Assembly: GCA_902538915.1 (NCBI GenBank)
Contig: CACBGZ010000001.1
Location: forward strand, 117,108-181,107
Reading direction: 5' to 3'
DNA: 64,000 bases
Source of the DNA: an uncultured Pelagibacteraceae bacterium
GTDB taxonomy: Bacteria; Pseudomonadota; Alphaproteobacteria; Pelagibacterales; Pelagibacteraceae
Part shown: positions 1 to 64,000 of the stretch, piece by piece
How the letters are laid out: each line of letters opens with the position of its first letter
How positions within the stretch are numbered: the first letter of the stretch is position 1
Made by a program: the position numbers and the translations under genes
The notes under the pieces: generated by a model
The model's input: only the letters and a program-made list of their open reading frames with translations
Told to the model about the DNA's origin: nothing
Databases searched by the model: none

Positions 1-12
1 AATAAATATTCT

Positions 13-969
13 TTGAAAAACATCGCAACTCAAGTAATTGATCTAGAAATTAATGCTTTAAGAACTCTTAAAAAGTCAATTAATAAAAATTTTGATAAAG
101 CTGTAAATACGATTGTCAATTGCCAATCAAAAATTATATTATGTGGTGTTGGGAAAAGTGGTTTAATAGCAGCTAAAATTGCGTCTACTCTATCGTCAGT
201 TGGTAGTCCAGCTTTTTCGCTGTCAGCTAATGATTGTTTGCATGGAGATCTTGGAAGCATAACAAGAAAAGATGTTTTAATATTGATTAGTAACTCTGGT
301 AAATCTGAAGAGATAATTCCCATCATAAAATTTGCTAACAGAAATAAAATAAAACTGATAGGTATTGTATCCAAAAAAAATTCTTTCTTATACAAAGGTT
401 CAGATATAAAGATTTTGTTACCTGAGGTAAAAGAGTCTGGTCTTGGTGTCGTTCCTACATCAAGCACAAGTATTCAACTGGCTATTGGGGATGCTCTAGC
501 TATTGCGTCATTAAAAAAAAAACAATTTAGTAAATACGATTTTTCGCGGCTTCACCCAGGTGGAAACTTGGGGAAACAGCTCAAAACCGTTGAGGATGTA
601 ATGGCTTCTGGAGCAAAAATACCTTTTATAAATGAAAATAAAAAAATGAAAGAAGCAATAAAAATTATTTCAAAGAAAAAACTTGGTGTAGTCATTGCTA
701 GAAATAGAAATAAAATTACTACAGGTATTATTACTGATGGAAATATTAGAAAATTGAGACAAAAAAATACAGATTTTCAAAAAACTTCCGTTAAAGATGT
801 AATGACGAAAGATCCTATAACTATTACGTCAGATACGCTAGCGATAAAAGCTTTGAGAATAATGAACGAAAAAAAAATTACCTCTTTATGTGTAATCAAA
901 AATAAAAATTTTAAAAGGACAACAGGAATAATTCATATACATCATATACTTGAGACAAATGTTGAGTAA
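13..969 (+). CDS. kdsD: Arabinose-5-phosphate isomerase (KdsD/KpsF family)
   Basis: Interconverts ribulose-5-phosphate and arabinose-5-phosphate, the first step to Kdo for LPS. A SIS domain covers about residues 30-175, with the sugar-binding GVGKSG loop, LHGDLG and the SNSG phosphate loop. Two CBS repeats follow (about 195-318), the second starting at VMTKDPITI. At 318 residues it is near the usual 320-330. The first start in view is a TTG at 13, but the frame stays open to the left edge, so the true start may lie just outside. The next gene begins directly after its TAA, and lptC/lptB follow, placing it in an LPS biogenesis operon. Confidence 0.93.
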   Translation: MKNIATQVIDLEINALRTLKKSINKNFDKAVNTIVNCQSKIILCGVGKSGLIAAKIASTLSSVGSPAFSLSANDCLHGDLGSITRKDVLILISNSGKSEEIIPIIKFANRNKIKLIGIVSKKNSFLYKGSDIKILLPEVKESGLGVVPTSSTSIQLAIGDALAIASLKKKQFSKYDFSRLHPGGNLGKQLKTVEDVMASGAKIPFINENKKMKEAIKIISKKKLGVVIARNRNKITTGIITDGNIRKLRQKNTDFQKTSVKDVMTKDPITITSDTLAIKALRIMNEKKITSLCVIKNKNFKRTTGIIHIHHILETNVE

Positions 970-1566
970 ATGAGAAAGCAAATTTTAATTCAAATTTTTC
1001 TCTCAATTTTGGTTTTCATCATCCTAGCAATTGTTTACCAAAAATATTTTAAGACAGAATTAAATAAAGATACTGTAATAAATGAAAATACTCCTAAAAA
1101 TAAAGAAAGAAATAGTGAGGAAAATAATCTAATAAACATTACGTACGAATCAGTCGATAGAAAAGGCAAAAAATATATCATTACTGCAGAAACTGGTAAT
1201 TTTGAGGAGGATGAACCAGACTTAATCTATATGACAAATGTTAATGCCAAAATTATTCTCTTAGATGGTAGTATAATATATATTAATTCTTTGAAGGCAG
1301 AATATAATAGTTCAAGTTATGATACAAAATTTAGTCAAAATGTAGAGTTAAAGTCTTTAGAGCACATTATTTTATGCCAAAACCTTAATATTTTTTTTCA
1401 AGAAAATTTGATTGAGGCATTTGATGATTTGACTTATAAAAATTCCGATATAATTATGCTTGCAGATAAAATAGAGATAGATTTATTAACAAAAAATTCA
1501 AAAATATATAACTTTAATAACAGCAATGTTATAATTAAAAATAAAAATTCAAATGGCAATAATTAA
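970..1566 (+). CDS. lptC: LPS export protein LptC-like, single-pass membrane protein
   Basis: The 198-residue protein has one N-terminal membrane segment (about residues 5-24) followed by a periplasmic, beta-rich domain. That is the layout of LptC, which passes LPS from the LptBFG transporter to LptA. Sequence similarity is weak by eye; the call rests on topology, size and position between kdsD and lptB. The ATG follows the kdsD stop with no gap, and the 3' end overlaps lptB by 14 bp. A separate LptA/OstA gene, usual between lptC and lptB, is not present here. Confidence 0.75.
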   Translation: MRKQILIQIFLSILVFIILAIVYQKYFKTELNKDTVINENTPKNKERNSEENNLINITYESVDRKGKKYIITAETGNFEEDEPDLIYMTNVNAKIILLDGSIIYINSLKAEYNSSSYDTKFSQNVELKSLEHIILCQNLNIFFQENLIEAFDDLTYKNSDIIMLADKIEIDLLTKNSKIYNFNNSNVIIKNKNSNGNN

Positions 1567-2329
1567 AAAATTCAGAATTAAATCTTTCAAAAATTTAAAT
1601 CCTATTCTGAAATTAGAAAAAGTTAGTTTCTCATTTAAAAAAAGACCAATATTAGACTCGATAAGCTTTAATTTAAACCAAGGGGAAATTTTGGGTTTAT
1701 TGGGACCAAATGGAGTGGGGAAATCTACAATATTTAATCTAATTACCGGACTTCTTAAACCCAACTTTGGATCCATAATCATCAACAACAAAGATGTTTT
1801 AAATTACCCTATAGCAGAGAGGGCAATCACATTTAAAATAGGATATGTTCCTCAATATGGTGGATATTTTCATGACCTCACTTTAATTGAAAACCTTAAA
1901 GCAATAGCAGAAATCCAAATTAAAGATAATTCTATAAGGTTAAACACTATCGAAAAAATAATAGCTCAATTCGAATTTGACTCTATTATAAATATCCCTG
2001 CAAAATTTCTATCTGGTGGACAAAAAAAAAAGTTAGTTATTGCACTAGCTTTATTGAATAATCCAAAGGTTTTACTTCTAGACGAACCTTTTGCAGCGTT
2101 AGACGTTTTAACAATTAAAATGTTAAAGGAGCTAATTGTTAACCTTCAATCTCAAGAAAAAATAAGTATTTGTATTTGTGATCATCAAGCAAGAGACCTT
2201 TTATCCTGTGTTGATAGTGCTTTAATTTTATCTAATTGTAAGATCATTGCTCACGGGACACCTACTCAGCTTGTAAATGATATCAAAGCAAAAAATGCAT
2301 ATTTTGGTGACTCATTTAAATTTAATTAA
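1553..2329 (+). CDS. lptB: LPS export ABC transporter ATPase LptB
   Basis: Cytoplasmic ATPase that drives LPS extraction from the inner membrane. All ABC motifs are visible: Walker A GPNGVGKST (51-59), the Q-loop in YVPQYGG, signature LSGGQKKKL, Walker B VLLLDEPFAALD and the switch histidine in CICDHQ. At 258 residues it is slightly longer than typical LptB (about 241) because of about 18 extra Lys/Ile-rich N-terminal residues. The start used overlaps lptC by 14 bp; no later Met precedes the ABC core, so it is the natural choice. Confidence 0.92.
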   Translation: MAIIKKFRIKSFKNLNPILKLEKVSFSFKKRPILDSISFNLNQGEILGLLGPNGVGKSTIFNLITGLLKPNFGSIIINNKDVLNYPIAERAITFKIGYVPQYGGYFHDLTLIENLKAIAEIQIKDNSIRLNTIEKIIAQFEFDSIINIPAKFLSGGQKKKLVIALALLNNPKVLLLDEPFAALDVLTIKMLKELIVNLQSQEKISICICDHQARDLLSCVDSALILSNCKIIAHGTPTQLVNDIKAKNAYFGDSFKFN

Positions 2330-2334
2330 TTTTA

Positions 2335-3657
2335 ATGTCAAATATTTTTGTAATAAGAAAAAAAATCAGTAGTTTTTATAATAAGACAGTGAGTGTAAGC
2401 GGTGATAAAAGTCTAAGTATTAGATGGGTTCTTTTAGCATCTTTAGCTGATGGAAAATCGAAATCTTTTAATCTTCTTAAATCTGATGATGTAAAAGCGT
2501 CTATTGATGCAATAAAAAAACTTGGAATTAATGTTAAATTAAAAAAAGATTTTTGTGAAATCGATGGCAAGGGTTTAAATGGTTATAAGTATAAAAAAAA
2601 TATTGTAATAAATGCAAAAAATTCAGGAACTTTAGGAAGATTGATCTTAGGCTTATTAGCTGATTGTAATGAAAAAATAAAGATTATTGGTGACAAAAGT
2701 CTTTCGAAAAGAGATTTTAAAAGAGTTACAGATCCACTAAGAAAGTTTGGTGTAAAATTTAAACTTACGAATAATAAAAACCTACCTTTAACAATTTTAG
2801 GAAGTAAAAACTTAAAGCCAATAAAATACAATGAAGAAAAAGGATCTGCTCAATGCAAGAGTAGTGTGATATTTGCAGGATTAAAAACTAAAGGCACAAC
2901 AATTGTAAAAGCTAAAAAATCCAGAAACCATACTGAATTATTATGTAAATACCTTAAATTACCAGTAAGTTTATCTAGAAAAAAAAATTATGATCTTATT
3001 AAAATAAAAAAAGCAAAAAAAATAAAATCTTTTAATTACAACATTCCATCTGACATAAGTTCAGCAGCATTTTTTATAGTACTTACATGTTTAACAGAAA
3101 ATTCGGCTTTAACAGTGAAAAATGTAAATATAAATGCCTCTAGAATTGGAATTATAATCATTTTAAAAAGAATGGGAGCTAAAATATTCTTTAGAAATAA
3201 AAGGTTTTACAAAGGAGAATTTATTGCGGATATTTTTGTTAAAAGTTCAGAGAATTTAAAATCAATCAATTGTCCTGTTAAATTAAATACTAGCTCAATA
3301 GACGAATTTCTTTTAATTTTTTTAGTAGCTGCAAAAGCAAAAGGTGTTTCATTTTTCAGAAATCTAAGTGAGCTTAATCAAAAAGAAAGTCCAAGGCTTA
3401 GATTGGGTTCAAAAATCTTAAATTTGATGGGAATTAAAAATGAGGTCACCAATAGTTCAATTAAAATTTTTGGAAATCCTCAAATGAATATTAAAAAGAA
3501 GATTATAATCAAAAACTATCTTAAAGATCATAGAATATTTATGTCATCTGTAATAGCAGCACTAACTTTTGGGGGTGAATGGCATATACACGATAAAGAT
3601 TCAATAAATTCATCTTTTCCAAATTTTTTAAAAATTTTAAAACAAATACAAAAGTGA
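2335..3657 (+). CDS. aroA: 3-phosphoshikimate 1-carboxyvinyltransferase (EPSP synthase)
   Basis: Sixth step of the shikimate pathway: adds enolpyruvyl from PEP to shikimate-3-phosphate. Family signatures are GDKSLSIR near the N terminus, NSGTLGR in place of the usual NAGTAMR, SAQCKSS, SRNHTE, PSDISSAAF, LNQKESPR in place of LRxKESDR, and DHRIFMS. Key Lys/Arg residues are kept, but several flanking positions are divergent. At 440 residues it is full length. It starts 5 bp after lptB and its TGA overlaps the GTG start of cmk. aroK and aroB lie separately at about 36-37.6 kb. Confidence 0.93.
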   Translation: MSNIFVIRKKISSFYNKTVSVSGDKSLSIRWVLLASLADGKSKSFNLLKSDDVKASIDAIKKLGINVKLKKDFCEIDGKGLNGYKYKKNIVINAKNSGTLGRLILGLLADCNEKIKIIGDKSLSKRDFKRVTDPLRKFGVKFKLTNNKNLPLTILGSKNLKPIKYNEEKGSAQCKSSVIFAGLKTKGTTIVKAKKSRNHTELLCKYLKLPVSLSRKKNYDLIKIKKAKKIKSFNYNIPSDISSAAFFIVLTCLTENSALTVKNVNINASRIGIIIILKRMGAKIFFRNKRFYKGEFIADIFVKSSENLKSINCPVKLNTSSIDEFLLIFLVAAKAKGVSFFRNLSELNQKESPRLRLGSKILNLMGIKNEVTNSSIKIFGNPQMNIKKKIIIKNYLKDHRIFMSSVIAALTFGGEWHIHDKDSINSSFPNFLKILKQIQK

Positions 3658-4322
3658 AAATCAGAATTAAAAAATTAAAAATTGCAATCGACTCGCCCGC
3701 AGCAGCAGGAGCAGGAACATTGGCAAAAAAAATATCAAATTATTATAATTTATACTATCTAGATACAGGTAAGATTTACAGGTATATCGCATATTTAAAA
3801 ATCAGATATCCCAAAAAATTTGATAATAGTTTTATCAAAAAACAAATTAAGAAACTAAAAGTCAAAGAATTGAAAAAAAAAGAGTTAATTTCTGATGAGG
3901 TTGGGCTTGAGGCATCTAAAATTTCTCAGAAAAAAAATATTCGTAAACTTGTCCATAAATTTCAAATTAAATGTGCATATCAACCACCAAAAGGTTATAA
4001 TGGTTCTTGTTTGGATGGAAGAGACATAACATATAATATAGTACCTGATGCAGATTTTAAATTTTTTATAACTGCCAATGTAAAAACTAGGGCACTTAGA
4101 AGATATAAGGAATTAAAATCAATGAACAAGAATGTTAAATACCTTGATGTGCTTAAAAGCATTAAAAAACGTGATAAAAGTGACTATAATCGAAAAGTGG
4201 CACCACTTAAGAAAACTAAAGATTCGGTATTGATAAACACAACAAAGTTATCTAAAAGTTCCTGTTTTTTAAAAATAAAAAAAATTATAGACAAGAATAT
4301 TAATATTAATGGAAATTTATAA
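3654..4322 (+). CDS. cmk: Cytidylate kinase-like protein with altered P-loop
   Basis: CMP/dCMP kinase family, 222 residues. Supporting motifs are YYLDTGKIYR (canonical YLDTGAMYR) and LDGRDITYNIVPDADFKFFI (canonical DGRDxGTVVFPDA). The position between aroA and rpsA is the classic cmk neighbourhood. The P-loop reads DSPAAAGAGT (residues 13-22) instead of DGPAxSGKGT, so the Walker A lysine is alanine at residue 20 and the first glycine is serine. The rest of the fold looks intact, so this is a variant and not an obvious pseudogene. It uses a GTG start overlapping aroA by 4 bp and overlaps rpsA by 14 bp. Confidence 0.88.
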   Translation: MKIRIKKLKIAIDSPAAAGAGTLAKKISNYYNLYYLDTGKIYRYIAYLKIRYPKKFDNSFIKKQIKKLKVKELKKKELISDEVGLEASKISQKKNIRKLVHKFQIKCAYQPPKGYNGSCLDGRDITYNIVPDADFKFFITANVKTRALRRYKELKSMNKNVKYLDVLKSIKKRDKSDYNRKVAPLKKTKDSVLINTTKLSKSSCFLKIKKIIDKNININGNL

Positions 4323-6036
4323 AGATTTAACAAATCCAGCATCAAAAGAATTCAAAGAATTACTTAATAGTCAGTTATCCAAATCAAAAATTGAAGAAGG
4401 AAAAATAATTGAAGGAAAAATAAATAAAATAACCGAAAAATTCGTTTTTTTATTTGTAGAGGGTCTAAAAAGCGAACCGGTATTAGATATTAACGAATTG
4501 AAAAATATGGGACTAGCAGAAAAAATAAAAGTGGGCGAAAAAGTTTCTGTATTATTAGAAAAAATAGAGGATAAAAATGGCGAAGTTTTAGTTTCTGCAA
4601 GTAAAGCACAAAAAATAAAAGGGTGGGATAAACTTGTTGAAGCTTACGAAAAAAATGAACCTATAATGGGCAAGATTACCTCTAAATGTAAAGGTGGCTG
4701 CATTGTTGAGCACATAGAAACTGGCTCTTTAATGTTTTTACCAGGATCACAAATAAGTGATAAACCATTAAAAGATATTAGCCATCTAATGAATGAACCT
4801 CAAAAATTTGCATTAATAAAATTAGATAAGATACGAGGTAATGCGTGTGTTTCAAGAAGAGAAATAATATCAAATTTTAAAAAAGAAGATAAAGCAAAAA
4901 TAGTTGATAAATATAAAGTTGGAGACATCATAAGAAATGCTGAAGTAAAAGGTTATAGTACGTTTGGATGTTTTTTTAACGTTAATGATGAATTAGATGT
5001 ACTTGTACACCTTCAAGAGATTTCATACTCCAGAGTAAATCACCCAGACGAAGTATTTAATATAGGTGAAAAACATGATTTAAAGGTTATATCAGTTGAT
5101 AAAGAGAAGCTTCAAGTTGGATGTTCCGTTAAACAATTGTCACCAGATCCATTCGAACATATAGAAAATTATGAGTTGAATAAAGTTTACAAGGCAAAGG
5201 TCATGAAGATTATGGATTTTGGTGCTTTCTGTGAGCTAGAACCTGGATTAACTACCTTGTTACATTCAAGTGAACTAAGTTGGGCTAAAAAAAATGTTTC
5301 AACAAAAAAAATGTTAAATATTGGCGACGAAATAGACTGTGTAATAACAGAAATAGATAAAGAAAAAAGAAGAGTGGCTATTTCTCATAGATTAACAAAA
5401 GAAAATCCCTTTGAAACTTTTGAAAAAAAATATCCATTAAATACAATTTTAGAGACTGAAGTTGTTAATAAAAATGAATACTCATTATTCGTTAAAGCAG
5501 AAGATGTAGATGCAGATGCATTTTTACATTGTAATGATTTGACATACTTAAACAATGGTGAAGATGAATTATCAAAATATAAAAAAGGAGACAAAATAAA
5601 AGTTAAAGTTTTAGAGATAAAAGTCTCAGATCAAAAAATAAGAGTTGGATTAAAACAAACTCAGCCCGATCCATTTGATTGGTTCAAAGATAAGAAAATT
5701 AATCAAACTATAACTGTAAAAATTACCTCTACAGATAATAAAGGTTTAATAGTCAAACCGGAAGGATGTGAGATGGATTTTATCATTAAAAAATCACAAA
5801 TTGCAATAAACAGTGCAGATGCAAGGCCTTCTAGATTTACTGGAGGGGAAAAAGTAGATTGCGCAATCGCTGAACTAGATATGAGCAAAAGAAAAGTCTC
5901 TTTAAGCATGAAGCTACTTGAAGAAATTGAGAAAAAAGAGGCGTTAGACAAATACGGAGCTGAAGGTTCAGGAAAAAACCTTCCATTTTCATCTCTTTCA
6001 GAAGATTTAAAAAAAAAGGGTGAAGGTAAAAAATAG
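4309..6036 (+). CDS. rpsA: 30S ribosomal protein S1
   Basis: Binds mRNA on the small subunit and aids initiation. The 575 residues contain about six S1/OB repeats; the best match to consensus are those with YSTFGCFFNV, VLVHLQEISYSR, IMDFGAFCELEPG and LLHSSELSW. Length equals other alphaproteobacterial S1 proteins (about 560-570). The start lies inside the cmk 3' end, implying translational coupling. ihfB follows after 22 bp, the usual cmk-rpsA-ihfB order. Confidence 0.97.
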   Translation: MEIYKDLTNPASKEFKELLNSQLSKSKIEEGKIIEGKINKITEKFVFLFVEGLKSEPVLDINELKNMGLAEKIKVGEKVSVLLEKIEDKNGEVLVSASKAQKIKGWDKLVEAYEKNEPIMGKITSKCKGGCIVEHIETGSLMFLPGSQISDKPLKDISHLMNEPQKFALIKLDKIRGNACVSRREIISNFKKEDKAKIVDKYKVGDIIRNAEVKGYSTFGCFFNVNDELDVLVHLQEISYSRVNHPDEVFNIGEKHDLKVISVDKEKLQVGCSVKQLSPDPFEHIENYELNKVYKAKVMKIMDFGAFCELEPGLTTLLHSSELSWAKKNVSTKKMLNIGDEIDCVITEIDKEKRRVAISHRLTKENPFETFEKKYPLNTILETEVVNKNEYSLFVKAEDVDADAFLHCNDLTYLNNGEDELSKYKKGDKIKVKVLEIKVSDQKIRVGLKQTQPDPFDWFKDKKINQTITVKITSTDNKGLIVKPEGCEMDFIIKKSQIAINSADARPSRFTGGEKVDCAIAELDMSKRKVSLSMKLLEEIEKKEALDKYGAEGSGKNLPFSSLSEDLKKKGEGKK

Positions 6037-6058
6037 ATAATTATCAAAGGATTTAATT

Positions 6059-6352
6059 TTGACCACTGTTAAATCTAAACTTTTAGATCAATTATCCAAA
6101 AATTATCCAAATTTTTTAAAAAAAGATTTAGAAAAATTTTCTAAAATAGTTTTAAATGAAATTAAAGATAGTCTCAAAAGAGGCGAAAGAGTAGAGTTAA
6201 GAGGATTTGGAGTATTTTCATCAAAAATTCAGAAAGCGAGAATTTCAAGAAACCCTAGGACTGGTGAAAAAGTTAACACGCCAGCTAAAAAAACTATTCA
6301 CTTTAAAATGTCAAAAGAAATGTTTAAACAATTAAATAATGAAAAAGAATAA
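6059..6352 (+). CDS. ihfB: Integration host factor beta subunit / HU-family DNA-bending protein
   Basis: Small DNA-bending protein of 97 residues. The HU/IHF signature is present: GERVELRGFGVFSS, then the minor-groove arm with RNPRTGEKVNTPAKK. Placement directly after rpsA is the conserved position of ihfB, so beta is preferred over alpha or HU. It has a TTG start at 6059, with a plausible AAAGG ribosome-binding site about 10 bp upstream (about 6045-6049); no ATG fits the N terminus. It overlaps pyrF by 14 bp. Confidence 0.9.
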   Translation: MTTVKSKLLDQLSKNYPNFLKKDLEKFSKIVLNEIKDSLKRGERVELRGFGVFSSKIQKARISRNPRTGEKVNTPAKKTIHFKMSKEMFKQLNNEKE

Positions 6353-7010
6353 AATTTTTATTGCTTGTGATACTACAAACATTTCAAAAATTAATGGAAT
6401 AATTAAAAAAACACAAAATGATAAGATAAAATTTGGCTATAAATTTGGATTGGAGTTTTTAAACTCAAAACATGGTAGAAACTTCATATCTAAATTAAAA
6501 GACAAAATAATTTTTATTGATCTAAAACTTCACGATATACCAAATACATGTATATCAACTATTAAAGCTGTAAAAGACTTAAAAGCAGATTATTTGACTA
6601 TTCATATTAGCTCGGGCTTTGAAGTGCTCAAAGCATGCAAAAAGATTTCGGGTAAAACTAAGTTAACTGGTGTAACTATTTTAACATCTCTTGATAACAA
6701 AGCTCTAAAAGAAATTGGTTTCAACAAACAATTAAAAAAATTAGTTTACCATCAAGCGAAATTAGCAAGAAAAGCAAATCTTGATGCTTTAGTTTGCAGC
6801 CCTCAAGAAGTAAAAATTGTAAAAAAAGTTTTTCATAAAGAAATAATAACACCTGGAATTAGGCTGAATTCTAAAAGTAATGACCAAAAAAGATTTTTGA
6901 CACCAAAACAGGCTTATAAAAATGGGAGCGATTGGCTGGTTATTGGAAGACCCATTACAAAAGGTAATATTGAAAAGAATATTCAGTCATTAATTGATCA
7001 TTTAAGTTAA
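6339..7010 (+). CDS. pyrF: Orotidine-5'-phosphate decarboxylase
   Basis: Last step of UMP synthesis. Motifs seen: IACDT at the start of strand 1, the catalytic FIDLKLHDIPNT (Lys-x2-Asp), GVTILTS, CSPQE, ITPGIRL and the phosphate-binding WLVIGRPIT at the end. 223 residues, normal for the family. It overlaps ihfB by 14 bp and is followed after 2 bp by trpF, consistent with one transcript. Confidence 0.95.
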   Translation: MKKNKIFIACDTTNISKINGIIKKTQNDKIKFGYKFGLEFLNSKHGRNFISKLKDKIIFIDLKLHDIPNTCISTIKAVKDLKADYLTIHISSGFEVLKACKKISGKTKLTGVTILTSLDNKALKEIGFNKQLKKLVYHQAKLARKANLDALVCSPQEVKIVKKVFHKEIITPGIRLNSKSNDQKRFLTPKQAYKNGSDWLVIGRPITKGNIEKNIQSLIDHLS

Positions 7011-7012
7011 TT

Positions 7013-7639
7013 ATGCTCAAGTCAAAAATTTGTGGAGTTTCTGACATAAAAACTTTAGAGTTTTTAGTCAATCACAAATATTCGCCTGAGTTTATTGGTT
7101 TTATAGTAAATTATCTAAAATCTAAAAGATATGTAAACCAAAAAAAACTAAAAGAATTATTTAAGATTAAAAAAAAAAAATCCTTATACGTAGCTGTTCT
7201 AGTTAATCCGGAGAAAAAAATTCTTGAAGAAATCAAGGATTTTCCTTTTGATTATTATCAGCTATACGATTGTAGCTTGAAAGAAACAAATAGAATTAAA
7301 GAGAGATATAATAAAAAAATTATTTCAGCTATAACTGTAAAAAATGCGCAGGATGTCGAAAAATATAAATTATATAAAAATGTAGCTGACATATATCTAT
7401 TTGATAGCAAAGGTTATGAGAAAAGTATGTCCTTCGATCATTCATATATAATGAACATAAATTTTGACAAAGAAGTAATGTTGGCAGGTAATATTCAAAT
7501 AAATGATAATCTTGAAAAATATAAAAAAATAGCGGATATTATTGATATATCTGGAGGATTGGAGTCTCTAGGATTAAAAGATACTTCCAAAATAGAAATT
7601 TTTTTAAATAACATGAAAAATATAAATAATGAAAATTAA
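7013..7639 (+). CDS. trpF: Phosphoribosylanthranilate isomerase, divergent
   Basis: Third step from anthranilate to tryptophan. The call rests on the N-terminal KICG with Cys7 as general base, IGFIV, YYQLYD (canonical VQLHG), FDSKG with Asp131 as likely general acid, LAGNI (canonical LAGGL), DISGGLES and GLKD, and on being 5' of trpB and trpA. The GGTGxxFDW loop that normally follows the catalytic Asp is not recognisable. 208 residues, normal size. It overlaps trpB by 11 bp. Confidence 0.85.
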   Translation: MLKSKICGVSDIKTLEFLVNHKYSPEFIGFIVNYLKSKRYVNQKKLKELFKIKKKKSLYVAVLVNPEKKILEEIKDFPFDYYQLYDCSLKETNRIKERYNKKIISAITVKNAQDVEKYKLYKNVADIYLFDSKGYEKSMSFDHSYIMNINFDKEVMLAGNIQINDNLEKYKKIADIIDISGGLESLGLKDTSKIEIFLNNMKNINNEN

Positions 7640-8861
7640 AAAAAACATTCCTTTAATTGATCAACACGACAAGTTTGGGTTCTGGGGCGGTAAATTTGGA
7701 GGGAATTTTATTCCTGAAACTTTAAAAAAACCAATAGAAGACCTCACAGATAAATTTGAAAAACTGAGAAAAGACCAAAATTTTTTAAAAAAAAGAGATT
7801 TTTATTTCAAAAATTATATAGGATCACCGACCTCCTTTACCAAATTGGAGAATTTATCTGATCATTTAAATGGCGCTCAAATTTGGGCAAAGGTAGTCTC
7901 TGAAGCCAATGGTGGGGCTCATAAGATATATAATGCAACAGTTCATGCACTTATTTGTAGGGCTATGGGAAAAAAATATATTATTGGAGACACTGGGGCA
8001 GGATATGCTGGGAAAATGCTAAGTATGGCAGCAAAAAAATTTGGTTTAAAGTGTAAAATTTTTATGGGGGCAAAGGATATAAAAAGACAAAAACCTAATT
8101 GTGATGCTATGAAAAAAAATGGTGCAGAAATAGTACCTGTTTATTCAGGTAGCCAAACTTTAGTCGATGCTGTTAGTGAATGCATGAGGTACTGGGTATC
8201 TAATTGTGACAATACTCACATGTGTGTTGGCTCAACAGTTGGGCCAAATATTTTTGTAAAAATCTGTGGTTGGAGCACAGCACAAATTTCAAAAGAGTTA
8301 AAAACACAAATAAAACAAAAATTTAAAAAAATTCCAAAAAAATTAAAACTTATAAACTGTGTAGGTGGTGGAAGTTCAGCATACGGCTTTTGGAGTGAAT
8401 TTATTGATTATGATAAAAACCATATTGAATTAATAGGTGTTGAAGCAGGAGGTCCAAAAAAATCACTATTACACGCTGCACCTTTAAGTAGAAACGCCAA
8501 GATTGGAATTTTACACGGTGCTGCATCATATGTTTGCCAAAATAATGAAGGCCAAATTCATGAAACAGAGTCAATTAGCGCTGGGCTTGATTATCCAGGT
8601 GTAAGTCCAATTCATTGTTTTTTAAAAGATACTAAAAGAGCAAAATATACTTATGCAACAGATGAAGAGGCTTTAAGTGCCTATCAGCTAGTGACTAAAT
8701 TTGAGAAACTTAATCCAAGCCTCGAGCCAAGTCATGCATTTGCAGAAGCTATCAAGATTGCACCTAAATTAAGTAAAGATACAATAATAGTAGTTAATTC
8801 ATGTGGAGATGCTAAGAAAGATAGAGATATTTTGATTGAAAGATTAGGTGGGAATTTATGA
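7629..8861 (+). CDS. trpB: Tryptophan synthase beta chain, divergent active site
   Basis: PLP enzyme joining indole and serine. The PLP lysine is Lys99 in GGAHKIYNA; the PLP phosphate loop is CVGGGSSAYG, and SISAGLDYPGV and LEPSHAFAE are recognisable. The substrate-carboxylate loop reads GDTGAGYAG where the family has AETGAGQHG, so the catalytic Glu (Glu109 in Salmonella) is Asp121 and Gln-His are Tyr-Ala. GPEH has become SPIH, and SGRGDKD has become NSCGDAKKD. 410 residues, normal length. The partner trpA follows with a 4-bp overlap. Confidence 0.92.
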   Translation: MKIKKNIPLIDQHDKFGFWGGKFGGNFIPETLKKPIEDLTDKFEKLRKDQNFLKKRDFYFKNYIGSPTSFTKLENLSDHLNGAQIWAKVVSEANGGAHKIYNATVHALICRAMGKKYIIGDTGAGYAGKMLSMAAKKFGLKCKIFMGAKDIKRQKPNCDAMKKNGAEIVPVYSGSQTLVDAVSECMRYWVSNCDNTHMCVGSTVGPNIFVKICGWSTAQISKELKTQIKQKFKKIPKKLKLINCVGGGSSAYGFWSEFIDYDKNHIELIGVEAGGPKKSLLHAAPLSRNAKIGILHGAASYVCQNNEGQIHETESISAGLDYPGVSPIHCFLKDTKRAKYTYATDEEALSAYQLVTKFEKLNPSLEPSHAFAEAIKIAPKLSKDTIIVVNSCGDAKKDRDILIERLGGNL

Positions 8862-9661
8862 AAAATTCATTAATCAATCAATCTTTTGTAAATGCAAGAA
8901 AAGAAAATAGGCCTGCTCTTCTTACTTACAGCGTTGCGGGTGATAACACTAAAAAAAGATCCCTAGAAATTTTAAAATCTCTTTCTGAATATGCAGACAT
9001 TTGTGAATTAGGATTTCCTCATAATACACCGATTGCTGATGGTGGCCAAATTCAAACTAGCGCTTATAGAGCAATTAAAAATGGGATAAAAATAAATGAT
9101 GTATTTTCAATAGTAAGCAATTTTAAAAAAATAAAGAAAAATAAACCAATAATTTTGATGGGCTACTACAATATGGTTTATCAATACAATGAAAATAAAT
9201 TTATTTCAAAGTGTAAGAAAGCTAAAGTAGACGGTTTAATAATCGTTGACCTACCTTACCCAGAAAATAAAGTTTTTGCTGCTAAATGCAAAAAAAATAA
9301 TATTAATTTTATTCAACTAATTTCACCAACTACCTCAAAATTAAGACTAAAAAAAATTGTTAGTGACTCTCATGATATGATATATTATATTAGTATGTTG
9401 TCTACTACTGGCGGAAAACTAAAAGTTTCTGCAAAAGAGATAATAAAACAATACCAAAAGATCAAGAATCAAAATAAATCGAAAAATGTTGTGATAGGAT
9501 TTGGTATCACTGAAAAAACCATAAAATCACTCAAAAAAGCTGATGGATTAGTGGTGGGAAGCGCAATTTGTAAAGAAATTACAAGGTCCATTAAAAAAAG
9601 ACAAAATACTGTCACAAATGTTATTAATCTAGTAAAAAAATTAAAAAATAAAATTAAATGA
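8858..9661 (+). CDS. trpA: Tryptophan synthase alpha chain
   Basis: Cleaves indole-3-glycerol phosphate to indole within the alpha2-beta2 complex. The catalytic pair is kept: Glu in CELGFPHNTP and Asp in IADGGQIQ (canonical FSDPxADGP). DGLIIVDLPYPE and YYISMLSTTGG (canonical YxVSxxGxTG) support the family. 267 residues, full length. ATGA overlaps join it to trpB and to accD. Confidence 0.95.
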   Translation: MKNSLINQSFVNARKENRPALLTYSVAGDNTKKRSLEILKSLSEYADICELGFPHNTPIADGGQIQTSAYRAIKNGIKINDVFSIVSNFKKIKKNKPIILMGYYNMVYQYNENKFISKCKKAKVDGLIIVDLPYPENKVFAAKCKKNNINFIQLISPTTSKLRLKKIVSDSHDMIYYISMLSTTGGKLKVSAKEIIKQYQKIKNQNKSKNVVIGFGITEKTIKSLKKADGLVVGSAICKEITRSIKKRQNTVTNVINLVKKLKNKIK

Positions 9662-10587
9662 ACTGGATTACAAAAATAATCAAAGCAGGTGAAAAAATAA
9701 AGACCGCAATTCATAGGAGAGCTACTAAAGATGATATGGTAAATAGTGATTGGACATCTTGTTGCAAAGGTCCAGTTCTAAAAAAAGAATTTGAGCAAAA
9801 TTTATGGGTTTGCCCAGATTGCAATAAACACCTTAGAATAGCTCCTAAACAAAGGTTTGATATTTTATTTGGTAAAAATAATTATGAGACATTAAATACA
9901 CCGATACCAAAAGATGATCCACTAAACTGGTCAGACTCTAAACCATATAAAGAAAGATTAAAAACTGCGAGAAAAAAAACTGGTATGAACTGTGGAATGA
10001 TGGTTGTTTGTGGAACAATACATAACATTAAAATTACTGCAGTAGCCTCGGATTTCAATTTTTTAGGGGCCTCAATGGCAGCTGCAGAAGGTGAGGCGTT
10101 TTTATATGGTGTACAATATGCGATAGAAAATAAAACGCCATTTTTATGTATAAGTGCTGGCGGCGGTATGAGAATGATGGAAAGCTTGATATCTTTGTCT
10201 CAAATGACAAGAACTACTATCGCTATCAATGAACTTAAAAAAAATAATCTCCCTTATTTAGTTTGTATAACTGACCCAACCGCTGGAGGGATTACAGCTT
10301 CATATGCTATGTTAGGAGATATACATTTAGCTGAACCAGGTGCTTTAATTGCTTTTGCAGGTGCAAGAGTAATACAAGGAACTGTTAAGGAGGAATTGCC
10401 TGAAGGTTTTCAAAAAAGTGAATACTTAGAAAAAACTGGTTTTGTAGACTTAATTGTGAACAGAAAAGATCTTTCAGAAAAAATAGGTACTTTATTATCA
10501 ATATTGTTAAAGAAAAATTCTGCTATAAGCACTGATGAGAATGAAACTACAGAAGATACTCAGTCGCTTTCAAAAGTTGCATCCTAA
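9658..10587 (+). CDS. accD: Acetyl-CoA carboxylase carboxyltransferase beta subunit
   Basis: Beta half of the carboxyltransferase that makes malonyl-CoA with AccA. The N-terminal zinc ribbon is followed by a crotonase-like domain with FLGASMAAAEGEAF, SAGGGMRMMES and DPTAGGITASYAMLGD. The ribbon is odd: Cys35-Cys36 are adjacent instead of C-x2-C, while Cys36-x15-Cys52-x2-Cys55 keeps the usual spacing. 309 residues, slightly longer than usual. It lies between trpA and folC, as in most alphaproteobacteria. Confidence 0.95.
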   Translation: MNWITKIIKAGEKIKTAIHRRATKDDMVNSDWTSCCKGPVLKKEFEQNLWVCPDCNKHLRIAPKQRFDILFGKNNYETLNTPIPKDDPLNWSDSKPYKERLKTARKKTGMNCGMMVVCGTIHNIKITAVASDFNFLGASMAAAEGEAFLYGVQYAIENKTPFLCISAGGGMRMMESLISLSQMTRTTIAINELKKNNLPYLVCITDPTAGGITASYAMLGDIHLAEPGALIAFAGARVIQGTVKEELPEGFQKSEYLEKTGFVDLIVNRKDLSEKIGTLLSILLKKNSAISTDENETTEDTQSLSKVAS

Positions 10588-11806
10588 AGAAATTGATCTA
10601 AGCTTAGATCGCATTAAAAATTTGTGTGCAAAATTAGGTAATCCTCAAGATAAAATCAAAGCTATCTCTGTTATTGGAACTAATGGTAAAAATTCTACTA
10701 TTCAAGCTTGTTATTCAATCTTAAAAGAAGCTCAAATTAATTGCAATGTTTATACAAGCCCACATATAATAAAAATTAATGAGAGATTTGTCTTTAACAA
10801 CAAAGAATTGTCTGATGACGAATTAGCTACTCTTTTCGAGAAAGTTGAGGAAATTAATAAAAATCAACCCATAACATTTTTTGAAATACTAACTGCATGT
10901 TTCTTCTACAAAGCTGCCGAATATCCAGATAATATCAATTTAGTTGAGTCTGGTCTTTTTTTCAGATTTGATGCAACAAATATTTTAAAAAAAAACTTAG
11001 CTAGTATTATAACTTCAATCAGCAAAGATCACCTTGATTGGCTTCCAAATTCTGAGCAAACTATTGAAAGAATTGTATTTGAAAAAACCTCTGCCCTATT
11101 AGATTCAAATATTATAATAGCGAAACAAAATAATAAACCAACAATGAATTTAATAAAAAAAACTATTAAAAAAAATAAATCAAATAAAATTTATTATGAT
11201 GAGGAATATTATTTCAAAAAAAATGAGGATAATTCCTTTTATTTCAAGGATGAAAAAGGTGGTTTAGAGTTACCAAAACCTAACATTTTAGGCCAATTTC
11301 AATTAGAAAACATATCTACTGCAATAGCAACATTGCGACTGCTTAATTTAGAAATTAAAGACAATCATATTAAAAATGGTATTCAAAAGATAAATAGTCT
11401 TGGAAGACTTCAGCTTATTAAGTCTGGTAAATTAAAAAATTTAGCAAAAGATAATTCAATTATTATATCTGGTGACCATAATGAAGATGGAGCTAGAGTC
11501 TTGAATGAGTATCTTAGTAGTTTAAATTGTAACAAACACCTCATAATTGGCATGATGAACAATAAGGATCATGAGAAATATATTAGTTATTTTAAAAATA
11601 TTTCTTCAATAACTACAGTTGATATTCCTAACCAACCTAATTCGATCTCTGGTAAAAAATTGAAAGATAAATTTAAAAATTTTTCAAATGTTAATTATAA
11701 AGAAAGTATTGAGGGGGCTATAAAGTCAAAAAAACTAAAACACGGAGATTTATTGCTTATCACAGGATCACTTTATTTGTGTGGAGAAGTTTTAAATCTA
11801 AATTAG
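10541..11806 (+). CDS. folC: Folylpolyglutamate / dihydrofolate synthase
   Basis: ATP-dependent ligase of the Mur-ligase superfamily that makes and glutamylates folate. The P-loop is GTNGKNST (usually GTNGKGS), followed by YTSPHI and SKDHLDWLP. The usual ExGLGGRLDATN reads ESGLFFRFDATN. About 421 residues. The frame opens at ATG 10535, but the second ATG at 10541 gives the expected MKLQKIL start; both overlap accD. The stop shares the tetranucleotide TTAG (11803-11806) with the convergent trxA stop. Confidence 0.9.
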   Translation: MKLQKILSRFQKLHPKEIDLSLDRIKNLCAKLGNPQDKIKAISVIGTNGKNSTIQACYSILKEAQINCNVYTSPHIIKINERFVFNNKELSDDELATLFEKVEEINKNQPITFFEILTACFFYKAAEYPDNINLVESGLFFRFDATNILKKNLASIITSISKDHLDWLPNSEQTIERIVFEKTSALLDSNIIIAKQNNKPTMNLIKKTIKKNKSNKIYYDEEYYFKKNEDNSFYFKDEKGGLELPKPNILGQFQLENISTAIATLRLLNLEIKDNHIKNGIQKINSLGRLQLIKSGKLKNLAKDNSIIISGDHNEDGARVLNEYLSSLNCNKHLIIGMMNNKDHEKYISYFKNISSITTVDIPNQPNSISGKKLKDKFKNFSNVNYKESIEGAIKSKKLKHGDLLLITGSLYLCGEVLNLN

Positions 11807-12120
11807 ATATTTTTATCTAAAAATTCTTTCATGTGACTTTCTGGGACGCCACCTACTTTTCTGTCTACTTCTACACCTTTTTTATAAATAATTACCGTGG
11901 GAACACCTCTGATACCTGCTGCACTACCTGTATTAATTCCCCCGTCTTCAATATCAGCATAATAAAATCCAGCCTTACCTTTGTATTCTCCAGCTAATTT
12001 ATCCATCACAGGTTTTAATGTTTTGCAAGGTCCACACCAAGCAGCGCTAAATTGAATTACGGATACATCTTCATTTTTGATTTTACTATCAAAATCTTCA
12101 TCTTTAAAATCTATAAGCAT
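11803..12120 (-). CDS. trxA: Thioredoxin
   Basis: Cytoplasmic dithiol reductant, 105 residues. The redox site is WCGPCKTLKP and the cis-Pro is in GVPTVIIYKKG. One extra insertion (DGGINTGSAAGIRG) precedes the cis-Pro. An AAAGG ribosome-binding site is visible upstream of the ATG at 12120. Its place after folC matches the alphaproteobacterial accD-folC-trxA order, though here it is on the opposite strand and convergent. Confidence 0.95.
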   Translation of the reverse strand: MLIDFKDEDFDSKIKNEDVSVIQFSAAWCGPCKTLKPVMDKLAGEYKGKAGFYYADIEDGGINTGSAAGIRGVPTVIIYKKGVEVDRKVGGVPESHMKEFLDKNI

Positions 12121-12154
12121 AAAACCTTTCTAGTTATAAGTTTATATATGTCAA

Positions 12155-13591
12155 CTAGGCAATTTCATATTTTTTTTCAATCGACATTATAAATGTATTA
12201 ATTTCATCTAATTTTTTTAATTCATTTTCATCATCTCTATTTGAAGCTTGATCTCTTAAATAATCAATTTCAGTATATGCCATATTTACAGTTTGCCATT
12301 TTTCTTTATTTTTACTTAGAATTCTTCTCGCTATCTCACTTTTAATATTTTTATAAAGATCTGGCGGTAGAATTTGTGGTGCTTCTTGATAAATAATTTT
12401 TTGACCAAACCAGCAACATCTTTTATCTTGAAACTTATCAAGTAAACGTAACTTGTCTTCCCATGATGAACTGTGCCAAGTTTTGAATAATGCGGTATCC
12501 TTATTTGGTATAAATTTTTCATAAAGAGTTTCCTCAGGGAGTAAATCCTCTTGAGTTTTCAATTGTTCTTTTTCTTCCGCAGCTTCTCTATTTATTATTT
12601 GAATATTTTTACAAAAATTTTCATTATTTCTAACTAATTGTGCCCTCTTTTTTATAGTTTCTAAATCTAACTCTGTGTATGGTTTTTGTTTTAGTGCAAA
12701 TTCTTTATCTAAAACTACTGGAGCCTTATTTGTCTTTAAAACTCTCAAAGCTTTTGGACTAAATTTTTTTAATGTATCTCTTAGCTGATCAACTGATAAA
12801 TTTAATAATGGCTCTGGATCTCTTCTCAAATCCCAAAGATATCCCCAGGATGCATACGAAGGGTGAAAGCATTGATTTGGGTGTAATGTGCTTACTAAAT
12901 ACATCATATTTCTCCCCTTCACACTTTCAAAAATTGAATACACCCCATCACTTTTCAAAATTGTCTCAACACTTGTTTTTGTTGATGTTTTTAAAAATGT
13001 TTGCCAATTTTCTTTATGCTTCTCCCTTATAATTCTTAATACTTTTAAGGAATTTTGAGCATCCACATAAGCTGTATGGCTGGCAGATGTGTCAAAACCC
13101 TGCATTCTAGATAAAGATTCTAATGCAAGGCTTGGGTTTCCTGCCTCTGTTAATTCTGTTTTTAAAGTCTCTGAATTTAAAGTTTGAGCCGCTCTAGCTA
13201 TATGTAAACCATCGTGTTCACTATTTGGCGACGAATGTGTAGCATAGGGATACCGATTACCCTTAAAAAAATTAAAATGAAACATTCTTCGATCAAAATT
13301 TAAATTTGACCATCCCATAAACATAGCTGGAGCACATTTTGAGAAAAAATTTTCAACAGCACCCAAGAAATCATAATGCGAATAATTCCCTTTGGTTAAT
13401 AAATCAATACTAGTTGAATTAACAAGTAAAGCTTTTGCGCTTGGCACCTCGCCTTCTGGCATTCTACCTCTAATATTTAATTTTCCAATTTCTTTTAAAT
13501 TTTTGTCGACAACAACAGCACCTACTTCAATAATGGATCCCCATATTGTTGAGTTTGTGGTTTCAGTATCGTAGATTACAATTTTATCCAT
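12155..13591 (-). CDS. sbcB: Exodeoxyribonuclease I-like DEDDh 3'-5' exonuclease
   Basis: ExoI degrades single-stranded DNA 3' to 5'. The DEDDh exonuclease core covers about residues 1-190: Asp8/Glu10 in YDTETT, Asp in SNLNFDRRMF, and His/Asp in SHTAYVDAQ. The C-terminal part resembles the ExoI accessory domains: LHPNQCFHPSYASWGYLWDL matches ExoI's HPxN...DL, and later come LRDTLKKF, NKAPVV and an RAQL segment. At 478 residues it is close to E. coli ExoI (475). It sits next to a second exonuclease (4-bp gap) and rmuC, where alphaproteobacteria often keep addAB. Family call good; exact substrate inferred. Confidence 0.8.
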   Translation of the reverse strand: MDKIVIYDTETTNSTIWGSIIEVGAVVVDKNLKEIGKLNIRGRMPEGEVPSAKALLVNSTSIDLLTKGNYSHYDFLGAVENFFSKCAPAMFMGWSNLNFDRRMFHFNFFKGNRYPYATHSSPNSEHDGLHIARAAQTLNSETLKTELTEAGNPSLALESLSRMQGFDTSASHTAYVDAQNSLKVLRIIREKHKENWQTFLKTSTKTSVETILKSDGVYSIFESVKGRNMMYLVSTLHPNQCFHPSYASWGYLWDLRRDPEPLLNLSVDQLRDTLKKFSPKALRVLKTNKAPVVLDKEFALKQKPYTELDLETIKKRAQLVRNNENFCKNIQIINREAAEEKEQLKTQEDLLPEETLYEKFIPNKDTALFKTWHSSSWEDKLRLLDKFQDKRCCWFGQKIIYQEAPQILPPDLYKNIKSEIARRILSKNKEKWQTVNMAYTEIDYLRDQASNRDDENELKKLDEINTFIMSIEKKYEIA

Positions 13592-13595
13592 TTTT

Positions 13596-14285
13596 TTAAT
13601 AAACCAAATTATTCATTTCGTTAAACTTCTTTAATCTACCTAAAAACAAATTTTGATATGTTATTAGTTCGGGTCCTTGAATTTTAAATTCTTGAAATAA
13701 ATTGTCCACTGTACAAACTAGAATAACACACACATTAATATTTGAATTATAAACAATATTATGTGCTAAAGAGTAAGCAGCAGTTTGTAAAAACCAAGAG
13801 TCTATATACTCTGCTTTTTTTGGTTTGTTAGACTGCTTAAAATCAATTATAGTCTCTTTTCCCTCATAAAGACCCACACAATCTGCTGTGCCTGCATATC
13901 TCTCAGGATAATGCATTGTGCACTCCACACCATATATTTCCTCTAATCTATTTGTTAAACCTTTATCAATAATTTCTTTTGCCATTTTTTTAAATTGCTC
14001 ATTGTCTTCAAAGAAACTTAAATTTTCTCTTCCCAAAAGAAAAGACTCTAAATAGCTGTGCATTTGAGAACCTCTGCTACTTGCTGCCTTTGTTATAGCT
14101 TCAGCTTCTTTGTGACCAGTTCTCTCTCTCCAGTTAGCTAAAGCTGCTTTATCTTCCTCAGACTTTGTTGCATCAAGTATTGAAGTTACACTCGGTAACT
14201 TTGCTTCTCCTAGTACGTATCTTCTTATTCCATCTTCTGTCGCTCTTGAACTTGTAGGATAGTCATATTTTTTGTTCCAACGCAT
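13596..14285 (-). CDS. PD-(D/E)XK exonuclease, RecB/MGME1-like (phage-type)
   Basis: Predicted single-strand DNA exonuclease. The restriction-like core is visible in the second half: ERYAGTADCVG supplies the first Asp and ETIIDFKQSNK gives the D-x-K pair, followed by WFLQTAAYSLAHN as in RecB-type nucleases. The N-terminal half has SRGSQMHSYLES, typical of the compact MGME1/phage exonuclease group. The frame opens at 14363, overlapping rmuC by 41 bp; the internal ATG at 14285 (229 residues, starting MRWNKKYDYP) avoids the overlap and matches the usual start of these proteins, but neither has a strong ribosome-binding site. No phage genes lie nearby. Confidence 0.72.
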   Translation of the reverse strand: MRWNKKYDYPTSSRATEDGIRRYVLGEAKLPSVTSILDATKSEEDKAALANWRERTGHKEAEAITKAASSRGSQMHSYLESFLLGRENLSFFEDNEQFKKMAKEIIDKGLTNRLEEIYGVECTMHYPERYAGTADCVGLYEGKETIIDFKQSNKPKKAEYIDSWFLQTAAYSLAHNIVYNSNINVCVILVCTVDNLFQEFKIQGPELITYQNLFLGRLKKFNEMNNLVY

Positions 14286-14322
14286 GTGATTTCTTATAGT
14301 CGGTATTATCTGAAAAAAGAAA

Positions 14323-15414
14323 TTATTTTTTGACTTGTTTATTTCTTTCAACAAAACTCTCAACGTTCTCTGTTAGAACAGCTTTTTCAACTTGCTCGGG
14401 ATCTTTTATATTTTCTAAAGTTCTAGTAATTGATCTTGCATCTTTTCCAAAACTATCAACAACTGTCATAGCTTCTTCAAGTTTTTTTCTTAATTTATAA
14501 ATATTATCAAAATGACTAGAAAATCTCGTGCTTATAGTTTTTAAATGATCATAAATCTCTGTTGCGTGTTTTGAAATTTTAAGAGACTGAAAGCCCATGT
14601 GTAAAGACTGTAAATAAGCTGAAAGAGTATTTGGGCCACAAATTACTATTTTATATTTTTTCATTAATTCTTGAGTTAATAGCTCTTTACTGCTTGGGTC
14701 TTGATACTCAGTTAATTCTTTATAAAGACTCTCTGTAGGAGCATACACTATTGCAAAATTTGAAGTTTTAGGTGGTACAATATATTTTTCCATGACACTC
14801 TTTGCTTTAGCCTTAAACGCACTTGCCAATTTTGCTCTTGAATCAGCAGCTGCTTTTTTATTATCTGCCTCGTGCGCATCTGTAATTGCCTTAAATTTTT
14901 CTACTGGAAAATGAGAGTCTACCGGAACCAAAACATCTCCTTGAAGCCTGATTGCAAATTCTACGTTCTCGCTGGTATCCTCTTTCATTTTAACATTAGT
15001 CATATATTGAGATGCTGGTAACAAATCTTTTATTAAAGCATCTAAAGAATACTCAGCTAAAGTTCCATATTTTTTGACCCCTGCTAAAATTTTAGTAATT
15101 CCTTCTTGACTTTGATTTAAAAGTTTTACTTGTTCATTAAAATTACCGACCTTCTCATCAACTTTGGTAAGTGCCTCGGTCATATCCTTTGTGACACCGG
15201 TCGATAAAGAGTTAAATGAGGTAGACATCGAACTTAGAGATGTATTGATTGTAGAGTTTAAGCTATCTTTTAATCTAATAATTTCCGCATTCAGATTTGC
15301 TATTTCGTTAGTCTCATCAACTCTGTTCTCTTTCTTGGACTTTATATTTAGATATAAAATAGCCAGGACTGCTCCGAACATTAAAATCAAAATTACTAAT
15401 AAAATTGTGTCCAT
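14323..15414 (-). CDS. rmuC: DNA recombination protein RmuC
   Basis: RmuC limits inversions at short repeats and is predicted to have a nuclease-like fold. Residues 2-23 form a membrane anchor, about 30-115 a coiled coil, and about 118-330 the RmuC domain (KYGTLAEYSLDALI, LVPVDSHFPVEKF, VYAPTESLY, GPNTLSAYLQSL). The segment normally written DSKFP reads DSHFP (Asp166, His168), so the presumed catalytic lysine is absent. At 363 residues it is shorter than E. coli RmuC (475), mostly in the coiled-coil and tail. Confidence 0.88.
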   Translation of the reverse strand: MDTILLVILILMFGAVLAILYLNIKSKKENRVDETNEIANLNAEIIRLKDSLNSTINTSLSSMSTSFNSLSTGVTKDMTEALTKVDEKVGNFNEQVKLLNQSQEGITKILAGVKKYGTLAEYSLDALIKDLLPASQYMTNVKMKEDTSENVEFAIRLQGDVLVPVDSHFPVEKFKAITDAHEADNKKAAADSRAKLASAFKAKAKSVMEKYIVPPKTSNFAIVYAPTESLYKELTEYQDPSSKELLTQELMKKYKIVICGPNTLSAYLQSLHMGFQSLKISKHATEIYDHLKTISTRFSSHFDNIYKLRKKLEEAMTVVDSFGKDARSITRTLENIKDPEQVEKAVLTENVESFVERNKQVKK

Positions 15415-15444
15415 GATTCGTAACTTGTATTATAAGGGATTTTT

Positions 15445-15576
15445 ATGGAATTATATCTTATTTTGAAAATTATTTTTGGAATTGGGGTTCTAATAGCTGC
15501 TTATGTAATAATAAGAAATTTGGACATCATCAAAATTATTCTCATATACTTTAAAGATAAATTACTTGGAAAGTAA
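15445..15576 (+). CDS. 43-residue predicted single-pass membrane protein
   Basis: Small frame on the strand opposite its neighbours, starting MELYLILKIIFGIG and ending DKLLGK. An AAGGGAT Shine-Dalgarno-like motif (15434-15440) sits 4 bp before the ATG, unusually good for this genome. About residues 3-22 are hydrophobic (one membrane helix), followed by a basic amphipathic tail. It is divergent from rmuC (30-bp gap) and its last 15 bp overlap the end of hisG. Function unknown; the ribosome-binding site and the clean fit to the gap argue that it is real. Confidence 0.6.
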   Translation: MELYLILKIIFGIGVLIAAYVIIRNLDIIKIILIYFKDKLLGK

Positions 15577-16248
15577 TTTAGCAAAGTTTTTTAAACCTTT
15601 TTTTTTGCTATTTTTTTTTGAAGTAAAAATACAAGCTTGAGATTTTAAGATTTCTCCATCTTTCAACATACGTAAGTTATTCGCCCTAAGAGTTTCGCCA
15701 GTGGATGTTATGTCTGTAATTAATTCAGCTGAACCAGTAAAAGGGTACGCTTCGGTTGCTCCTAAACTATCAATCAATTTAAATTGAGTAACACCTTTAG
15801 AAAACAGAAAATCCCTAGTTAAATTTGGATACTTAGTTGCAACCCTTAATCTTTTTTTCTTTTTATCTCTAAATTCAAATGCTATTTCTTCTAGGTCAGC
15901 TATTGTTTGAACATCGATCCAAGGATCTGGTATAGCTACAACTAAATTAGCTTTTCCAAAATCAAGTTTCTTAACAATATTTATTTTGTTTTGAATATTT
16001 ATTCCACTTTCTTTAAATAAATCAAAACCAGAAAAACCAATATCTAAAGAGCCATCTCCTAATCTTTCAATAATTTCTCTTGCATGCAAATACAAAATTT
16101 TTATATTTAATTTATTTTTTATTGAGCCTATCAGATCTCTCTCTCCCCGCTCAGAAATAAGCTTTAATCTTTTTTTGATAAAAATTTTTAAAACATCTTT
16201 TCTTAACCGTCCCTTACTTGGTATTCCTATATTTATTAAATTTTTCAT
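15562..16248 (-). CDS. hisG: ATP phosphoribosyltransferase, short form (HisG)
   Basis: First committed step of histidine synthesis. Starts INIGIPSKGRL; ERLGDGSLDIGFSGFDLF and the PRPP-binding ELITDITSTGETLRANNL are diagnostic. At 228 residues it is the short form that lacks the C-terminal regulatory domain and requires HisZ, which is encoded immediately upstream with a 4-bp ATGA overlap. Confidence 0.94.
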   Translation of the reverse strand: MKNLINIGIPSKGRLRKDVLKIFIKKRLKLISERGERDLIGSIKNKLNIKILYLHAREIIERLGDGSLDIGFSGFDLFKESGINIQNKINIVKKLDFGKANLVVAIPDPWIDVQTIADLEEIAFEFRDKKKKRLRVATKYPNLTRDFLFSKGVTQFKLIDSLGATEAYPFTGSAELITDITSTGETLRANNLRMLKDGEILKSQACIFTSKKNSKKKGLKNFAKLLSK

Positions 16249-17303
16249 AATTGATAATTTAAGTTAAGGGCTGCTCCAACTGCTGGTATCTGTTTTTTTG
16301 AACCAAGATCAGAAATTAATTTGTCATAACGACCACCATTACAACAATTTATAATTTTTGACTTTGATTTGATGTCTATTTTAAAAACTATGCCAGTGTA
16401 ATACTCTAATTGTCTACCAAAGGCAGCTGAGAAAACCACATTTAATTTAGATATTTTGTTTTTTGAGATAGGAAAATATTTCTGATCAACAAAAAGATTT
16501 ATTTTATTTTTTTTAAAAAATTTATTCAACTCCTTTGCAGCTTTATTTATTGGACATTTAATTTTCAAAAAATCTTTAATAATTTTCGATGTATTACTTC
16601 CTTTACTTGCTCTTCTAGGATCCTTGATTTTTTTATCAAACCTTTCTAAGATTTCTCTTAGTGTTCTACCCGCAACAATGGATGATTGATCATCCTTTAA
16701 CATTTTTAAATATCGTCTTTTATCAACTTCAACAATAGTTGGATCTACATCAGAATTTGTTTCTAATCTTTTTAATAAATCACTGAAATATTCCTCGCGC
16801 CAAAAATGTCTTGTAAGTCTTAATTTCCATCTCTTTGGTATATCTAATTTAGCTATTAGAAGATTAAAAATCTCTACATTGCCAATAGTTAGAGTACCTG
16901 AAGAGTATTTTAGATTTTTTAGTGATTTTAATGATGTTATTATTATTTCTTTATCGTCATTTTTTTCATCTTTTGATCCTATAATCTCGAAACCAACTTG
17001 ATTTCGAATTATAGAATCCTTTTTATTTTGAGATTTTCTATAAGCCTGTCCACTATAAAATATTTTTTCTTTACCCTTTAAATTGTTCTCTAAATATCTA
17101 AGACAAGAGGCGATGGTAAGGTCAGGTCTCAAACATAATTCATTACCTGTCTGATCTGTAAATGAAAAAATAAATTTTCTAAAACTCTCCCCAGACCTTT
17201 GAACTATATGACTAGTCTCAATAACTGATGGTAGTTCAATATATTTAAATCCTTTAGACTGAACTGATCTAAGAATTTTGTCAGATAAATTTTTTGATTT
17301 CAT
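16245..17303 (-). CDS. hisZ: ATP phosphoribosyltransferase regulatory subunit HisZ
   Basis: HisRS-like paralogue that activates short-form HisG and senses histidine. It has the class II synthetase fold (FTDQTGNELCLRPDLT as motif 2 region; FGRQLEYYTGIVF and CCNGGRYDKLI as His A / motif 3 region) but lacks the anticodon-binding domain. 352 residues. It overlaps hisS upstream by 23 bp and hisG downstream by 4 bp, so hisS-hisZ-hisG are probably one transcript. Confidence 0.9.
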   Translation of the reverse strand: MKSKNLSDKILRSVQSKGFKYIELPSVIETSHIVQRSGESFRKFIFSFTDQTGNELCLRPDLTIASCLRYLENNLKGKEKIFYSGQAYRKSQNKKDSIIRNQVGFEIIGSKDEKNDDKEIIITSLKSLKNLKYSSGTLTIGNVEIFNLLIAKLDIPKRWKLRLTRHFWREEYFSDLLKRLETNSDVDPTIVEVDKRRYLKMLKDDQSSIVAGRTLREILERFDKKIKDPRRASKGSNTSKIIKDFLKIKCPINKAAKELNKFFKKNKINLFVDQKYFPISKNKISKLNVVFSAAFGRQLEYYTGIVFKIDIKSKSKIINCCNGGRYDKLISDLGSKKQIPAVGAALNLNYQL

Positions 17304-18678
17304 TTATTAAGTTTTCTTTTGGAAATGTAATTTGGTTATTCTCTCCTTTAGCTCCGAGTAGATTTTTTAATGTTATTTTATTATCTTTAAATTCATTCTC
17401 GCCGCAGATGACTGCAACTGGGCATTCTCTTTTATTCGCATAAGTAAGTTGCTTACCTAGATTTTTTTTACTATCCAAAAATATTTCAGAGCTTATATTA
17501 TTTTTTCTCAAATCATCTAAAATTTCATAATAATTTTTTAAATATTTTTCATCCATCACACAAATGATAACTGGATTTTGTAAATCAATTTTAACTTGAT
17601 TTAACTGCATCATTGCAAATAGCAATCTATCAACACCAATGCTTACGCCTGTCCCTGGAATGTCTACACCCTTAAATCTTGAAATTAGTTTATTATACTG
17701 TCCACCTGAGCAAATACTTCCAATATCAACATCTTTACCCTTAATATTTTTTGCTTTAAAATTTAGATTAGTCTCAACACAAAACCCATCATAATAATCT
17801 AGACCTCTAACTATCGTAAAATTGGTTTTTACTTGATTAGAGTAATTTCCAAAATTTAAAACTTCAAATAATTCCTCTAATTCCTTGATGCCCTCTTGGG
17901 TGGTAGAATTTTTAAAGTTTTCTTTTAGTTCCCTTAAATCTTTAATCTGTAAAAAATTTAAGATTTTCAAAGCTTGATCATTATTTAAGTTTGCTCCTTT
18001 TGTTATAGCTCCACTTTTATCTTTTCTCTCTTTTTTTAATAATTCTTCAACACCTTTTAAACCAAACCCAGGTTTATCAAGTTTATCTATGGCTCTCATT
18101 ACTTTAGTTTGTTTCTCTTTTTCAATTTTCAAATCTTCAATTAAACCTTGAACAATTTTTCTGTTACTTACATTGATAGTAAACTGATCTTTTTTTAAAC
18201 CACAATCTATTAAAGTATTTGAGATTAGATTACATAACTCAGCATTAGCTTGTGCTGGATTAACATTGCCAACTATATCACAATCTGCTTGAGTAAATTC
18301 TCTGTACCTGGCATTTCCAGATTTTTCATTTCTGAATACATTTTGAATTGCATATCTTTTATAAATTGAAGGAAGTTTTTGATTGTTTTGAGCAACAAAT
18401 CTAGCAAGTGGACTGGACAAATCATACCTCAAGGTAATATTCTTTTCCCCATCATTAAAAGAGAAAACATCAGACATAGGATTGGCGTCATCCTCTGCAA
18501 GAAAGGATCCAATATTTTCACTTATTTCAAACGACGGAGTTTCTAATGGGTCAAACCCATATTTAATAAAATTTTTCTCAATGACCTTTAAGAGTCTCTT
18601 TTTGAGAATTAATTTTCTATTCCATCTATCTTCAAATCCTGAGGGTAATCCAGGAATTAATTTATTTTCTTTATTCAT
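17281..18678 (-). CDS. hisS: Histidyl-tRNA synthetase
   Basis: Class II synthetase. Motif 2 is FRNEKSGNARYREFTQAD, the His A signature is GLDYYDGFCVE, and motif 3 is PGTGVSIGVDRL. Residues from about 385 form the anticodon-binding domain. The frame is open to 18726, but those 16 extra codons lie inside the tRNA-His gene, so ATG 18678 (465 residues, MNKENKLIPGLP) is the start. Only 4 bases separate this ATG from the tRNA-His CCA end, so processing of a joint transcript would leave an almost leaderless hisS message. Confidence 0.95.
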   Translation of the reverse strand: MNKENKLIPGLPSGFEDRWNRKLILKKRLLKVIEKNFIKYGFDPLETPSFEISENIGSFLAEDDANPMSDVFSFNDGEKNITLRYDLSSPLARFVAQNNQKLPSIYKRYAIQNVFRNEKSGNARYREFTQADCDIVGNVNPAQANAELCNLISNTLIDCGLKKDQFTINVSNRKIVQGLIEDLKIEKEKQTKVMRAIDKLDKPGFGLKGVEELLKKERKDKSGAITKGANLNNDQALKILNFLQIKDLRELKENFKNSTTQEGIKELEELFEVLNFGNYSNQVKTNFTIVRGLDYYDGFCVETNLNFKAKNIKGKDVDIGSICSGGQYNKLISRFKGVDIPGTGVSIGVDRLLFAMMQLNQVKIDLQNPVIICVMDEKYLKNYYEILDDLRKNNISSEIFLDSKKNLGKQLTYANKRECPVAVICGENEFKDNKITLKNLLGAKGENNQITFPKENLINEIKKFI

Positions 18679-18682
18679 TTTT

Positions 18683-18756
18683 TGGTACCTTGAGTAGGTT
18701 ACGCTCCTACGACTTCGGATCCACAAACCGACGTGATACTATTTCACCATCAAGGC
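18683..18756 (-). tRNA. tRNA-His (GTG), unusual D and T loops
   Basis: Reads on the minus strand as a 74-nt cloverleaf with encoded CCA (18683-18685). The acceptor stem pairs seven bases (one G-U at 1-72) and the discriminator is A. The D stem is GTGA/TCAC, the anticodon loop TTGTGGA carries GTG, and the T stem GTAGG/CCTAC is perfect. Position -1 is T, not the G usually encoded for tRNA-His. The D loop (AATAGTA) lacks the GG pair and the T loop (AGCGTAA) lacks the near-universal TTCRA. Adjacent hisS supports the identity. Confidence 0.75.
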
Positions 18757-18817
18757 ATATCCTTTTTAGTTTTATCTTATTTTTTTGTTATTTAAAATTA
18801 TAATATAAATGATTATT

Positions 18818-18890
18818 CGCTAGCTTTAGCCAGCGTGGTAATGAGAGTGCGCAACTCTGTTGGTTCCTCTGACAGTTTTTCTAAGAGTAC
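18818..18890. other. Unassigned structured intergenic segment
   Basis: Between the cspA terminator and tRNA-His lies a stretch visibly richer in G/C than its surroundings. It contains three hairpins: 18818-18835 (7-bp stem, 4-nt loop), 18844-18858 (5-bp stem) and 18867-18887 (4-bp stem, long loop). The first pairs fully only on the minus strand, where one pair is G-U; on the plus strand that position is A-C. No tRNA, SRP RNA, RNase P or tmRNA signature was recognised. A short plus frame from 18841 (19 codons) is not convincing. It may be a small RNA or a leader of the tRNA-His/hisS transcript. Confidence 0.35.
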
Positions 18891-18976
18891 CTTTGTTTAG
18901 TAAATAGTTATTTTTATATTTATTAATCATTGAGAGCTATTTAAACAAAAAATTAAATTATTCAAGCCATAAAAAT

Positions 18977-19018
18977 AAAAAGGACGAAAATCTATATAAT
19001 AGATAAATCGCCCTTTTT
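18977..19018 (-). terminator. Intrinsic terminator after cspA
   Basis: Imperfect inverted repeat: AAAAAGG.CGA...TCTA pairs with TAGA...TCG.CCTTTTT around a TATAA-type loop. On the minus strand this is a hairpin followed by a U run, 13 bp after the cspA stop. The outer A/T arms would also allow function on the other strand. Confidence 0.65.
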
Positions 19019-19030
19019 AATTTTTCAAAA

Positions 19031-19243
19031 TTAATCTAGTTTTTTTAAATTAACTGCCGATGGTCCTTTTGGTCCATCTTCTAAGGTAAACTCTAATTTA
19101 TCCCCTTCATTTAAAAATCTCATTCCTGCTGCTTTAACCGCACTTGCGTGAACAAACGCGTCCTTTTCTTTATCTTCTCTTTCGATAAATCCAAAGCCTT
19201 TCTTTCCGTTAAACCACTTCACAGTTCCTTTTAATGTACTCAT
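19031..19243 (-). CDS. cspA: Cold shock protein (CspA family)
   Basis: A 70-residue single cold-shock domain that binds single-stranded RNA/DNA and melts mRNA structure. RNP1 is KGFGFIER and RNP2 is DAFVHAS. An AAAGGA motif lies about 12 bp before the ATG in a 75-bp leader up to tRNA-Phe. It has its own terminator downstream, so it is probably expressed alone or with the upstream infA/tRNA-Phe. Confidence 0.96.
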   Translation of the reverse strand: MSTLKGTVKWFNGKKGFGFIEREDKEKDAFVHASAVKAAGMRFLNEGDKLEFTLEDGPKGPSAVNLKKLD

Positions 19244-19318
19244 CTTATTTCTTAGTCCTTTTGTTATTTATTATCAGATGAAAGTAATTTCTTTTCAGAT
19301 TATTTCAAGATGTTTTGA

Positions 19319-19393
19319 TGGTGCCTCGGGAAGGATTCGCACCTCCGACACAAGCCTTTTCAGGGCTCTGCTCTACTCCTGAGCTACCGAGGC
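19319..19393 (-). tRNA. tRNA-Phe (GAA)
   Basis: 75-nt cloverleaf on the minus strand: acceptor GCCTCGG/CCGAGGC, discriminator A and encoded CCA at 19319-19321. D arm AGCTCAGGAGTAGAGC, anticodon loop CTGAAAA with GAA. T stem GGAGG pairs imperfectly with CCTTC around a TGCGAAT loop. It is 5 bp downstream of infA and precedes cspA. Confidence 0.93.
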
Positions 19394-19398
19394 AAATT

Positions 19399-19614
19399 TT
19401 AACCTCTAAAAATTATTCTGCCTTTCGTAAGATCATAAGGCGTCATTTCTACAGTAACATTATCACCTTGTAATACTCTAATTCTATTTTTTCTTAACTT
19501 ACCTGCAGTATGTGCTGTAACAATATGACCATTTTCTAGTTGAACTCTAAACATAGCATTTGGCAGTAAATCAGTTACTTTACCTTTGAATTCAAGTAAG
19601 TCTTGTTTTGACAA
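19399..19614 (-). CDS. infA: Translation initiation factor IF-1
   Basis: 71-residue OB-fold protein that occupies the A site during initiation. Recognisable segments: [37 protein letters not shown] and a C-terminal [10 protein letters not shown], diagnostic for IF-1. Located 2 bp downstream of hisD, the usual alphaproteobacterial murA-hisD-infA order. Confidence 0.97.
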
Positions 19615-19616
19615 AT

Positions 19617-20900
19617 TTATTTTCTCCTAATTCTTTTTTTTACAGATTGAGCATGAGCTTGCAACCCTTCATAATTTGCAAGAGTTATAACTGATGGTCC
19701 AAGACTTTCAATCCCCTTTTTTGATATATTTATATATGAAATTCTTTTGTAAAATTCGTTTACACTAATTCCACTGGAGTATTTAGCAGAGGAATTCGTA
19801 GGTAAAATATGATTTGATCCTATATTATAATCTGTCATAGCCATCACTGCATATTTACCTAGACAAATAGACCCAGAATTATTTATTTTTGGAATAAAAG
19901 ATTTATAATTTTTAAGATTTAATTCAAGATGTTCTGGAGCTATTTTGTTTATAACATTTATTATTTTTTTATCGGAGTTGATATTCATTAGAATTCCATT
20001 ATTCATTAAACTTTTTCGGGCAATAGACGACCTTGGTATATCTTTTAATTGAATAGAAATTTCTTTTTTAACTTTTTCAATAAGTTTTTTATCTTTGGAG
20101 ATAAGAATACATTGTGCCAAAACATCATGCTCAGCTTGACCTATTAAATCACTAGCAATCCATTCTGGGTTAGAAAATTTATCAGCTACAACTGTGATCT
20201 CAGATGGACCAGCTGTCATTCCCTCAATTCCCACATCTCCAAAAACCTCTTTTTTGGCTGCAGCTACGTATGCGTTTCCTGGTCCGACAATCTTATTTAC
20301 TTTTTTGATTTTACTAGTCCCGTATGCAAGAGCTGCTATAGCTGATGGACCACCTATGGAATATATTTCTTTTATTTTACATTTTTTCGCAGCATACAGA
20401 ACTGCTGGATTTTGTTTGCCTTTATGACCTGGATTTACCATAACTATCCTTTTCACTCCCGCAACCAATGCAGGAATTGCATTCATTAACACACTTGAGG
20501 GGTAAGAAGCAGTTGAGCCGGGTACATAAATAGCTACTGAGTCAATTGGTAAATATCTATACTCAAGCTTATTTTTAAGTTTATCCGTATAAGATATATT
20601 TTTAAATTTTTGAAGAGAATGAAATTTATAAATTCTACTATATGCAAGATCAATTGCCTTTTTTACTTTTTTATCTAATCTTGAGATTGTTTTTGATATT
20701 TTTTTTGAATTAGGGACAATTAAATTATTTTTATTGAATCTTTTTTCGTATTTTAAAACTGCTTTATCACCATTTTTTTTTACATCTCTTATGATTTTTG
20801 TGACAGAAACTACGTTAGATTTTACTTTATTTTTTCTTTTTAAAAGATGTAAATCTAAATATCTATCAAATTTTTTATTTTTACTATTTAAAATCCTCAT
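19617..20900 (-). CDS. hisD: Histidinol dehydrogenase
   Basis: Zinc enzyme that oxidises histidinol to histidine in two NAD steps. Motifs: [45 protein letters not shown], the substrate/Zn region DLIGQAEHD and NHILPT. 427 residues, full length. It overlaps the DUF2948 gene by 4 bp and is apart from hisG/hisZ, which lie 3 kb downstream beyond infA and cspA. Confidence 0.96.
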
Positions 20901-21298
20901 AAATTTTTTACTTCATTTTGATCTTCAAGTCTTACTTCAATTGTTTCTGTTGTCAAAACTATGTAGGCATTATTATTAAAAATCAAATTAATTTCATAAT
21001 CATCTTTATTTTTCAAGTAATCAATAGCTATCAATTCTAGAACTAAATTATCATTTTTCTGATTTATATTTTTAGATTTTACCTTATCAACAAAATCAAA
21101 CCTACAAATACTGTTAATTTTTTTATCTTTTTGCCCTTTTTCAATTTTACTTCTTATGATTGATAATAAAAAAACTTTATTAGATGCAAGATATTTTATG
21201 TTAGATACTTTGACTTTTGCACCAGAGCTACAAGCTGAGATCATTTGTAACCCTTCATTATCAGTAGCTATTATCTGGGCTAAATAATTCTTTTCCAT
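20897..21298 (-). CDS. DUF2948 family protein
   Basis: 133-residue protein of unknown function that in alphaproteobacteria is characteristically placed between murA and hisD, as here. No membrane segment or signal; predicted mixed alpha/beta, ending with an acidic stretch (VRLEDQNEV). It overlaps murA by 1 bp and hisD by 4 bp. The family call is from position, length and the C-terminal LxAIDY...EIxLxF pattern; molecular role unknown. Confidence 0.75.
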   Translation of the reverse strand: MEKNYLAQIIATDNEGLQMISACSSGAKVKVSNIKYLASNKVFLLSIIRSKIEKGQKDKKINSICRFDFVDKVKSKNINQKNDNLVLELIAIDYLKNKDDYEINLIFNNNAYIVLTTETIEVRLEDQNEVKNL

Positions 21299-22551
21299 TA
21301 ATTAATTCTTCTTATTTTAGCACCAACCCTTTTTAACTTTTTTTCTATATCTTCGTATCCTCGATCTAAATGATAGATCCTGTTAATGACTGATCTTCCT
21401 TTTGCAGTAAGGGCAGCGAGTATAAGTGAGACCGATGCTCTTAAATCAGTTGCCATTAATTCCGCAGAAGCAAAATTTATATTTCCTTTAATCAAAACTT
21501 TATTACCTTTAGTTTTAATTTGAGCCCCCATTCGATTCAATTCTGCAACATGCATAAATCTATTTTCAAAAATATTTTCCTCAATAAAAGACTGTTTATT
21601 TCCTTTGCATAACAATACCATAATCTGAGCTTGTAAATCTGTTGGGAATCCTGGATAAGGTGCTGTTTTAATATTAATGTTTTTTATTTTTTTATTACCA
21701 ATAACTTTTATCTCTCTCTTTTTAGTGACAATTTTTACTCCAATTTTTTTTAAAATATCTATCTCAGTTTTTATTATTTTTGGAATAATATTCTTAATCT
21801 TTAAATGTCCCTCAGTTATTGCTGCCGCTATTAAATAAGTTCCAGCCTCAATTCTATCAAACATCACAGAATATCTTGCTTGTTTTATATCTTTTACCCC
21901 CACAATCTTAATAGATCTTTTAGCTATCCATTTAATATTACATCCTAATTTTATCAAAAAATTTGTTAAATCTTTAATTTCAGGTTCGATAGCACAATTA
22001 GTTAATACAGTTGTGCCTTTAGCGAGGCAAGATGCAATTATTAAATTTTCTGTAGCACCTACAGATATCTTTGAGAAATGAATATTCGATCCTTTTAATC
22101 CTCTTGGAGCAACAGCATGTACATACCCTTGATCAATTTTATATTCAACACCAAGTTTTGATAGTCCCTTCAAGTGAAGATCTATAGGTCTTGAGCCAAT
22201 TGCACAACCTCCTGGCAATGAAACCTTGGCATTTCCAAATTTTGCTAATAAAGGACCAAGAACCAGTATCCCTGCTCTCATAGTTTTGACCAATTTATAT
22301 GAAGCAAATCTTTTGTTTTGATAAGAATTATCAATCATTAAACTTTTCTTAACAAATTTTACTTTTGAGCCTAAAGACTTTAATAGATTAATCATAGTTT
22401 CTATATCTTTAACTTTTGGTAAGTTTTTTAAATAAATTTTTTTATTAGACAGCAAAGTTGCTGCAAGAACTGGTAAAGATGCATTTTTTGAACCAGATAT
22501 TTTTATTTGGCCTTTAAGTTTATTAATACCAAAAACTTCTAGTTTTTGCAT
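21298..22551 (-). CDS. murA: UDP-N-acetylglucosamine 1-carboxyvinyltransferase
   Basis: First committed step of peptidoglycan synthesis. The catalytic loop SLPGGCAIGSRPIDLH keeps the fosfomycin-target Cys. KISGSKNASLPVLAATLL at the N terminus, TAPYPGFPTDLQAQ and ATDLRASVSLILAAL are standard. 417 residues. Downstream of dcd by 2 bp. Confidence 0.97.
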   Translation of the reverse strand: MQKLEVFGINKLKGQIKISGSKNASLPVLAATLLSNKKIYLKNLPKVKDIETMINLLKSLGSKVKFVKKSLMIDNSYQNKRFASYKLVKTMRAGILVLGPLLAKFGNAKVSLPGGCAIGSRPIDLHLKGLSKLGVEYKIDQGYVHAVAPRGLKGSNIHFSKISVGATENLIIASCLAKGTTVLTNCAIEPEIKDLTNFLIKLGCNIKWIAKRSIKIVGVKDIKQARYSVMFDRIEAGTYLIAAAITEGHLKIKNIIPKIIKTEIDILKKIGVKIVTKKREIKVIGNKKIKNINIKTAPYPGFPTDLQAQIMVLLCKGNKQSFIEENIFENRFMHVAELNRMGAQIKTKGNKVLIKGNINFASAELMATDLRASVSLILAALTAKGRSVINRIYHLDRGYEDIEKKLKRVGAKIRRIN

Positions 22552-22553
22552 AA

Positions 22554-23108
22554 TTAAACTTTGGGCAAAGTTACTCCAGTTTGACCCATGTATTTACCAT
22601 TTCTATCTGCATAAGTCACATCTGGTTTTTCATTACCTTTCAAAAATATGAATTGTGCAACACCCTCATTGGCATAAATTTTGGCTGGCAAAGGAGTTGT
22701 ATTGGAAAATTCTAAAGTTACATAACCCTCCCAACCTGGTTCTAGAGGTGTAACATTAACAATAATGCCACATCTTGCGTACGTAGATTTTCCAAGGCAA
22801 ATTACTAAAATATCATTAGGAATTTTGAATTTTTCTACAGTGCTTGCTAGAACAAATGAATTTGGCGGAATAATACATTCTGAAGCATTCTTTGTAACAA
22901 AGTTTGTAGGTTTAAAATTTTTGGGATCAACAATCTCAGAATTTACATTAGTAAATATTTTAAACTCATCAGATACCCTTGCATCGTACCCAAAAGACGA
23001 CAATCCATAAGAAATACTTTCTCCTCTAACCTGTTTTTCTTCAAAAGGAGATATCATTCCTTTTTCTTTGGACATTTTTCTTATCCATTTATCTGACAAA
23101 ACTGTCAT
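22554..23108 (-). CDS. dcd: dCTP deaminase
   Basis: Converts dCTP to dUTP for thymidylate synthesis. 184 residues, with [14 protein letters not shown] near the N terminus, the active-site [27 protein letters not shown] and EGVAQFIF. Two of these exceed what a chance match could give. The ATG overlaps the preceding 33-codon gene by one base (TAATG), suggesting translational coupling. Confidence 0.95.
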
Positions 23109-23209
23109 TATTTATTTATTTTTTTTCTTTTTTTTTGAAATAATTTTCTTTTTTTCAAATTTTTTTTAAGAGCCAAACTTAATTTTTCTTTTTTATCTAC
23201 TCTTATCAT
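23108..23209 (-). CDS. 33-residue basic small protein
   Basis: Tiny Lys/Arg-rich frame filling the gap between a 66-codon gene and dcd. Its ATG overlaps the upstream TGA (ATGA at 23206-23209) and its TAA overlaps the dcd ATG (TAATG at 23106-23110). The core [19 protein letters not shown] resembles small alphaproteobacterial proteins of the form ALRxNLxRRKxQxR. Several homopolymer A runs make the frame sensitive to sequencing error, but it is exactly consistent with both overlaps. Function unknown. Confidence 0.6.
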
Positions 23210-23406
23210 TCTTTATTTGGATTTGTCAGAAAATCTAGTGTGATAGGTTTTGATGCATCTAAGACTTTTGACTTATCTTCCTCTTTTTTTGGGCCTTCCT
23301 TAGCTAGTCTTTTTGCCTTTTTTTCTGCAAGCTTTTTTTGCCGCTTAGCTTGTTTTTCCATCAGCTTTGCACTTTTAGTGGATTTGTAATCGTAATGAAT
23401 GCCCAT
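23206..23406 (-). CDS. 66-residue charged small protein, unknown function
   Basis: Begins MGIHYDYKSTKSAKLMEK, followed by a Lys/Ala-rich coiled-coil-like stretch (about residues 15-50) and a C terminus ending DFLTNPNKE. No membrane segment. It is the first gene of a minus-strand chain (66-codon gene, 33-codon gene, dcd) joined by 1-4 bp overlaps. I do not recognise a family with confidence. Confidence 0.65.
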   Translation of the reverse strand: MGIHYDYKSTKSAKLMEKQAKRQKKLAEKKAKRLAKEGPKKEEDKSKVLDASKPITLDFLTNPNKE

Positions 23407-23460
23407 AAAATTTCCTCAATAAGATATAAATCATAATGGTCAAAAAATTAAGGCAATAAT

Positions 23461-23489
23461 TTGAAAAAAATGCTTTATTATCAATAAAA
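23461..23489 (+). promoter_or_regulatory. Possible sigma-70 promoter for tRNA-Thr
   Basis: TTGAAA at 23461-23466, then 17 bp, then ATAAAA at 23484-23489. This would start transcription about 10 bp before the tRNA, typical for a tRNA gene. The -10 match is weak and A/T richness makes chance matches common. Confidence 0.35.
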
Positions 23490-23506
23490 ATAGATTTGAT
23501 CCTAAT

Positions 23507-23580
23507 GCTCCCATAGTTAAATGGTATAACATGTCCATGGTAAGGATAAATTTCAAGTTCGATTCTTGGTGGGAGCACCA
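23507..23580 (+). tRNA. tRNA-Thr (GGT)
   Basis: 74-nt cloverleaf with encoded CCA (23578-23580). Acceptor GCTCCCA/TGGGAGC, D arm GTTA-AATGGTA-TAAC, anticodon loop ATGGTAA giving GGT, T loop TTCGATT with a weak A/T-rich stem. G1-C72 and C2-G71 agree with threonine identity. The next base after CCA is the stop codon of the convergent VTT gene, so there is no spacer. Confidence 0.9.
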
Positions 23581-24303
23581 CTAATTTTTATAAAGCAACT
23601 TTCTAAGAAAAATTGTAATCAAAACTAAACTTAAAAAAGCAACTATTGGTATGTATATTTCTTGTGAAAAAATTATATCTGTAATTTTTGGAACATCAGA
23701 GTTTTGTTCTATTATTTTTTCTAAACCACTTCCTATCGAAACGGCCAAAAAAATTTGAGGTACAATTCCTATTAAAGATGCGAAAAAAAAATTTTTTACT
23801 TTCACATCAAAAATAGTAGGTAAGATGCAACTAAGTTGCCAAGGTATTCCTCCAATAAATCTATATATTAAAAGGTAATAAAATTCAGATTCTTTAAATT
23901 TAATCTCTAGATTTTGATATCTATTTAAAAATTTTTCTCTAATTAAATCCTTTAAAAAATAGTTTCCAAAAATATACAAAAGTGTTGCACCCACACTCAT
24001 GCCTAATACTACAATTAAAGTACCCAGCCATTTTCCAAAAATAAATCCCCCCAAAAGGGCAACTGGAGACCCAAAACCTAAAAAAGGAAACACCCACAAT
24101 GTTGTGAAAATTAGAAAAATTGTTGATACTAAAAATAAATTGGAATTTTTAAGTTTTAAAAAATACAATCTGTTTTCTTTAATAAAATCATAGGAAATTA
24201 TTTCTTGAACACTAAATTTTGAAAAAAATAATGTAAGAAATATAGTTATTAGAGCTAGGTATGACAAACCTATTATAATTTTAGTTTTATTAGCTTTTTC
24301 CAT
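23581..24303 (-). CDS. VTT-domain (TVP38/TMEM64, DedA-like) membrane protein
   Basis: 240-residue multi-pass inner-membrane protein. Helices at about residues 7-27 and 53-75, then the VTT core with FPFLGFGSPVALLGGFIFG and GTLIVVLGMSVGATLLYIFG, then the conserved YRFIGGIPWQLSCILPTIF, and C-terminal helices near 170-190 and 215-235. The family is linked to lipid scrambling or proton-coupled transport; the substrate here is unknown. It shares a divergent 91-bp region with rpmH. Confidence 0.85.
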   Translation of the reverse strand: MEKANKTKIIIGLSYLALITIFLTLFFSKFSVQEIISYDFIKENRLYFLKLKNSNLFLVSTIFLIFTTLWVFPFLGFGSPVALLGGFIFGKWLGTLIVVLGMSVGATLLYIFGNYFLKDLIREKFLNRYQNLEIKFKESEFYYLLIYRFIGGIPWQLSCILPTIFDVKVKNFFFASLIGIVPQIFLAVSIGSGLEKIIEQNSDVPKITDIIFSQEIYIPIVAFLSLVLITIFLRKLLYKN

Positions 24304-24333
24304 AATGATTTCTTGTATTTATAAATCTTCTAT

Positions 24334-24362
24334 TTGCTATTTATATATTTAATTATTATAAA
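24334..24362 (+). promoter_or_regulatory. Predicted sigma-70 promoter of rpmH-rnpA-yidDC
   Basis: TTGCTA (24334-24339), 17-bp spacer, TATAAA (24357-24362). Places a start near 24369 and a leader of about 26 nt before rpmH. No clear Shine-Dalgarno is seen in that leader. Confidence 0.5.
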
Positions 24363-24394
24363 GAGCGAAATTTAATTTAAAATTAATCACTTTT

Positions 24395-24535
24395 ATGAAA
24401 AGAACATATCAGCCATCAAATATTAAAAGAGCAAGAAAACATGGTTTTAGGTCAAAAATGAAAACTAAGGGTGGCAAGAAGCTTTTATCCAGAAGACGAG
24501 CAAGAGGAAGAAAGTCTTTAACAGTTTCTAGTTAA
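24395..24535 (+). CDS. rpmH: 50S ribosomal protein L34
   Basis: 46-residue, strongly basic protein starting [18 protein letters not shown] and containing [19 protein letters not shown], unmistakably L34. First gene of the conserved rpmH-rnpA-yidD-yidC operon, 4 bp before rnpA. Confidence 0.98.
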
Positions 24536-24539
24536 TTAA

Positions 24540-24881
24540 ATGAAAAGCAAAATATTTGCTCTTTCCAAAAATGAAGATTTTAAAAATTTGCTTCAAAAGA
24601 AAAAAATATCGAATAAATATGTAACAATATTCTATGGTATTTTAAAAAATAAAAAAATTGAAAAGTTAAATATCAGCTTTGTGACTAAAAAAAAAATCGG
24701 AAATGCAGTTAAAAGAAATAAAATTAAAAGAAGACTAAGAAATATAATTAATGACGCAATCAAAAAAATGACAATAAAATTTAATTATTCATACCTTGTT
24801 ATTGCCAAACCAACTATGTTAAATAACGAATATATAAGTATAAAAAAAACATTGTTCCAAAGCTTTGAGAAAATAAGATAA
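24540..24881 (+). CDS. rnpA: Ribonuclease P protein component
   Basis: Protein subunit of RNase P, which trims tRNA 5' ends. The RNR signature is GNAVKRNKIKRRLR; other parts are lysine-rich and divergent, as is usual for this small protein (113 residues). TAATG overlap with yidD. Confidence 0.94.
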   Translation: MKSKIFALSKNEDFKNLLQKKKISNKYVTIFYGILKNKKIEKLNISFVTKKKIGNAVKRNKIKRRLRNIINDAIKKMTIKFNYSYLVIAKPTMLNNEYISIKKTLFQSFEKIR

Positions 24882-25132
24882 TGAATATTTTTACTAATAT
24901 AATAGTTAAAATTATAAAATTATATAAATTTTTAATTAGTCCGTTGCTTGGAAATTCTTGTAGATATTTTCCTACATGCTCAGATTATAGTATCGAGTCT
25001 TTAAAAACCTATGGATTTTTTAAAGGTATTTTTAAAAGTCTGAAAAGAGTTTTTTCTTGTCATCCAATTAAATTTTTAGGGGGTGGTGAAGGTTTTGATC
25101 CTGTTAATAAAAACATGAAAGTTAAGAAATAA
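24881..25132 (+). CDS. yidD: Membrane protein insertion efficiency factor YidD
   Basis: 83-residue amphipathic inner-membrane-associated protein with the family's cysteine block: CRYFPTCSDYSIESLKTYGF, then CHP...GGGEGFDPV. Aids YidC-dependent insertion. It is joined by one-base overlaps to rnpA and yidC. Confidence 0.95.
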   Translation: MNIFTNIIVKIIKLYKFLISPLLGNSCRYFPTCSDYSIESLKTYGFFKGIFKSLKRVFSCHPIKFLGGGEGFDPVNKNMKVKK

Positions 25133-26811
25133 TGGAATCTAAAAATATAATAGCAGCAATAGCATTATCTACAGCAGTAATTGTTTTGTACTCATTATTT
25201 TTTATGCCAGAGAGAACAGTAACAAATAAAGATTTAACTGAAAAAAATAAAATTGAACAAACTTCTGACGCACCTAGTCTTGATCAAAAAGAAACTTTGA
25301 AACAAATTTCAAGAGAGGATGCAATAAAACAAACTGAGAGAATTAAATTTGAAAATCAAAGTATTATTGGATCAATATCCTTAAAAGGAGCAACTATAGA
25401 TGACTTGATTTTTAAAAATTATAATACTGATTTAAAAAGTAATAAAAAAGTTACTCTTTTATCACCACGAAATGTTGAAAATGGATATCTAATTGAAAGT
25501 GGCTTTGTGACATCTGATAAAAATATTGATATTCCCAACTCAGAGTCTATTTGGTCAGTTATAGGAAACAATGAGTTAACTGAACAATCATCAGTCGAAC
25601 TATCATGGACTAACAACCAAGGAATGATCTTTAAAAAAGAAATATTTTTAGATGATAAGTATTTATTTAAAATAAAACAGAGTGTAATAAATTCTACAAA
25701 CAATAAATATGATTTTTATTCTTATGGTCAAATTATAAGAAATAAAATTCCTGAAATATCTAATTTCTATATCTTGCATGAGGGTTTAATTGCCACACTG
25801 GATGATGAATTAATCGAAGAAGATTACGATGACATTCAAGAAAAAAAATTTTCAAGAACAGCACAAAAAGGTTGGCTTGGAATTGGGGATAAATATTGGA
25901 TTACTTCATTAATTCCACCTAAAGATAGAGAATTTAAAACAACATTTGATTATAAAAAAAAATTTAGAGCTAATTTCATAGCTACTGAACCCTTAGAATT
26001 GAATGGCAATAGTAAAATAGAAGAAGAATTACAAATAATAGTTGCTGCCAAAAGAGTTGATATTATAGATGGTTACGCTGAATCATTAAATATCGACAAA
26101 TTTGATTTAACAATCGATTGGGGTTTTCTCTATTTTATAACCAAACCTCTTTTCTATGGAATTGATTATTTTTTTAAACTATTGGGAAATTATGGTCTAG
26201 CAATTATAGCAATTACTATCTGTATAAGATTAGCTTTTTTTCCACTCGCAAATTTTTCTTTTAGAAGCATGGCCAAAATGAAAGCCCTTCAACCAGAAAT
26301 GGTGAGACTGAAAGAACTTCATAAAGATGACAAAATAAAACTTCAACAGGAAATGATGGCTTTATATAAAAAAGAAAAAGTCAATCCAATGTCTGGTTGT
26401 TTACCGATACTTGTACAAATTCCTGTTTTTTTTGCTTTATACAAAGTTTTATTTGTAACAATCGAGATGAGACAAATGCCATTTTACGGGTGGATACAGG
26501 ATTTAAGCGAAAGAGATCCTACAAGTATATTTAATTTATTTGGTTTATTGCCTTACGATGTACCATCTTTTTTAATAATTGGTGCTTGGCCGGTAGCAAT
26601 GGGAGTTTCTATGTGGATACAACAGAAATTGAATCCTGCTCCAACGGATCCAATGCAAGCAAAGATATTTATGTTTTTTCCACTTTTCCTGACCGTAATA
26701 TTAGCGCCCTTTCCTAGCGGTTTAGTAATTTATTGGACTGTGAATAATATTCTAACTATGGCCCAACAAGTTTTTATCATGAAGAGGACAACTGTTAAAA
26801 CTGTCAATTAA
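25132..26811 (+). CDS. yidC: Membrane protein insertase YidC
   Basis: 559 residues. N-terminal helix (about 7-25), a large periplasmic beta domain (about 50-330), then the conserved five-helix insertase core: GNYGLAIIAITICIRLAFFP, MKALQPEMVRLKELHKDDK with the conserved Arg in CIRLAFFP, MSGCLPILVQIPVFFALYKV and a final PSGLVIYWTVNN. Inserts proteins into the inner membrane with or without Sec. argB follows after 29 bp; engB, common at this spot, is absent. Confidence 0.97.
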   Translation: MESKNIIAAIALSTAVIVLYSLFFMPERTVTNKDLTEKNKIEQTSDAPSLDQKETLKQISREDAIKQTERIKFENQSIIGSISLKGATIDDLIFKNYNTDLKSNKKVTLLSPRNVENGYLIESGFVTSDKNIDIPNSESIWSVIGNNELTEQSSVELSWTNNQGMIFKKEIFLDDKYLFKIKQSVINSTNNKYDFYSYGQIIRNKIPEISNFYILHEGLIATLDDELIEEDYDDIQEKKFSRTAQKGWLGIGDKYWITSLIPPKDREFKTTFDYKKKFRANFIATEPLELNGNSKIEEELQIIVAAKRVDIIDGYAESLNIDKFDLTIDWGFLYFITKPLFYGIDYFFKLLGNYGLAIIAITICIRLAFFPLANFSFRSMAKMKALQPEMVRLKELHKDDKIKLQQEMMALYKKEKVNPMSGCLPILVQIPVFFALYKVLFVTIEMRQMPFYGWIQDLSERDPTSIFNLFGLLPYDVPSFLIIGAWPVAMGVSMWIQQKLNPAPTDPMQAKIFMFFPLFLTVILAPFPSGLVIYWTVNNILTMAQQVFIMKRTTVKTVN

Positions 26812-26840
26812 AAAATTAATTATTACTCAATAGTAAAAAA

Positions 26841-27689
26841 ATGGATTTAAAAAAAATACTGCCCAAAGATGGACCACCAATTAATGAAGTTTCTAAGTAC
26901 ATTGAAAAATATAAAAATGACTTAATTGTAATAAAATATGGAGGAAATGTTTTTATAGATAGAGATATTTTTGACAATTTTATAATTGATATAAATATAC
27001 TTAATAAATTAGGTATTTCTTTTGTGGTGGTTCATGGAGGTGGTCCTAGAATAAAAAGAGAACTAGAAAAATCAAATATTCAATCAAAGTTTATCAGGGG
27101 TTTAAGAGTAACCGATGAAAAGATAATAGACATTGTTGAGTCAGTATTAATTGATTTTAATAATGATATTGTTGACTCTTTAAAAAAGTTTGGGACTGAG
27201 GCAATTTCAATTCATACAAAGAAAAATAATATCATTGAGGTAAGTCCAGAAGCAAAAGAGCTTGGTTTTGTGGGGATACCTAAACAAATTGACAACGATC
27301 TTTTAGAAAAGATTCTTAATCAAAAACAAGTTCCAATAATTTCACCATTAGGCTTAGGAAATGATAATCATGCATATAATATTAATGGAGATATAGCTGC
27401 TGGTGCAATCGCAAAATCATTAAAATCTAGAAGATTGCTATTAATGACTAATGTAAAAGGTGTGCTAGACAAAGACAAAAAGCTGATTAATGAAATCTCC
27501 TCGTCAGAAATTTTAAAAATGATTGAAGATAATATTATTACAGAAGGTATGATTCCCAAAATTAACACTTGTTTAGATGCAGTTAAAAATGGAGTGACAG
27601 CAGTTGGAATAATTGACGGTAGAAAGCAACACTCTATATTATTTGAAATTTTTTCTGATAAGGGCTCTGGGACTTTGATAAGAAAATGA
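26841..27689 (+). CDS. argB: Acetylglutamate kinase
   Basis: Second step of arginine synthesis. VIKYGGNVF and FVVVHGGGPRI bind ATP and substrate; ITEGMIPKI and the INGDIAAGAIAKSL segment are typical. 282 residues. ATGA overlap with the following HAD gene. Confidence 0.95.
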   Translation: MDLKKILPKDGPPINEVSKYIEKYKNDLIVIKYGGNVFIDRDIFDNFIIDINILNKLGISFVVVHGGGPRIKRELEKSNIQSKFIRGLRVTDEKIIDIVESVLIDFNNDIVDSLKKFGTEAISIHTKKNNIIEVSPEAKELGFVGIPKQIDNDLLEKILNQKQVPIISPLGLGNDNHAYNINGDIAAGAIAKSLKSRRLLLMTNVKGVLDKDKKLINEISSSEILKMIEDNIITEGMIPKINTCLDAVKNGVTAVGIIDGRKQHSILFEIFSDKGSGTLIRK

Positions 27690-28378
27690 AAAATTTTAAG
27701 GAAATGAAATATCTTCTTTTAGATCTTGATGGAGTTTGTTATGGAAAACACAACAATTATTCCTTAGAAAAAGTATTTGGTCAAGTTTCAAAAAGAATGA
27801 CAATGTTCATATCTGAGCGACTAAAAATTGATATGGAAGAGGCAAAAAAATTACAGACCGATTATTTTTATAAGTATAACACAAGCTTAAATGGTTTAAT
27901 GATACATCATGATATACCTCCAGAAGAATTCTTAAAGTATGTCCATACAATAGATCTTTCGTTTATGAAAGAGGACAAGATCATGAGAAATGAGCTTGAA
28001 AAATTAGATATGGAAAAATTTATCTTTACAAATGGAAGTGCTGAGCATGCTAAAAATATTTTAACTCATCTAGGAGTATATGATCTATTTGGAAGAGATA
28101 AAGTTTTTGATATTAAAGATGCTGGATATGTACCAAAACCTGAGGCTAAAACTTTTGATTTAATGGTTGAAAAATTCGGATTAAATCCAAAAGAAACTAT
28201 CTATATAGAAGATATCGCAAAAAACCTCAGTATTGGGTATGAACGGGGCTGTGCTACTGTTTGGTTAATTAATGACGAACACTTTGGCAAATTAGATTCT
28301 GATAAAGATTATGTTTCTCATAAAATCGAAAATCTATCTTTATTTCTTAAGGAAATAAGGTTATTAAAAAGTCAATAA
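27686..28378 (+). CDS. HAD-superfamily hydrolase, pyrimidine 5'-nucleotidase type
   Basis: 230 residues with four HAD motifs: nucleophile DLDGVCYG (usually DLDNTLY), Thr/Ser motif FTNGSAEHA, Lys in VPKPEAKTF and acidic YIEDIAKNL. The cap insertion resembles SDT1/pyrimidine 5'-nucleotidases, and the place between argB and dapD is conserved in alphaproteobacteria. The N-terminal DLDG variant departs from the usual consensus. Substrate is inferred. Confidence 0.8.
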   Translation: MKNFKEMKYLLLDLDGVCYGKHNNYSLEKVFGQVSKRMTMFISERLKIDMEEAKKLQTDYFYKYNTSLNGLMIHHDIPPEEFLKYVHTIDLSFMKEDKIMRNELEKLDMEKFIFTNGSAEHAKNILTHLGVYDLFGRDKVFDIKDAGYVPKPEAKTFDLMVEKFGLNPKETIYIEDIAKNLSIGYERGCATVWLINDEHFGKLDSDKDYVSHKIENLSLFLKEIRLLKSQ

Positions 28379-28381
28379 ATT

Positions 28382-29209
28382 ATGTCTATAGAAAAAATTA
28401 TAAATGATGCTTGGAAGAACAAAGATCAAGTAAATCCAAATTCAGATCAGTCTTTAAAGGATGCAATCAATCAAGTAATAAATGACTTGGATAGTGGTAA
28501 ATCAAGAGTTGCTGAAAAAATAAATGGAGAATGGGTAACTCATCAACATTTAAAGAAAGCGATTATGCTGAGTTTTAGAATTTATCCAATGGAAAATTTA
28601 AATGGACCTTACTCCAGTTGGTATGATAAGGCACATTTGCTAAAAGGAAAAACAGCTGGCTGGACAAAAGAAGATCATGTGAGAGCAGGTTTTAGGATGG
28701 TTCCGAACTCACCTGTTAGAAAAGGATCATTTGTAGGAAAAGATGCTGTTCTTATGCCATGTTATGTAAACATTGGTTCTTACATTGGGGCTAAAACAAT
28801 GATGGATACATTTAGCCGTGCTGGTAGTTGTAGTCAGATTGGGGAGAATTGTCATATATCAGCAGGGTCTGGAGTTGGTGGGGTGCTGGAACCTGCGCAA
28901 GCATTACCTACAATAATAGAAGATAATGTATTTTTAGGAGCAATGTCTGAGGTGGTTGAGGGAGTGATTGTTGGTGAAGGTTCTGTTTTAAGCATGGGAA
29001 TGCTAATTACCCAATCCACAAAAATTGTAAATAGATCAACCGGTGAGATCACGTATGGAAAAATTCCTCCATACTCAGTTGTTGTTCCAGGTTCTCTTCC
29101 TGATAAAAAAAATCCATCTGCTCCATCACTAAGTTGTGCAGTAATAATTAAGCAAGTAGACGAGAAAACTAGATCAAAGACATCAATTAATGATCTTTTA
29201 AGAGATTAA
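28382..29209 (+). CDS. dapD: Tetrahydrodipicolinate N-succinyltransferase
   Basis: Lysine/diaminopimelate pathway, succinylase branch. The left-handed beta-helix of hexapeptide repeats is visible from about residue 110 (VLMPCYVNIGSYIGA, DNVFLGAMSEVVEGV), with AGSCSQIG and HISAGSGVGGVLEP. 275 residues. It pairs with dapE 2 bp downstream. Confidence 0.97.
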   Translation: MSIEKIINDAWKNKDQVNPNSDQSLKDAINQVINDLDSGKSRVAEKINGEWVTHQHLKKAIMLSFRIYPMENLNGPYSSWYDKAHLLKGKTAGWTKEDHVRAGFRMVPNSPVRKGSFVGKDAVLMPCYVNIGSYIGAKTMMDTFSRAGSCSQIGENCHISAGSGVGGVLEPAQALPTIIEDNVFLGAMSEVVEGVIVGEGSVLSMGMLITQSTKIVNRSTGEITYGKIPPYSVVVPGSLPDKKNPSAPSLSCAVIIKQVDEKTRSKTSINDLLRD

Positions 29210-29211
29210 AC

Positions 29212-30369
29212 ATGCAAAAAATTAATGAATTACAATTAGCTAAAGAGCTAATCAGGTTTCAAACTGTAACTCCAATAGATGCTGGAGTGATGAAATTTTT
29301 AGAAAAAAAATTAAAAAAACTTGGTTTCAAAACAAAAATACTGGAGTTCAAAGAAAGAGGTTTCAAACCAGTTAAGAATCTATATGCAAGATTGGGATCA
29401 AAAGAACCTAATTTTTGTTATGCAGGTCACCTTGATGTTGTGCCTCCAGGAAATATAGAAGATTGGACAGTAAATCCATTTAGACCATCAGTAAGAAAAA
29501 GTCATTTAATTGGAAGAGGTGCAAATGATATGAAAGGTTCTGTTGCAGCTTTTGTTTCTGCTGTAAGCACTTTTTTATCACTAAATAAAAAGTTTGGTGG
29601 ATCGATTAGTCTATTGTTAACAGGTGATGAAGAGGGTGATGCAATAAATGGAACAAAAAAAGTAGTAGAGTATTTAAAAAAAAAAAGAGAGAAAATTAGT
29701 TTTTGTTTAGTTGGTGAACCAACAAATCCAAACAAATTAGGTGAAATGATCAAAATTGGTCGTAGAGGCAGTTTAACAGGTAAATTAACTATATTCGGTT
29801 TACAGGGTCACGTTGCATATCCTCATAGAGCAAATAATCCCTCAACTACAATTATAAAAATTTTAAAAGAATTAAAAGATATTAAATTTGATAAAGGTAC
29901 AAAAGAGTTTCAGCCTACAAACTTAGAAGTTACAAAAATAAATATAGATAATATTGCTGACAATGTTATTCCTGCTACAGCTGAAGCAACTTTTAACATC
30001 AGGTTTAATAACAAACATTCATCAACTTCCATTAAAAAAAGAATAAATAAAATCTTTATTAAAATTAATAAAAAATATAAATCAAAATTTAGAATCAATT
30101 ATAGAGTTTCTGGAGAAGCCTTTTTAACTAAACCAAATAAAACTACATATATGATACAAAATACCGTAAAAAAGATTACTAAGATAAAACCAAAATTATC
30201 AACTACGGGTGGAACCTCAGATCTACGGTTTATAAAAGCCATATCACCTGGTTTGGAATTTGGTTTAGTTGGACGAACTATGCATCGCGTGGATGAAGTG
30301 GTATCTTTAAAAGATTTAAAAAATCTTAAAAAAATTTATGAAAATATTTTAATAAATTATTTTAAATGA
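29212..30369 (+). CDS. dapE: Succinyl-diaminopimelate desuccinylase
   Basis: Zinc peptidase M20 family enzyme. Metal ligands in AGHLDVVPPG, GRGANDMKG and GDEEGDA; substrate motifs GRRGSLTG, HVAYPHRANNP, STTGGTSDLRF and HRVDE. 385 residues. Acts after DapD in diaminopimelate synthesis. ATGA overlap with the deacetylase-like gene. Confidence 0.96.
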   Translation: MQKINELQLAKELIRFQTVTPIDAGVMKFLEKKLKKLGFKTKILEFKERGFKPVKNLYARLGSKEPNFCYAGHLDVVPPGNIEDWTVNPFRPSVRKSHLIGRGANDMKGSVAAFVSAVSTFLSLNKKFGGSISLLLTGDEEGDAINGTKKVVEYLKKKREKISFCLVGEPTNPNKLGEMIKIGRRGSLTGKLTIFGLQGHVAYPHRANNPSTTIIKILKELKDIKFDKGTKEFQPTNLEVTKINIDNIADNVIPATAEATFNIRFNNKHSSTSIKKRINKIFIKINKKYKSKFRINYRVSGEAFLTKPNKTTYMIQNTVKKITKIKPKLSTTGGTSDLRFIKAISPGLEFGLVGRTMHRVDEVVSLKDLKNLKKIYENILINYFK

Positions 30370-31289
30370 AAACAGCGATCATAAATTCTGATTCTTATGA
30401 GAAACATAATACTGGTGATGGTCATCCAGAGCAGCCTAAAAGAATAATTGCTATAAAAGAAAAATTAAGAAAAAGAGAAGATCTTATCTGGGATAAACCA
30501 GATAATGTTCCTGATGACATATTGTCTATGACACATTCAAAAGATTATATAAATAATTTAAAAAATTCTTTTCCTCAAAAAGGCCTTAAATTTTTAGATG
30601 GGGATACAGTTGTATCACCAGAGAGTAAAAAGGCAGTTTTTGATGCTGCGGGTTCAACAATAAGAGCGATAGATGGAATAGAGAGCAACCAATTTAAAAA
30701 CGCGTTTTGCTTGGCAAGACCACCAGGCCACCATGCTGAAAGAAATAAGGCAATGGGATTTTGTTGTATATCAAACGCAGGAGTAGCAACAAATTATTTA
30801 GTGACAAAATATAAATACAAAAGAATTGCCTGTGTAGATTTCGATGTACACTGGGGTAACGGAAATTATGATGTCATGCGTGATAATAAAAATTCATTAT
30901 ATATTTCTACGCACCAATATCCTTTTTATCCTGGTGGAGGGACACATAAAGATAAAGGAGACTTTAACAACTCATTGAATATCCCTTTACCCGCTGGTAC
31001 AAACTCAGAAGAATATTTTAATGCATTTGATAGAGTGTTGAAAAGATTAGTTGAATATAAACCAGATTTTCTAATATTTTCAGCAGGTTTTGATGCACAT
31101 AAAGATGATCCACTAGCACAATTTCAACTAAGTTCAAAAGATTTTTATGAGATTACTAAAAGGACATTAATAGCTACCAATGAGTTTACTACCGGTAAAG
31201 TTGTTTCTATACTTGAGGGTGGATATGATTTAAATGCCTTAGCAGAAAGTGCTAATGAACATATTAATGCATTGGTAGAATTCAATTGA
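30366..31289 (+). CDS. Histone deacetylase / acetylpolyamine amidohydrolase family protein
   Basis: Zinc-dependent deacetylase fold, 307 residues. Active-site features: tandem His in RPPGHHAE (122-123), zinc ligands in DFDVHWGNG (Asp160, His162) and GFDAHKDDPL, plus LEGGYDL. DVHWGNG has Trp where most members have a second His. Bacterial relatives act on acetylpolyamines, acetoin-related substrates or acetyl-lysine; which applies here cannot be seen. It overlaps dapE by 4 bp and is followed by a SET-domain gene. Confidence 0.88.
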   Translation: MKTAIINSDSYEKHNTGDGHPEQPKRIIAIKEKLRKREDLIWDKPDNVPDDILSMTHSKDYINNLKNSFPQKGLKFLDGDTVVSPESKKAVFDAAGSTIRAIDGIESNQFKNAFCLARPPGHHAERNKAMGFCCISNAGVATNYLVTKYKYKRIACVDFDVHWGNGNYDVMRDNKNSLYISTHQYPFYPGGGTHKDKGDFNNSLNIPLPAGTNSEEYFNAFDRVLKRLVEYKPDFLIFSAGFDAHKDDPLAQFQLSSKDFYEITKRTLIATNEFTTGKVVSILEGGYDLNALAESANEHINALVEFN

Positions 31290-31319
31290 TAGATATCTAG
31301 TTCATCATAAATCAACTTC

Positions 31320-31814
31320 ATGAAATTATACAATATAAGGAAATCAAAAATTGATAATAAAGGTCGTGGACTTTATGCTACTAAAGATATCACAGAGGGT
31401 ACAAAAATTATTAATTACTTAGGAAAAATAATTACAAATAAAAAGGTTGAAGAGTCAGACAAATATGACAATAAAAAACCTATTTACCTTTTTACTCTAA
31501 ATAAAAAATATACTTTAGATGGTGATTTCTCATTTAATATTGCTGGATTAGTAAATCATAGTTGCGATGCTAACGCGCGATATGACGGTAAGGGTTTAAA
31601 AATTTGGATAACAGCAGATAGAGATATTAAAAAAGGTGAAGAGATAACTTGTGATTATGGCTTTAGTTTTGATAAAGAGGATTACAAACAGTTTCCCTGT
31701 AAATGTAGATCAAAAAATTGTTGCGGTTTTATAGTACGTGAAGAAAGTCGTTGGAGAATTAATCGTAAATTTGCAATGAGTAATAAAAAAAAATTAATAA
31801 ATAACTCTCGTTAA
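31320..31814 (+). CDS. SET-domain protein (lysine methyltransferase-like)
   Basis: 164 residues made up almost wholly of a SET domain: GRGLYATKDI at the start, NHSCDANA (79-86) for SAM binding, GEEITCDYGF (usually GEELTxDY) and a post-SET cysteine cluster CKCRSKNCCGF (Cys127, 129, 134). Such proteins transfer methyl groups to lysine. The target is unknown. It is 30 bp after the deacetylase-like gene and its 3' end overlaps the convergent truA by 21 bp. Confidence 0.85.
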   Translation: MKLYNIRKSKIDNKGRGLYATKDITEGTKIINYLGKIITNKKVEESDKYDNKKPIYLFTLNKKYTLDGDFSFNIAGLVNHSCDANARYDGKGLKIWITADRDIKKGEEITCDYGFSFDKEDYKQFPCKCRSKNCCGFIVREESRWRINRKFAMSNKKKLINNSR

Positions 31815-32534
31815 ATAAAGACCATGTGGTGGTGCAGGTGGAGCACACAATGTTCTTTTTCTAGAATTCAAAACATTTAAAAATTTTTTTAATTTCCATT
31901 TTTTTTCCCCGACATATTTTAAACAACCAACCATAGACCGAACCTGCTGTTGTAAAAAAGATTGAGATCTAAATTCTATTTCTATTATTTCTTTTGTAGA
32001 TTTGATTTTTACTAATTTCATAGTTTTTATTGGACTTTTAGCTTTGCAACTAGATTTTCTAAAAGTACTAAAATCCATAGTCCCTATTAATTTTTTTGCA
32101 CTTTTCCTCATTAATTTCAAATCAAGATCTTTCATAATATGCCAGCCTCTATTTTTATCTAAAACTGGTCTACTGTTCCTATTTATAATTACGTAATTAT
32201 AAACTCTCATTTTAGCTGAAAATCTAGCGTGAAAATTTTTACTTCTTTTTTTAATCTTAAGTATTGCTATTCCATCTTTATTTAAAAAATGATTAATTGA
32301 TTTTAAAAACTTATCAATTTTATCAATCTTGTTTTTACAATCAAAATGTGCTGACTGCTCTTTTGCATGAACCCCAACGTCCAACCTTCCAGCTCCAAAT
32401 ATTATAATTTTTTCTTTTAAAAGTTTTGAAATTTTGTCTTGCAACAATCCCTGAACAGTTTTACCTTTTTTTTGAATTTGCCAACCTCTGAAATTTGTAC
32501 CCTCATATTCAATTAATATCTGATATCTAAACAT
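31794..32534 (-). CDS. truA: tRNA pseudouridine synthase A (38-40)
   Basis: Modifies uridines 38-40 in the tRNA anticodon stem. Catalytic Asp is in GAGRLDVGVHA (usually GRTDAGVHA); YEGTNFRGWQ, FHARFSAKMRVYNY and SFLQQQVRSMVG are typical. 246 residues. First partner of the truA-fmt-def set; overlaps fmt by 8 bp. Confidence 0.95.
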   Translation of the reverse strand: MFRYQILIEYEGTNFRGWQIQKKGKTVQGLLQDKISKLLKEKIIIFGAGRLDVGVHAKEQSAHFDCKNKIDKIDKFLKSINHFLNKDGIAILKIKKRSKNFHARFSAKMRVYNYVIINRNSRPVLDKNRGWHIMKDLDLKLMRKSAKKLIGTMDFSTFRKSSCKAKSPIKTMKLVKIKSTKEIIEIEFRSQSFLQQQVRSMVGCLKYVGEKKWKLKKFLNVLNSRKRTLCAPPAPPHGLYLTRVIY

Positions 32535-33459
32535 TTAATAACTTTGAACCCTTTTTTATTTTGGAGCCCATCATAAATTCGCTAATTTTTTGTGGTCTTT
32601 TTCCTTGTCTTTGAATTTCGAGAATCTTAATAGATTGGTTGTTATTACATGCCACCTCTAACTGATTTGAAATTATTTCTCCAACTTGACCTTTACCATT
32701 ACCAACCTCGGCCTTTAAAATTTTATATCTTTCGTTATTAAAAATAAAATAAGCTCCCGGGGAGGGAAATAATCCATTTATTTTCCCAATAATTTTTGAG
32801 GCGTCCACATCCCAATCAATTTGTGACTCCTCTTTATGAATTTTTTTTGCGTAAGTTGCTTTTGAATGATCTTGATCAATAAATTTTGCTTTATCTTCAA
32901 GTATATCATCTACGTTATGTAAAATTTTTTCTGCTGCTAAAGTAGACAGTTTTTCTGAAATTTCTTGAGCATTTTGATTTTTATCTATCTTAACCTTATA
33001 TATGTTGCTTACCGGCCCACTATCCAGTTCTTCATTCATCTTCATAATACTTATTCCTGTTTCAGAGTCTAAATTCATAATCGATCTTTGAATTGGTGCT
33101 GCTCCTCGCCAGCTTGGAAGTATTGAGGCGTGAATATTTACAAAACCTTTTTTGGTTAAGCTTAAAAAGTTTTCAGGAATAATTTGCCCATATGCACATA
33201 CTATCGCAAGGTCAGCATTTAACTCTTTTAAAAATTTATACTCCTTGTGATTGTCCTTGAGTGTCTTGGGTGTTCTATAATCTATATTTAAAGTTTCAGA
33301 AATACTCTGAATTGGACTCTTGTTAATTTTGTGTCCTCTATGAGATTTTTGTGGTGGTTGAGTAAAAACCACAGAAATATCATAGCCATTTTGATATAGA
33401 GATTTTAAGATCGGAACACAAAATATTGGGGTACCCATAAAGATAATCTTATTTGCCAT
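32527..33459 (-). CDS. fmt: Methionyl-tRNA formyltransferase
   Basis: Formylates initiator Met-tRNA. IIFMGTPIFCVPIL at the N terminus, NIHASILPSWRGAAPIQRS in the active site and the C-terminal OB-like domain from about residue 205. 310 residues. It lies 2 bp after def and overlaps truA. Confidence 0.96.
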   Translation of the reverse strand: MANKIIFMGTPIFCVPILKSLYQNGYDISVVFTQPPQKSHRGHKINKSPIQSISETLNIDYRTPKTLKDNHKEYKFLKELNADLAIVCAYGQIIPENFLSLTKKGFVNIHASILPSWRGAAPIQRSIMNLDSETGISIMKMNEELDSGPVSNIYKVKIDKNQNAQEISEKLSTLAAEKILHNVDDILEDKAKFIDQDHSKATYAKKIHKEESQIDWDVDASKIIGKINGLFPSPGAYFIFNNERYKILKAEVGNGKGQVGEIISNQLEVACNNNQSIKILEIQRQGKRPQKISEFMMGSKIKKGSKLLNV

Positions 33460-33461
33460 CT

Positions 33462-33986
33462 TTAAACTACTATTCTGTCTGGATTTTTTTTAATTTTTGA
33501 AATTTTTTTTATAATAAAGTCTTTCTTTAATTTTGATAAATGATCAATGATTAGTTTCCCATCTAAATGATTAATTTCATGCTGAACGCAGGTAGATAAA
33601 AGCCCATCACATTTGAGATTTTTTTTCTGTCCTTTTTCATCAACATATTCCACCTCACAAATTTTTGGCCTCTCAATTTCAATAAAAGTTTCAGGTATTG
33701 ATAGACAACCTTCTTCATATACTGATGTCTCATCACTTAAATTTTTTATTACAGGATTGATTAAAACAATTGGTTGATTTTCTTCATCTTTGTTTGAAAC
33801 GTCAACAACTAAAACTCTTTTGAGTATACCTACTTGAACCGCCGCAAGGCCAATTCCCTTGGAGTGGTACATTGTTTCAAATAGGTCATCAATTAATTTT
33901 TTTTCATTAATTCCAAATTTTTCAATTGGATCAGAAATTTTTTTTAAGATATCATCAGGGACTGTTATAATTTCTTTAACACTCAT
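33462..33986 (-). CDS. def: Peptide deformylase
   Basis: Removes the N-formyl group from nascent proteins. Motif 1 GIGLAAVQVG, motif 2 EEGCLSIP and motif 3 QHEINHLDG supply the Gln/Cys/two His metal site. 174 residues. Confidence 0.96.
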   Translation of the reverse strand: MSVKEIITVPDDILKKISDPIEKFGINEKKLIDDLFETMYHSKGIGLAAVQVGILKRVLVVDVSNKDEENQPIVLINPVIKNLSDETSVYEEGCLSIPETFIEIERPKICEVEYVDEKGQKKNLKCDGLLSTCVQHEINHLDGKLIIDHLSKLKKDFIIKKISKIKKNPDRIVV

Positions 33987-34009
33987 GAATTAAATAAATA
34001 AACTAATTT

Positions 34010-35785
34010 TTAAACTTTTAAAGGAAGAACTTTTAGTAAAATCTTGTTCCTTATCTTATCAATATCCAATTGATTTAGTGTAGCTATAATAAAATATATT
34101 GTGTCATCATCAATTCTGTCTAAATCATCTTGGCCAATAACTTCTATTATCCTTAAAAGTGCAGCACCTTTTTCATCGTTGTTAATCATTACTTGGATAT
34201 CAGAAGGTATTTCAGATTGGTTTATTTCATATAAATCATCGTATTTTCTTGGAACCTGTACTCCATCAGATTTTAATGCCTCTAAAAAAATTTGGTCCTT
34301 TTTTGAAAATGAATATTTTTTACTCTTTTTTATTTTTTTTAGAAAATTTTGTAAATCTTTTTCAATTTTAGATTTTGAATAATCACCATCAAAATAGTTT
34401 ATAAGTTTTGATTGATGCATCACATCCTTATTAAATTTAATTTTTTTTTCATTTTTTTGGTTAATTTCTATATTTGTATAATAAAAACTTGTAAGATTAT
34501 CCGGTATATCTGAAGGATCCATCGCTTTTAAAAATTTTTCCAATTCCTCGTCGAATGCATTTTCAAGATTATCTTTTTTAAATAAATCTTTTAAAATTTT
34601 TAACAATTTCAATTTCTCTACTTTTTCAGATTCCAGTAAAATTTTTTGATAAACCAATGCTCTAGCCTCTATATTAGTTAATGGTTGTAAAAAGTCTCTT
34701 ACATTAAGAAGTTGATTCAATTTAAACTGAAATCTTTTGTATAACTCAAACAATTCTTCCTCAGAATAATTCTTGTCATGAGTTGCTTTTTCAAGAGTTG
34801 AGATTTTATCTAACTCAGAAATGTCAATTTCTCTATATGAGGTCAAGAGATTAAAGGATGATAAATATTTCCATATAATCTTATCTGTGGTCTCTTTTGG
34901 CTCAAAAAGAAATTTTGGATTAGTTTGATGAGCTAGATGAAAATCTAAGATTGATTTTTCCGAAATAGTTTGATCAATTTCAGACGAATAACCTAATAAA
35001 TAAGATATTTTTTTTTCAAAATAAATGTCTTTAAAACCAAGTTCTTTTTTTAAATCTAATATGAGTTGCGCTTCTTCCACATTCTCATTTTTGATCTTGC
35101 AGTAAATATTAAATTTTGAGAGATAGTTGTCATTAATAGGTCCTTCAATTTTTGAAAATATTTCACATGCTTTTTCTAAATTGGCATTTGAAAGGTATTG
35201 ATCCACTAAATGTCTTGCTAATTTATTATGACTATCGAAAACTTGATTTTTTATAAGATATTGTTCAATTAAATTTAAATCAGAATTTTTTATTAACCAA
35301 TCAGATTTGATCTCTATAAATTCCTCCTCTGATATATTATTTTGTGGATGATATGCATTTGTTAATAAGGAAATATTCATTAACTCTTTTGCATCTTTAG
35401 AAAGTTTTATTTTATTTATTTTACCAAAAATATTTTTTAATTGATCTCCATTTGAATTGGACCACATGTTTAAACTTAACCCAAAAGCTCCTGGATCATA
35501 TAATCCTAAAATTTTAACTTTTTTTGAATTTAAATTCTGATCGAATTCAATTACTTTTATCGGATTTTGTGGTTCTAAATTTATAGCATCTTCTGAGGAA
35601 ATCTGATTTGAATTTTCATTTTCAGCTTTTTGATTTATATTCTCATTATTATTTTGATTAACTTTTGATTTATCGATATTCCATATATCAACTGGTTGAT
35701 CATCAGAATTAGAACTTTTTATAAAAACAAAAAAAATTACTAAAATTGATAAAAAAATGTTATTTAACAATTTTAAAATTTTCAT
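34010..35785 (-). CDS. Large exported/periplasmic helical protein, unknown function
   Basis: 591 residues. An N-terminal hydrophobic segment (about 8-24) followed by a Ser/Asn/Asp-rich low-complexity region to about 75 suggests export. The rest is predicted mainly helical with repeat-like blocks (for example FSKIEGPINDNYLSKFNIYCK), which might be TPR/SEL-like, but no clear repeat consensus or catalytic motif is visible. It follows a 60-codon membrane-protein gene with a 26-bp overlap and precedes def. I do not recognise the family. Confidence 0.8.
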   Translation of the reverse strand: MKILKLLNNIFLSILVIFFVFIKSSNSDDQPVDIWNIDKSKVNQNNNENINQKAENENSNQISSEDAINLEPQNPIKVIEFDQNLNSKKVKILGLYDPGAFGLSLNMWSNSNGDQLKNIFGKINKIKLSKDAKELMNISLLTNAYHPQNNISEEEFIEIKSDWLIKNSDLNLIEQYLIKNQVFDSHNKLARHLVDQYLSNANLEKACEIFSKIEGPINDNYLSKFNIYCKIKNENVEEAQLILDLKKELGFKDIYFEKKISYLLGYSSEIDQTISEKSILDFHLAHQTNPKFLFEPKETTDKIIWKYLSSFNLLTSYREIDISELDKISTLEKATHDKNYSEEELFELYKRFQFKLNQLLNVRDFLQPLTNIEARALVYQKILLESEKVEKLKLLKILKDLFKKDNLENAFDEELEKFLKAMDPSDIPDNLTSFYYTNIEINQKNEKKIKFNKDVMHQSKLINYFDGDYSKSKIEKDLQNFLKKIKKSKKYSFSKKDQIFLEALKSDGVQVPRKYDDLYEINQSEIPSDIQVMINNDEKGAALLRIIEVIGQDDLDRIDDDTIYFIIATLNQLDIDKIRNKILLKVLPLKV

Positions 35786-35942
35786 TTGGTATTTTTTTTT
35801 CTATTGTTTTATTGGGAGTTGGAAAATTAACTTTATTCAATAAAAAAATAATTCCAGCAAATATTATAAAGATTATCGTTATCTTTATTGCTAAACTTAA
35901 AAAGTTAAAACTCCTTGATCTTGTTTTTTTATATATTTGCAT
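35760..35942 (-). CDS. 60-residue single-pass membrane protein
   Basis: Basic N terminus (MQIYKKTRSRSF), one hydrophobic helix at about residues 13-36, then a hydrophilic tail with NFPTPNKTIEKKIPNENFK. The type II topology predicts a short periplasmic tail. It overlaps the 591-residue exported protein by 26 bp and is probably cotranscribed with it. Function unknown. Confidence 0.6.
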   Translation of the reverse strand: MQIYKKTRSRSFNFLSLAIKITIIFIIFAGIIFLLNKVNFPTPNKTIEKKIPNENFKIVK

Positions 35943-35999
35943 ATATCTTTAGGTATTTTCAAATTAAGACATATTTGTGTTTTTTCAATAAATAAACTT

Positions 36000-36512
36000 A
36001 TGGAATTAAATAAAAATCTAGTTTTTATAGGAATGATGGGGTCAGGTAAAACCACCATAGGAAAAATTGTTTCAAAAAAACTTAATAAAAGATTTATTGA
36101 TATTGATCAACAAATTGAATTGGAAGAAAAAATGACTATAACTGATATATTTCAAAAAAAAGGAGAGCTTTTTTTTAGAGAAATAGAGGAAAAAATATCA
36201 CTCCACAATTTAAAGAAATCAAATTTAGTTGTATCACTTGGCGGTGGCGCTTTTATAAATAAAAAAATACAAAAAGAAGTTTTGAAAAATCATATTTCAA
36301 TTTGGTTAAAATGGGATAATAACAGTCTTATTAAAAGAATAAAAAATAGCTCAAAAAGACCTATTGCGATAAAATTGGATGATTTTGGTTTAGATAAATT
36401 GATTAATGAGAGATCAAAAACTTACTCAAAAGCCAAATATCAAATTAGATGTGATAGACTAACAAAGTTAGAAATAACAAAAAAAATTATTGAATTCAAT
36501 GACAAAGGCTAA
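36000..36512 (+). CDS. aroK: Shikimate kinase
   Basis: Phosphorylates shikimate. P-loop GMMGSGKTTIGK, substrate-binding DIDQQIE and FFREIEEKI, then LGGGAF and the lid SKRPI. The frame opens at 35937, but ATG 36000 (170 residues) puts the start just before the first strand, as in other shikimate kinases. It overlaps aroB. Confidence 0.96.
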   Translation: MELNKNLVFIGMMGSGKTTIGKIVSKKLNKRFIDIDQQIELEEKMTITDIFQKKGELFFREIEEKISLHNLKKSNLVVSLGGGAFINKKIQKEVLKNHISIWLKWDNNSLIKRIKNSSKRPIAIKLDDFGLDKLINERSKTYSKAKYQIRCDRLTKLEITKKIIEFNDKG

Positions 36513-37602
36513 ATTAGACGTTAAAACCAAAAACGGAAAATATTCAATTTTGGTAGGCACCAATTTCTTAAGTAGATTATCAAAAATTTTTCAAACAAAT
36601 GGAATTAATTTCAACAAGTGCTTCCTAATAATTGATAGAAAAATAGGAAATAAAAGAATTAAAGAAATATCTCAATCAATAAAACAAACAAAAATAATTT
36701 ACTTATTTGAATCATCTGAAAAGAATAAAAATATTCAAAGTGTTATAAAAATTCTAGATTTACTCCAAAAAAATAATTTTAATAGAAGTGACTGTCTTAT
36801 AACAATTGGAGGGGGTATAATTGGAGATACAGGAGGATTTGCAGCAAGTTTATTTAAGAGAGGTTTAAAGTTTATAAACATTCCCACAACTCTATTAGCA
36901 CAAGTAGATTCCTCTGTTGGAGGAAAAACTGGAATTAACACCAAATATGGGAAAAATTTAATAGGAAGCTTTTACCAGCCGAGTTTAGTTTTGGCAGATA
37001 CCATTTTTTTAAAAACCTTACCTAAAAGAGAAATCGTCTGTGGTTATGCAGAAATTTTAAAACACTCCCTTATATCTAGTGAAAAATTTTTTCTATATCT
37101 AGACAAAAATGTCAAAAATATTCTTAAACTTAAATCTCCATTTATTGAAAAAGCTATCTTTGAGAGTTGTAAAATAAAAAGAAAAATTGTCCAAAAAGAT
37201 GAGACAGAAAATAATTTGAGAAAAATTTTGAATTATGGTCACACATTTGCACATGCTTATGAAGCTTCAATGGCATATTCCAAGAAATTAAATCATGGGG
37301 AGGCTGTCATTCTAGGGATTTACTCATCTTTAAAATTTAGTTTAGAAAATAGTTTTATAAATCCAGAAGATTTTAATTTTATCTTAGAGCATTTTAAGAA
37401 AGCTAAAATATCTTATAATATAAATAAATTCTTTTCAAAATCTGATACTAATAAAATAGTTTCTTACATGCAAAATGATAAAAAAAACAATTCAGAAAAA
37501 ATAAATCTTGTTTTACTTAGAAAAATTGGCTCTATTGACCTAAAGAAGAAATTTAGTCAACAAAAAATCCGATTTTTTATTAAAGAAAAATTATTGAATT
37601 AA
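36499..37602 (+). CDS. aroB: 3-dehydroquinate synthase
   Basis: Second step of the shikimate pathway. GGGIIGDTGGFAASLFKRGL, PTTLLAQVDSSVGGKTGIN and the metal-binding LNYGHTFAHAYE and LNHGEAVILG are diagnostic. ATG 36499 is preferred over the TTG at 36490. 367 residues. Its 3' end overlaps the convergent bolA by 12 bp. Confidence 0.96.
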   Translation: MTKAKLDVKTKNGKYSILVGTNFLSRLSKIFQTNGINFNKCFLIIDRKIGNKRIKEISQSIKQTKIIYLFESSEKNKNIQSVIKILDLLQKNNFNRSDCLITIGGGIIGDTGGFAASLFKRGLKFINIPTTLLAQVDSSVGGKTGINTKYGKNLIGSFYQPSLVLADTIFLKTLPKREIVCGYAEILKHSLISSEKFFLYLDKNVKNILKLKSPFIEKAIFESCKIKRKIVQKDETENNLRKILNYGHTFAHAYEASMAYSKKLNHGEAVILGIYSSLKFSLENSFINPEDFNFILEHFKKAKISYNINKFFSKSDTNKIVSYMQNDKKNNSEKINLVLLRKIGSIDLKKKFSQQKIRFFIKEKLLN

Positions 37603-37851
37603 TATTTGTAATGAGTGAATTGAATTATTAATTTCTTCATTTAAAATTTTATAAATTTTTTTATTACTATCAATTTTACTCATCGTCTTTAATTCTTTTG
37701 ATACGATAGATAGCTTAATATGAAATTTACTATTATCATTACCTACGTGTTTTTTATGTAAAAAACTTTTATCTTCAACTTTAAGCTTCTCACATACTAT
37801 ATTTGCTGTAATTTTTTTTTTTATTATTGAAATTAATTTATTTATATCCAT
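37591..37851 (-). CDS. bolA: BolA-family protein
   Basis: 86 residues from ATG 37851. The BolA pattern is present: KLKVEDKSFLHKKH, KFHIKLSIVS and a C-terminal IHSLQILIQ (canonical hAL). BolA proteins partner monothiol glutaredoxins in Fe-S handling. The open frame runs upstream to 37974, but that part overlaps the divergent dnaJ-like gene. The dnaJ-cobS-cobT neighbourhood is conserved in alphaproteobacteria. Confidence 0.85.
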   Translation of the reverse strand: MDINKLISIIKKKITANIVCEKLKVEDKSFLHKKHVGNDNSKFHIKLSIVSKELKTMSKIDSNKKIYKILNEEINNSIHSLQILIQ

Positions 37852-37869
37852 AACTATAATTATTATATC
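37852..37869. promoter_or_regulatory. Compact palindromic divergent promoter candidate (bolA/dnaJ)
   Basis: The 18-bp gap between two outward-facing ATGs contains TATAATTATTATA (37855-37867), a perfect inverted repeat of the -10 hexamer around one T. Each copy could serve as a -10 box for one direction, giving leaders of only a few bases. -35 elements would lie within the opposite genes. Chance occurrence is possible in such A/T-rich DNA. Confidence 0.4.
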
Positions 37870-38397
37870 ATGAAAAATATTTGTGATTGGAATAATTGTA
37901 ATCAAATAGGTGAATATAAGGCTCCTATCGAGAAAGATAATAGTAAAAAATACAGGCTTCTTTGTTTGGAACATGTTAAAGAATTCAACAAGAATTGGAA
38001 TTATTTTTCAGGTATGAATGATCAGCAAGTGTTAGATTTTCTTAAGTCAGATATGATTTGGCACAAACCTACTCAGAGCTTCAGCTCTTCGGATAATTTT
38101 TTTAAAGTTTTATGGAATAATACTCTTAAAGATGAGTTAGATAAAAATAATTTCAAAAGTGAGTACAATTATATGCGTCAATTTAAATTTGATCATAAAG
38201 ATATAAAAGCTTTTGGTATTTTAGGCATTTCTGTTGGGGTAAAATGGTCAAAGATACAGAATAAATTCAAAATACTTGTCAAAAAATTTCATCCTGATAT
38301 GAATTCTGGGAATAAAAAATATGAGGAAAAACTTAAGTTAATTACTTTAGCTTACACACAGCTTAAAAATACTTATAGGAAAAAAATTGACACCTGA
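37870..38397 (+). CDS. DnaJ-domain protein
   Basis: 175 residues. A C-terminal J-domain (about 115-175) has the HPD triad in [10 protein letters not shown] and the helix II/III pattern; the N-terminal half carries Cys/His residues ([20 protein letters not shown]) that could bind metal. In alphaproteobacteria a DnaJ-like gene commonly stands between bolA and cobS. It would stimulate a DnaK-type chaperone; the client is unknown. Confidence 0.82.
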
Positions 38398-39361
38398 CTT
38401 AGATATACAGCCAGATATAAAGTTATCGATTAAACAAACTTTTGGTATTGACTCTGAAATGGAGGTAGATGCCTTTTCAAAAAAAAATGAGTATGTTCCA
38501 GAAATCGACAAAAATTACATATTCGATAAAGATACGACCTTGGCAATTATCTCGGGTTTTTCTTTCAATAAAAGGGTTTTAATTCAAGGATATCATGGAA
38601 CAGGAAAGTCAACTCATATAGAACAAATTGCAGCAAGATTAAATTGGCCGTGTATTAGAGTTAATCTTGATAGTCATATCTCTAGAATAGATTTAATAGG
38701 CAAAGATGCGATTGTTTTAAAAGATGGGAAGCAAGTGACTCAGTTTAATGAGGGGATATTACCATGGTCAATTCAAAATCCTGTTGCTTTAGTTTTTGAT
38801 GAATATGATGCTGGTAGACCTGACGTAATGTTTGTTATTCAAAGAGTTTTGGAGTCTGAGGGAAGTTTTACTCTTCTAGATAAAAACAAAGTATTAAAAC
38901 AAAATAAGTTTTTTAGACTATTTGCAACTTCAAATACTGTAGGACTGGGTGATACAAGTGGTTTATATCATGGAACTCAGCAAATAAATCAAGGTCAAAT
39001 GGATCGATGGAATATTGTTTCAACACTTAATTATTTGAGTTTAGATAAGGAAATGGAAATAATATTAGGTAAAAATAAAAATTTAAATAATCCAAAAGGT
39101 AAAGAAAAAGTTGCTAATATGATTAAAGTTGCTTCTTTAACTAGAAAAGGTTTTATAGCAGGTGATATTTCTACTGTAATGAGTCCAAGGACAGTATTGC
39201 ATTGGGCTGAGAATACAGAAATATTTAAAGATACTGGTTACGCTTTCAGAGTAACATTTTTAAATAAATGTGATGACTTGGAAAAAAATACTATTGCTGA
39301 ATACTATCAAAGATGTTTTGGAGAAGAACTTCCAGAGTCATTAATTAATATTCAAATTTGA
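38387..39361 (+). CDS. cobS: CobS-like AAA+ ATPase (MoxR/cobaltochelatase type)
   Basis: 324 residues. Walker [16 protein letters not shown], Walker [11 protein letters not shown], sensor [10 protein letters not shown] and an arginine-finger region near MSPRTVLHW are those of CobS. In cobalamin makers CobS and CobT form a chaperone for CobN. Start TTG 38387 overlaps dnaJ by 11 bp. No cobN or other B12 genes are in the window, so its role here may differ. Confidence 0.88.
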
Positions 39362-41161
39362 ATGAACATCAAATTATCTTCTCTTAAAGAAAAAATGAGA
39401 CAAGCATTAGATTCTACTAAAAGAGTAATTTCAGATGATTTAAATTTTAAAAATGAAAAAAAAATAAATGAGAATAATAATCGATCAGAAGTATTAACAA
39501 TTAATGACTTATCAAGTCCAAAGGATTTTATAAGACTAAGAGCTGAGTCAGACTCTTCTGCTTTAAAAAAAAAGTTTTCAGATGGTGAAATATTTAAAAA
39601 TAATCATCCAAAAAATCTATCGTGTAGATCACTTTATGCTCTTGCAGAAAAAACTAGATATGAGTTATTAGGTTCTCAAATGTTAAAAGGAATAGAAAAA
39701 AATCTTAACCAAAATTATTATCAGAAAATAGATGAAAAGAAAAAGGAAGAACCAAAAACAAAAGAAGAAGTTGGAGTAACTGAGGCTTTCGAACTTTACT
39801 TACTAAAAAATTTTCATAAAATTAAATTAAACTCTATTTCAGAAAAAAAATTAATTTTTTGGGAAAAAGATTTTGATAAATCAATTAAAAAGTATGTAGA
39901 TTTTCTAAATAACAATTTAGAAAGTCAAGAAATATATTGCTCTAAATTTTCAGAAATTCTTCAAAATATGGATATTTTTGATAGTGAGGAAACCAACGAA
40001 AAAAAAGAGGATCAAAATGATCAAGGTAAAGAAGCATCTTCAAATGAAGATGACAAGTCCAGCCAAGAGGATAAAAAAGACCCCAATTTTAAAGATGAGT
40101 CAGAGGCCACTTTAGACTCTGATTATAGTTTAGATGATTATAATTTAGATGAGCAACTTGATGATATTAATTTAAGTGAAGAAAATTCTGAACAAATAGT
40201 AAAAAAATCAATTAAAGATCTCAACCTTGATTATAAAATTTATACAAACGAATTTGATGAAATTATTAAAGCTGAAAACCTAGAGAATAAGGAAGAATCG
40301 TTAAAATTAAGAAAAAATCTTGATCAACAACTTATAGGTTTTCATGATATTGTGACTAAACTAGCAAATAAACTTCAAAGACAACTTTTAGCAAAACAAA
40401 ATAGATCTTGGAATTTTGACCTGGAAGAGGGTTTGTTGGACAGCTCAAAATTAACTAGAATTATAATGGATCCTTATAATTCACTATCTTTTAAAAAAGA
40501 AAAAGATCTAGATTTCAAAGATACTGTTGTTACATTGTTAATTGATAACTCTGGTTCAATGAGGGGAAGGCCAATTACGATTGCCGCAATATGTGCAGAT
40601 ATTTTATCAAGAACACTCGAAAGATGTTCTGTAAAAGTAGAAATTTTGGGTTTTACAACGAAAAACTGGAAGGGTGGACAAAGTAGAGAAAAATGGAATA
40701 AAAAAGATAAACCCAAAACCCCAGGAAGATTAAATGATTTAAGACATATAATTTATAAAGATGGAGACACTCATTGGAGACAAGCAAAAAATAATTTGGG
40801 ATTAATGTTAAAAGAAGGCCTATTAAAAGAAAACATAGATGGAGAAGCTATCACCTGGGCTTATCATCGTTTGAAAAAAAGAAGAGAGGAAAGAAAGATT
40901 CTAATGGTAATCTCTGATGGCGCACCTGTTGATGATTCAACTCTATCAGTCAATTCAGGCGATTTTTTAGAAAAACATCTTAAAAAAACAGTAAAATTTA
41001 TTGAAGAAAAAACTGAAATTGAGATACTAGCGATTGGCATTGGTCACGATGTAACTAGGTATTACAACAAAGCAATAAAAATTACAGACGTAAATGAGTT
41101 GGGAGATGTTATGATTACTCAACTAAGTTCGTTATTTGAAACAAAAAGAAAATTTCATTAA
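39362..41161 (+). CDS. cobT: CobT-like VWA-domain protein
   Basis: 599 residues. An N-terminal helical part, a strongly acidic linker (about 205-280) and a C-terminal von Willebrand A domain with the MIDAS DNSGSM and a downstream SDGAP. Typical CobT architecture. It follows cobS without a gap. The stop shares TTAA (41158-41161) with the convergent histidine kinase stop. Confidence 0.88.
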
Positions 41162-42438
41162 ATTTTAAATAAATCTTTATTCTTCCATTTTATTATAACC
41201 TCTGCGCCTCCCCTAGTTTTTGAATTTCTAAATTGAAGCAATGCAAAATTTTTTTCTAATAAAGTTTTTCCGATAAAGATACCCAGACCAAGTCCTATTT
41301 TATTTTTCGATATCTTTTTAAGTGACTTTAAATATGGCTCACCTATCTTTGACATAATATCGTTTGGATATCCTGGACCGTCATCCTCAATAATTATTTC
41401 AGTAAATTTATTGTCGCTTTTAAGAGTAATAAATATTTTATTTTTACTAAATTTATTAGCATTGCCAATAAAATTTCTTAAACCATAGACAATTTCAATA
41501 GATTTTGTAATTTTTTTGGAATTAGAGTCCTGATCGATATTCAAAATAAAATATTTTGAGCTTGTTTCTTGGAATGAAAAAATAATTTCTTTTAAATACT
41601 CTTTCATCGATATATCCTCGCCTATAAAATCATCTTCTTGGTTTGGATTTAAGGATAATTTTTTCAGAATTTGATTACATCTCTCAACCTGACTATCAAG
41701 TAATTCTATATCTTGGATTACCTCTTTATTATTTTTTAATTGTTTTAGTAATTCTTGAGTAATGATTTTAATTGTTGAGAGTGGAGTGCCAAGTGAATGT
41801 GCTGCTGCTGCGGCTTGCCCTCCTAAAGAAAGCATTTCATGTTCTTGTGCCATAACTTCCTCCATTTTATTCAAAGCCTCTTTCCTAAGCCTTGATTCTG
41901 AACCAAATAATATTGCAAAATAATTTAAAAATATGAGAGCTATTATTAAAGCTATTGGAATAGAATAATAATAATAATCATCAACATGAAAATGCTCGTT
42001 TAGAGGAGCTGGCAAATCTTCTGAATAAAAAGTTAAAAAAATTATAATTAATGTTGTTGTTATTACTAATAATAAGTTTGTTTTAAAACTTAAATTAGAT
42101 GAAGCAAAAACACTTGGTATGATCAAAAATATGATAAACGGATTGACTATTCCACCAGTTAAATAAATTAAGCCTGCTAATTGAAATATATCTATAATTA
42201 GAAAAATTAAAGCCGATCTTTCTGATAATTGAGTTTTTTTATAGATAAAGATTAAATATAAGTTACTTATTACTCCTAGAATAACAATAAAATTAGATAG
42301 AAAAAAATTGTAATCAAATTTTAGAAAAAAATATACTATATATATAGAAAATAATTGGCCAATTATTGCAATCCACCTAAGCGAAATATAAGTAGATTTT
42401 TTTAAAGAAAAATATTTAGAAGTTTCAAAAAACTTCAT
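41158..42438 (-). CDS. regB: RegB/PrrB-type redox-sensing histidine kinase
   Basis: 426 residues. About six membrane helices in residues 20-180, with the quinone-sensing motif GGIVNPF (95-101). The H-box is [18 protein letters not shown] with His214; Cys254 lies 40 residues later, the same offset as the redox-active Cys of Rhodobacter RegB. The ATPase domain has GNANKFS (N box), DDGPGYP and [10 protein letters not shown]. The response regulator RegA is not adjacent. Assignment strong, signal inferred. Confidence 0.88.
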
Positions 42439-42440
42439 TT

Positions 42441-44701
<2,261 letters not shown>

Positions 44702-44750
44702 TATATTAAATAAATTTATATTACCTAAAATAAAATATATAAATAGATTT

Positions 44751-45494
44751 ATGAATAAATTTAATTTTGCTCTAATTTTAACCTGCACTATAAACCCAGT
44801 AAATATTCCAAATCTAGTAAGAAGTGATCCCAATATCAGATTTGAAGATTATAAAAAATCTTTTAATTTTTGGACTAATCATCCTAAAATCAGTAAAATT
44901 ATTTTTATTGAAAATAGTAATTACGACATAGATTATTTTAAAAATTTTGCAAAGAATAAAAATAAACAATTCGAGTTTTTTTCAAACAACCTTAATAATG
45001 TATTTGATAAAAACCTTGGAAAAGGATTTGGTCAGTATCTTTGTTTTAAAGAAGTTTTTGAAAAATCTTCATTAGTAAAAAAAACAGATTATTTTTTCAA
45101 TGTAACTGGAAGACATATTATTACTAATTTCGATGAAGTTTACAATGATATGATTTTAGAGAAAAATGATATTTACATTAATCTGACTGATAATCTTAAA
45201 TTTTGCAATACAACCTCCTTTGGGGCATCAAAAAGATTTATAACTAATTATTTTCTGCCAGAAGCAAAAAAAACTAGTGATTTAGATAATTTGATTTTAG
45301 AGAGAAATATGTCTAGAGCAGTGCTCAAAGCAGTAGCTGATGGTCTAATTCTCTCTAACGTACCTGTTTATTCGCACCTAAAGGGATTTATTGGTACAAA
45401 TGGCAAAGAGCTGAAATTTAATTTTTTCAAAAAAATTAAACTTTATTTTTTTAGAAAATTAAAAACATTTTTTATGAGTCATAAAAAATATTAA
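44751..45494 (+). CDS. Putative glycan-modifying protein, unassigned (possible GT-A fold)
   Basis: 247 residues, no signal peptide. Begins with a beta strand FALILTCTINP, then RSDPNIRFEDYKKSF and IIFIENSNYD, reminiscent of a Rossmann/GT-A nucleotide-sugar fold; LGKGFGQYLC and NVTGRHI follow; basic C-terminal tail. No catalytic DxD can be assigned with certainty. It stands alone on the plus strand within a set of surface-polysaccharide genes, which is the main reason for the call. Confidence 0.5.
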   Translation: MNKFNFALILTCTINPVNIPNLVRSDPNIRFEDYKKSFNFWTNHPKISKIIFIENSNYDIDYFKNFAKNKNKQFEFFSNNLNNVFDKNLGKGFGQYLCFKEVFEKSSLVKKTDYFFNVTGRHIITNFDEVYNDMILEKNDIYINLTDNLKFCNTTSFGASKRFITNYFLPEAKKTSDLDNLILERNMSRAVLKAVADGLILSNVPVYSHLKGFIGTNGKELKFNFFKKIKLYFFRKLKTFFMSHKKY

Positions 45495-45496
45495 CT

Positions 45497-46309
45497 CTAA
45501 TATAATTTTTCTTCCTCAAAAAAAAACCAGGGCCAATTTAAAACTTTATAATTTTTGTTAAACCAGTATGATAAATATCTTTCAGCTAAATAAGCATACA
45601 GTCTTTGGGTGTCATACCCTGAAAGGTCTTTAAAACCGAATATTGACTCACAATTTTCAAGCCAATGGAATAATTTAGAAAACCATTTATCAATAATCTT
45701 AGGTTTTGAAATAAACATGATATGAGGATTGAAGTGAGTGCTTTCATTAACAAAATTTCGAAAATCCTCTTTATCATCATCTCCTAAAAGATCAATTGCT
45801 TTATCCAAATTTCCATAACCATGATGCATATCAAAATGGAATTTTATTGATTGTTTTTTTGTATCAAAAAATATACTTGGATTTTTAATTAATGATCTTA
45901 AGCCTCTTTTTATCATTTTAATTTTTTTAACTTTATTAATTTTTATTGGTTCACAGAGAATTACTTCAAAATCTTTCCATTCACTATAAGGTTCTATAAG
46001 AATACTTTGGGTAATATTAGAGGAATCATAAAATTTTTTTTCAGTATGTTTGCTCTTAGACCAAAATCTTCTTTTTTGGCAAAAACCTACCCAATTATCT
46101 GAGTCTAGGTCTAATAAATTTTTCCAATACCAATAATGAAAAGTAAGTTCAGAATAATACTTTTCTTTTTGAAAAATATTAATCTTACAATTTGATTTAA
46201 TATAATTTTCTGGACATTCCTCCAAACCAACCCAAGATAAATTATAATTACTACTTTCTAAGAATTTCAATCTTTTGTTAGTTACACAATACATTTCTAG
46301 TTTACTCAT
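45497..46309 (-). CDS. DUF4422-type glycosyltransferase-like protein
   Basis: 270 residues. YSELTFHYWYWKNLLD and WVGFCQKRRFW match the DUF4422 pattern (ELTxxYWxWKN, GLxHYRRxF), found in capsule and LPS loci and thought to be glycosyltransferases. No membrane segments. It is 2 bp from the convergent gene and 7 bp downstream of an epimerase/reductase-like gene. Confidence 0.7.
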   Translation of the reverse strand: MSKLEMYCVTNKRLKFLESSNYNLSWVGLEECPENYIKSNCKINIFQKEKYYSELTFHYWYWKNLLDLDSDNWVGFCQKRRFWSKSKHTEKKFYDSSNITQSILIEPYSEWKDFEVILCEPIKINKVKKIKMIKRGLRSLIKNPSIFFDTKKQSIKFHFDMHHGYGNLDKAIDLLGDDDKEDFRNFVNESTHFNPHIMFISKPKIIDKWFSKLFHWLENCESIFGFKDLSGYDTQRLYAYLAERYLSYWFNKNYKVLNWPWFFFEEEKLY

Positions 46310-46316
46310 ATAAATT

Positions 46317-47027
46317 TTATTTTAGAATTTTTTTTAATTTTGCTGTGCTTATGGATGAGTTAAAGGGCATTCCTATTTTAGCATTTTTTTTTAAGAAAGA
46401 CTTTTTTACTTTTTTATTACTTTTTTTTGCAAAATCATAAATATATTGAGATTTGCCACCGATATTAATTATTCCCTTTTTATTTAATAATTTGAACAAA
46501 ATTTTAGCAACATCTTGGTGATACATGAAACTAGATTTTACGTTAACAAATGCCTCTTTATGTAAGAAAGGTTTTTCTGTCATACACACCCTAAGGATCA
46601 AAGAATTTTTATAAAGATGTACAGAACATTCACCTCCTAATTTTGACCACGCGTAATTATTTACAGGGAATAAATTGTCATGTTCAGAGTAGTTTCCTTT
46701 GACACCAGGATAAACATAATTTGTTGAAAAATAAATTAGTTTTATATTTAATTCAGAACATACTTTAGTTACATTAGCTGTTCCAATTATATTCAATTCA
46801 ATACTTTTATTAATATTTTTTTCATGAATCGACATAGGTCTTGATAGACCAGCTAAATGAATAACTACGTTTGCATTGGTTTTTCTTAAGTATTTCCTCA
46901 TACTATCGGGACTTAAGATATTGAATATTTTTTTTTTTGGAAAAAAAATTTTATGATTTGTAATAGTTTCTTTTAAGCAATTGCCAAATCTTCCAGATCC
47001 ACCTGTAACAACAATTTTTTTTTTCAT
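46317..47027 (-). CDS. NAD(P)-dependent sugar epimerase/reductase (RmlD-like SDR)
   Basis: 236 residues. N-terminal Rossmann VVTGGSGRFGN, VIHLAGLSRP, and catalytic YAWSKLGGE (Tyr-x3-Lys) with an upstream STNYVYPG. Shorter than RmlD (about 300). It sits directly downstream of an RmlC-like gene, suggesting dTDP-deoxysugar synthesis, but the exact reaction is open. Confidence 0.8.
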   Translation of the reverse strand: MKKKIVVTGGSGRFGNCLKETITNHKIFFPKKKIFNILSPDSMRKYLRKTNANVVIHLAGLSRPMSIHEKNINKSIELNIIGTANVTKVCSELNIKLIYFSTNYVYPGVKGNYSEHDNLFPVNNYAWSKLGGECSVHLYKNSLILRVCMTEKPFLHKEAFVNVKSSFMYHQDVAKILFKLLNKKGIINIGGKSQYIYDFAKKSNKKVKKSFLKKNAKIGMPFNSSISTAKLKKILK

Positions 47028-47033
47028 AGTTTA

Positions 47034-47549
47034 TTATTTGAAATAATCTAAGCTTTTACCGTTTTTATCTTTTGTCGATAAAATAGGTTTTTTTATAGGC
47101 CACTTAACACCAACATCTTTATCATCCCAATTAAGCGTAGTTTCACTTTTTTTATGTCTGTATTTTGAGCACCTGTAATTTACAGTGCATTCTTTGGACA
47201 AACACAAAAAACCATGCGCAAAACCTTTAGGTATATATAAAGAAAATTCAGAGTTTTGTGAAATGACTATTGAAAAATACTTACCAAAAGTCTTAGAATT
47301 TTTTCTTAAATCAACAACAACATCTAAAATTTTACCATGAGTTACTGTTATAATTTTTGCTTGTGAGTTTTGAGTTTGAATGTGCAAACCTCTTAAAACA
47401 TTTTTTCTTGAATAAGACATTACGTCAAATAAAAAAGAGTCATTTAAAAGCTTATTCTTATAAACTTCTCTGAGAAAACCTCTTTTATCACTATAAATTT
47501 TTGACTTAATAAGTTTTAAACCTTTAATTTCTAAATTTTTTAATTTCAT
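47034..47549 (-). CDS. rfbC: dTDP-4-dehydrorhamnose 3,5-epimerase-like cupin
   Basis: 171 residues with the RmlC signatures: VLRGLHIQ with the catalytic His, DVVVDLRKNSKTFGKY, YIPKGFAHGFLCL and LNWDDKDVGVKWP. Acts on dTDP-4-keto-6-deoxyglucose or a related sugar. No rmlA or rmlB is present in the window, so the precursor must be made elsewhere. Confidence 0.85.
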   Translation of the reverse strand: MKLKNLEIKGLKLIKSKIYSDKRGFLREVYKNKLLNDSFLFDVMSYSRKNVLRGLHIQTQNSQAKIITVTHGKILDVVVDLRKNSKTFGKYFSIVISQNSEFSLYIPKGFAHGFLCLSKECTVNYRCSKYRHKKSETTLNWDDKDVGVKWPIKKPILSTKDKNGKSLDYFK

Positions 47550-47610
47550 ATGAATAAATAGAATTTATACTAAATATTCATTTTAAAAAATAGGCTAAAA
47601 ATTTTTTTAT

Positions 47611-48426
47611 TTAATTTATGATCCATTTTTTTAAGTGTAACCTGTTCTTTAAAACATAATTTGGAAATTTACTATCAAGAGGGATTGGTTTAAAATTTTC
47701 GTTTCTTCCAATAATATCAGATCCTTTATCTACTCTTTTTTTAATCTCATCCAAATTTAAAAATTTTTCGTCAATTTTTTCCTTAAAAACATATGGGTCG
47801 TTCGTCTCACATAGGTTTTTATATTTATATAAAAGTTGTTCAGGACTTTTTAAATTACAAAAATGCCAACCTCCATCATCTATAATATTATTTAATCTGT
47901 ATTTATCTAGCCTCCAAAAGGGTCTTTTTTTAAATTTTAAACCCCTTAACCATTGTGGAGATTTTAAATATTTTTTTACACATATTCTGCTACCTAACCA
48001 AAATGGATTTACTTGGCTATGCAAATTAATCTTATAATAAAAATGCATTTGTCTAAAAACAGCATATTTCATGCTTTTCTTAAAATCTTTTAACTTATTC
48101 GGATTTGGAATTTCGTCTAAATCAGAAATAATTATGAAATCATCATTTTCTGCCATTTCTATTCCTCTTGAAATACAGTTTCTTTGATAATTTTCTCTTA
48201 AATACGGATTATCTCCATCGGGCATATCTGTAACTTTAATATAAATGATTTTGTCTTTAAATTTTTGAAATTTTGAGATATCAAAATTATGATTTTTGTG
48301 ATTGTTTTGCCAAGTTTTATTACTCTCTACGATGACAAAATAATCAACAAATCTGTCTAAAATATTAAGTCTTAAATCGAGTAAAAGATCTTCATCTAAA
48401 TAAGAGAAACAATCGTAAATTTTCAT
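47611..48426 (-). CDS. Glycosyltransferase family 17 protein
   Basis: 271 residues. Starts IYDCFSYLDEDLLLDLRLN; VDYFVIVESNKTWQ, RENYQRNCISRGIE, IISDLDEIPNP and GGWHFCNLKSPE are the family's conserved blocks, with the acidic DLDE as likely metal site. GT17 is best known from eukaryotic bisecting GlcNAc transferase; bacterial members occur in surface-glycan loci. The acceptor here is unknown. Confidence 0.83.
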   Translation of the reverse strand: MKIYDCFSYLDEDLLLDLRLNILDRFVDYFVIVESNKTWQNNHKNHNFDISKFQKFKDKIIYIKVTDMPDGDNPYLRENYQRNCISRGIEMAENDDFIIISDLDEIPNPNKLKDFKKSMKYAVFRQMHFYYKINLHSQVNPFWLGSRICVKKYLKSPQWLRGLKFKKRPFWRLDKYRLNNIIDDGGWHFCNLKSPEQLLYKYKNLCETNDPYVFKEKIDEKFLNLDEIKKRVDKGSDIIGRNENFKPIPLDSKFPNYVLKNRLHLKKWIIN

Positions 48427-48427
48427 A

Positions 48428-50236
48428 TTACTTTTCTTTATTAATCTTTAATACTCCAATAAATGCTTCTTGAGGTATTTCAACTCTTCCAAATTGTTTA
48501 GATCTAGCCTTACCTTTTTTTTGTTTTTCTAATAATTTTCGTTTTCTATCTGTAGCTCCTCCACCATGAATTTTAGTCAAAACGTCTTTTTTAAAACCTT
48601 TGATTGTTTCACGAGCAATTATCTTGCCACCTATAGCAGCTTGAACTGGTATCATAAAATTATGTCTTGGAATCAAATCTTTTAGTTTTTCACAAACTTC
48701 TCGTCCTGTTTTTTGAGCAAAGTCCTTATGTATCATCATAGCCAGAGCGTCAACTGGTTCACCATTCACTAGTATTCCAAGTTTCACTAAATCACCCTCT
48801 TTGTGTTTGATTATTTCATAGTCAAAACTTGCATATCCACTTGTCATTGACTTTATTCTGTCATTAAAATCAAAGACAACTTCATTTAAAGGTAATTCAT
48901 AACTTATGACCGCTCTATTACCGGAATAACTAAGATTAACTTGTATACCTCTTTTATCCTGACACAGTTTGATAATTGATCCCAAATATTCATCTGGTGT
49001 AATAATCGTAGCTCTAATCCACGGTTCCTCAATACAATTTATCAAAGTTGGATCGGGCAGGTTTGAAGGATTTTGTAAATCAATTATATCGCCATTATTT
49101 AAATTAACTTTGTACACTACTCCAGGGGTTGTTGTGAGCAAGTTAACATCAAATTCTCTCTCTAATCTCTCGGTAATAATTTCAAGATGAAGTAAACCCA
49201 AAAATCCACATCTAAAACCTAGCCCAAGTGCTGAAGATGACTCAGCTTCGAAGGAAAAGCTTGCATCATTTAATTGTAATTTAGCAAGTCCATCTTTTAA
49301 TTTTTGATATTCTGAGCTATCAACCGGAAATAGTCCGCAAAAAACCACTGGTTTACTTGGTTTAAATCCTGGTAGAGGTTCAACATTGGGTTTTGAAGCA
49401 TCACAAATTGTGTCACCAACTTTTGTTTCTGATAATACTTTTATACCGGTGGTAATGAAACCAATTTCACCAGTTTTTAACTCATCTATGTCCTTTGGTT
49501 TTGGAGTAAATACCCCAACTTTTTCAACGATATAATCTTGGTTAGTAGATAGCATTTTAATTTTCATATTTTTTGTAATCCTGCCATTTATTACTCTCAC
49601 TAGGATTACTACTCCCAAATAAGTATCGTACCAACTATCAACTAATAAACATTTTAAAATTTTATTTTCATCACCTATTGGTCCTGGCAGCTGGTTAACT
49701 ATTTGTTCTAAAATTTCCTCAATACCCTCACCTGTTTTTCCTGAACATGGAACTGCATTTTCTGTGTCAATTCCAATTACATCCTCAATTTGTTTTTTTG
49801 TTTTCTCTAAATCTGATGCTGGTAAATCTATTTTATTTAGGACAGGTATTATTTCGTGATTAATCTCTAATGCTTGGTAAACATTAGCTAAAGTCTGGGC
49901 CTCAACACCTTGTGTGCTATCTACTATCAATATTGATCCCTCACATGCGTATAATGATCTACTTACTTCGTAACTAAAATCTACATGACCAGGAGTATCA
50001 ATTATATTTAAAATATAATTTTTTCCATCTTTAGCTTTATAGTTCAATTTTACAGTTTGAGCTTTAATAGTAATTCCTCTTTCTCTTTCTAAATCCATTG
50101 AGTCGAGAACTTGTGCTTTCATTTCTCGTTCTGTTAAACCACCGCAATTGTGAATGATTCTGTCTGCTATTGTTGATTTGCCATGATCAATGTGAGCAAT
50201 AATTGCAAAATTTCTTATATTATCAATGGAGCTCAT
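48428..50236 (-). CDS. lepA: Elongation factor 4 (LepA)
   Basis: Ribosomal GTPase. G1 [10 protein letters not shown]3 [12 protein letters not shown]4 NKIDLP; domains as in EF-G except for the LepA-specific C-terminal domain with [20 protein letters not shown]. 602 residues, full length. Separated from GT17 by 1 bp. Confidence 0.97.
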
Positions 50237-50244
50237 TTAAGTTT

Positions 50245-52653
50245 TTAAGATCGAATTTTAGCACCAGTTTTGTTTTCAACTGTTTTAATGATTAAATTAT
50301 TAATTTTTTCTAAATCATTTTCATTCAAAGTTTTTTCTTTAGACTGGATTGTAATATTAATTGCTATAGATTTTTGATTTTCTGGAATATTTTCACCTTC
50401 ATAAACATCAAATACTTTTATATTACTAATAAGTTTTTGATCTATGTTTGAAATGACATTAATAATATCTTGAGCTTTTAAATCTTTACTTACTATAAAT
50501 GCAAAATCTCTTTCGGATTTTTGAAAATCGGAAACATCAAATTTACCTTTTTGATTATTTAAAGTTTTGTCCGAAAGTTTTAAATTATCCATAAAAATTT
50601 CAAAACCTACTAAAGACTCTGTTTTTAAATCTATTTTTTTTATAATATTTGGATGAATTTCACCAAAATAAGCTATGACTTCATCTTTATCTTGATTTAA
50701 AAGTAATCTACCCGATTTTCCTGGATGATAATAATTAGGTGTATTGTCATCTATAAAAAATTTGTCTGAGCTATATCCTGCTTCAACTAATGTTTGAACT
50801 ACATCTCGTTTAGCATCAAATACATCAATATCTCTCTCCTTATCAATCCAAGAAAGTCTAGATTTTTTACCTGCTGATAGACCACAAATCACAGTATTTT
50901 GTTCACCAGGATTAGGACCAGTGAAAATAGGACCGATTTCAAATATAGATAAATCTTTAAAACCCCTATCTAAATTTTTTCTCATATACATAATTAAATT
51001 TGAATATATTGAGTTTCTTAATACATTTAATTCTGAGCTTATTGGATTTACAATTCTGATATCTTCACATTTACCTTTAAAATGATCATTGTAATTTGAG
51101 TCCGAAAAAGACCATGTGATTGCCTCTAAGTATCCTTTTGAAGCAATAGATCTTTGCAAAAAATGAAACAACTTTTGAGATTTTGTTAAAGTAGACTTTG
51201 TTCTTTCCTTTGTTGGATCTACAATCTTTATTTTTTCAAAACCACTTATTCTTACCAATTCCTCTACAATATCAATCTCTTGCATAATATCTGGTCTCCA
51301 TGACGGAACGGTTAATGAAAAATATTTTCTTTCTTTTTTACTTTTAAAACCTAGATTCTCTAAAATTTTTATCATCTTTTTATTAGAAATTTTAAATCCT
51401 GCTATTTTCTGGAATAAGCTTGGATTAAATAAAATTTTCTTTATTTTATAACTTTCAGTTTTCTGAATATCTATTTTACTAATTTCGCCACCACATATTT
51501 CTTTTATTAAAAATGCTGCTTTATTTAATCCTTCTTCGATAGACAGTGGGTCAATACCTCTTTCAAATCTAAATTTTGCATCCGTATCAATATTTAATTT
51601 TTTTGCAGTATTTCTTATTGATCCAGGTTTGAAATGTGCAGACTCTAATAGTATATTTTTTGTATCAAGTTCCGTTCCTGATCTTGTTCCCCCAATAATA
51701 CCTCCCAATCCTAAAACACCATTTGCGTCACTGATTACGCACATGTCTTTTTCTAATTTATAACTTTTGTTATCAAGAGCTGTGAATTGCTCTCCACTTT
51801 TTGAATTTCTTATAATCAATCCTTTTTCAATTTTATCTGCATCATATGCATGTAATGGTCGATTAATATCAAGCATTATATAATTTGTAATATCAACTAT
51901 CGCAGAAATTGGTTTTTGACCAACAGAAATAAGCTTATCTTTTAACCACTTCGGGCTTTCGGTATTTTTTACATTCTTAATTAAACAACTTCCGAAAGCA
52001 GAACATCCTTGATTTTTTTCTTTATTAATTTTTACCTTTAAAGAATGTTTTATATTTGATTTAATTTTTTTTTCTTTTAAGTTTACCAACTTTCCAAAAC
52101 CCGAAGCTGCTAGATCTCTCGCCACTCCTCTTACCCCGAGACAGTCTGATCTATTTGGTGTAATAGATAAATCAATTGTATTAGTTTTTGACTCTAAGAA
52201 ATAACGGTGGCCGATTTTTTTCTGATATTTAGAAGTTGATAATTCAATAATTCCCTCACTTTCATCTGACAAATTTAACTCGGATTCAGAACATAGCATC
52301 CCATAAGAAATCACATCTCTGATTTTGGCAATAACTAGTTTTGTTTGAGTTTTAGGAATTACTGCTCCTGGAGGTGCATATATAGTGATTAGCCCCTCTC
52401 TAGCATTAGGAGCACCACATACAACTTTTTTAAGCTCCCCTTCTCCAATATCAACATCACAGACTTTAAGTCTATCAGCATTTGGGTGTTTCTCTGTTTT
52501 GATTATTTTAGCAATTTTGAATAATTCAATCCCAGATGATAAATTTTCAACAGTTTCAACCTCTAATCCGATATTGGTAAGTTGTTCTACTAGATCTTTT
52601 TCTTTAAAGTTAATCTTTAAATGTTCTTTTAACCAATCAAAGGTGATCTTCAT
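50245..52653 (-). CDS. pheT: Phenylalanyl-tRNA synthetase beta subunit
   Basis: 802 residues. N-terminal tRNA-binding (EMAP-like) domain with [14 protein letters not shown]3/B4 editing region ([17 protein letters not shown]), B5 with catalytic-like core ([20 protein letters not shown]) and a C-terminal ferredoxin-fold anticodon domain from about 710 ([20 protein letters not shown]). It overlaps pheS by 4 bp. Confidence 0.96.
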
Positions 52654-53717
52654 CTGCTTAATCCTCTATAATTTGTTGGGACATCTAAAGGGTCAAAGCC
52701 AAAATGGTTTAGCCATCTATAATCACAATCAAAAAAGGCTCTTAAATCATTGATACCATATTTCAACATTGCCAGCCTATCTATACCAATACCAAAAGCA
52801 TAGCCCTGGTAATTTGATGAGTCTACTTTAACATTTTTTAAAACATTTGGATGTACCATTCCACATCCCAAAATTTCAAGCCATTTATCACCTTCACCTA
52901 TAACCATTTTTCCATCTTTTATTTCATAACCGATATCAACTTCTGCAGAAGGTTCTGTAAAAGGGAAATGACTCGGTCTAAATCTCATCTTAATTTTTTT
53001 TACCTCAAAAAATTCTTTTATAAAATAATTCAAACAACCCTTTAAGTGACCCATAGTAATATTTTTATCTATGTGAAGACCTTCAACTTGGTGAAACATT
53101 GGTGAATGGGTTTGATCACTATCTGATCTATAAGTTCTTCCGGGTGCAATTATCTTAAAAGGTGGTTTATCTTTAAGCATAGTTCTAATCTGGACAGGAG
53201 AAGTATGTGTTCTTAATAACTTCTCTTTTTTTTCATCTAAGTAGAATGTATCATGCATATCTCTTGCTGGATGATTATCTGGGGTATTTAGTGCAGTAAA
53301 ATTATTATATTCATTTTCAACATCTGGACCCTCTTCAACGCTAAAACCTATCTCAGAAAAAATAGATGAAATTTCATCAATCGTTTGCGAGACTGGATGT
53401 ATTTTTCCTTGAACAAAAGTTCTCTCTGGTAAAGTAATATCAACGTTTTCTTTTTCTAATTTTTTATTTATTTCTTCACTTTGGATTTCATTTATTTTAG
53501 AATTAATCTTATTTTGTAGTTCATTTTTTATTAAATTTAATTCTGATGCGAATTTTCTTTTCTCACTTTCAGAAATAGACCCTATTTTTTTAAATTGCGA
53601 TGAAATTAATCCATTTTTTCCAAATAGATTGGTTTTGATTTCATTTATATCTGCTAAGCTCAATTTTTTTTCTAGTTTTAAAAGAAAATCATCTTTAATT
53701 TTTTTAAGATCGGACAT
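52650..53717 (-). CDS. pheS: Phenylalanyl-tRNA synthetase alpha subunit
   Basis: 355 residues. N-terminal coiled coil (about 1-90), motif 2 in [20 protein letters not shown], and motif 3 [18 protein letters not shown]. Forms an alpha2-beta2 enzyme with PheT, encoded 3' with a 4-bp overlap. Confidence 0.96.
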
Positions 53718-53760
53718 TTTTACAGATTATTTCTTAACTAAAATAAAACAATAGCGAAGA

Positions 53761-54117
53761 TTAATTTAATGCAGATTGGGCTTTTTGGACAATAATTTTA
53801 AAGGCTTCTGGGCTATCATAGGCTATCTCAGCTAGAATCTTCCTATCAATTTTTATACCAGATTTGTTTAATCCATTAATAAACTTTGAATATGTCAATC
53901 CCTCTGCTCTCACACCAGCATTAATTCTTTGTATCCATAATGATTTGAAATCTCTTTTTTTATTTCTTCGATCTCTATAAGCATACTGCATTGCCTTTTC
54001 CATTGCCTGTCTAGCAGACCTAATAGTATTTTTTCTCCTACCCCACTGACCTTTGACCGCTTTTAAGACTTTCTTGTGTTTTGCTTTACTAGTAACTCCT
54101 CTTTTTACTCTAGACAT
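53761..54117 (-). CDS. rplT: 50S ribosomal protein L20
   Basis: 118 basic residues with [20 protein letters not shown] and [19 protein letters not shown], classic L20. In the infC-rpmI-rplT cluster. It is one base from rpmI. Confidence 0.97.
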
Positions 54118-54118
54118 A

Positions 54119-54325
54119 TTATCCTCTTAAACTGTATGGCATGTAAGATTTAACAATTTTACTATCTTGTTTTGACATAACAGTTGTGCCTCTTAATTTT
54201 CTAATTTGAGAATTTGTTCTCTTAATCATACCATGCCTCTTGCCGGCTTGAGCCATTATTACTTTACCTTTAGCAGATATTTTGAATCTTTTTTTTGCAG
54301 AGCTTTTTGTTTTAAGTTTTGGCAT
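54119..54325 (-). CDS. rpmI: 50S ribosomal protein L35
   Basis: 68 basic residues: [30 protein letters not shown] and a C terminus [11 protein letters not shown]. Conserved infC-rpmI-rplT order. Confidence 0.97.
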
Positions 54326-54378
54326 AATTGAGCGAGGTTATACAAAGAATGAATAAAATTTACAACCTATATTAAGGC

Positions 54379-54924
54379 TTATAAAGGCTGGATAACCATA
54401 ATCATTTGCTTTCCATCAAATTTTGGATTTAATTCCACTTTACCAATATCTTTCATATCTTCTTTAATTTTAGTCATTAATTCGCTACCTAGGTGAGAGT
54501 GCTGAAGTTCTCGACCTTTAAATCTGATAGTGAATTTTACTTTATCTCCTTTTGCTATAAATTTTTTTGCATTTTTAACTTTAAACTCATAATCATGTGT
54601 CTCTGTTACCGGTCGCATTTTTATTTCTTTCAAAGAAATTATCTTTTGTTTTTTTTTTGCCAAATTTGCTTTTTTTTGGGCATCATATTTAAATTTTCCC
54701 ATATCCATTATTTTACAGACTGGCGGATTTGCATTTGGTGCTATTTCAATTAAATCTAGACCTTGACTTTTTGCCATTGATATAGCCTCATTGGTATTTA
54801 ATATACCTAAGTTTTCTCCATCTCTTGTGATTACCTGAACATCAGGTGATGAAATTCTATTGTTAAAACGAGGACCCTTCTCTTTTGTTCTTCTTTGGAA
54901 ATAATTTTGTTTGGAATCTGCCAC
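54379..54924 (-). CDS. infC: Translation initiation factor IF-3
   Basis: 181 residues, two domains linked by a helix: ISSPDVQVITRDGENLGI and VCKIMDMGKFKYDAQKKA (N domain), then KEIKMRPVTETHDYEFKVKN and FTIRFKGRELQHSHLG (C domain). The start is GTG at 54924; the rare ATT/ATC start common in IF-3 genes is not evident. It follows thrS directly, with no gap. Confidence 0.95.
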   Translation of the reverse strand: MADSKQNYFQRRTKEKGPRFNNRISSPDVQVITRDGENLGILNTNEAISMAKSQGLDLIEIAPNANPPVCKIMDMGKFKYDAQKKANLAKKKQKIISLKEIKMRPVTETHDYEFKVKNAKKFIAKGDKVKFTIRFKGRELQHSHLGSELMTKIKEDMKDIGKVELNPKFDGKQMIMVIQPL

Positions 54925-56844
54925 TTAGTTTAATGAAGCTTTGTTTAAAGCAGAATATTTTTTTAAGAATGTTTTTAGTTCCATATTTTCTTGTTTTTTT
55001 GAATCCAATCTTCTAATGGTTACAGAATTAGAGTCAACTTCTTTTTTACCACAAATCAATAAAAGAGGGATTTTTGCTAACGAATGATCTCTGATTTTGT
55101 AATTTAAATTATGTTTTTTTAAATCAACTTCTGAACTTATGCCTACCTTTTTAATTTCTTTTGAAACTTTCAATGCATATTCCTCAAAATCTTCTGAAAT
55201 AGGTATAACAACTGTTTGTAGTGGGGAAATCCAAAATGGAAATTTACCTGCGTAGTTTTCAATCAATATTCCTATAAATCTTTCAAGAGAACCAAACAAT
55301 GCTCTATGCAACATCACTGGCACCTTTTTGGTCCCATCTTTGTCAACATATGAAGCATTTAACCTCCCTGGTAAATTAAAATCAACCTGTATTGTTCCAC
55401 ATTGCCAATCTCTACCAATTGCATCTCTTAATACAAACTCTACTTTCGGACCATAAAATGCACCCTCACCTTTATTAATAGTGTATTTTAATTTTGTGGC
55501 TTTAACTGCCTCTAAAAGGGATGCTTCAGCCTTATCCCATACTTTATCATCTCCAACTCTAATTTCAGGTCTATCAGCATATTTAAGAATTACGTTTTCA
55601 AAACCTAAATCTTTGTAAATATCTAAAATTAAATTTGTAACATTCAAACATTCACTCGTAATTTGATCCTCAGAACAGAAAATATGCGCATCATCTTGAG
55701 TAAATGCTCGAACCCTAAGAAGCCCATGCAGAGCGCCTGAGGGTTCATAACGATGAACTTTTCCAAACTCTGTTATTCTCAAGGGTAAATCTCTATAACT
55801 TTTTAATCCTTGATTAAAAACTTGAATATGACCAGGGCAATTCATTGGCTTAATTGCAAAAACTTTTTCGTCAGGTGTTTGAGAAGTATACATATTTTCT
55901 CCATATTTTTCCCAATGGCCGGATTTTTCCCAAAGCAGTCTGTCTAATACTTCTGGAGTATTTACTTCTCTATACCCTGCAGCATCTTGTTTAGCTCTCA
56001 TGTAATTTATTAATTTTTGAAACAATGACCAACCTTTCTCATGCCAAAATACAGAGCCTGGACTTTCTTCTCTGAAATGGAACAAATCCATCTCTTTACC
56101 CAGCTTTCTATGATCTCTTTTTTCAGCTTCTTCAATTCTTTTTAAATATTCTTCAAGATCTTTTTGAGAGGCCCAACCAGTTCCATAAATTCTTTGGAGC
56201 ATTTCATTTTTAGAATCTCCACGCCAATATGCTCCAGAAACTTTTGTGAGCTTAAAAGCTTTACCTATCTTTCCTGAAGATACTAGATGTGGCCCCCTGC
56301 ACAAATCATGCCAAGTATCACCGTGATAATATACCGACAGTTCCTCATTTTCTGGAATACTTTTAATTATCTCAGCCTTATATTTTTCACCTATTTTATT
56401 AAAATGGCTTATCGCTTTTTCCCTATCCCAAACTTCTCTTTTTGTTTTAATATCTTTGTCAATAATTTCTGACATTCTTTTTTCAATCTTTATAAGATCA
56501 TCGCTTGTAAAAGGTTCTTTTCTTGAAAAATCATAATAGAATCCATTCTCTATTACAGGTCCTATTGTTACTTGAGTTCCCGGATAAAGCTCCTGAACAG
56601 CCATTGCCATAATATGAGCAGCGTCATGTCTGATCACCTCAAGTCCTTCAGGATCTTTTGACGTAAAAATTTTTACTGTGCAATCATTCTTAATTGTAAA
56701 ATATAAATCTTTCAATTCTCCATCAACACTCATCACCAGAGCATGCTTAAGAAGAGATCTACTAATTTTTCCAGCTATTTCTAAACCATTAACCTCTTTC
56801 GAAAAATTGAGATTCTTTCCATCTGGCAAAGTAATTGTAGGCAT
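54925..56844 (-). CDS. thrS: Threonyl-tRNA synthetase
   Basis: 639 residues. N-terminal TGS domain (ITLPDGKNLNF), editing domain with HDAAHIMAMAV, then the class II core: MNCPGHIQVF, RITEFGKVHRYEPSGALHGL, GAFYGPKVEF and the C-terminal anticodon domain (QTVVIPISEDFEEYA). Downstream of a glycosyltransferase gene with no gap. Confidence 0.97.
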   Translation of the reverse strand: MPTITLPDGKNLNFSKEVNGLEIAGKISRSLLKHALVMSVDGELKDLYFTIKNDCTVKIFTSKDPEGLEVIRHDAAHIMAMAVQELYPGTQVTIGPVIENGFYYDFSRKEPFTSDDLIKIEKRMSEIIDKDIKTKREVWDREKAISHFNKIGEKYKAEIIKSIPENEELSVYYHGDTWHDLCRGPHLVSSGKIGKAFKLTKVSGAYWRGDSKNEMLQRIYGTGWASQKDLEEYLKRIEEAEKRDHRKLGKEMDLFHFREESPGSVFWHEKGWSLFQKLINYMRAKQDAAGYREVNTPEVLDRLLWEKSGHWEKYGENMYTSQTPDEKVFAIKPMNCPGHIQVFNQGLKSYRDLPLRITEFGKVHRYEPSGALHGLLRVRAFTQDDAHIFCSEDQITSECLNVTNLILDIYKDLGFENVILKYADRPEIRVGDDKVWDKAEASLLEAVKATKLKYTINKGEGAFYGPKVEFVLRDAIGRDWQCGTIQVDFNLPGRLNASYVDKDGTKKVPVMLHRALFGSLERFIGILIENYAGKFPFWISPLQTVVIPISEDFEEYALKVSKEIKKVGISSEVDLKKHNLNYKIRDHSLAKIPLLLICGKKEVDSNSVTIRRLDSKKQENMELKTFLKKYSALNKASLN

Positions 56845-57999
56845 TTAATTTAATAGTCTTTTATACTCTGAATAAGTAGAAAAACACATTTTTTCAACAT
56901 TAAATTTTTTTACTATATTTTTTCTGCCCTCTTTACCCATTCTTTTATAAGAACTTTCATCCATTGTTACCGCCTGAATTATTCTTTTACTTAAAGAATT
57001 CGGATCCCCCGCTTCAAATAATAGACCAGTTTTACCATCAATAATTGTTTCATTTGATCCTCCAATATTACTGGCAATAATTAATTTTTCCATTGACTGG
57101 GCTTCTACGGCAACTCTTCCAAATGCCTCAGGTTCAATCGAGGGAGAAATGATAATATCCGAAATCTTATAGGCTAAAGCCATATCTTTGCAATGATCTA
57201 TAAACTTTATTTGCTCAGTTAAATGATACTGATCTGTCAATTGCACAAGTTTTTTTTTATATAAATCTCTACCTTGTTCATTCCCCAGTATGACAGCATG
57301 AAAAGCGTCATAACCAAGCTCTATTTTGACTAAATTTAAAGACTGAATAAACATCTCATGACCCTTCCACGCAGTTAATCTTCCTGGAACTAAGATAATT
57401 TTTTTTTCTTTATTTATTCCCCATTCTTGAAATAGTTTTTTTTCATCGTCCTCTAATTTTGTAGATTGATCAAAATAATCTACATTTATTCCTCTAAATA
57501 TTACAAGAAATTTCTTGTTAGCATTTAAAAACTCTGAGTAATTTTCTTTTATGTGTGAAAAAATGAAATTTGAACCAGCAATAATTAAATCCGATCTCAC
57601 CATTACGGAATTGTAAAATTTTTTAAATTTTCCGTTAAAATTATAAGTTCCATGAAAAGTTGTTACAAATTTTCTTCTTGTTAATTTTGTTGCCAACAAA
57701 CATGACCAAGCTGGCGCACGACTTCTTGCATGAACGATTGAAATATTAAAAAACAAAATTATTCCAATTAAAAAAATTGAGTTTAAAAAAATCAATAAAG
57801 GATTTTTGCTATGTACTGGTAACCTAATCAGTTTTACTTTTTCTTTATTTACAAATTTGATTAGTTCACCTCCACTAGTCACAATAAAAGATTTACAATT
57901 ATTTTCTGGTAAATAATGAGCAATATCATAACAGCCAGTTTCGGCTCCACCATATCCCAATTTTGGTATAACCTGTAAAACTTTTATGTTAGACGACAT
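56845..57999 (-). CDS. Glycosyltransferase family 4 protein
   Basis: 384 residues, GT-B fold. N-terminal IPKLGYGGAETG, C-terminal nucleotide-binding part with LVPGRLTAWKGHEMF and the EPEAFGRVAVEAQS Glu-x7-Glu motif, then GGSNETIIDGKTGLL. One hydrophobic stretch (about 67-88) could attach it to the membrane. Probably adds a sugar to LPS core or capsule; the acceptor is unknown. It stops immediately upstream of the thrS start. Confidence 0.88.
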   Translation of the reverse strand: MSSNIKVLQVIPKLGYGGAETGCYDIAHYLPENNCKSFIVTSGGELIKFVNKEKVKLIRLPVHSKNPLLIFLNSIFLIGIILFFNISIVHARSRAPAWSCLLATKLTRRKFVTTFHGTYNFNGKFKKFYNSVMVRSDLIIAGSNFIFSHIKENYSEFLNANKKFLVIFRGINVDYFDQSTKLEDDEKKLFQEWGINKEKKIILVPGRLTAWKGHEMFIQSLNLVKIELGYDAFHAVILGNEQGRDLYKKKLVQLTDQYHLTEQIKFIDHCKDMALAYKISDIIISPSIEPEAFGRVAVEAQSMEKLIIASNIGGSNETIIDGKTGLLFEAGDPNSLSKRIIQAVTMDESSYKRMGKEGRKNIVKKFNVEKMCFSTYSEYKRLLN

Positions 58000-58041
58000 T
58001 ACGTAAGGTTATATAATAATAGATAAAACTAATAAACTTTA

Positions 58042-58788
58042 ATGACGAAATTCTATTATTTAAAATTAAGTAAATCCAAAAAAATCAGATATTTAAAACA
58101 TATCCAAAAAGATAGTGATTATATTGTTTTTTTACATGGATTTATGTCAGATTTAGAAGGAAAAAAGCCAAAGTTTTTTTTAAATTTTGCAAAAAAAAAT
58201 AAACTTGGATTTATCGCACTTGAATATTCTGGTCATGGGAAATCAACCGGAAAATTTATTGAAGGGAATATTTCTAAATGGACTAGAGAAACATATTTAT
58301 TGCTAAAAAAAACTGTAAAAAAAAATAAGATTTTTTTTATTGGTTCAAGTATGGGTGCATGGATTTCTTTAAACCAATTTAAATTCTTTAAAAATCAAAT
58401 AAAAGGTTTTTTGGGAATAGGTTCTGCGCCTGAATTTTTAGAGAATTTAATGTGGAAAAAATTTACTATAAAAATGAAAGCAGAAATAATTAAAAAAAGA
58501 ATATATCACTTAAAACATGGAGATTATACTTATCCAATTACTCTTCAATTATTACGTGATGGTAGAAAGAATAAAGTCTTCAACAAAAAAATAAGATCAA
58601 AAATTAAAGTCACGATGGTTCATGGACAAAAAGATGACGTTGTTCCTGTATCTTATTCAAAGAAAATATTAAAGATATTTACAAATGCAAAGAAAAAATT
58701 AGTTATAGTTAAAAATGGAGATCATAGTTTATCATCCAACAAAGGGTTAAAAATACTTAAAAAAGAAATTAAGTTGATTACTAGCTAA
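58042..58788 (+). CDS. Alpha/beta hydrolase (ABHD10-like)
   Basis: 248 residues. Oxyanion region VFLHGFMSD, YSGHGKSTG, nucleophile FIGSSMGAWI (GxSxG), acid HGQKDDVVP and catalytic His in GDHSLS, all in order. Relatives include mitochondrial ABHD10 thioesterase-like proteins. Its substrate cannot be read from sequence. Its end overlaps gltB by 8 bp (convergent). Confidence 0.83.
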   Translation: MTKFYYLKLSKSKKIRYLKHIQKDSDYIVFLHGFMSDLEGKKPKFFLNFAKKNKLGFIALEYSGHGKSTGKFIEGNISKWTRETYLLLKKTVKKNKIFFIGSSMGAWISLNQFKFFKNQIKGFLGIGSAPEFLENLMWKKFTIKMKAEIIKKRIYHLKHGDYTYPITLQLLRDGRKNKVFNKKIRSKIKVTMVHGQKDDVVPVSYSKKILKIFTNAKKKLVIVKNGDHSLSSNKGLKILKKEIKLITS

Positions 58789-61700
58789 CTTCCTTTTCTT
58801 TTGATTTAAAAGTGATAGGATTTTTAATTTTGTCTATCATTTCTTTTGGACAAACTTGAACAAATTTTTTTATTTCCTCATCAAAATTATCAATTATATA
58901 TTTTGATACTTTAGAATTAGTCTCTTTTAAGTGCTCTAGAATTAAGTTTTTGAGAAAATTTATCCAATGTTCAGTTTCGACATTCTGCCATATCACTGAC
59001 TCCGGATTAACCTTGTTCTCAAAATCCCCCGATTTATCATACACAAATGCCATACCACCTGTCATACCTGCTGCAAAATTATCGCCTACCTTGCCTAAAA
59101 TTACTACGGATCCACCAGTCATATATTCACAACCATTTGAGTCACAACCCTCAATCACTGAAAAAGCTCCAGAATTTCTTACTGCAAATCTATCTCCTGC
59201 TTGTCCAGCAGCAAATAGTTTACCCGATGTAGCTCCATATAGCACTGTGTTACCTATGATTGTGTTTTCATCAGAAATTAAGTTACTTTCATCAGGTAGT
59301 TTAATGGAAATTGTTGCTCCTGATAATCCCTTTCCAACGTAATCATTGGCATCGCCTTTAAGATTAAGTTTTAATCCTTTAGAAGCAAAAGCTCCAAATG
59401 ACTGACCTGCTGAGCCTTTAAAATTTAAAGAGAGGAAATTCTCCTCGAGTTTTTCATAACCATATTTTTTATATAAGTTATGGGATATTCTTGTACCAAC
59501 TGCTCTGTTAGTATTTTTAATAATAAACTCTTTATCAATTTTCTTTGAATTATCTAAACTTCTCTCAATTTCTGGCCAAATTTCTTGGTCCAAAGTATCG
59601 GGCACCTCATTGATTTCTACATTGTCACAATATCTTTTATTATTTCCTGGGTCAGCTTGAACAAACAGTGGATTTAAATCCAAATCATCTAGATTTGGTG
59701 ATGCTTTACTTACTTGCATAAGTAAGTCTGTTCTACCAATTACATCATTTAGAGATTTAAAGCCTAACTCAGCTAAAATTTCTCTTACTTCAGATGCAAT
59801 AAATGTAAATAAATTTACAATTTTATCAGGAGTACCAGTAAATTTTTCTCTTAGCTTCTCATCTTGAGTACAAACTCCAACTGGACAAGTGTTAGAGTGA
59901 CATTGTCTTACCATTATACAACCCATAGCAACTAATGCTGTAGTAGCAACTCCATACTCCTCAGCACCCATCATTGCTGCAATGACAACATCTCTTCCAG
60001 TTTTTATGCCTCCATCAGTTCTTAAAGTAACCTTATGTCTCAAATTGTTCAAAGTAAGGACTTGGTTAGCCTCCGTTAGACCCATTTCCCAAGGGATTCC
60101 TACATACTTAACACTTGTCTGTGGTGTTGCTCCAGTCCCACCATTATGACCTGAAATTAATATTATATCTGCTTTTGCTTTTGCTACTCCAGCTGCAATA
60201 GTTCCAATACCTGAGGACGCAACTAATTTAACACCAACTCTTGCTTTGGGATTTATTTGTTTTAAATCATAAATTAATTGAGCTAAATCTTCAATCGAAT
60301 ATATATCGTGATGTGGTGGAGGAGAAATCAATGTCACACCTGGCGTGGAATGTCTTAATTTTGCAATTTCCTCTGTAACTTTAAATCCAGGTAATTGACC
60401 ACCTTCTCCTGGTTTAGCACCTTGTGCCATTTTAATTTCTATCTCATTGCAATTATTCAAATAGTTTATAGTCACACCAAATCGTGCAGATGCAATCTGT
60501 TTAACTCTTGAATTTGCACTATCTCCACTATCCATAACTTTAAATCTTTTCGCGTCTTCTCCTCCTTCACCGCTACAAGAAGCTCCTTTAATTCTGTTCA
60601 TGCCTATAGCTAATGTTTCGTGTGCCTCTTTTGATAAAGCTCCATGTGACATACTCCCACTACCAAACCTTTTTAATATTTTTTCTATGGGTTCTACTTC
60701 AGACAATTCAATTGACGGACCTAATTTTTTTTTTCTAAAATTTATCAAATCTCTTAAATTAATAGGAGGTAGATCGTAAATCCCCTCTACATATTTTTTA
60801 TAAACCGAATAGGAATTAGAACCCACAGCACTTTGAAGTAAGTGAATTAACCTACCTTGATATTGATGAGTTTCTCCATTCTTTCTGTACCTATATATTC
60901 CACCAATTGGAAGAACTGTGTCCGTGCTTTCAAATGCCTCTTTATGGATTTGTCGTATTTTTTTCTCAATACCAGTCAAACCAATTCCAGAAATTTTAGA
61001 TACAACTCCAGGAAAATAATCATTAACTACAGTTCTACTTAATCCGACAGTCTCAAAATTACATCCACCTCTATAAGAACTTAAAACTGAGATACCCATT
61101 TTCGACATTATTTTTAATAACCCAGCATTTACTGATTTGATATATCTCGCTACACAGTCATCAAAACTATACTGTCCAAACAACTTCTTTTCATGTCTAT
61201 GATATAAGCTGTCAAAAGCTAAATATGGATTAACAGTGGTGGCACCAACACCTATTAAAGTTGCAAAAGAATGTGTATCTAAAGCTTCACCTGATTGCAC
61301 ATTTATGGAAACATAACCCCTTAATTTTTTTTCAATTAAGTAAGTATTTATTGCTCCAACGCATAAAAGCATAGGCATAGGCAATCTTTCAAATGAAAGA
61401 TTTTTGTCAGTTAAAATCAATTGTGTTATACCTTGTCTTACAGCTATTTCAGATTCTCTTTGTATTCTTTGAATAGCATTGGTTAAATTTTCATCTTTTG
61501 AAAAAGTACAATCAACATTTAATAAATTACTACCAAAAAAATTCACAAATTTGCTAAATTGTGAGTTTGACAAAATTGGACTATTCAAGACATAAATATT
61601 ATCTTTTGTTAATGTATCAAAATCTAAAATGTTTCCTAAATTTCCAAACCTAGTTTTTAGGCTCATAACTTTATTTTCTCTAAGAGAGTCGATCGGGGGA

Positions 61701-63286
61701 TTAGTTACTTGGCTAAAATTTTGTCTGAAAAAATGATAAAGCGGTCTATATTTGTCAGATAATACTGCCAATGGAGTGTCATCTCCCATAGAGCCAGTTG
61801 CCTCTTTAGCATCCTCAGCCATCGGATGTAATATTAATTCTAAGTCTTCTAAACTTATTCCAAAAGTATGTTGTCTCCTTCTTAAATCTTCTCCTTTAAA
61901 AGTAAACTTCTCTTTATTAATTTGTAATTTTTCGTCTAAATCAATTATTTGTGAATTAAAATGCTTATATTCTTTAGCTAAGTAATCTTTGATTTGATCG
62001 TTTGAGAAAACTTTCCCTTTTTCTATTCTTATACCTAAGATTTCTCCTGGTCCTAGTCTTCCTTTTGATAAAATTTTCTTCTCATTTAATTCTATCATTC
62101 CTGTTTCAGATCCTGCGAATAGAAGCTTATCTTTAGTTATCGCATATCTTAAAGGTCTTAATCCATTACGATCGTTAGCGGCGATTACCCACTCATTATC
62201 TGTTGCGGCTATGGCTGCAGGGCCATCCCATGGCTCCATTGTGCTATTTAAAAAATTAAATAATTGTTGATGATTTTTTGGAAGAGTTTTATTTTTTTTT
62301 GACCACGCATCTGGAACTAACATTAGTTTTGCTAAAGGAGCAGGTTGTCCAGATTTATTTAACAATTCAAAAACATTATCTAATGCAGCAGAATCTGAAA
62401 CCCCTTTTCTAATAACAGGCTTTAAGTTATCTAAGTTTTCAAAAAGGGGGCTATTCATCTCCTCTTCATGAACTCTCATCCAATTTTTATTCCCTTTATA
62501 AGTATTTATCTCTCCATTATGTGCTATTGCTCTAAATGGTTGAGCTAAACTCCAGCTGGGAGCCGTATTAGTTGAAAATCTTTGATGAAAAATTGCGTAT
62601 CGTGATATAAATCTCTGGTCCTTCAAGTCTTGATAAAAATCAGATATTGCTTCAGCTAAGAACATGCCTTTATAAATTATAGATTTCGAGCTAATTGAGC
62701 ATATGTAAAAATCATTAAGAGACATTTCGAATGCTTTATTTTCTATTCTTTTTCTGATTTCATAAATTTTCCTCTCTAATTCTTTATCAACCAAATTCCT
62801 ATTGTTAGATTTAAATAATACCTGAATTATTTCGGGCATAGTTTGTAAAGCTTTTTCCCCTAAAACTTTTGAATTAACAGGTACTTGCCTCCATCCATAA
62901 ATACTAAAATTATTTTTAGTTAGCTCGCTCTCAACAATTGTTTTACAACTTTCTTGAGATGAGTAATCATTTCTTGGTAAGAAAATCATACCTACACAAA
63001 TTTCTGAATTATCATAATCATGACCAGTAACTTGAATTTTTTCTATAAAAAAATCTTTTGGAATTTCCAAATGAATTCCAGCACCATCGCCAGTTTTTCC
63101 GTCAGCATCCACTGCTCCTCGGTGCCAAACAGATTTGAGTGCCTCAATTCCATAGTCAACTACTGCCCTAGATTTTTTTCCTTCCGTTGAACAAATAAAT
63201 CCTACTCCACATGAGTCATGTTCCATTTCTGAGGAATAAACATGGTTTTTAGTTAGTAATTCAAAATTTTTTTTATAATTTTCCAT
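58781..63286 (-). CDS. gltB: Glutamate synthase (NADPH) large subunit
   Basis: 1501 residues. After a short propeptide the Ntn Cys starts at CGVGFI (about residue 26). Order: glutamine amidotransferase (about 26-430), central linker, FMN/synthase domain (about 850-1230) with HNGGTGATP and the 3Fe-4S cluster CIMVRQCHSNTCPVGVCTQ, then the C-terminal GXGXG beta-helix domain. Makes glutamate from 2-oxoglutarate and glutamine. gltD is directly upstream with a 1-base overlap. Confidence 0.97.
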   Translation of the reverse strand: MENYKKNFELLTKNHVYSSEMEHDSCGVGFICSTEGKKSRAVVDYGIEALKSVWHRGAVDADGKTGDGAGIHLEIPKDFFIEKIQVTGHDYDNSEICVGMIFLPRNDYSSQESCKTIVESELTKNNFSIYGWRQVPVNSKVLGEKALQTMPEIIQVLFKSNNRNLVDKELERKIYEIRKRIENKAFEMSLNDFYICSISSKSIIYKGMFLAEAISDFYQDLKDQRFISRYAIFHQRFSTNTAPSWSLAQPFRAIAHNGEINTYKGNKNWMRVHEEEMNSPLFENLDNLKPVIRKGVSDSAALDNVFELLNKSGQPAPLAKLMLVPDAWSKKNKTLPKNHQQLFNFLNSTMEPWDGPAAIAATDNEWVIAANDRNGLRPLRYAITKDKLLFAGSETGMIELNEKKILSKGRLGPGEILGIRIEKGKVFSNDQIKDYLAKEYKHFNSQIIDLDEKLQINKEKFTFKGEDLRRRQHTFGISLEDLELILHPMAEDAKEATGSMGDDTPLAVLSDKYRPLYHFFRQNFSQVTNPPIDSLRENKVMSLKTRFGNLGNILDFDTLTKDNIYVLNSPILSNSQFSKFVNFFGSNLLNVDCTFSKDENLTNAIQRIQRESEIAVRQGITQLILTDKNLSFERLPMPMLLCVGAINTYLIEKKLRGYVSINVQSGEALDTHSFATLIGVGATTVNPYLAFDSLYHRHEKKLFGQYSFDDCVARYIKSVNAGLLKIMSKMGISVLSSYRGGCNFETVGLSRTVVNDYFPGVVSKISGIGLTGIEKKIRQIHKEAFESTDTVLPIGGIYRYRKNGETHQYQGRLIHLLQSAVGSNSYSVYKKYVEGIYDLPPINLRDLINFRKKKLGPSIELSEVEPIEKILKRFGSGSMSHGALSKEAHETLAIGMNRIKGASCSGEGGEDAKRFKVMDSGDSANSRVKQIASARFGVTINYLNNCNEIEIKMAQGAKPGEGGQLPGFKVTEEIAKLRHSTPGVTLISPPPHHDIYSIEDLAQLIYDLKQINPKARVGVKLVASSGIGTIAAGVAKAKADIILISGHNGGTGATPQTSVKYVGIPWEMGLTEANQVLTLNNLRHKVTLRTDGGIKTGRDVVIAAMMGAEEYGVATTALVAMGCIMVRQCHSNTCPVGVCTQDEKLREKFTGTPDKIVNLFTFIASEVREILAELGFKSLNDVIGRTDLLMQVSKASPNLDDLDLNPLFVQADPGNNKRYCDNVEINEVPDTLDQEIWPEIERSLDNSKKIDKEFIIKNTNRAVGTRISHNLYKKYGYEKLEENFLSLNFKGSAGQSFGAFASKGLKLNLKGDANDYVGKGLSGATISIKLPDESNLISDENTIIGNTVLYGATSGKLFAAGQAGDRFAVRNSGAFSVIEGCDSNGCEYMTGGSVVILGKVGDNFAAGMTGGMAFVYDKSGDFENKVNPESVIWQNVETEHWINFLKNLILEHLKETNSKVSKYIIDNFDEEIKKFVQVCPKEMIDKIKNPITFKSKEKEVS

Positions 63287-64000
63287 TAAGCAACTTTTAT
63301 TTTTCCCAATTTATTATTTTCTAAATAAGTCTTAATTGAAGATGCAGCATCTCTTCCATCTTTAATAGCCCAAACAACTAAAGAGGCTCCTCTTACAATA
63401 TCCCCTGCAGCAAAAACGCCTTTTAAATTAGTTTCCATAGTATCAAAATCTGTTTTAATAGTTCCCCATCTAGTAACTTGTAATTCATGAGCGTCAAAAA
63501 GAAGGGGTAAATTTTCTGGATCAAAACCTAGAGCTTTTATAACCATATCAGCTTTTATTTCAAATGCCGAGCCCTCTTTAATTTCCGGTTTCCTTCTTCC
63601 AGATTCGTCTGGTTCACCTAATTTAATTTGATCAACTACTAAATTTTCAATTTTATTTTTGCCTTTAAATTCTTTAGGACTAGATAACCACACAAACTCA
63701 ACACCTTCCTCTTCAGCATTTGCTACTTCTCTTGCTGATCCAGGCATATTTTCTTTATCTCTTCTATAAATACATTTTACTGACTTTGCATTTTGTCTAA
63801 CCGATGTTCTTACACAATCCATAGCAGTATCACCGCCACCTATTACGACAACATCTTTTCCTTCAGCATTTAATATACCTTTGTCAAATAATTCTACTTT
63901 ATCTCCTAAGCCTTTTTTATTTGATGCTGTCAAAAACTCCATTGCTGGAAAAATGTTATCTAAATCATTTCCGGGTAATTCGATTTCTCTCGGTTTATAA
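63286..64000 (-). CDS. gltD: Glutamate synthase small subunit, 5' end beyond window
   Basis: C-terminal about 238 residues are in the window; the frame continues to base 64000 (reading YKPREIELPGNDLDNIFPAM before EFL) with no start. NADPH-binding VVIGGGDTAMDCVRTSVR and FAD-binding AAGDIVRGASLVVWAIKDGRDAA are typical of GltD, which passes NADPH electrons to GltB. Confidence 0.95.
   Translation of the reverse strand, partial: YKPREIELPGNDLDNIFPAMEFLTASNKKGLGDKVELFDKGILNAEGKDVVVIGGGDTAMDCVRTSVRQNAKSVKCIYRRDKENMPGSAREVANAEEEGVEFVWLSSPKEFKGKNKIENLVVDQIKLGEPDESGRRKPEIKEGSAFEIKADMVIKALGFDPENLPLLFDAHELQVTRWGTIKTDFDTMETNLKGVFAAGDIVRGASLVVWAIKDGRDAASSIKTYLENNKLGKIKVA

Follow-up and report, generated by a model that had tools for sequence, protein, structure and literature searches.

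A cytidylate kinase without the Walker A lysine, kept intact across a lineage of SAR11 bacteria

Many SAR11 bacteria encode a cytidylate kinase (CMK) that is permanently without the lysine by which almost all enzymes of its kind grip ATP. Since the gene is kept intact, this enzyme probably works by drawing the positive charge from another part of its active site.

Results

The gene and its P-loop

The window, which is the whole 64,000-nucleotide stretch of uncultured Pelagibacteraceae DNA that was analysed, contains the following features, numbered from its first letter:

2335..3657, + strand: aroA, the upstream neighbour (PF00275 and TIGR01356 over cutoff)
3654..4322, + strand: cmk, cytidylate kinase without the Walker A lysine (222 aa, GTG start; profile matches and AF2 model)
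3690..3719, + strand: P-loop, D13 to T22, DSPAAAGAGT (translation and pattern scan)
3693..3695, + strand: Ser14, codon TCG, at the site of the canonical first P-loop glycine (Gly14 to Ser)
3711..3713, + strand: Ala20, codon GCA, at the site of the canonical Walker A lysine (Lys20 to Ala)
3771..3773, + strand: Lys40, candidate compensating basic residue (from the alignment)
4011..4025, + strand: LDGRD motif, conserved in the clade; R123 and D124 bind CMP and D121 lies on the metal-water side (roles according to PMC7259600)
4170..4193, + strand: LID helix R173...D177..R180, invariant in all aligned SAR11 CMKs
4212..4214, + strand: Lys187, second always-basic position of the lysine-free enzymes (alignment)
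4278..4280, + strand: Lys209 in the C-terminal helix, third always-basic position of the lysine-free enzymes (alignment)
4309..6036, + strand: rpsA, the downstream neighbour and basis of the species-side tree (profile searches)

In the ORF list of the window, the GTG start codon of cmk overlaps the stop codon of aroA. The first-pass annotation had read the P-loop as having alanine for the Walker A lysine and serine for the first glycine, and this reading is exact: residues 13–22 are DSPAAAGAGT, and the consensus GxxxxGK[ST] fails at precisely these two sites, Ser14 (TCG) and Ala20 (GCA). It was equally right that other CMK motifs are kept, YLDTG and LDGRD both being intact, and that the gene stands in its normal locus, in the usual order aroA-cmk-rpsA. 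The back-translated P-loop pattern matched once in the window and not at all in 100 shuffles.

Identity as a cytidylate kinase

Homology, fold, gene position and substrate-contacting residues all identify the window protein as a CMK, for which CMP/dCMP kinase activity is predicted. It scores 150.4 bits against PF02224 (Cytidylate_kin; cutoff 26, E 7.8e-44) and 140.4 bits against the cmk equivalog TIGR00017 (cutoff 135.55). The AF2 model (pLDDT 94.3) has the three-domain CMK fold, the best 14 structure matches running from Z 26.9 down to 21.4, and the closest structures are CMKs (7L4A, E. coli 1KDO and S. aureus 2H92; Z 26–27 over 203–211 residues). For the family PF13189 (Cytidylate_kin2) there was no match in the window genome at E 0.001; among lysine-free CMKs, that of genome G164 reaches 30.3 bits against a cutoff of 28 and the others fall below it.

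Residues S/T38, Y42, R43, R123, D124, R173, D177 and R180 are all present in the window protein and invariant among its lysine-free relatives, and R43, R97, Q104, R123, D124, R149, R150, R173, D177 and R180 are invariant in the alignments of both lysine-free and canonical SAR11 CMKs. Thr38 is usual in other alphaproteobacterial CMKs too (28 of 29), and Ala18 is nearly fixed across the lysine-free clade.

Known bacterial CMKs (E. coli 1KDO/2CMK, S. aureus 2H92 and T. thermophilus 3AKC) share with the window protein their fold (Z 24–26), CMP-binding and LID residues, gene neighbourhood and length, whereas alanine in place of the Walker A lysine, serine in place of the first P-loop glycine, and a residue 40 that is always basic set the lysine-free enzymes apart. 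The top-scoring lysine-bearing relatives are canonical SAR11 CMKs of genus g3 (L119, L140 and L162), which have Lys40, DGRD and the YNPP stretch in common with the window protein; unlike it, they keep the lysine in a DGPAASGKGT/NT P-loop, and they have Pro187 and Asp209 where it has lysine.

Distribution of the lysine-free P-loop

The AGAGT variant, whose conservation across SAR11 had been raised as a question by the first-pass annotation, is indeed conserved: the back-translated DSPAAAGAGT pattern was present in 101 of the 297 genomes from the SAR11 order, all of the window's genus, while the same pattern read backwards gave 0 hits in the 297 genomes. The carriers include the isolate HTCC9565 and many single-cell genomes. 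At 99 of the 111 first loci the motif could be read, as DSPAAAGAGT in 97 cases and once each as DSPAGAGAGT and DSPAAAGAGS. Position 20 is alanine in 142, lysine in 76 and serine in one (G164, L169) of 219 SAR11 CMKs, a set in which a few rows are one gene fetched twice. Ser14 accompanies Ala20 in all 142 aligned sequences, and Gly14 is found in all 76 canonical ones. Since all four alanine codons are used at residue 20 among the relatives, it is the residue and not the DNA that is kept. Outside the order, Lys20 is present in all 29 alphaproteobacterial CMKs, which were picked as the most similar to the lysine-free profile.

Canonical GKGT relatives, which the first-pass annotation would have taken to indicate an assembly error or isolated decay, do occur in the window's genus. 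Their genes, however, are of another lineage, and the variant itself is conserved in many genomes that are independent of one another. Further lysine-free P-loops are seen in the related genus g6 (L169 in G164, L168 in G282 and L170 in G234), namely DATAGSGSTS, with serine for lysine, and DSPxAAGAGT; these sequences branch first within the lysine-free clade. One match to the P-loop pattern on a viral contig (L294) was set aside as chance, the DNA being GC-rich and unlike that of SAR11.

A single origin, under constraint

The loss of the P-loop lysine has a single origin. A tree built from 136 CMKs places the lysine-free sequences on one side of a single branch within Pelagibacteraceae (support 100/98), and this clade was recovered in all 200 bootstrap trees checked. 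Furthermore, the lysine-free cmk is under purifying selection, pairwise dN/dS between close lysine-free pairs being about 0.03–0.18, with similar values for canonical SAR11 CMKs.

Two genomes carry duplicated lysine-free genes. In G088, the copy in the native position between aroA and rpsA is decaying and interrupted by many stops (L155, C2:114507-117527), and an intact copy is found elsewhere (L154). G241 has two intact copies (L156 and L157), of which one occupies the native locus and the other a different site.

Locus, copy number and the search for another CMP kinase

Ala20 genes stand at aroA-cmk-rpsA in 138 of 142 cases, which is also where canonical CMKs lie in the rest of the order. 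There is no second PF02224 gene in the window genome (79% complete), and no canonical CMK was found in 28 of the 29 lysine-free genomes searched, four single-contig genomes among the 28. G179 (L152 and L153), the only one of the 29 with a canonical CMK as well, has this gene at aroA-rpsA and the lysine-free one 38 kb away on the same contig. Among PF00406 kinases we found nothing beyond one adk, and in lysine-free genomes no PF13189 kinase exceeded the cutoff apart from cmk itself. Thus a second CMP/UMP kinase, which the first-pass annotation had suggested looking for, did not emerge: none of these three families gave a convincing candidate beyond cmk and adk.

About 30 genomes of the order appeared to be without any CMK. 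True CMK loss in the order was not shown: among 15 genomes without a convincing CMK, 10 also lack a full-strength rpsA match, which indicates assembly gaps, and the remaining five show aroA next to rpsA with no cmk between them, as do genomes with a canonical CMK at another locus. Such a cmk-free junction is seen in some Pelagibacter (L270–L279 and L186–L202), and in several of these a canonical CMK (CDGESASGKST or CDGEAASGKST) lies in a different place. In genera g2 and g4 (L172–L174, L183 and L184), open frames of 657–669 aa appear to be aroA-cmk fusions.

Exchange with canonical CMKs

An rpsA tree mixes lysine-free and canonical genomes, so that the lysine-free label needs 14 changes, at least six of them forced by well-supported branches; the exact number of swaps is uncertain, since this single-gene tree was quickly made and has some long branches, and since rpsA may have travelled with cmk. 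The CMK tree, by contrast, has one lysine-free clade and one origin, and therefore the two kinds of CMK have been swapped repeatedly. Some swaps took place in situ; in others the canonical gene lies at a different site, and aroA is followed by rpsA with no cmk between them. In evolution, lysine-free and canonical CMKs thus seem to be interchangeable, as expected of two enzymes doing the same job.

The first-pass annotation had offered two explanations: either the enzyme compensates, or another kinase has taken over CMP phosphorylation. Compensation is favoured, because the gene is preserved intact under strong constraint, is in most cases the sole CMK, and is interchangeable in evolution with canonical versions. 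A takeover is unlikely and found no support in the searches with PF02224, PF00406 and PF13189, which gave only cmk and adk.

Candidate sources of the substitute charge

A screen for basic residues fixed in the lysine-free clade and not elsewhere gave three positions, 40, 187 and 209. Position 40 is lysine or arginine in all 143 lysine-free CMKs, compared with 30 of 76 canonical SAR11 CMKs and 7 of 29 other alphaproteobacterial CMKs. Over 12.7 tree units within the lysine-free clade it undergoes only changes between lysine and arginine, while in the canonical sister clade the position has 7 changes and is mostly leucine.

In a profile alignment, K40 aligns without gaps with the aspartic acid of the adenylate kinase STGD motif, which is Asp33 of the E. 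coli enzyme and lies beside Mg2+ and the phosphates; a search of the literature for a statement linking Asp33 to Mg2+ gave none. A lysine at position 40 could plausibly reach the phosphates. Some canonical CMKs that still have Lys20, those of g3 among them, possess K40 as well, and finding it is therefore not in itself proof of substitution; moreover, since the lysine-free form arose once, the association of Lys20 loss with K40 is a single phylogenetic event. Because the g3 enzymes have both lysines, Lys40 may have been gained earlier and made the loss of Lys20 possible. Among the nucleotide contacts described for the Thermus CMK in the accessible part of PMC7259600, the residue equivalent to position 40 does not appear. 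From the alignments, Lys/Arg40 is the best, though tentative, candidate for the substitute of the lost charge, and positions 187 and 209 remain alternative sources.

Discussion

Proposed mechanism and precedents

In the T. thermophilus CMK, as described in PMC7259600, Lys15 (residue 20 here) bridges the beta-phosphates of ADP and CDP, two LID arginines grip the transferred phosphate, and P-loop main-chain amides bind the donor beta-phosphate. Only the contribution of the lysine is missing from the lysine-free SAR11 enzymes. It is very probable that these are catalytically active. We further consider it likely, judging from conservation and phylogeny, that they are housekeeping CMP/dCMP kinases whose lysine was lost once and whose bridging charge comes from elsewhere, with Lys/Arg40 the likeliest source. 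The P-loop lysine would have been lost in an ancestor within Pelagibacteraceae and never regained. The ATP beta-phosphate would still be cradled by P-loop backbone amides, and CMP and the transferred phosphate would be held by the invariant R43, R123, R173 and R180, together with R149/R150. The charge that bridges the phosphates of both substrates would be supplied from outside the P-loop, most likely by Lys/Arg40 at the site of adenylate kinase Asp33. It is somewhat less likely than not that the catalytic lysine of a P-loop kinase has here relocated naturally, Lys20 having been lost after a basic residue 40 could serve the phosphates and the enzyme having gone on working; such a shift would be comparable to the catalytic-lysine relocation of WNK protein kinases.

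Precedents are partial. In Mycobacterium tuberculosis CoaE, a dephospho-CoA kinase, the K14A substitution at the equivalent P-loop position lowers kcat by only 19%, leaving about 81%, and its authors suggest that a nearby charge, perhaps a lid-side arginine, compensates (PMC3019153); that protein is a laboratory mutant of another kinase, whereas the lysine-free CMK is a natural lineage. Two structures deposited as a putative kinase and an uncharacterized protein, 3HDT and 3FDI, have a CMK-like fold similar to the window protein (Z 14–15) and natural P-loops that also lack the lysine (GSGGR/GSGGH), but they are of a different sequence family, presumably PF13189 Cytidylate_kin2-like, and are also without the following threonine or serine. 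We found no published lysine-free CMK, and no discussion of SAR11 cmk, in the open-access literature.

Alternative explanations

The enzyme might be active with no lysine having moved at all: P-loop amides and Mg2+, together with the usual LID and NMP arginines, could be enough, perhaps at a lower turnover that is tolerable in a slow-growing oligotroph. All the relevant arginines are invariant in the lysine-free enzymes, and CoaE K14A tolerates the equivalent substitution, its authors invoking nearby charge (PMC3019153). However, a strictly basic position 40 in the lysine-free clade only would be left unexplained, and we regard this explanation as unlikely.

It is considerably less probable that the protein is a pseudoenzyme that binds CMP without catalysis in a regulatory or structural role, CMP being phosphorylated by another enzyme such as PyrH. 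Loss of the Walker A lysine classically inactivates P-loop enzymes, and CMK is dispensable in E. coli; yet the catalytic LID residues are invariant, lysine-free and canonical forms repeatedly replace each other, and no substitute was found among the kinase families PF02224, PF00406 and PF13189 in the genomes tested.

A kinase with changed chemistry, using another phosphate donor or acting mainly on another acceptor, is very improbable: Gly14 and the rest of the P-loop did change together, with Ala18 nearly fixed, but the CMP contacts Thr38, Tyr42, Arg43, Arg123, Asp124, Asp177 and Arg180 are kept, and Thr38 is the ordinary residue of alphaproteobacterial CMKs. Sequencing or assembly error, or isolated decay, is rejected, given a variant conserved in about 100 independent genomes that include an isolate and single-cell genomes, purifying selection on the lysine-free cmk, and the quite different appearance of the genuinely decaying copy in G088.

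Implications

The Walker A lysine is held to be nearly indispensable and is used for calling proteins active or dead. Here a known enzyme is seen in a new variant, a single-copy housekeeping kinase that has been without this lysine over the history of a large clade while being exchanged with canonical versions. It thereby offers a natural experiment in how a P-loop enzyme can lose its key residue, and a close sister clade that has the lysine allows comparison. It also cautions that such proteins should not be marked as pseudoenzymes by motif alone. If the proposed reading is true, a bacterial group that ranks among the most abundant in the ocean would have a working nucleoside monophosphate kinase that is free of the Walker lysine.
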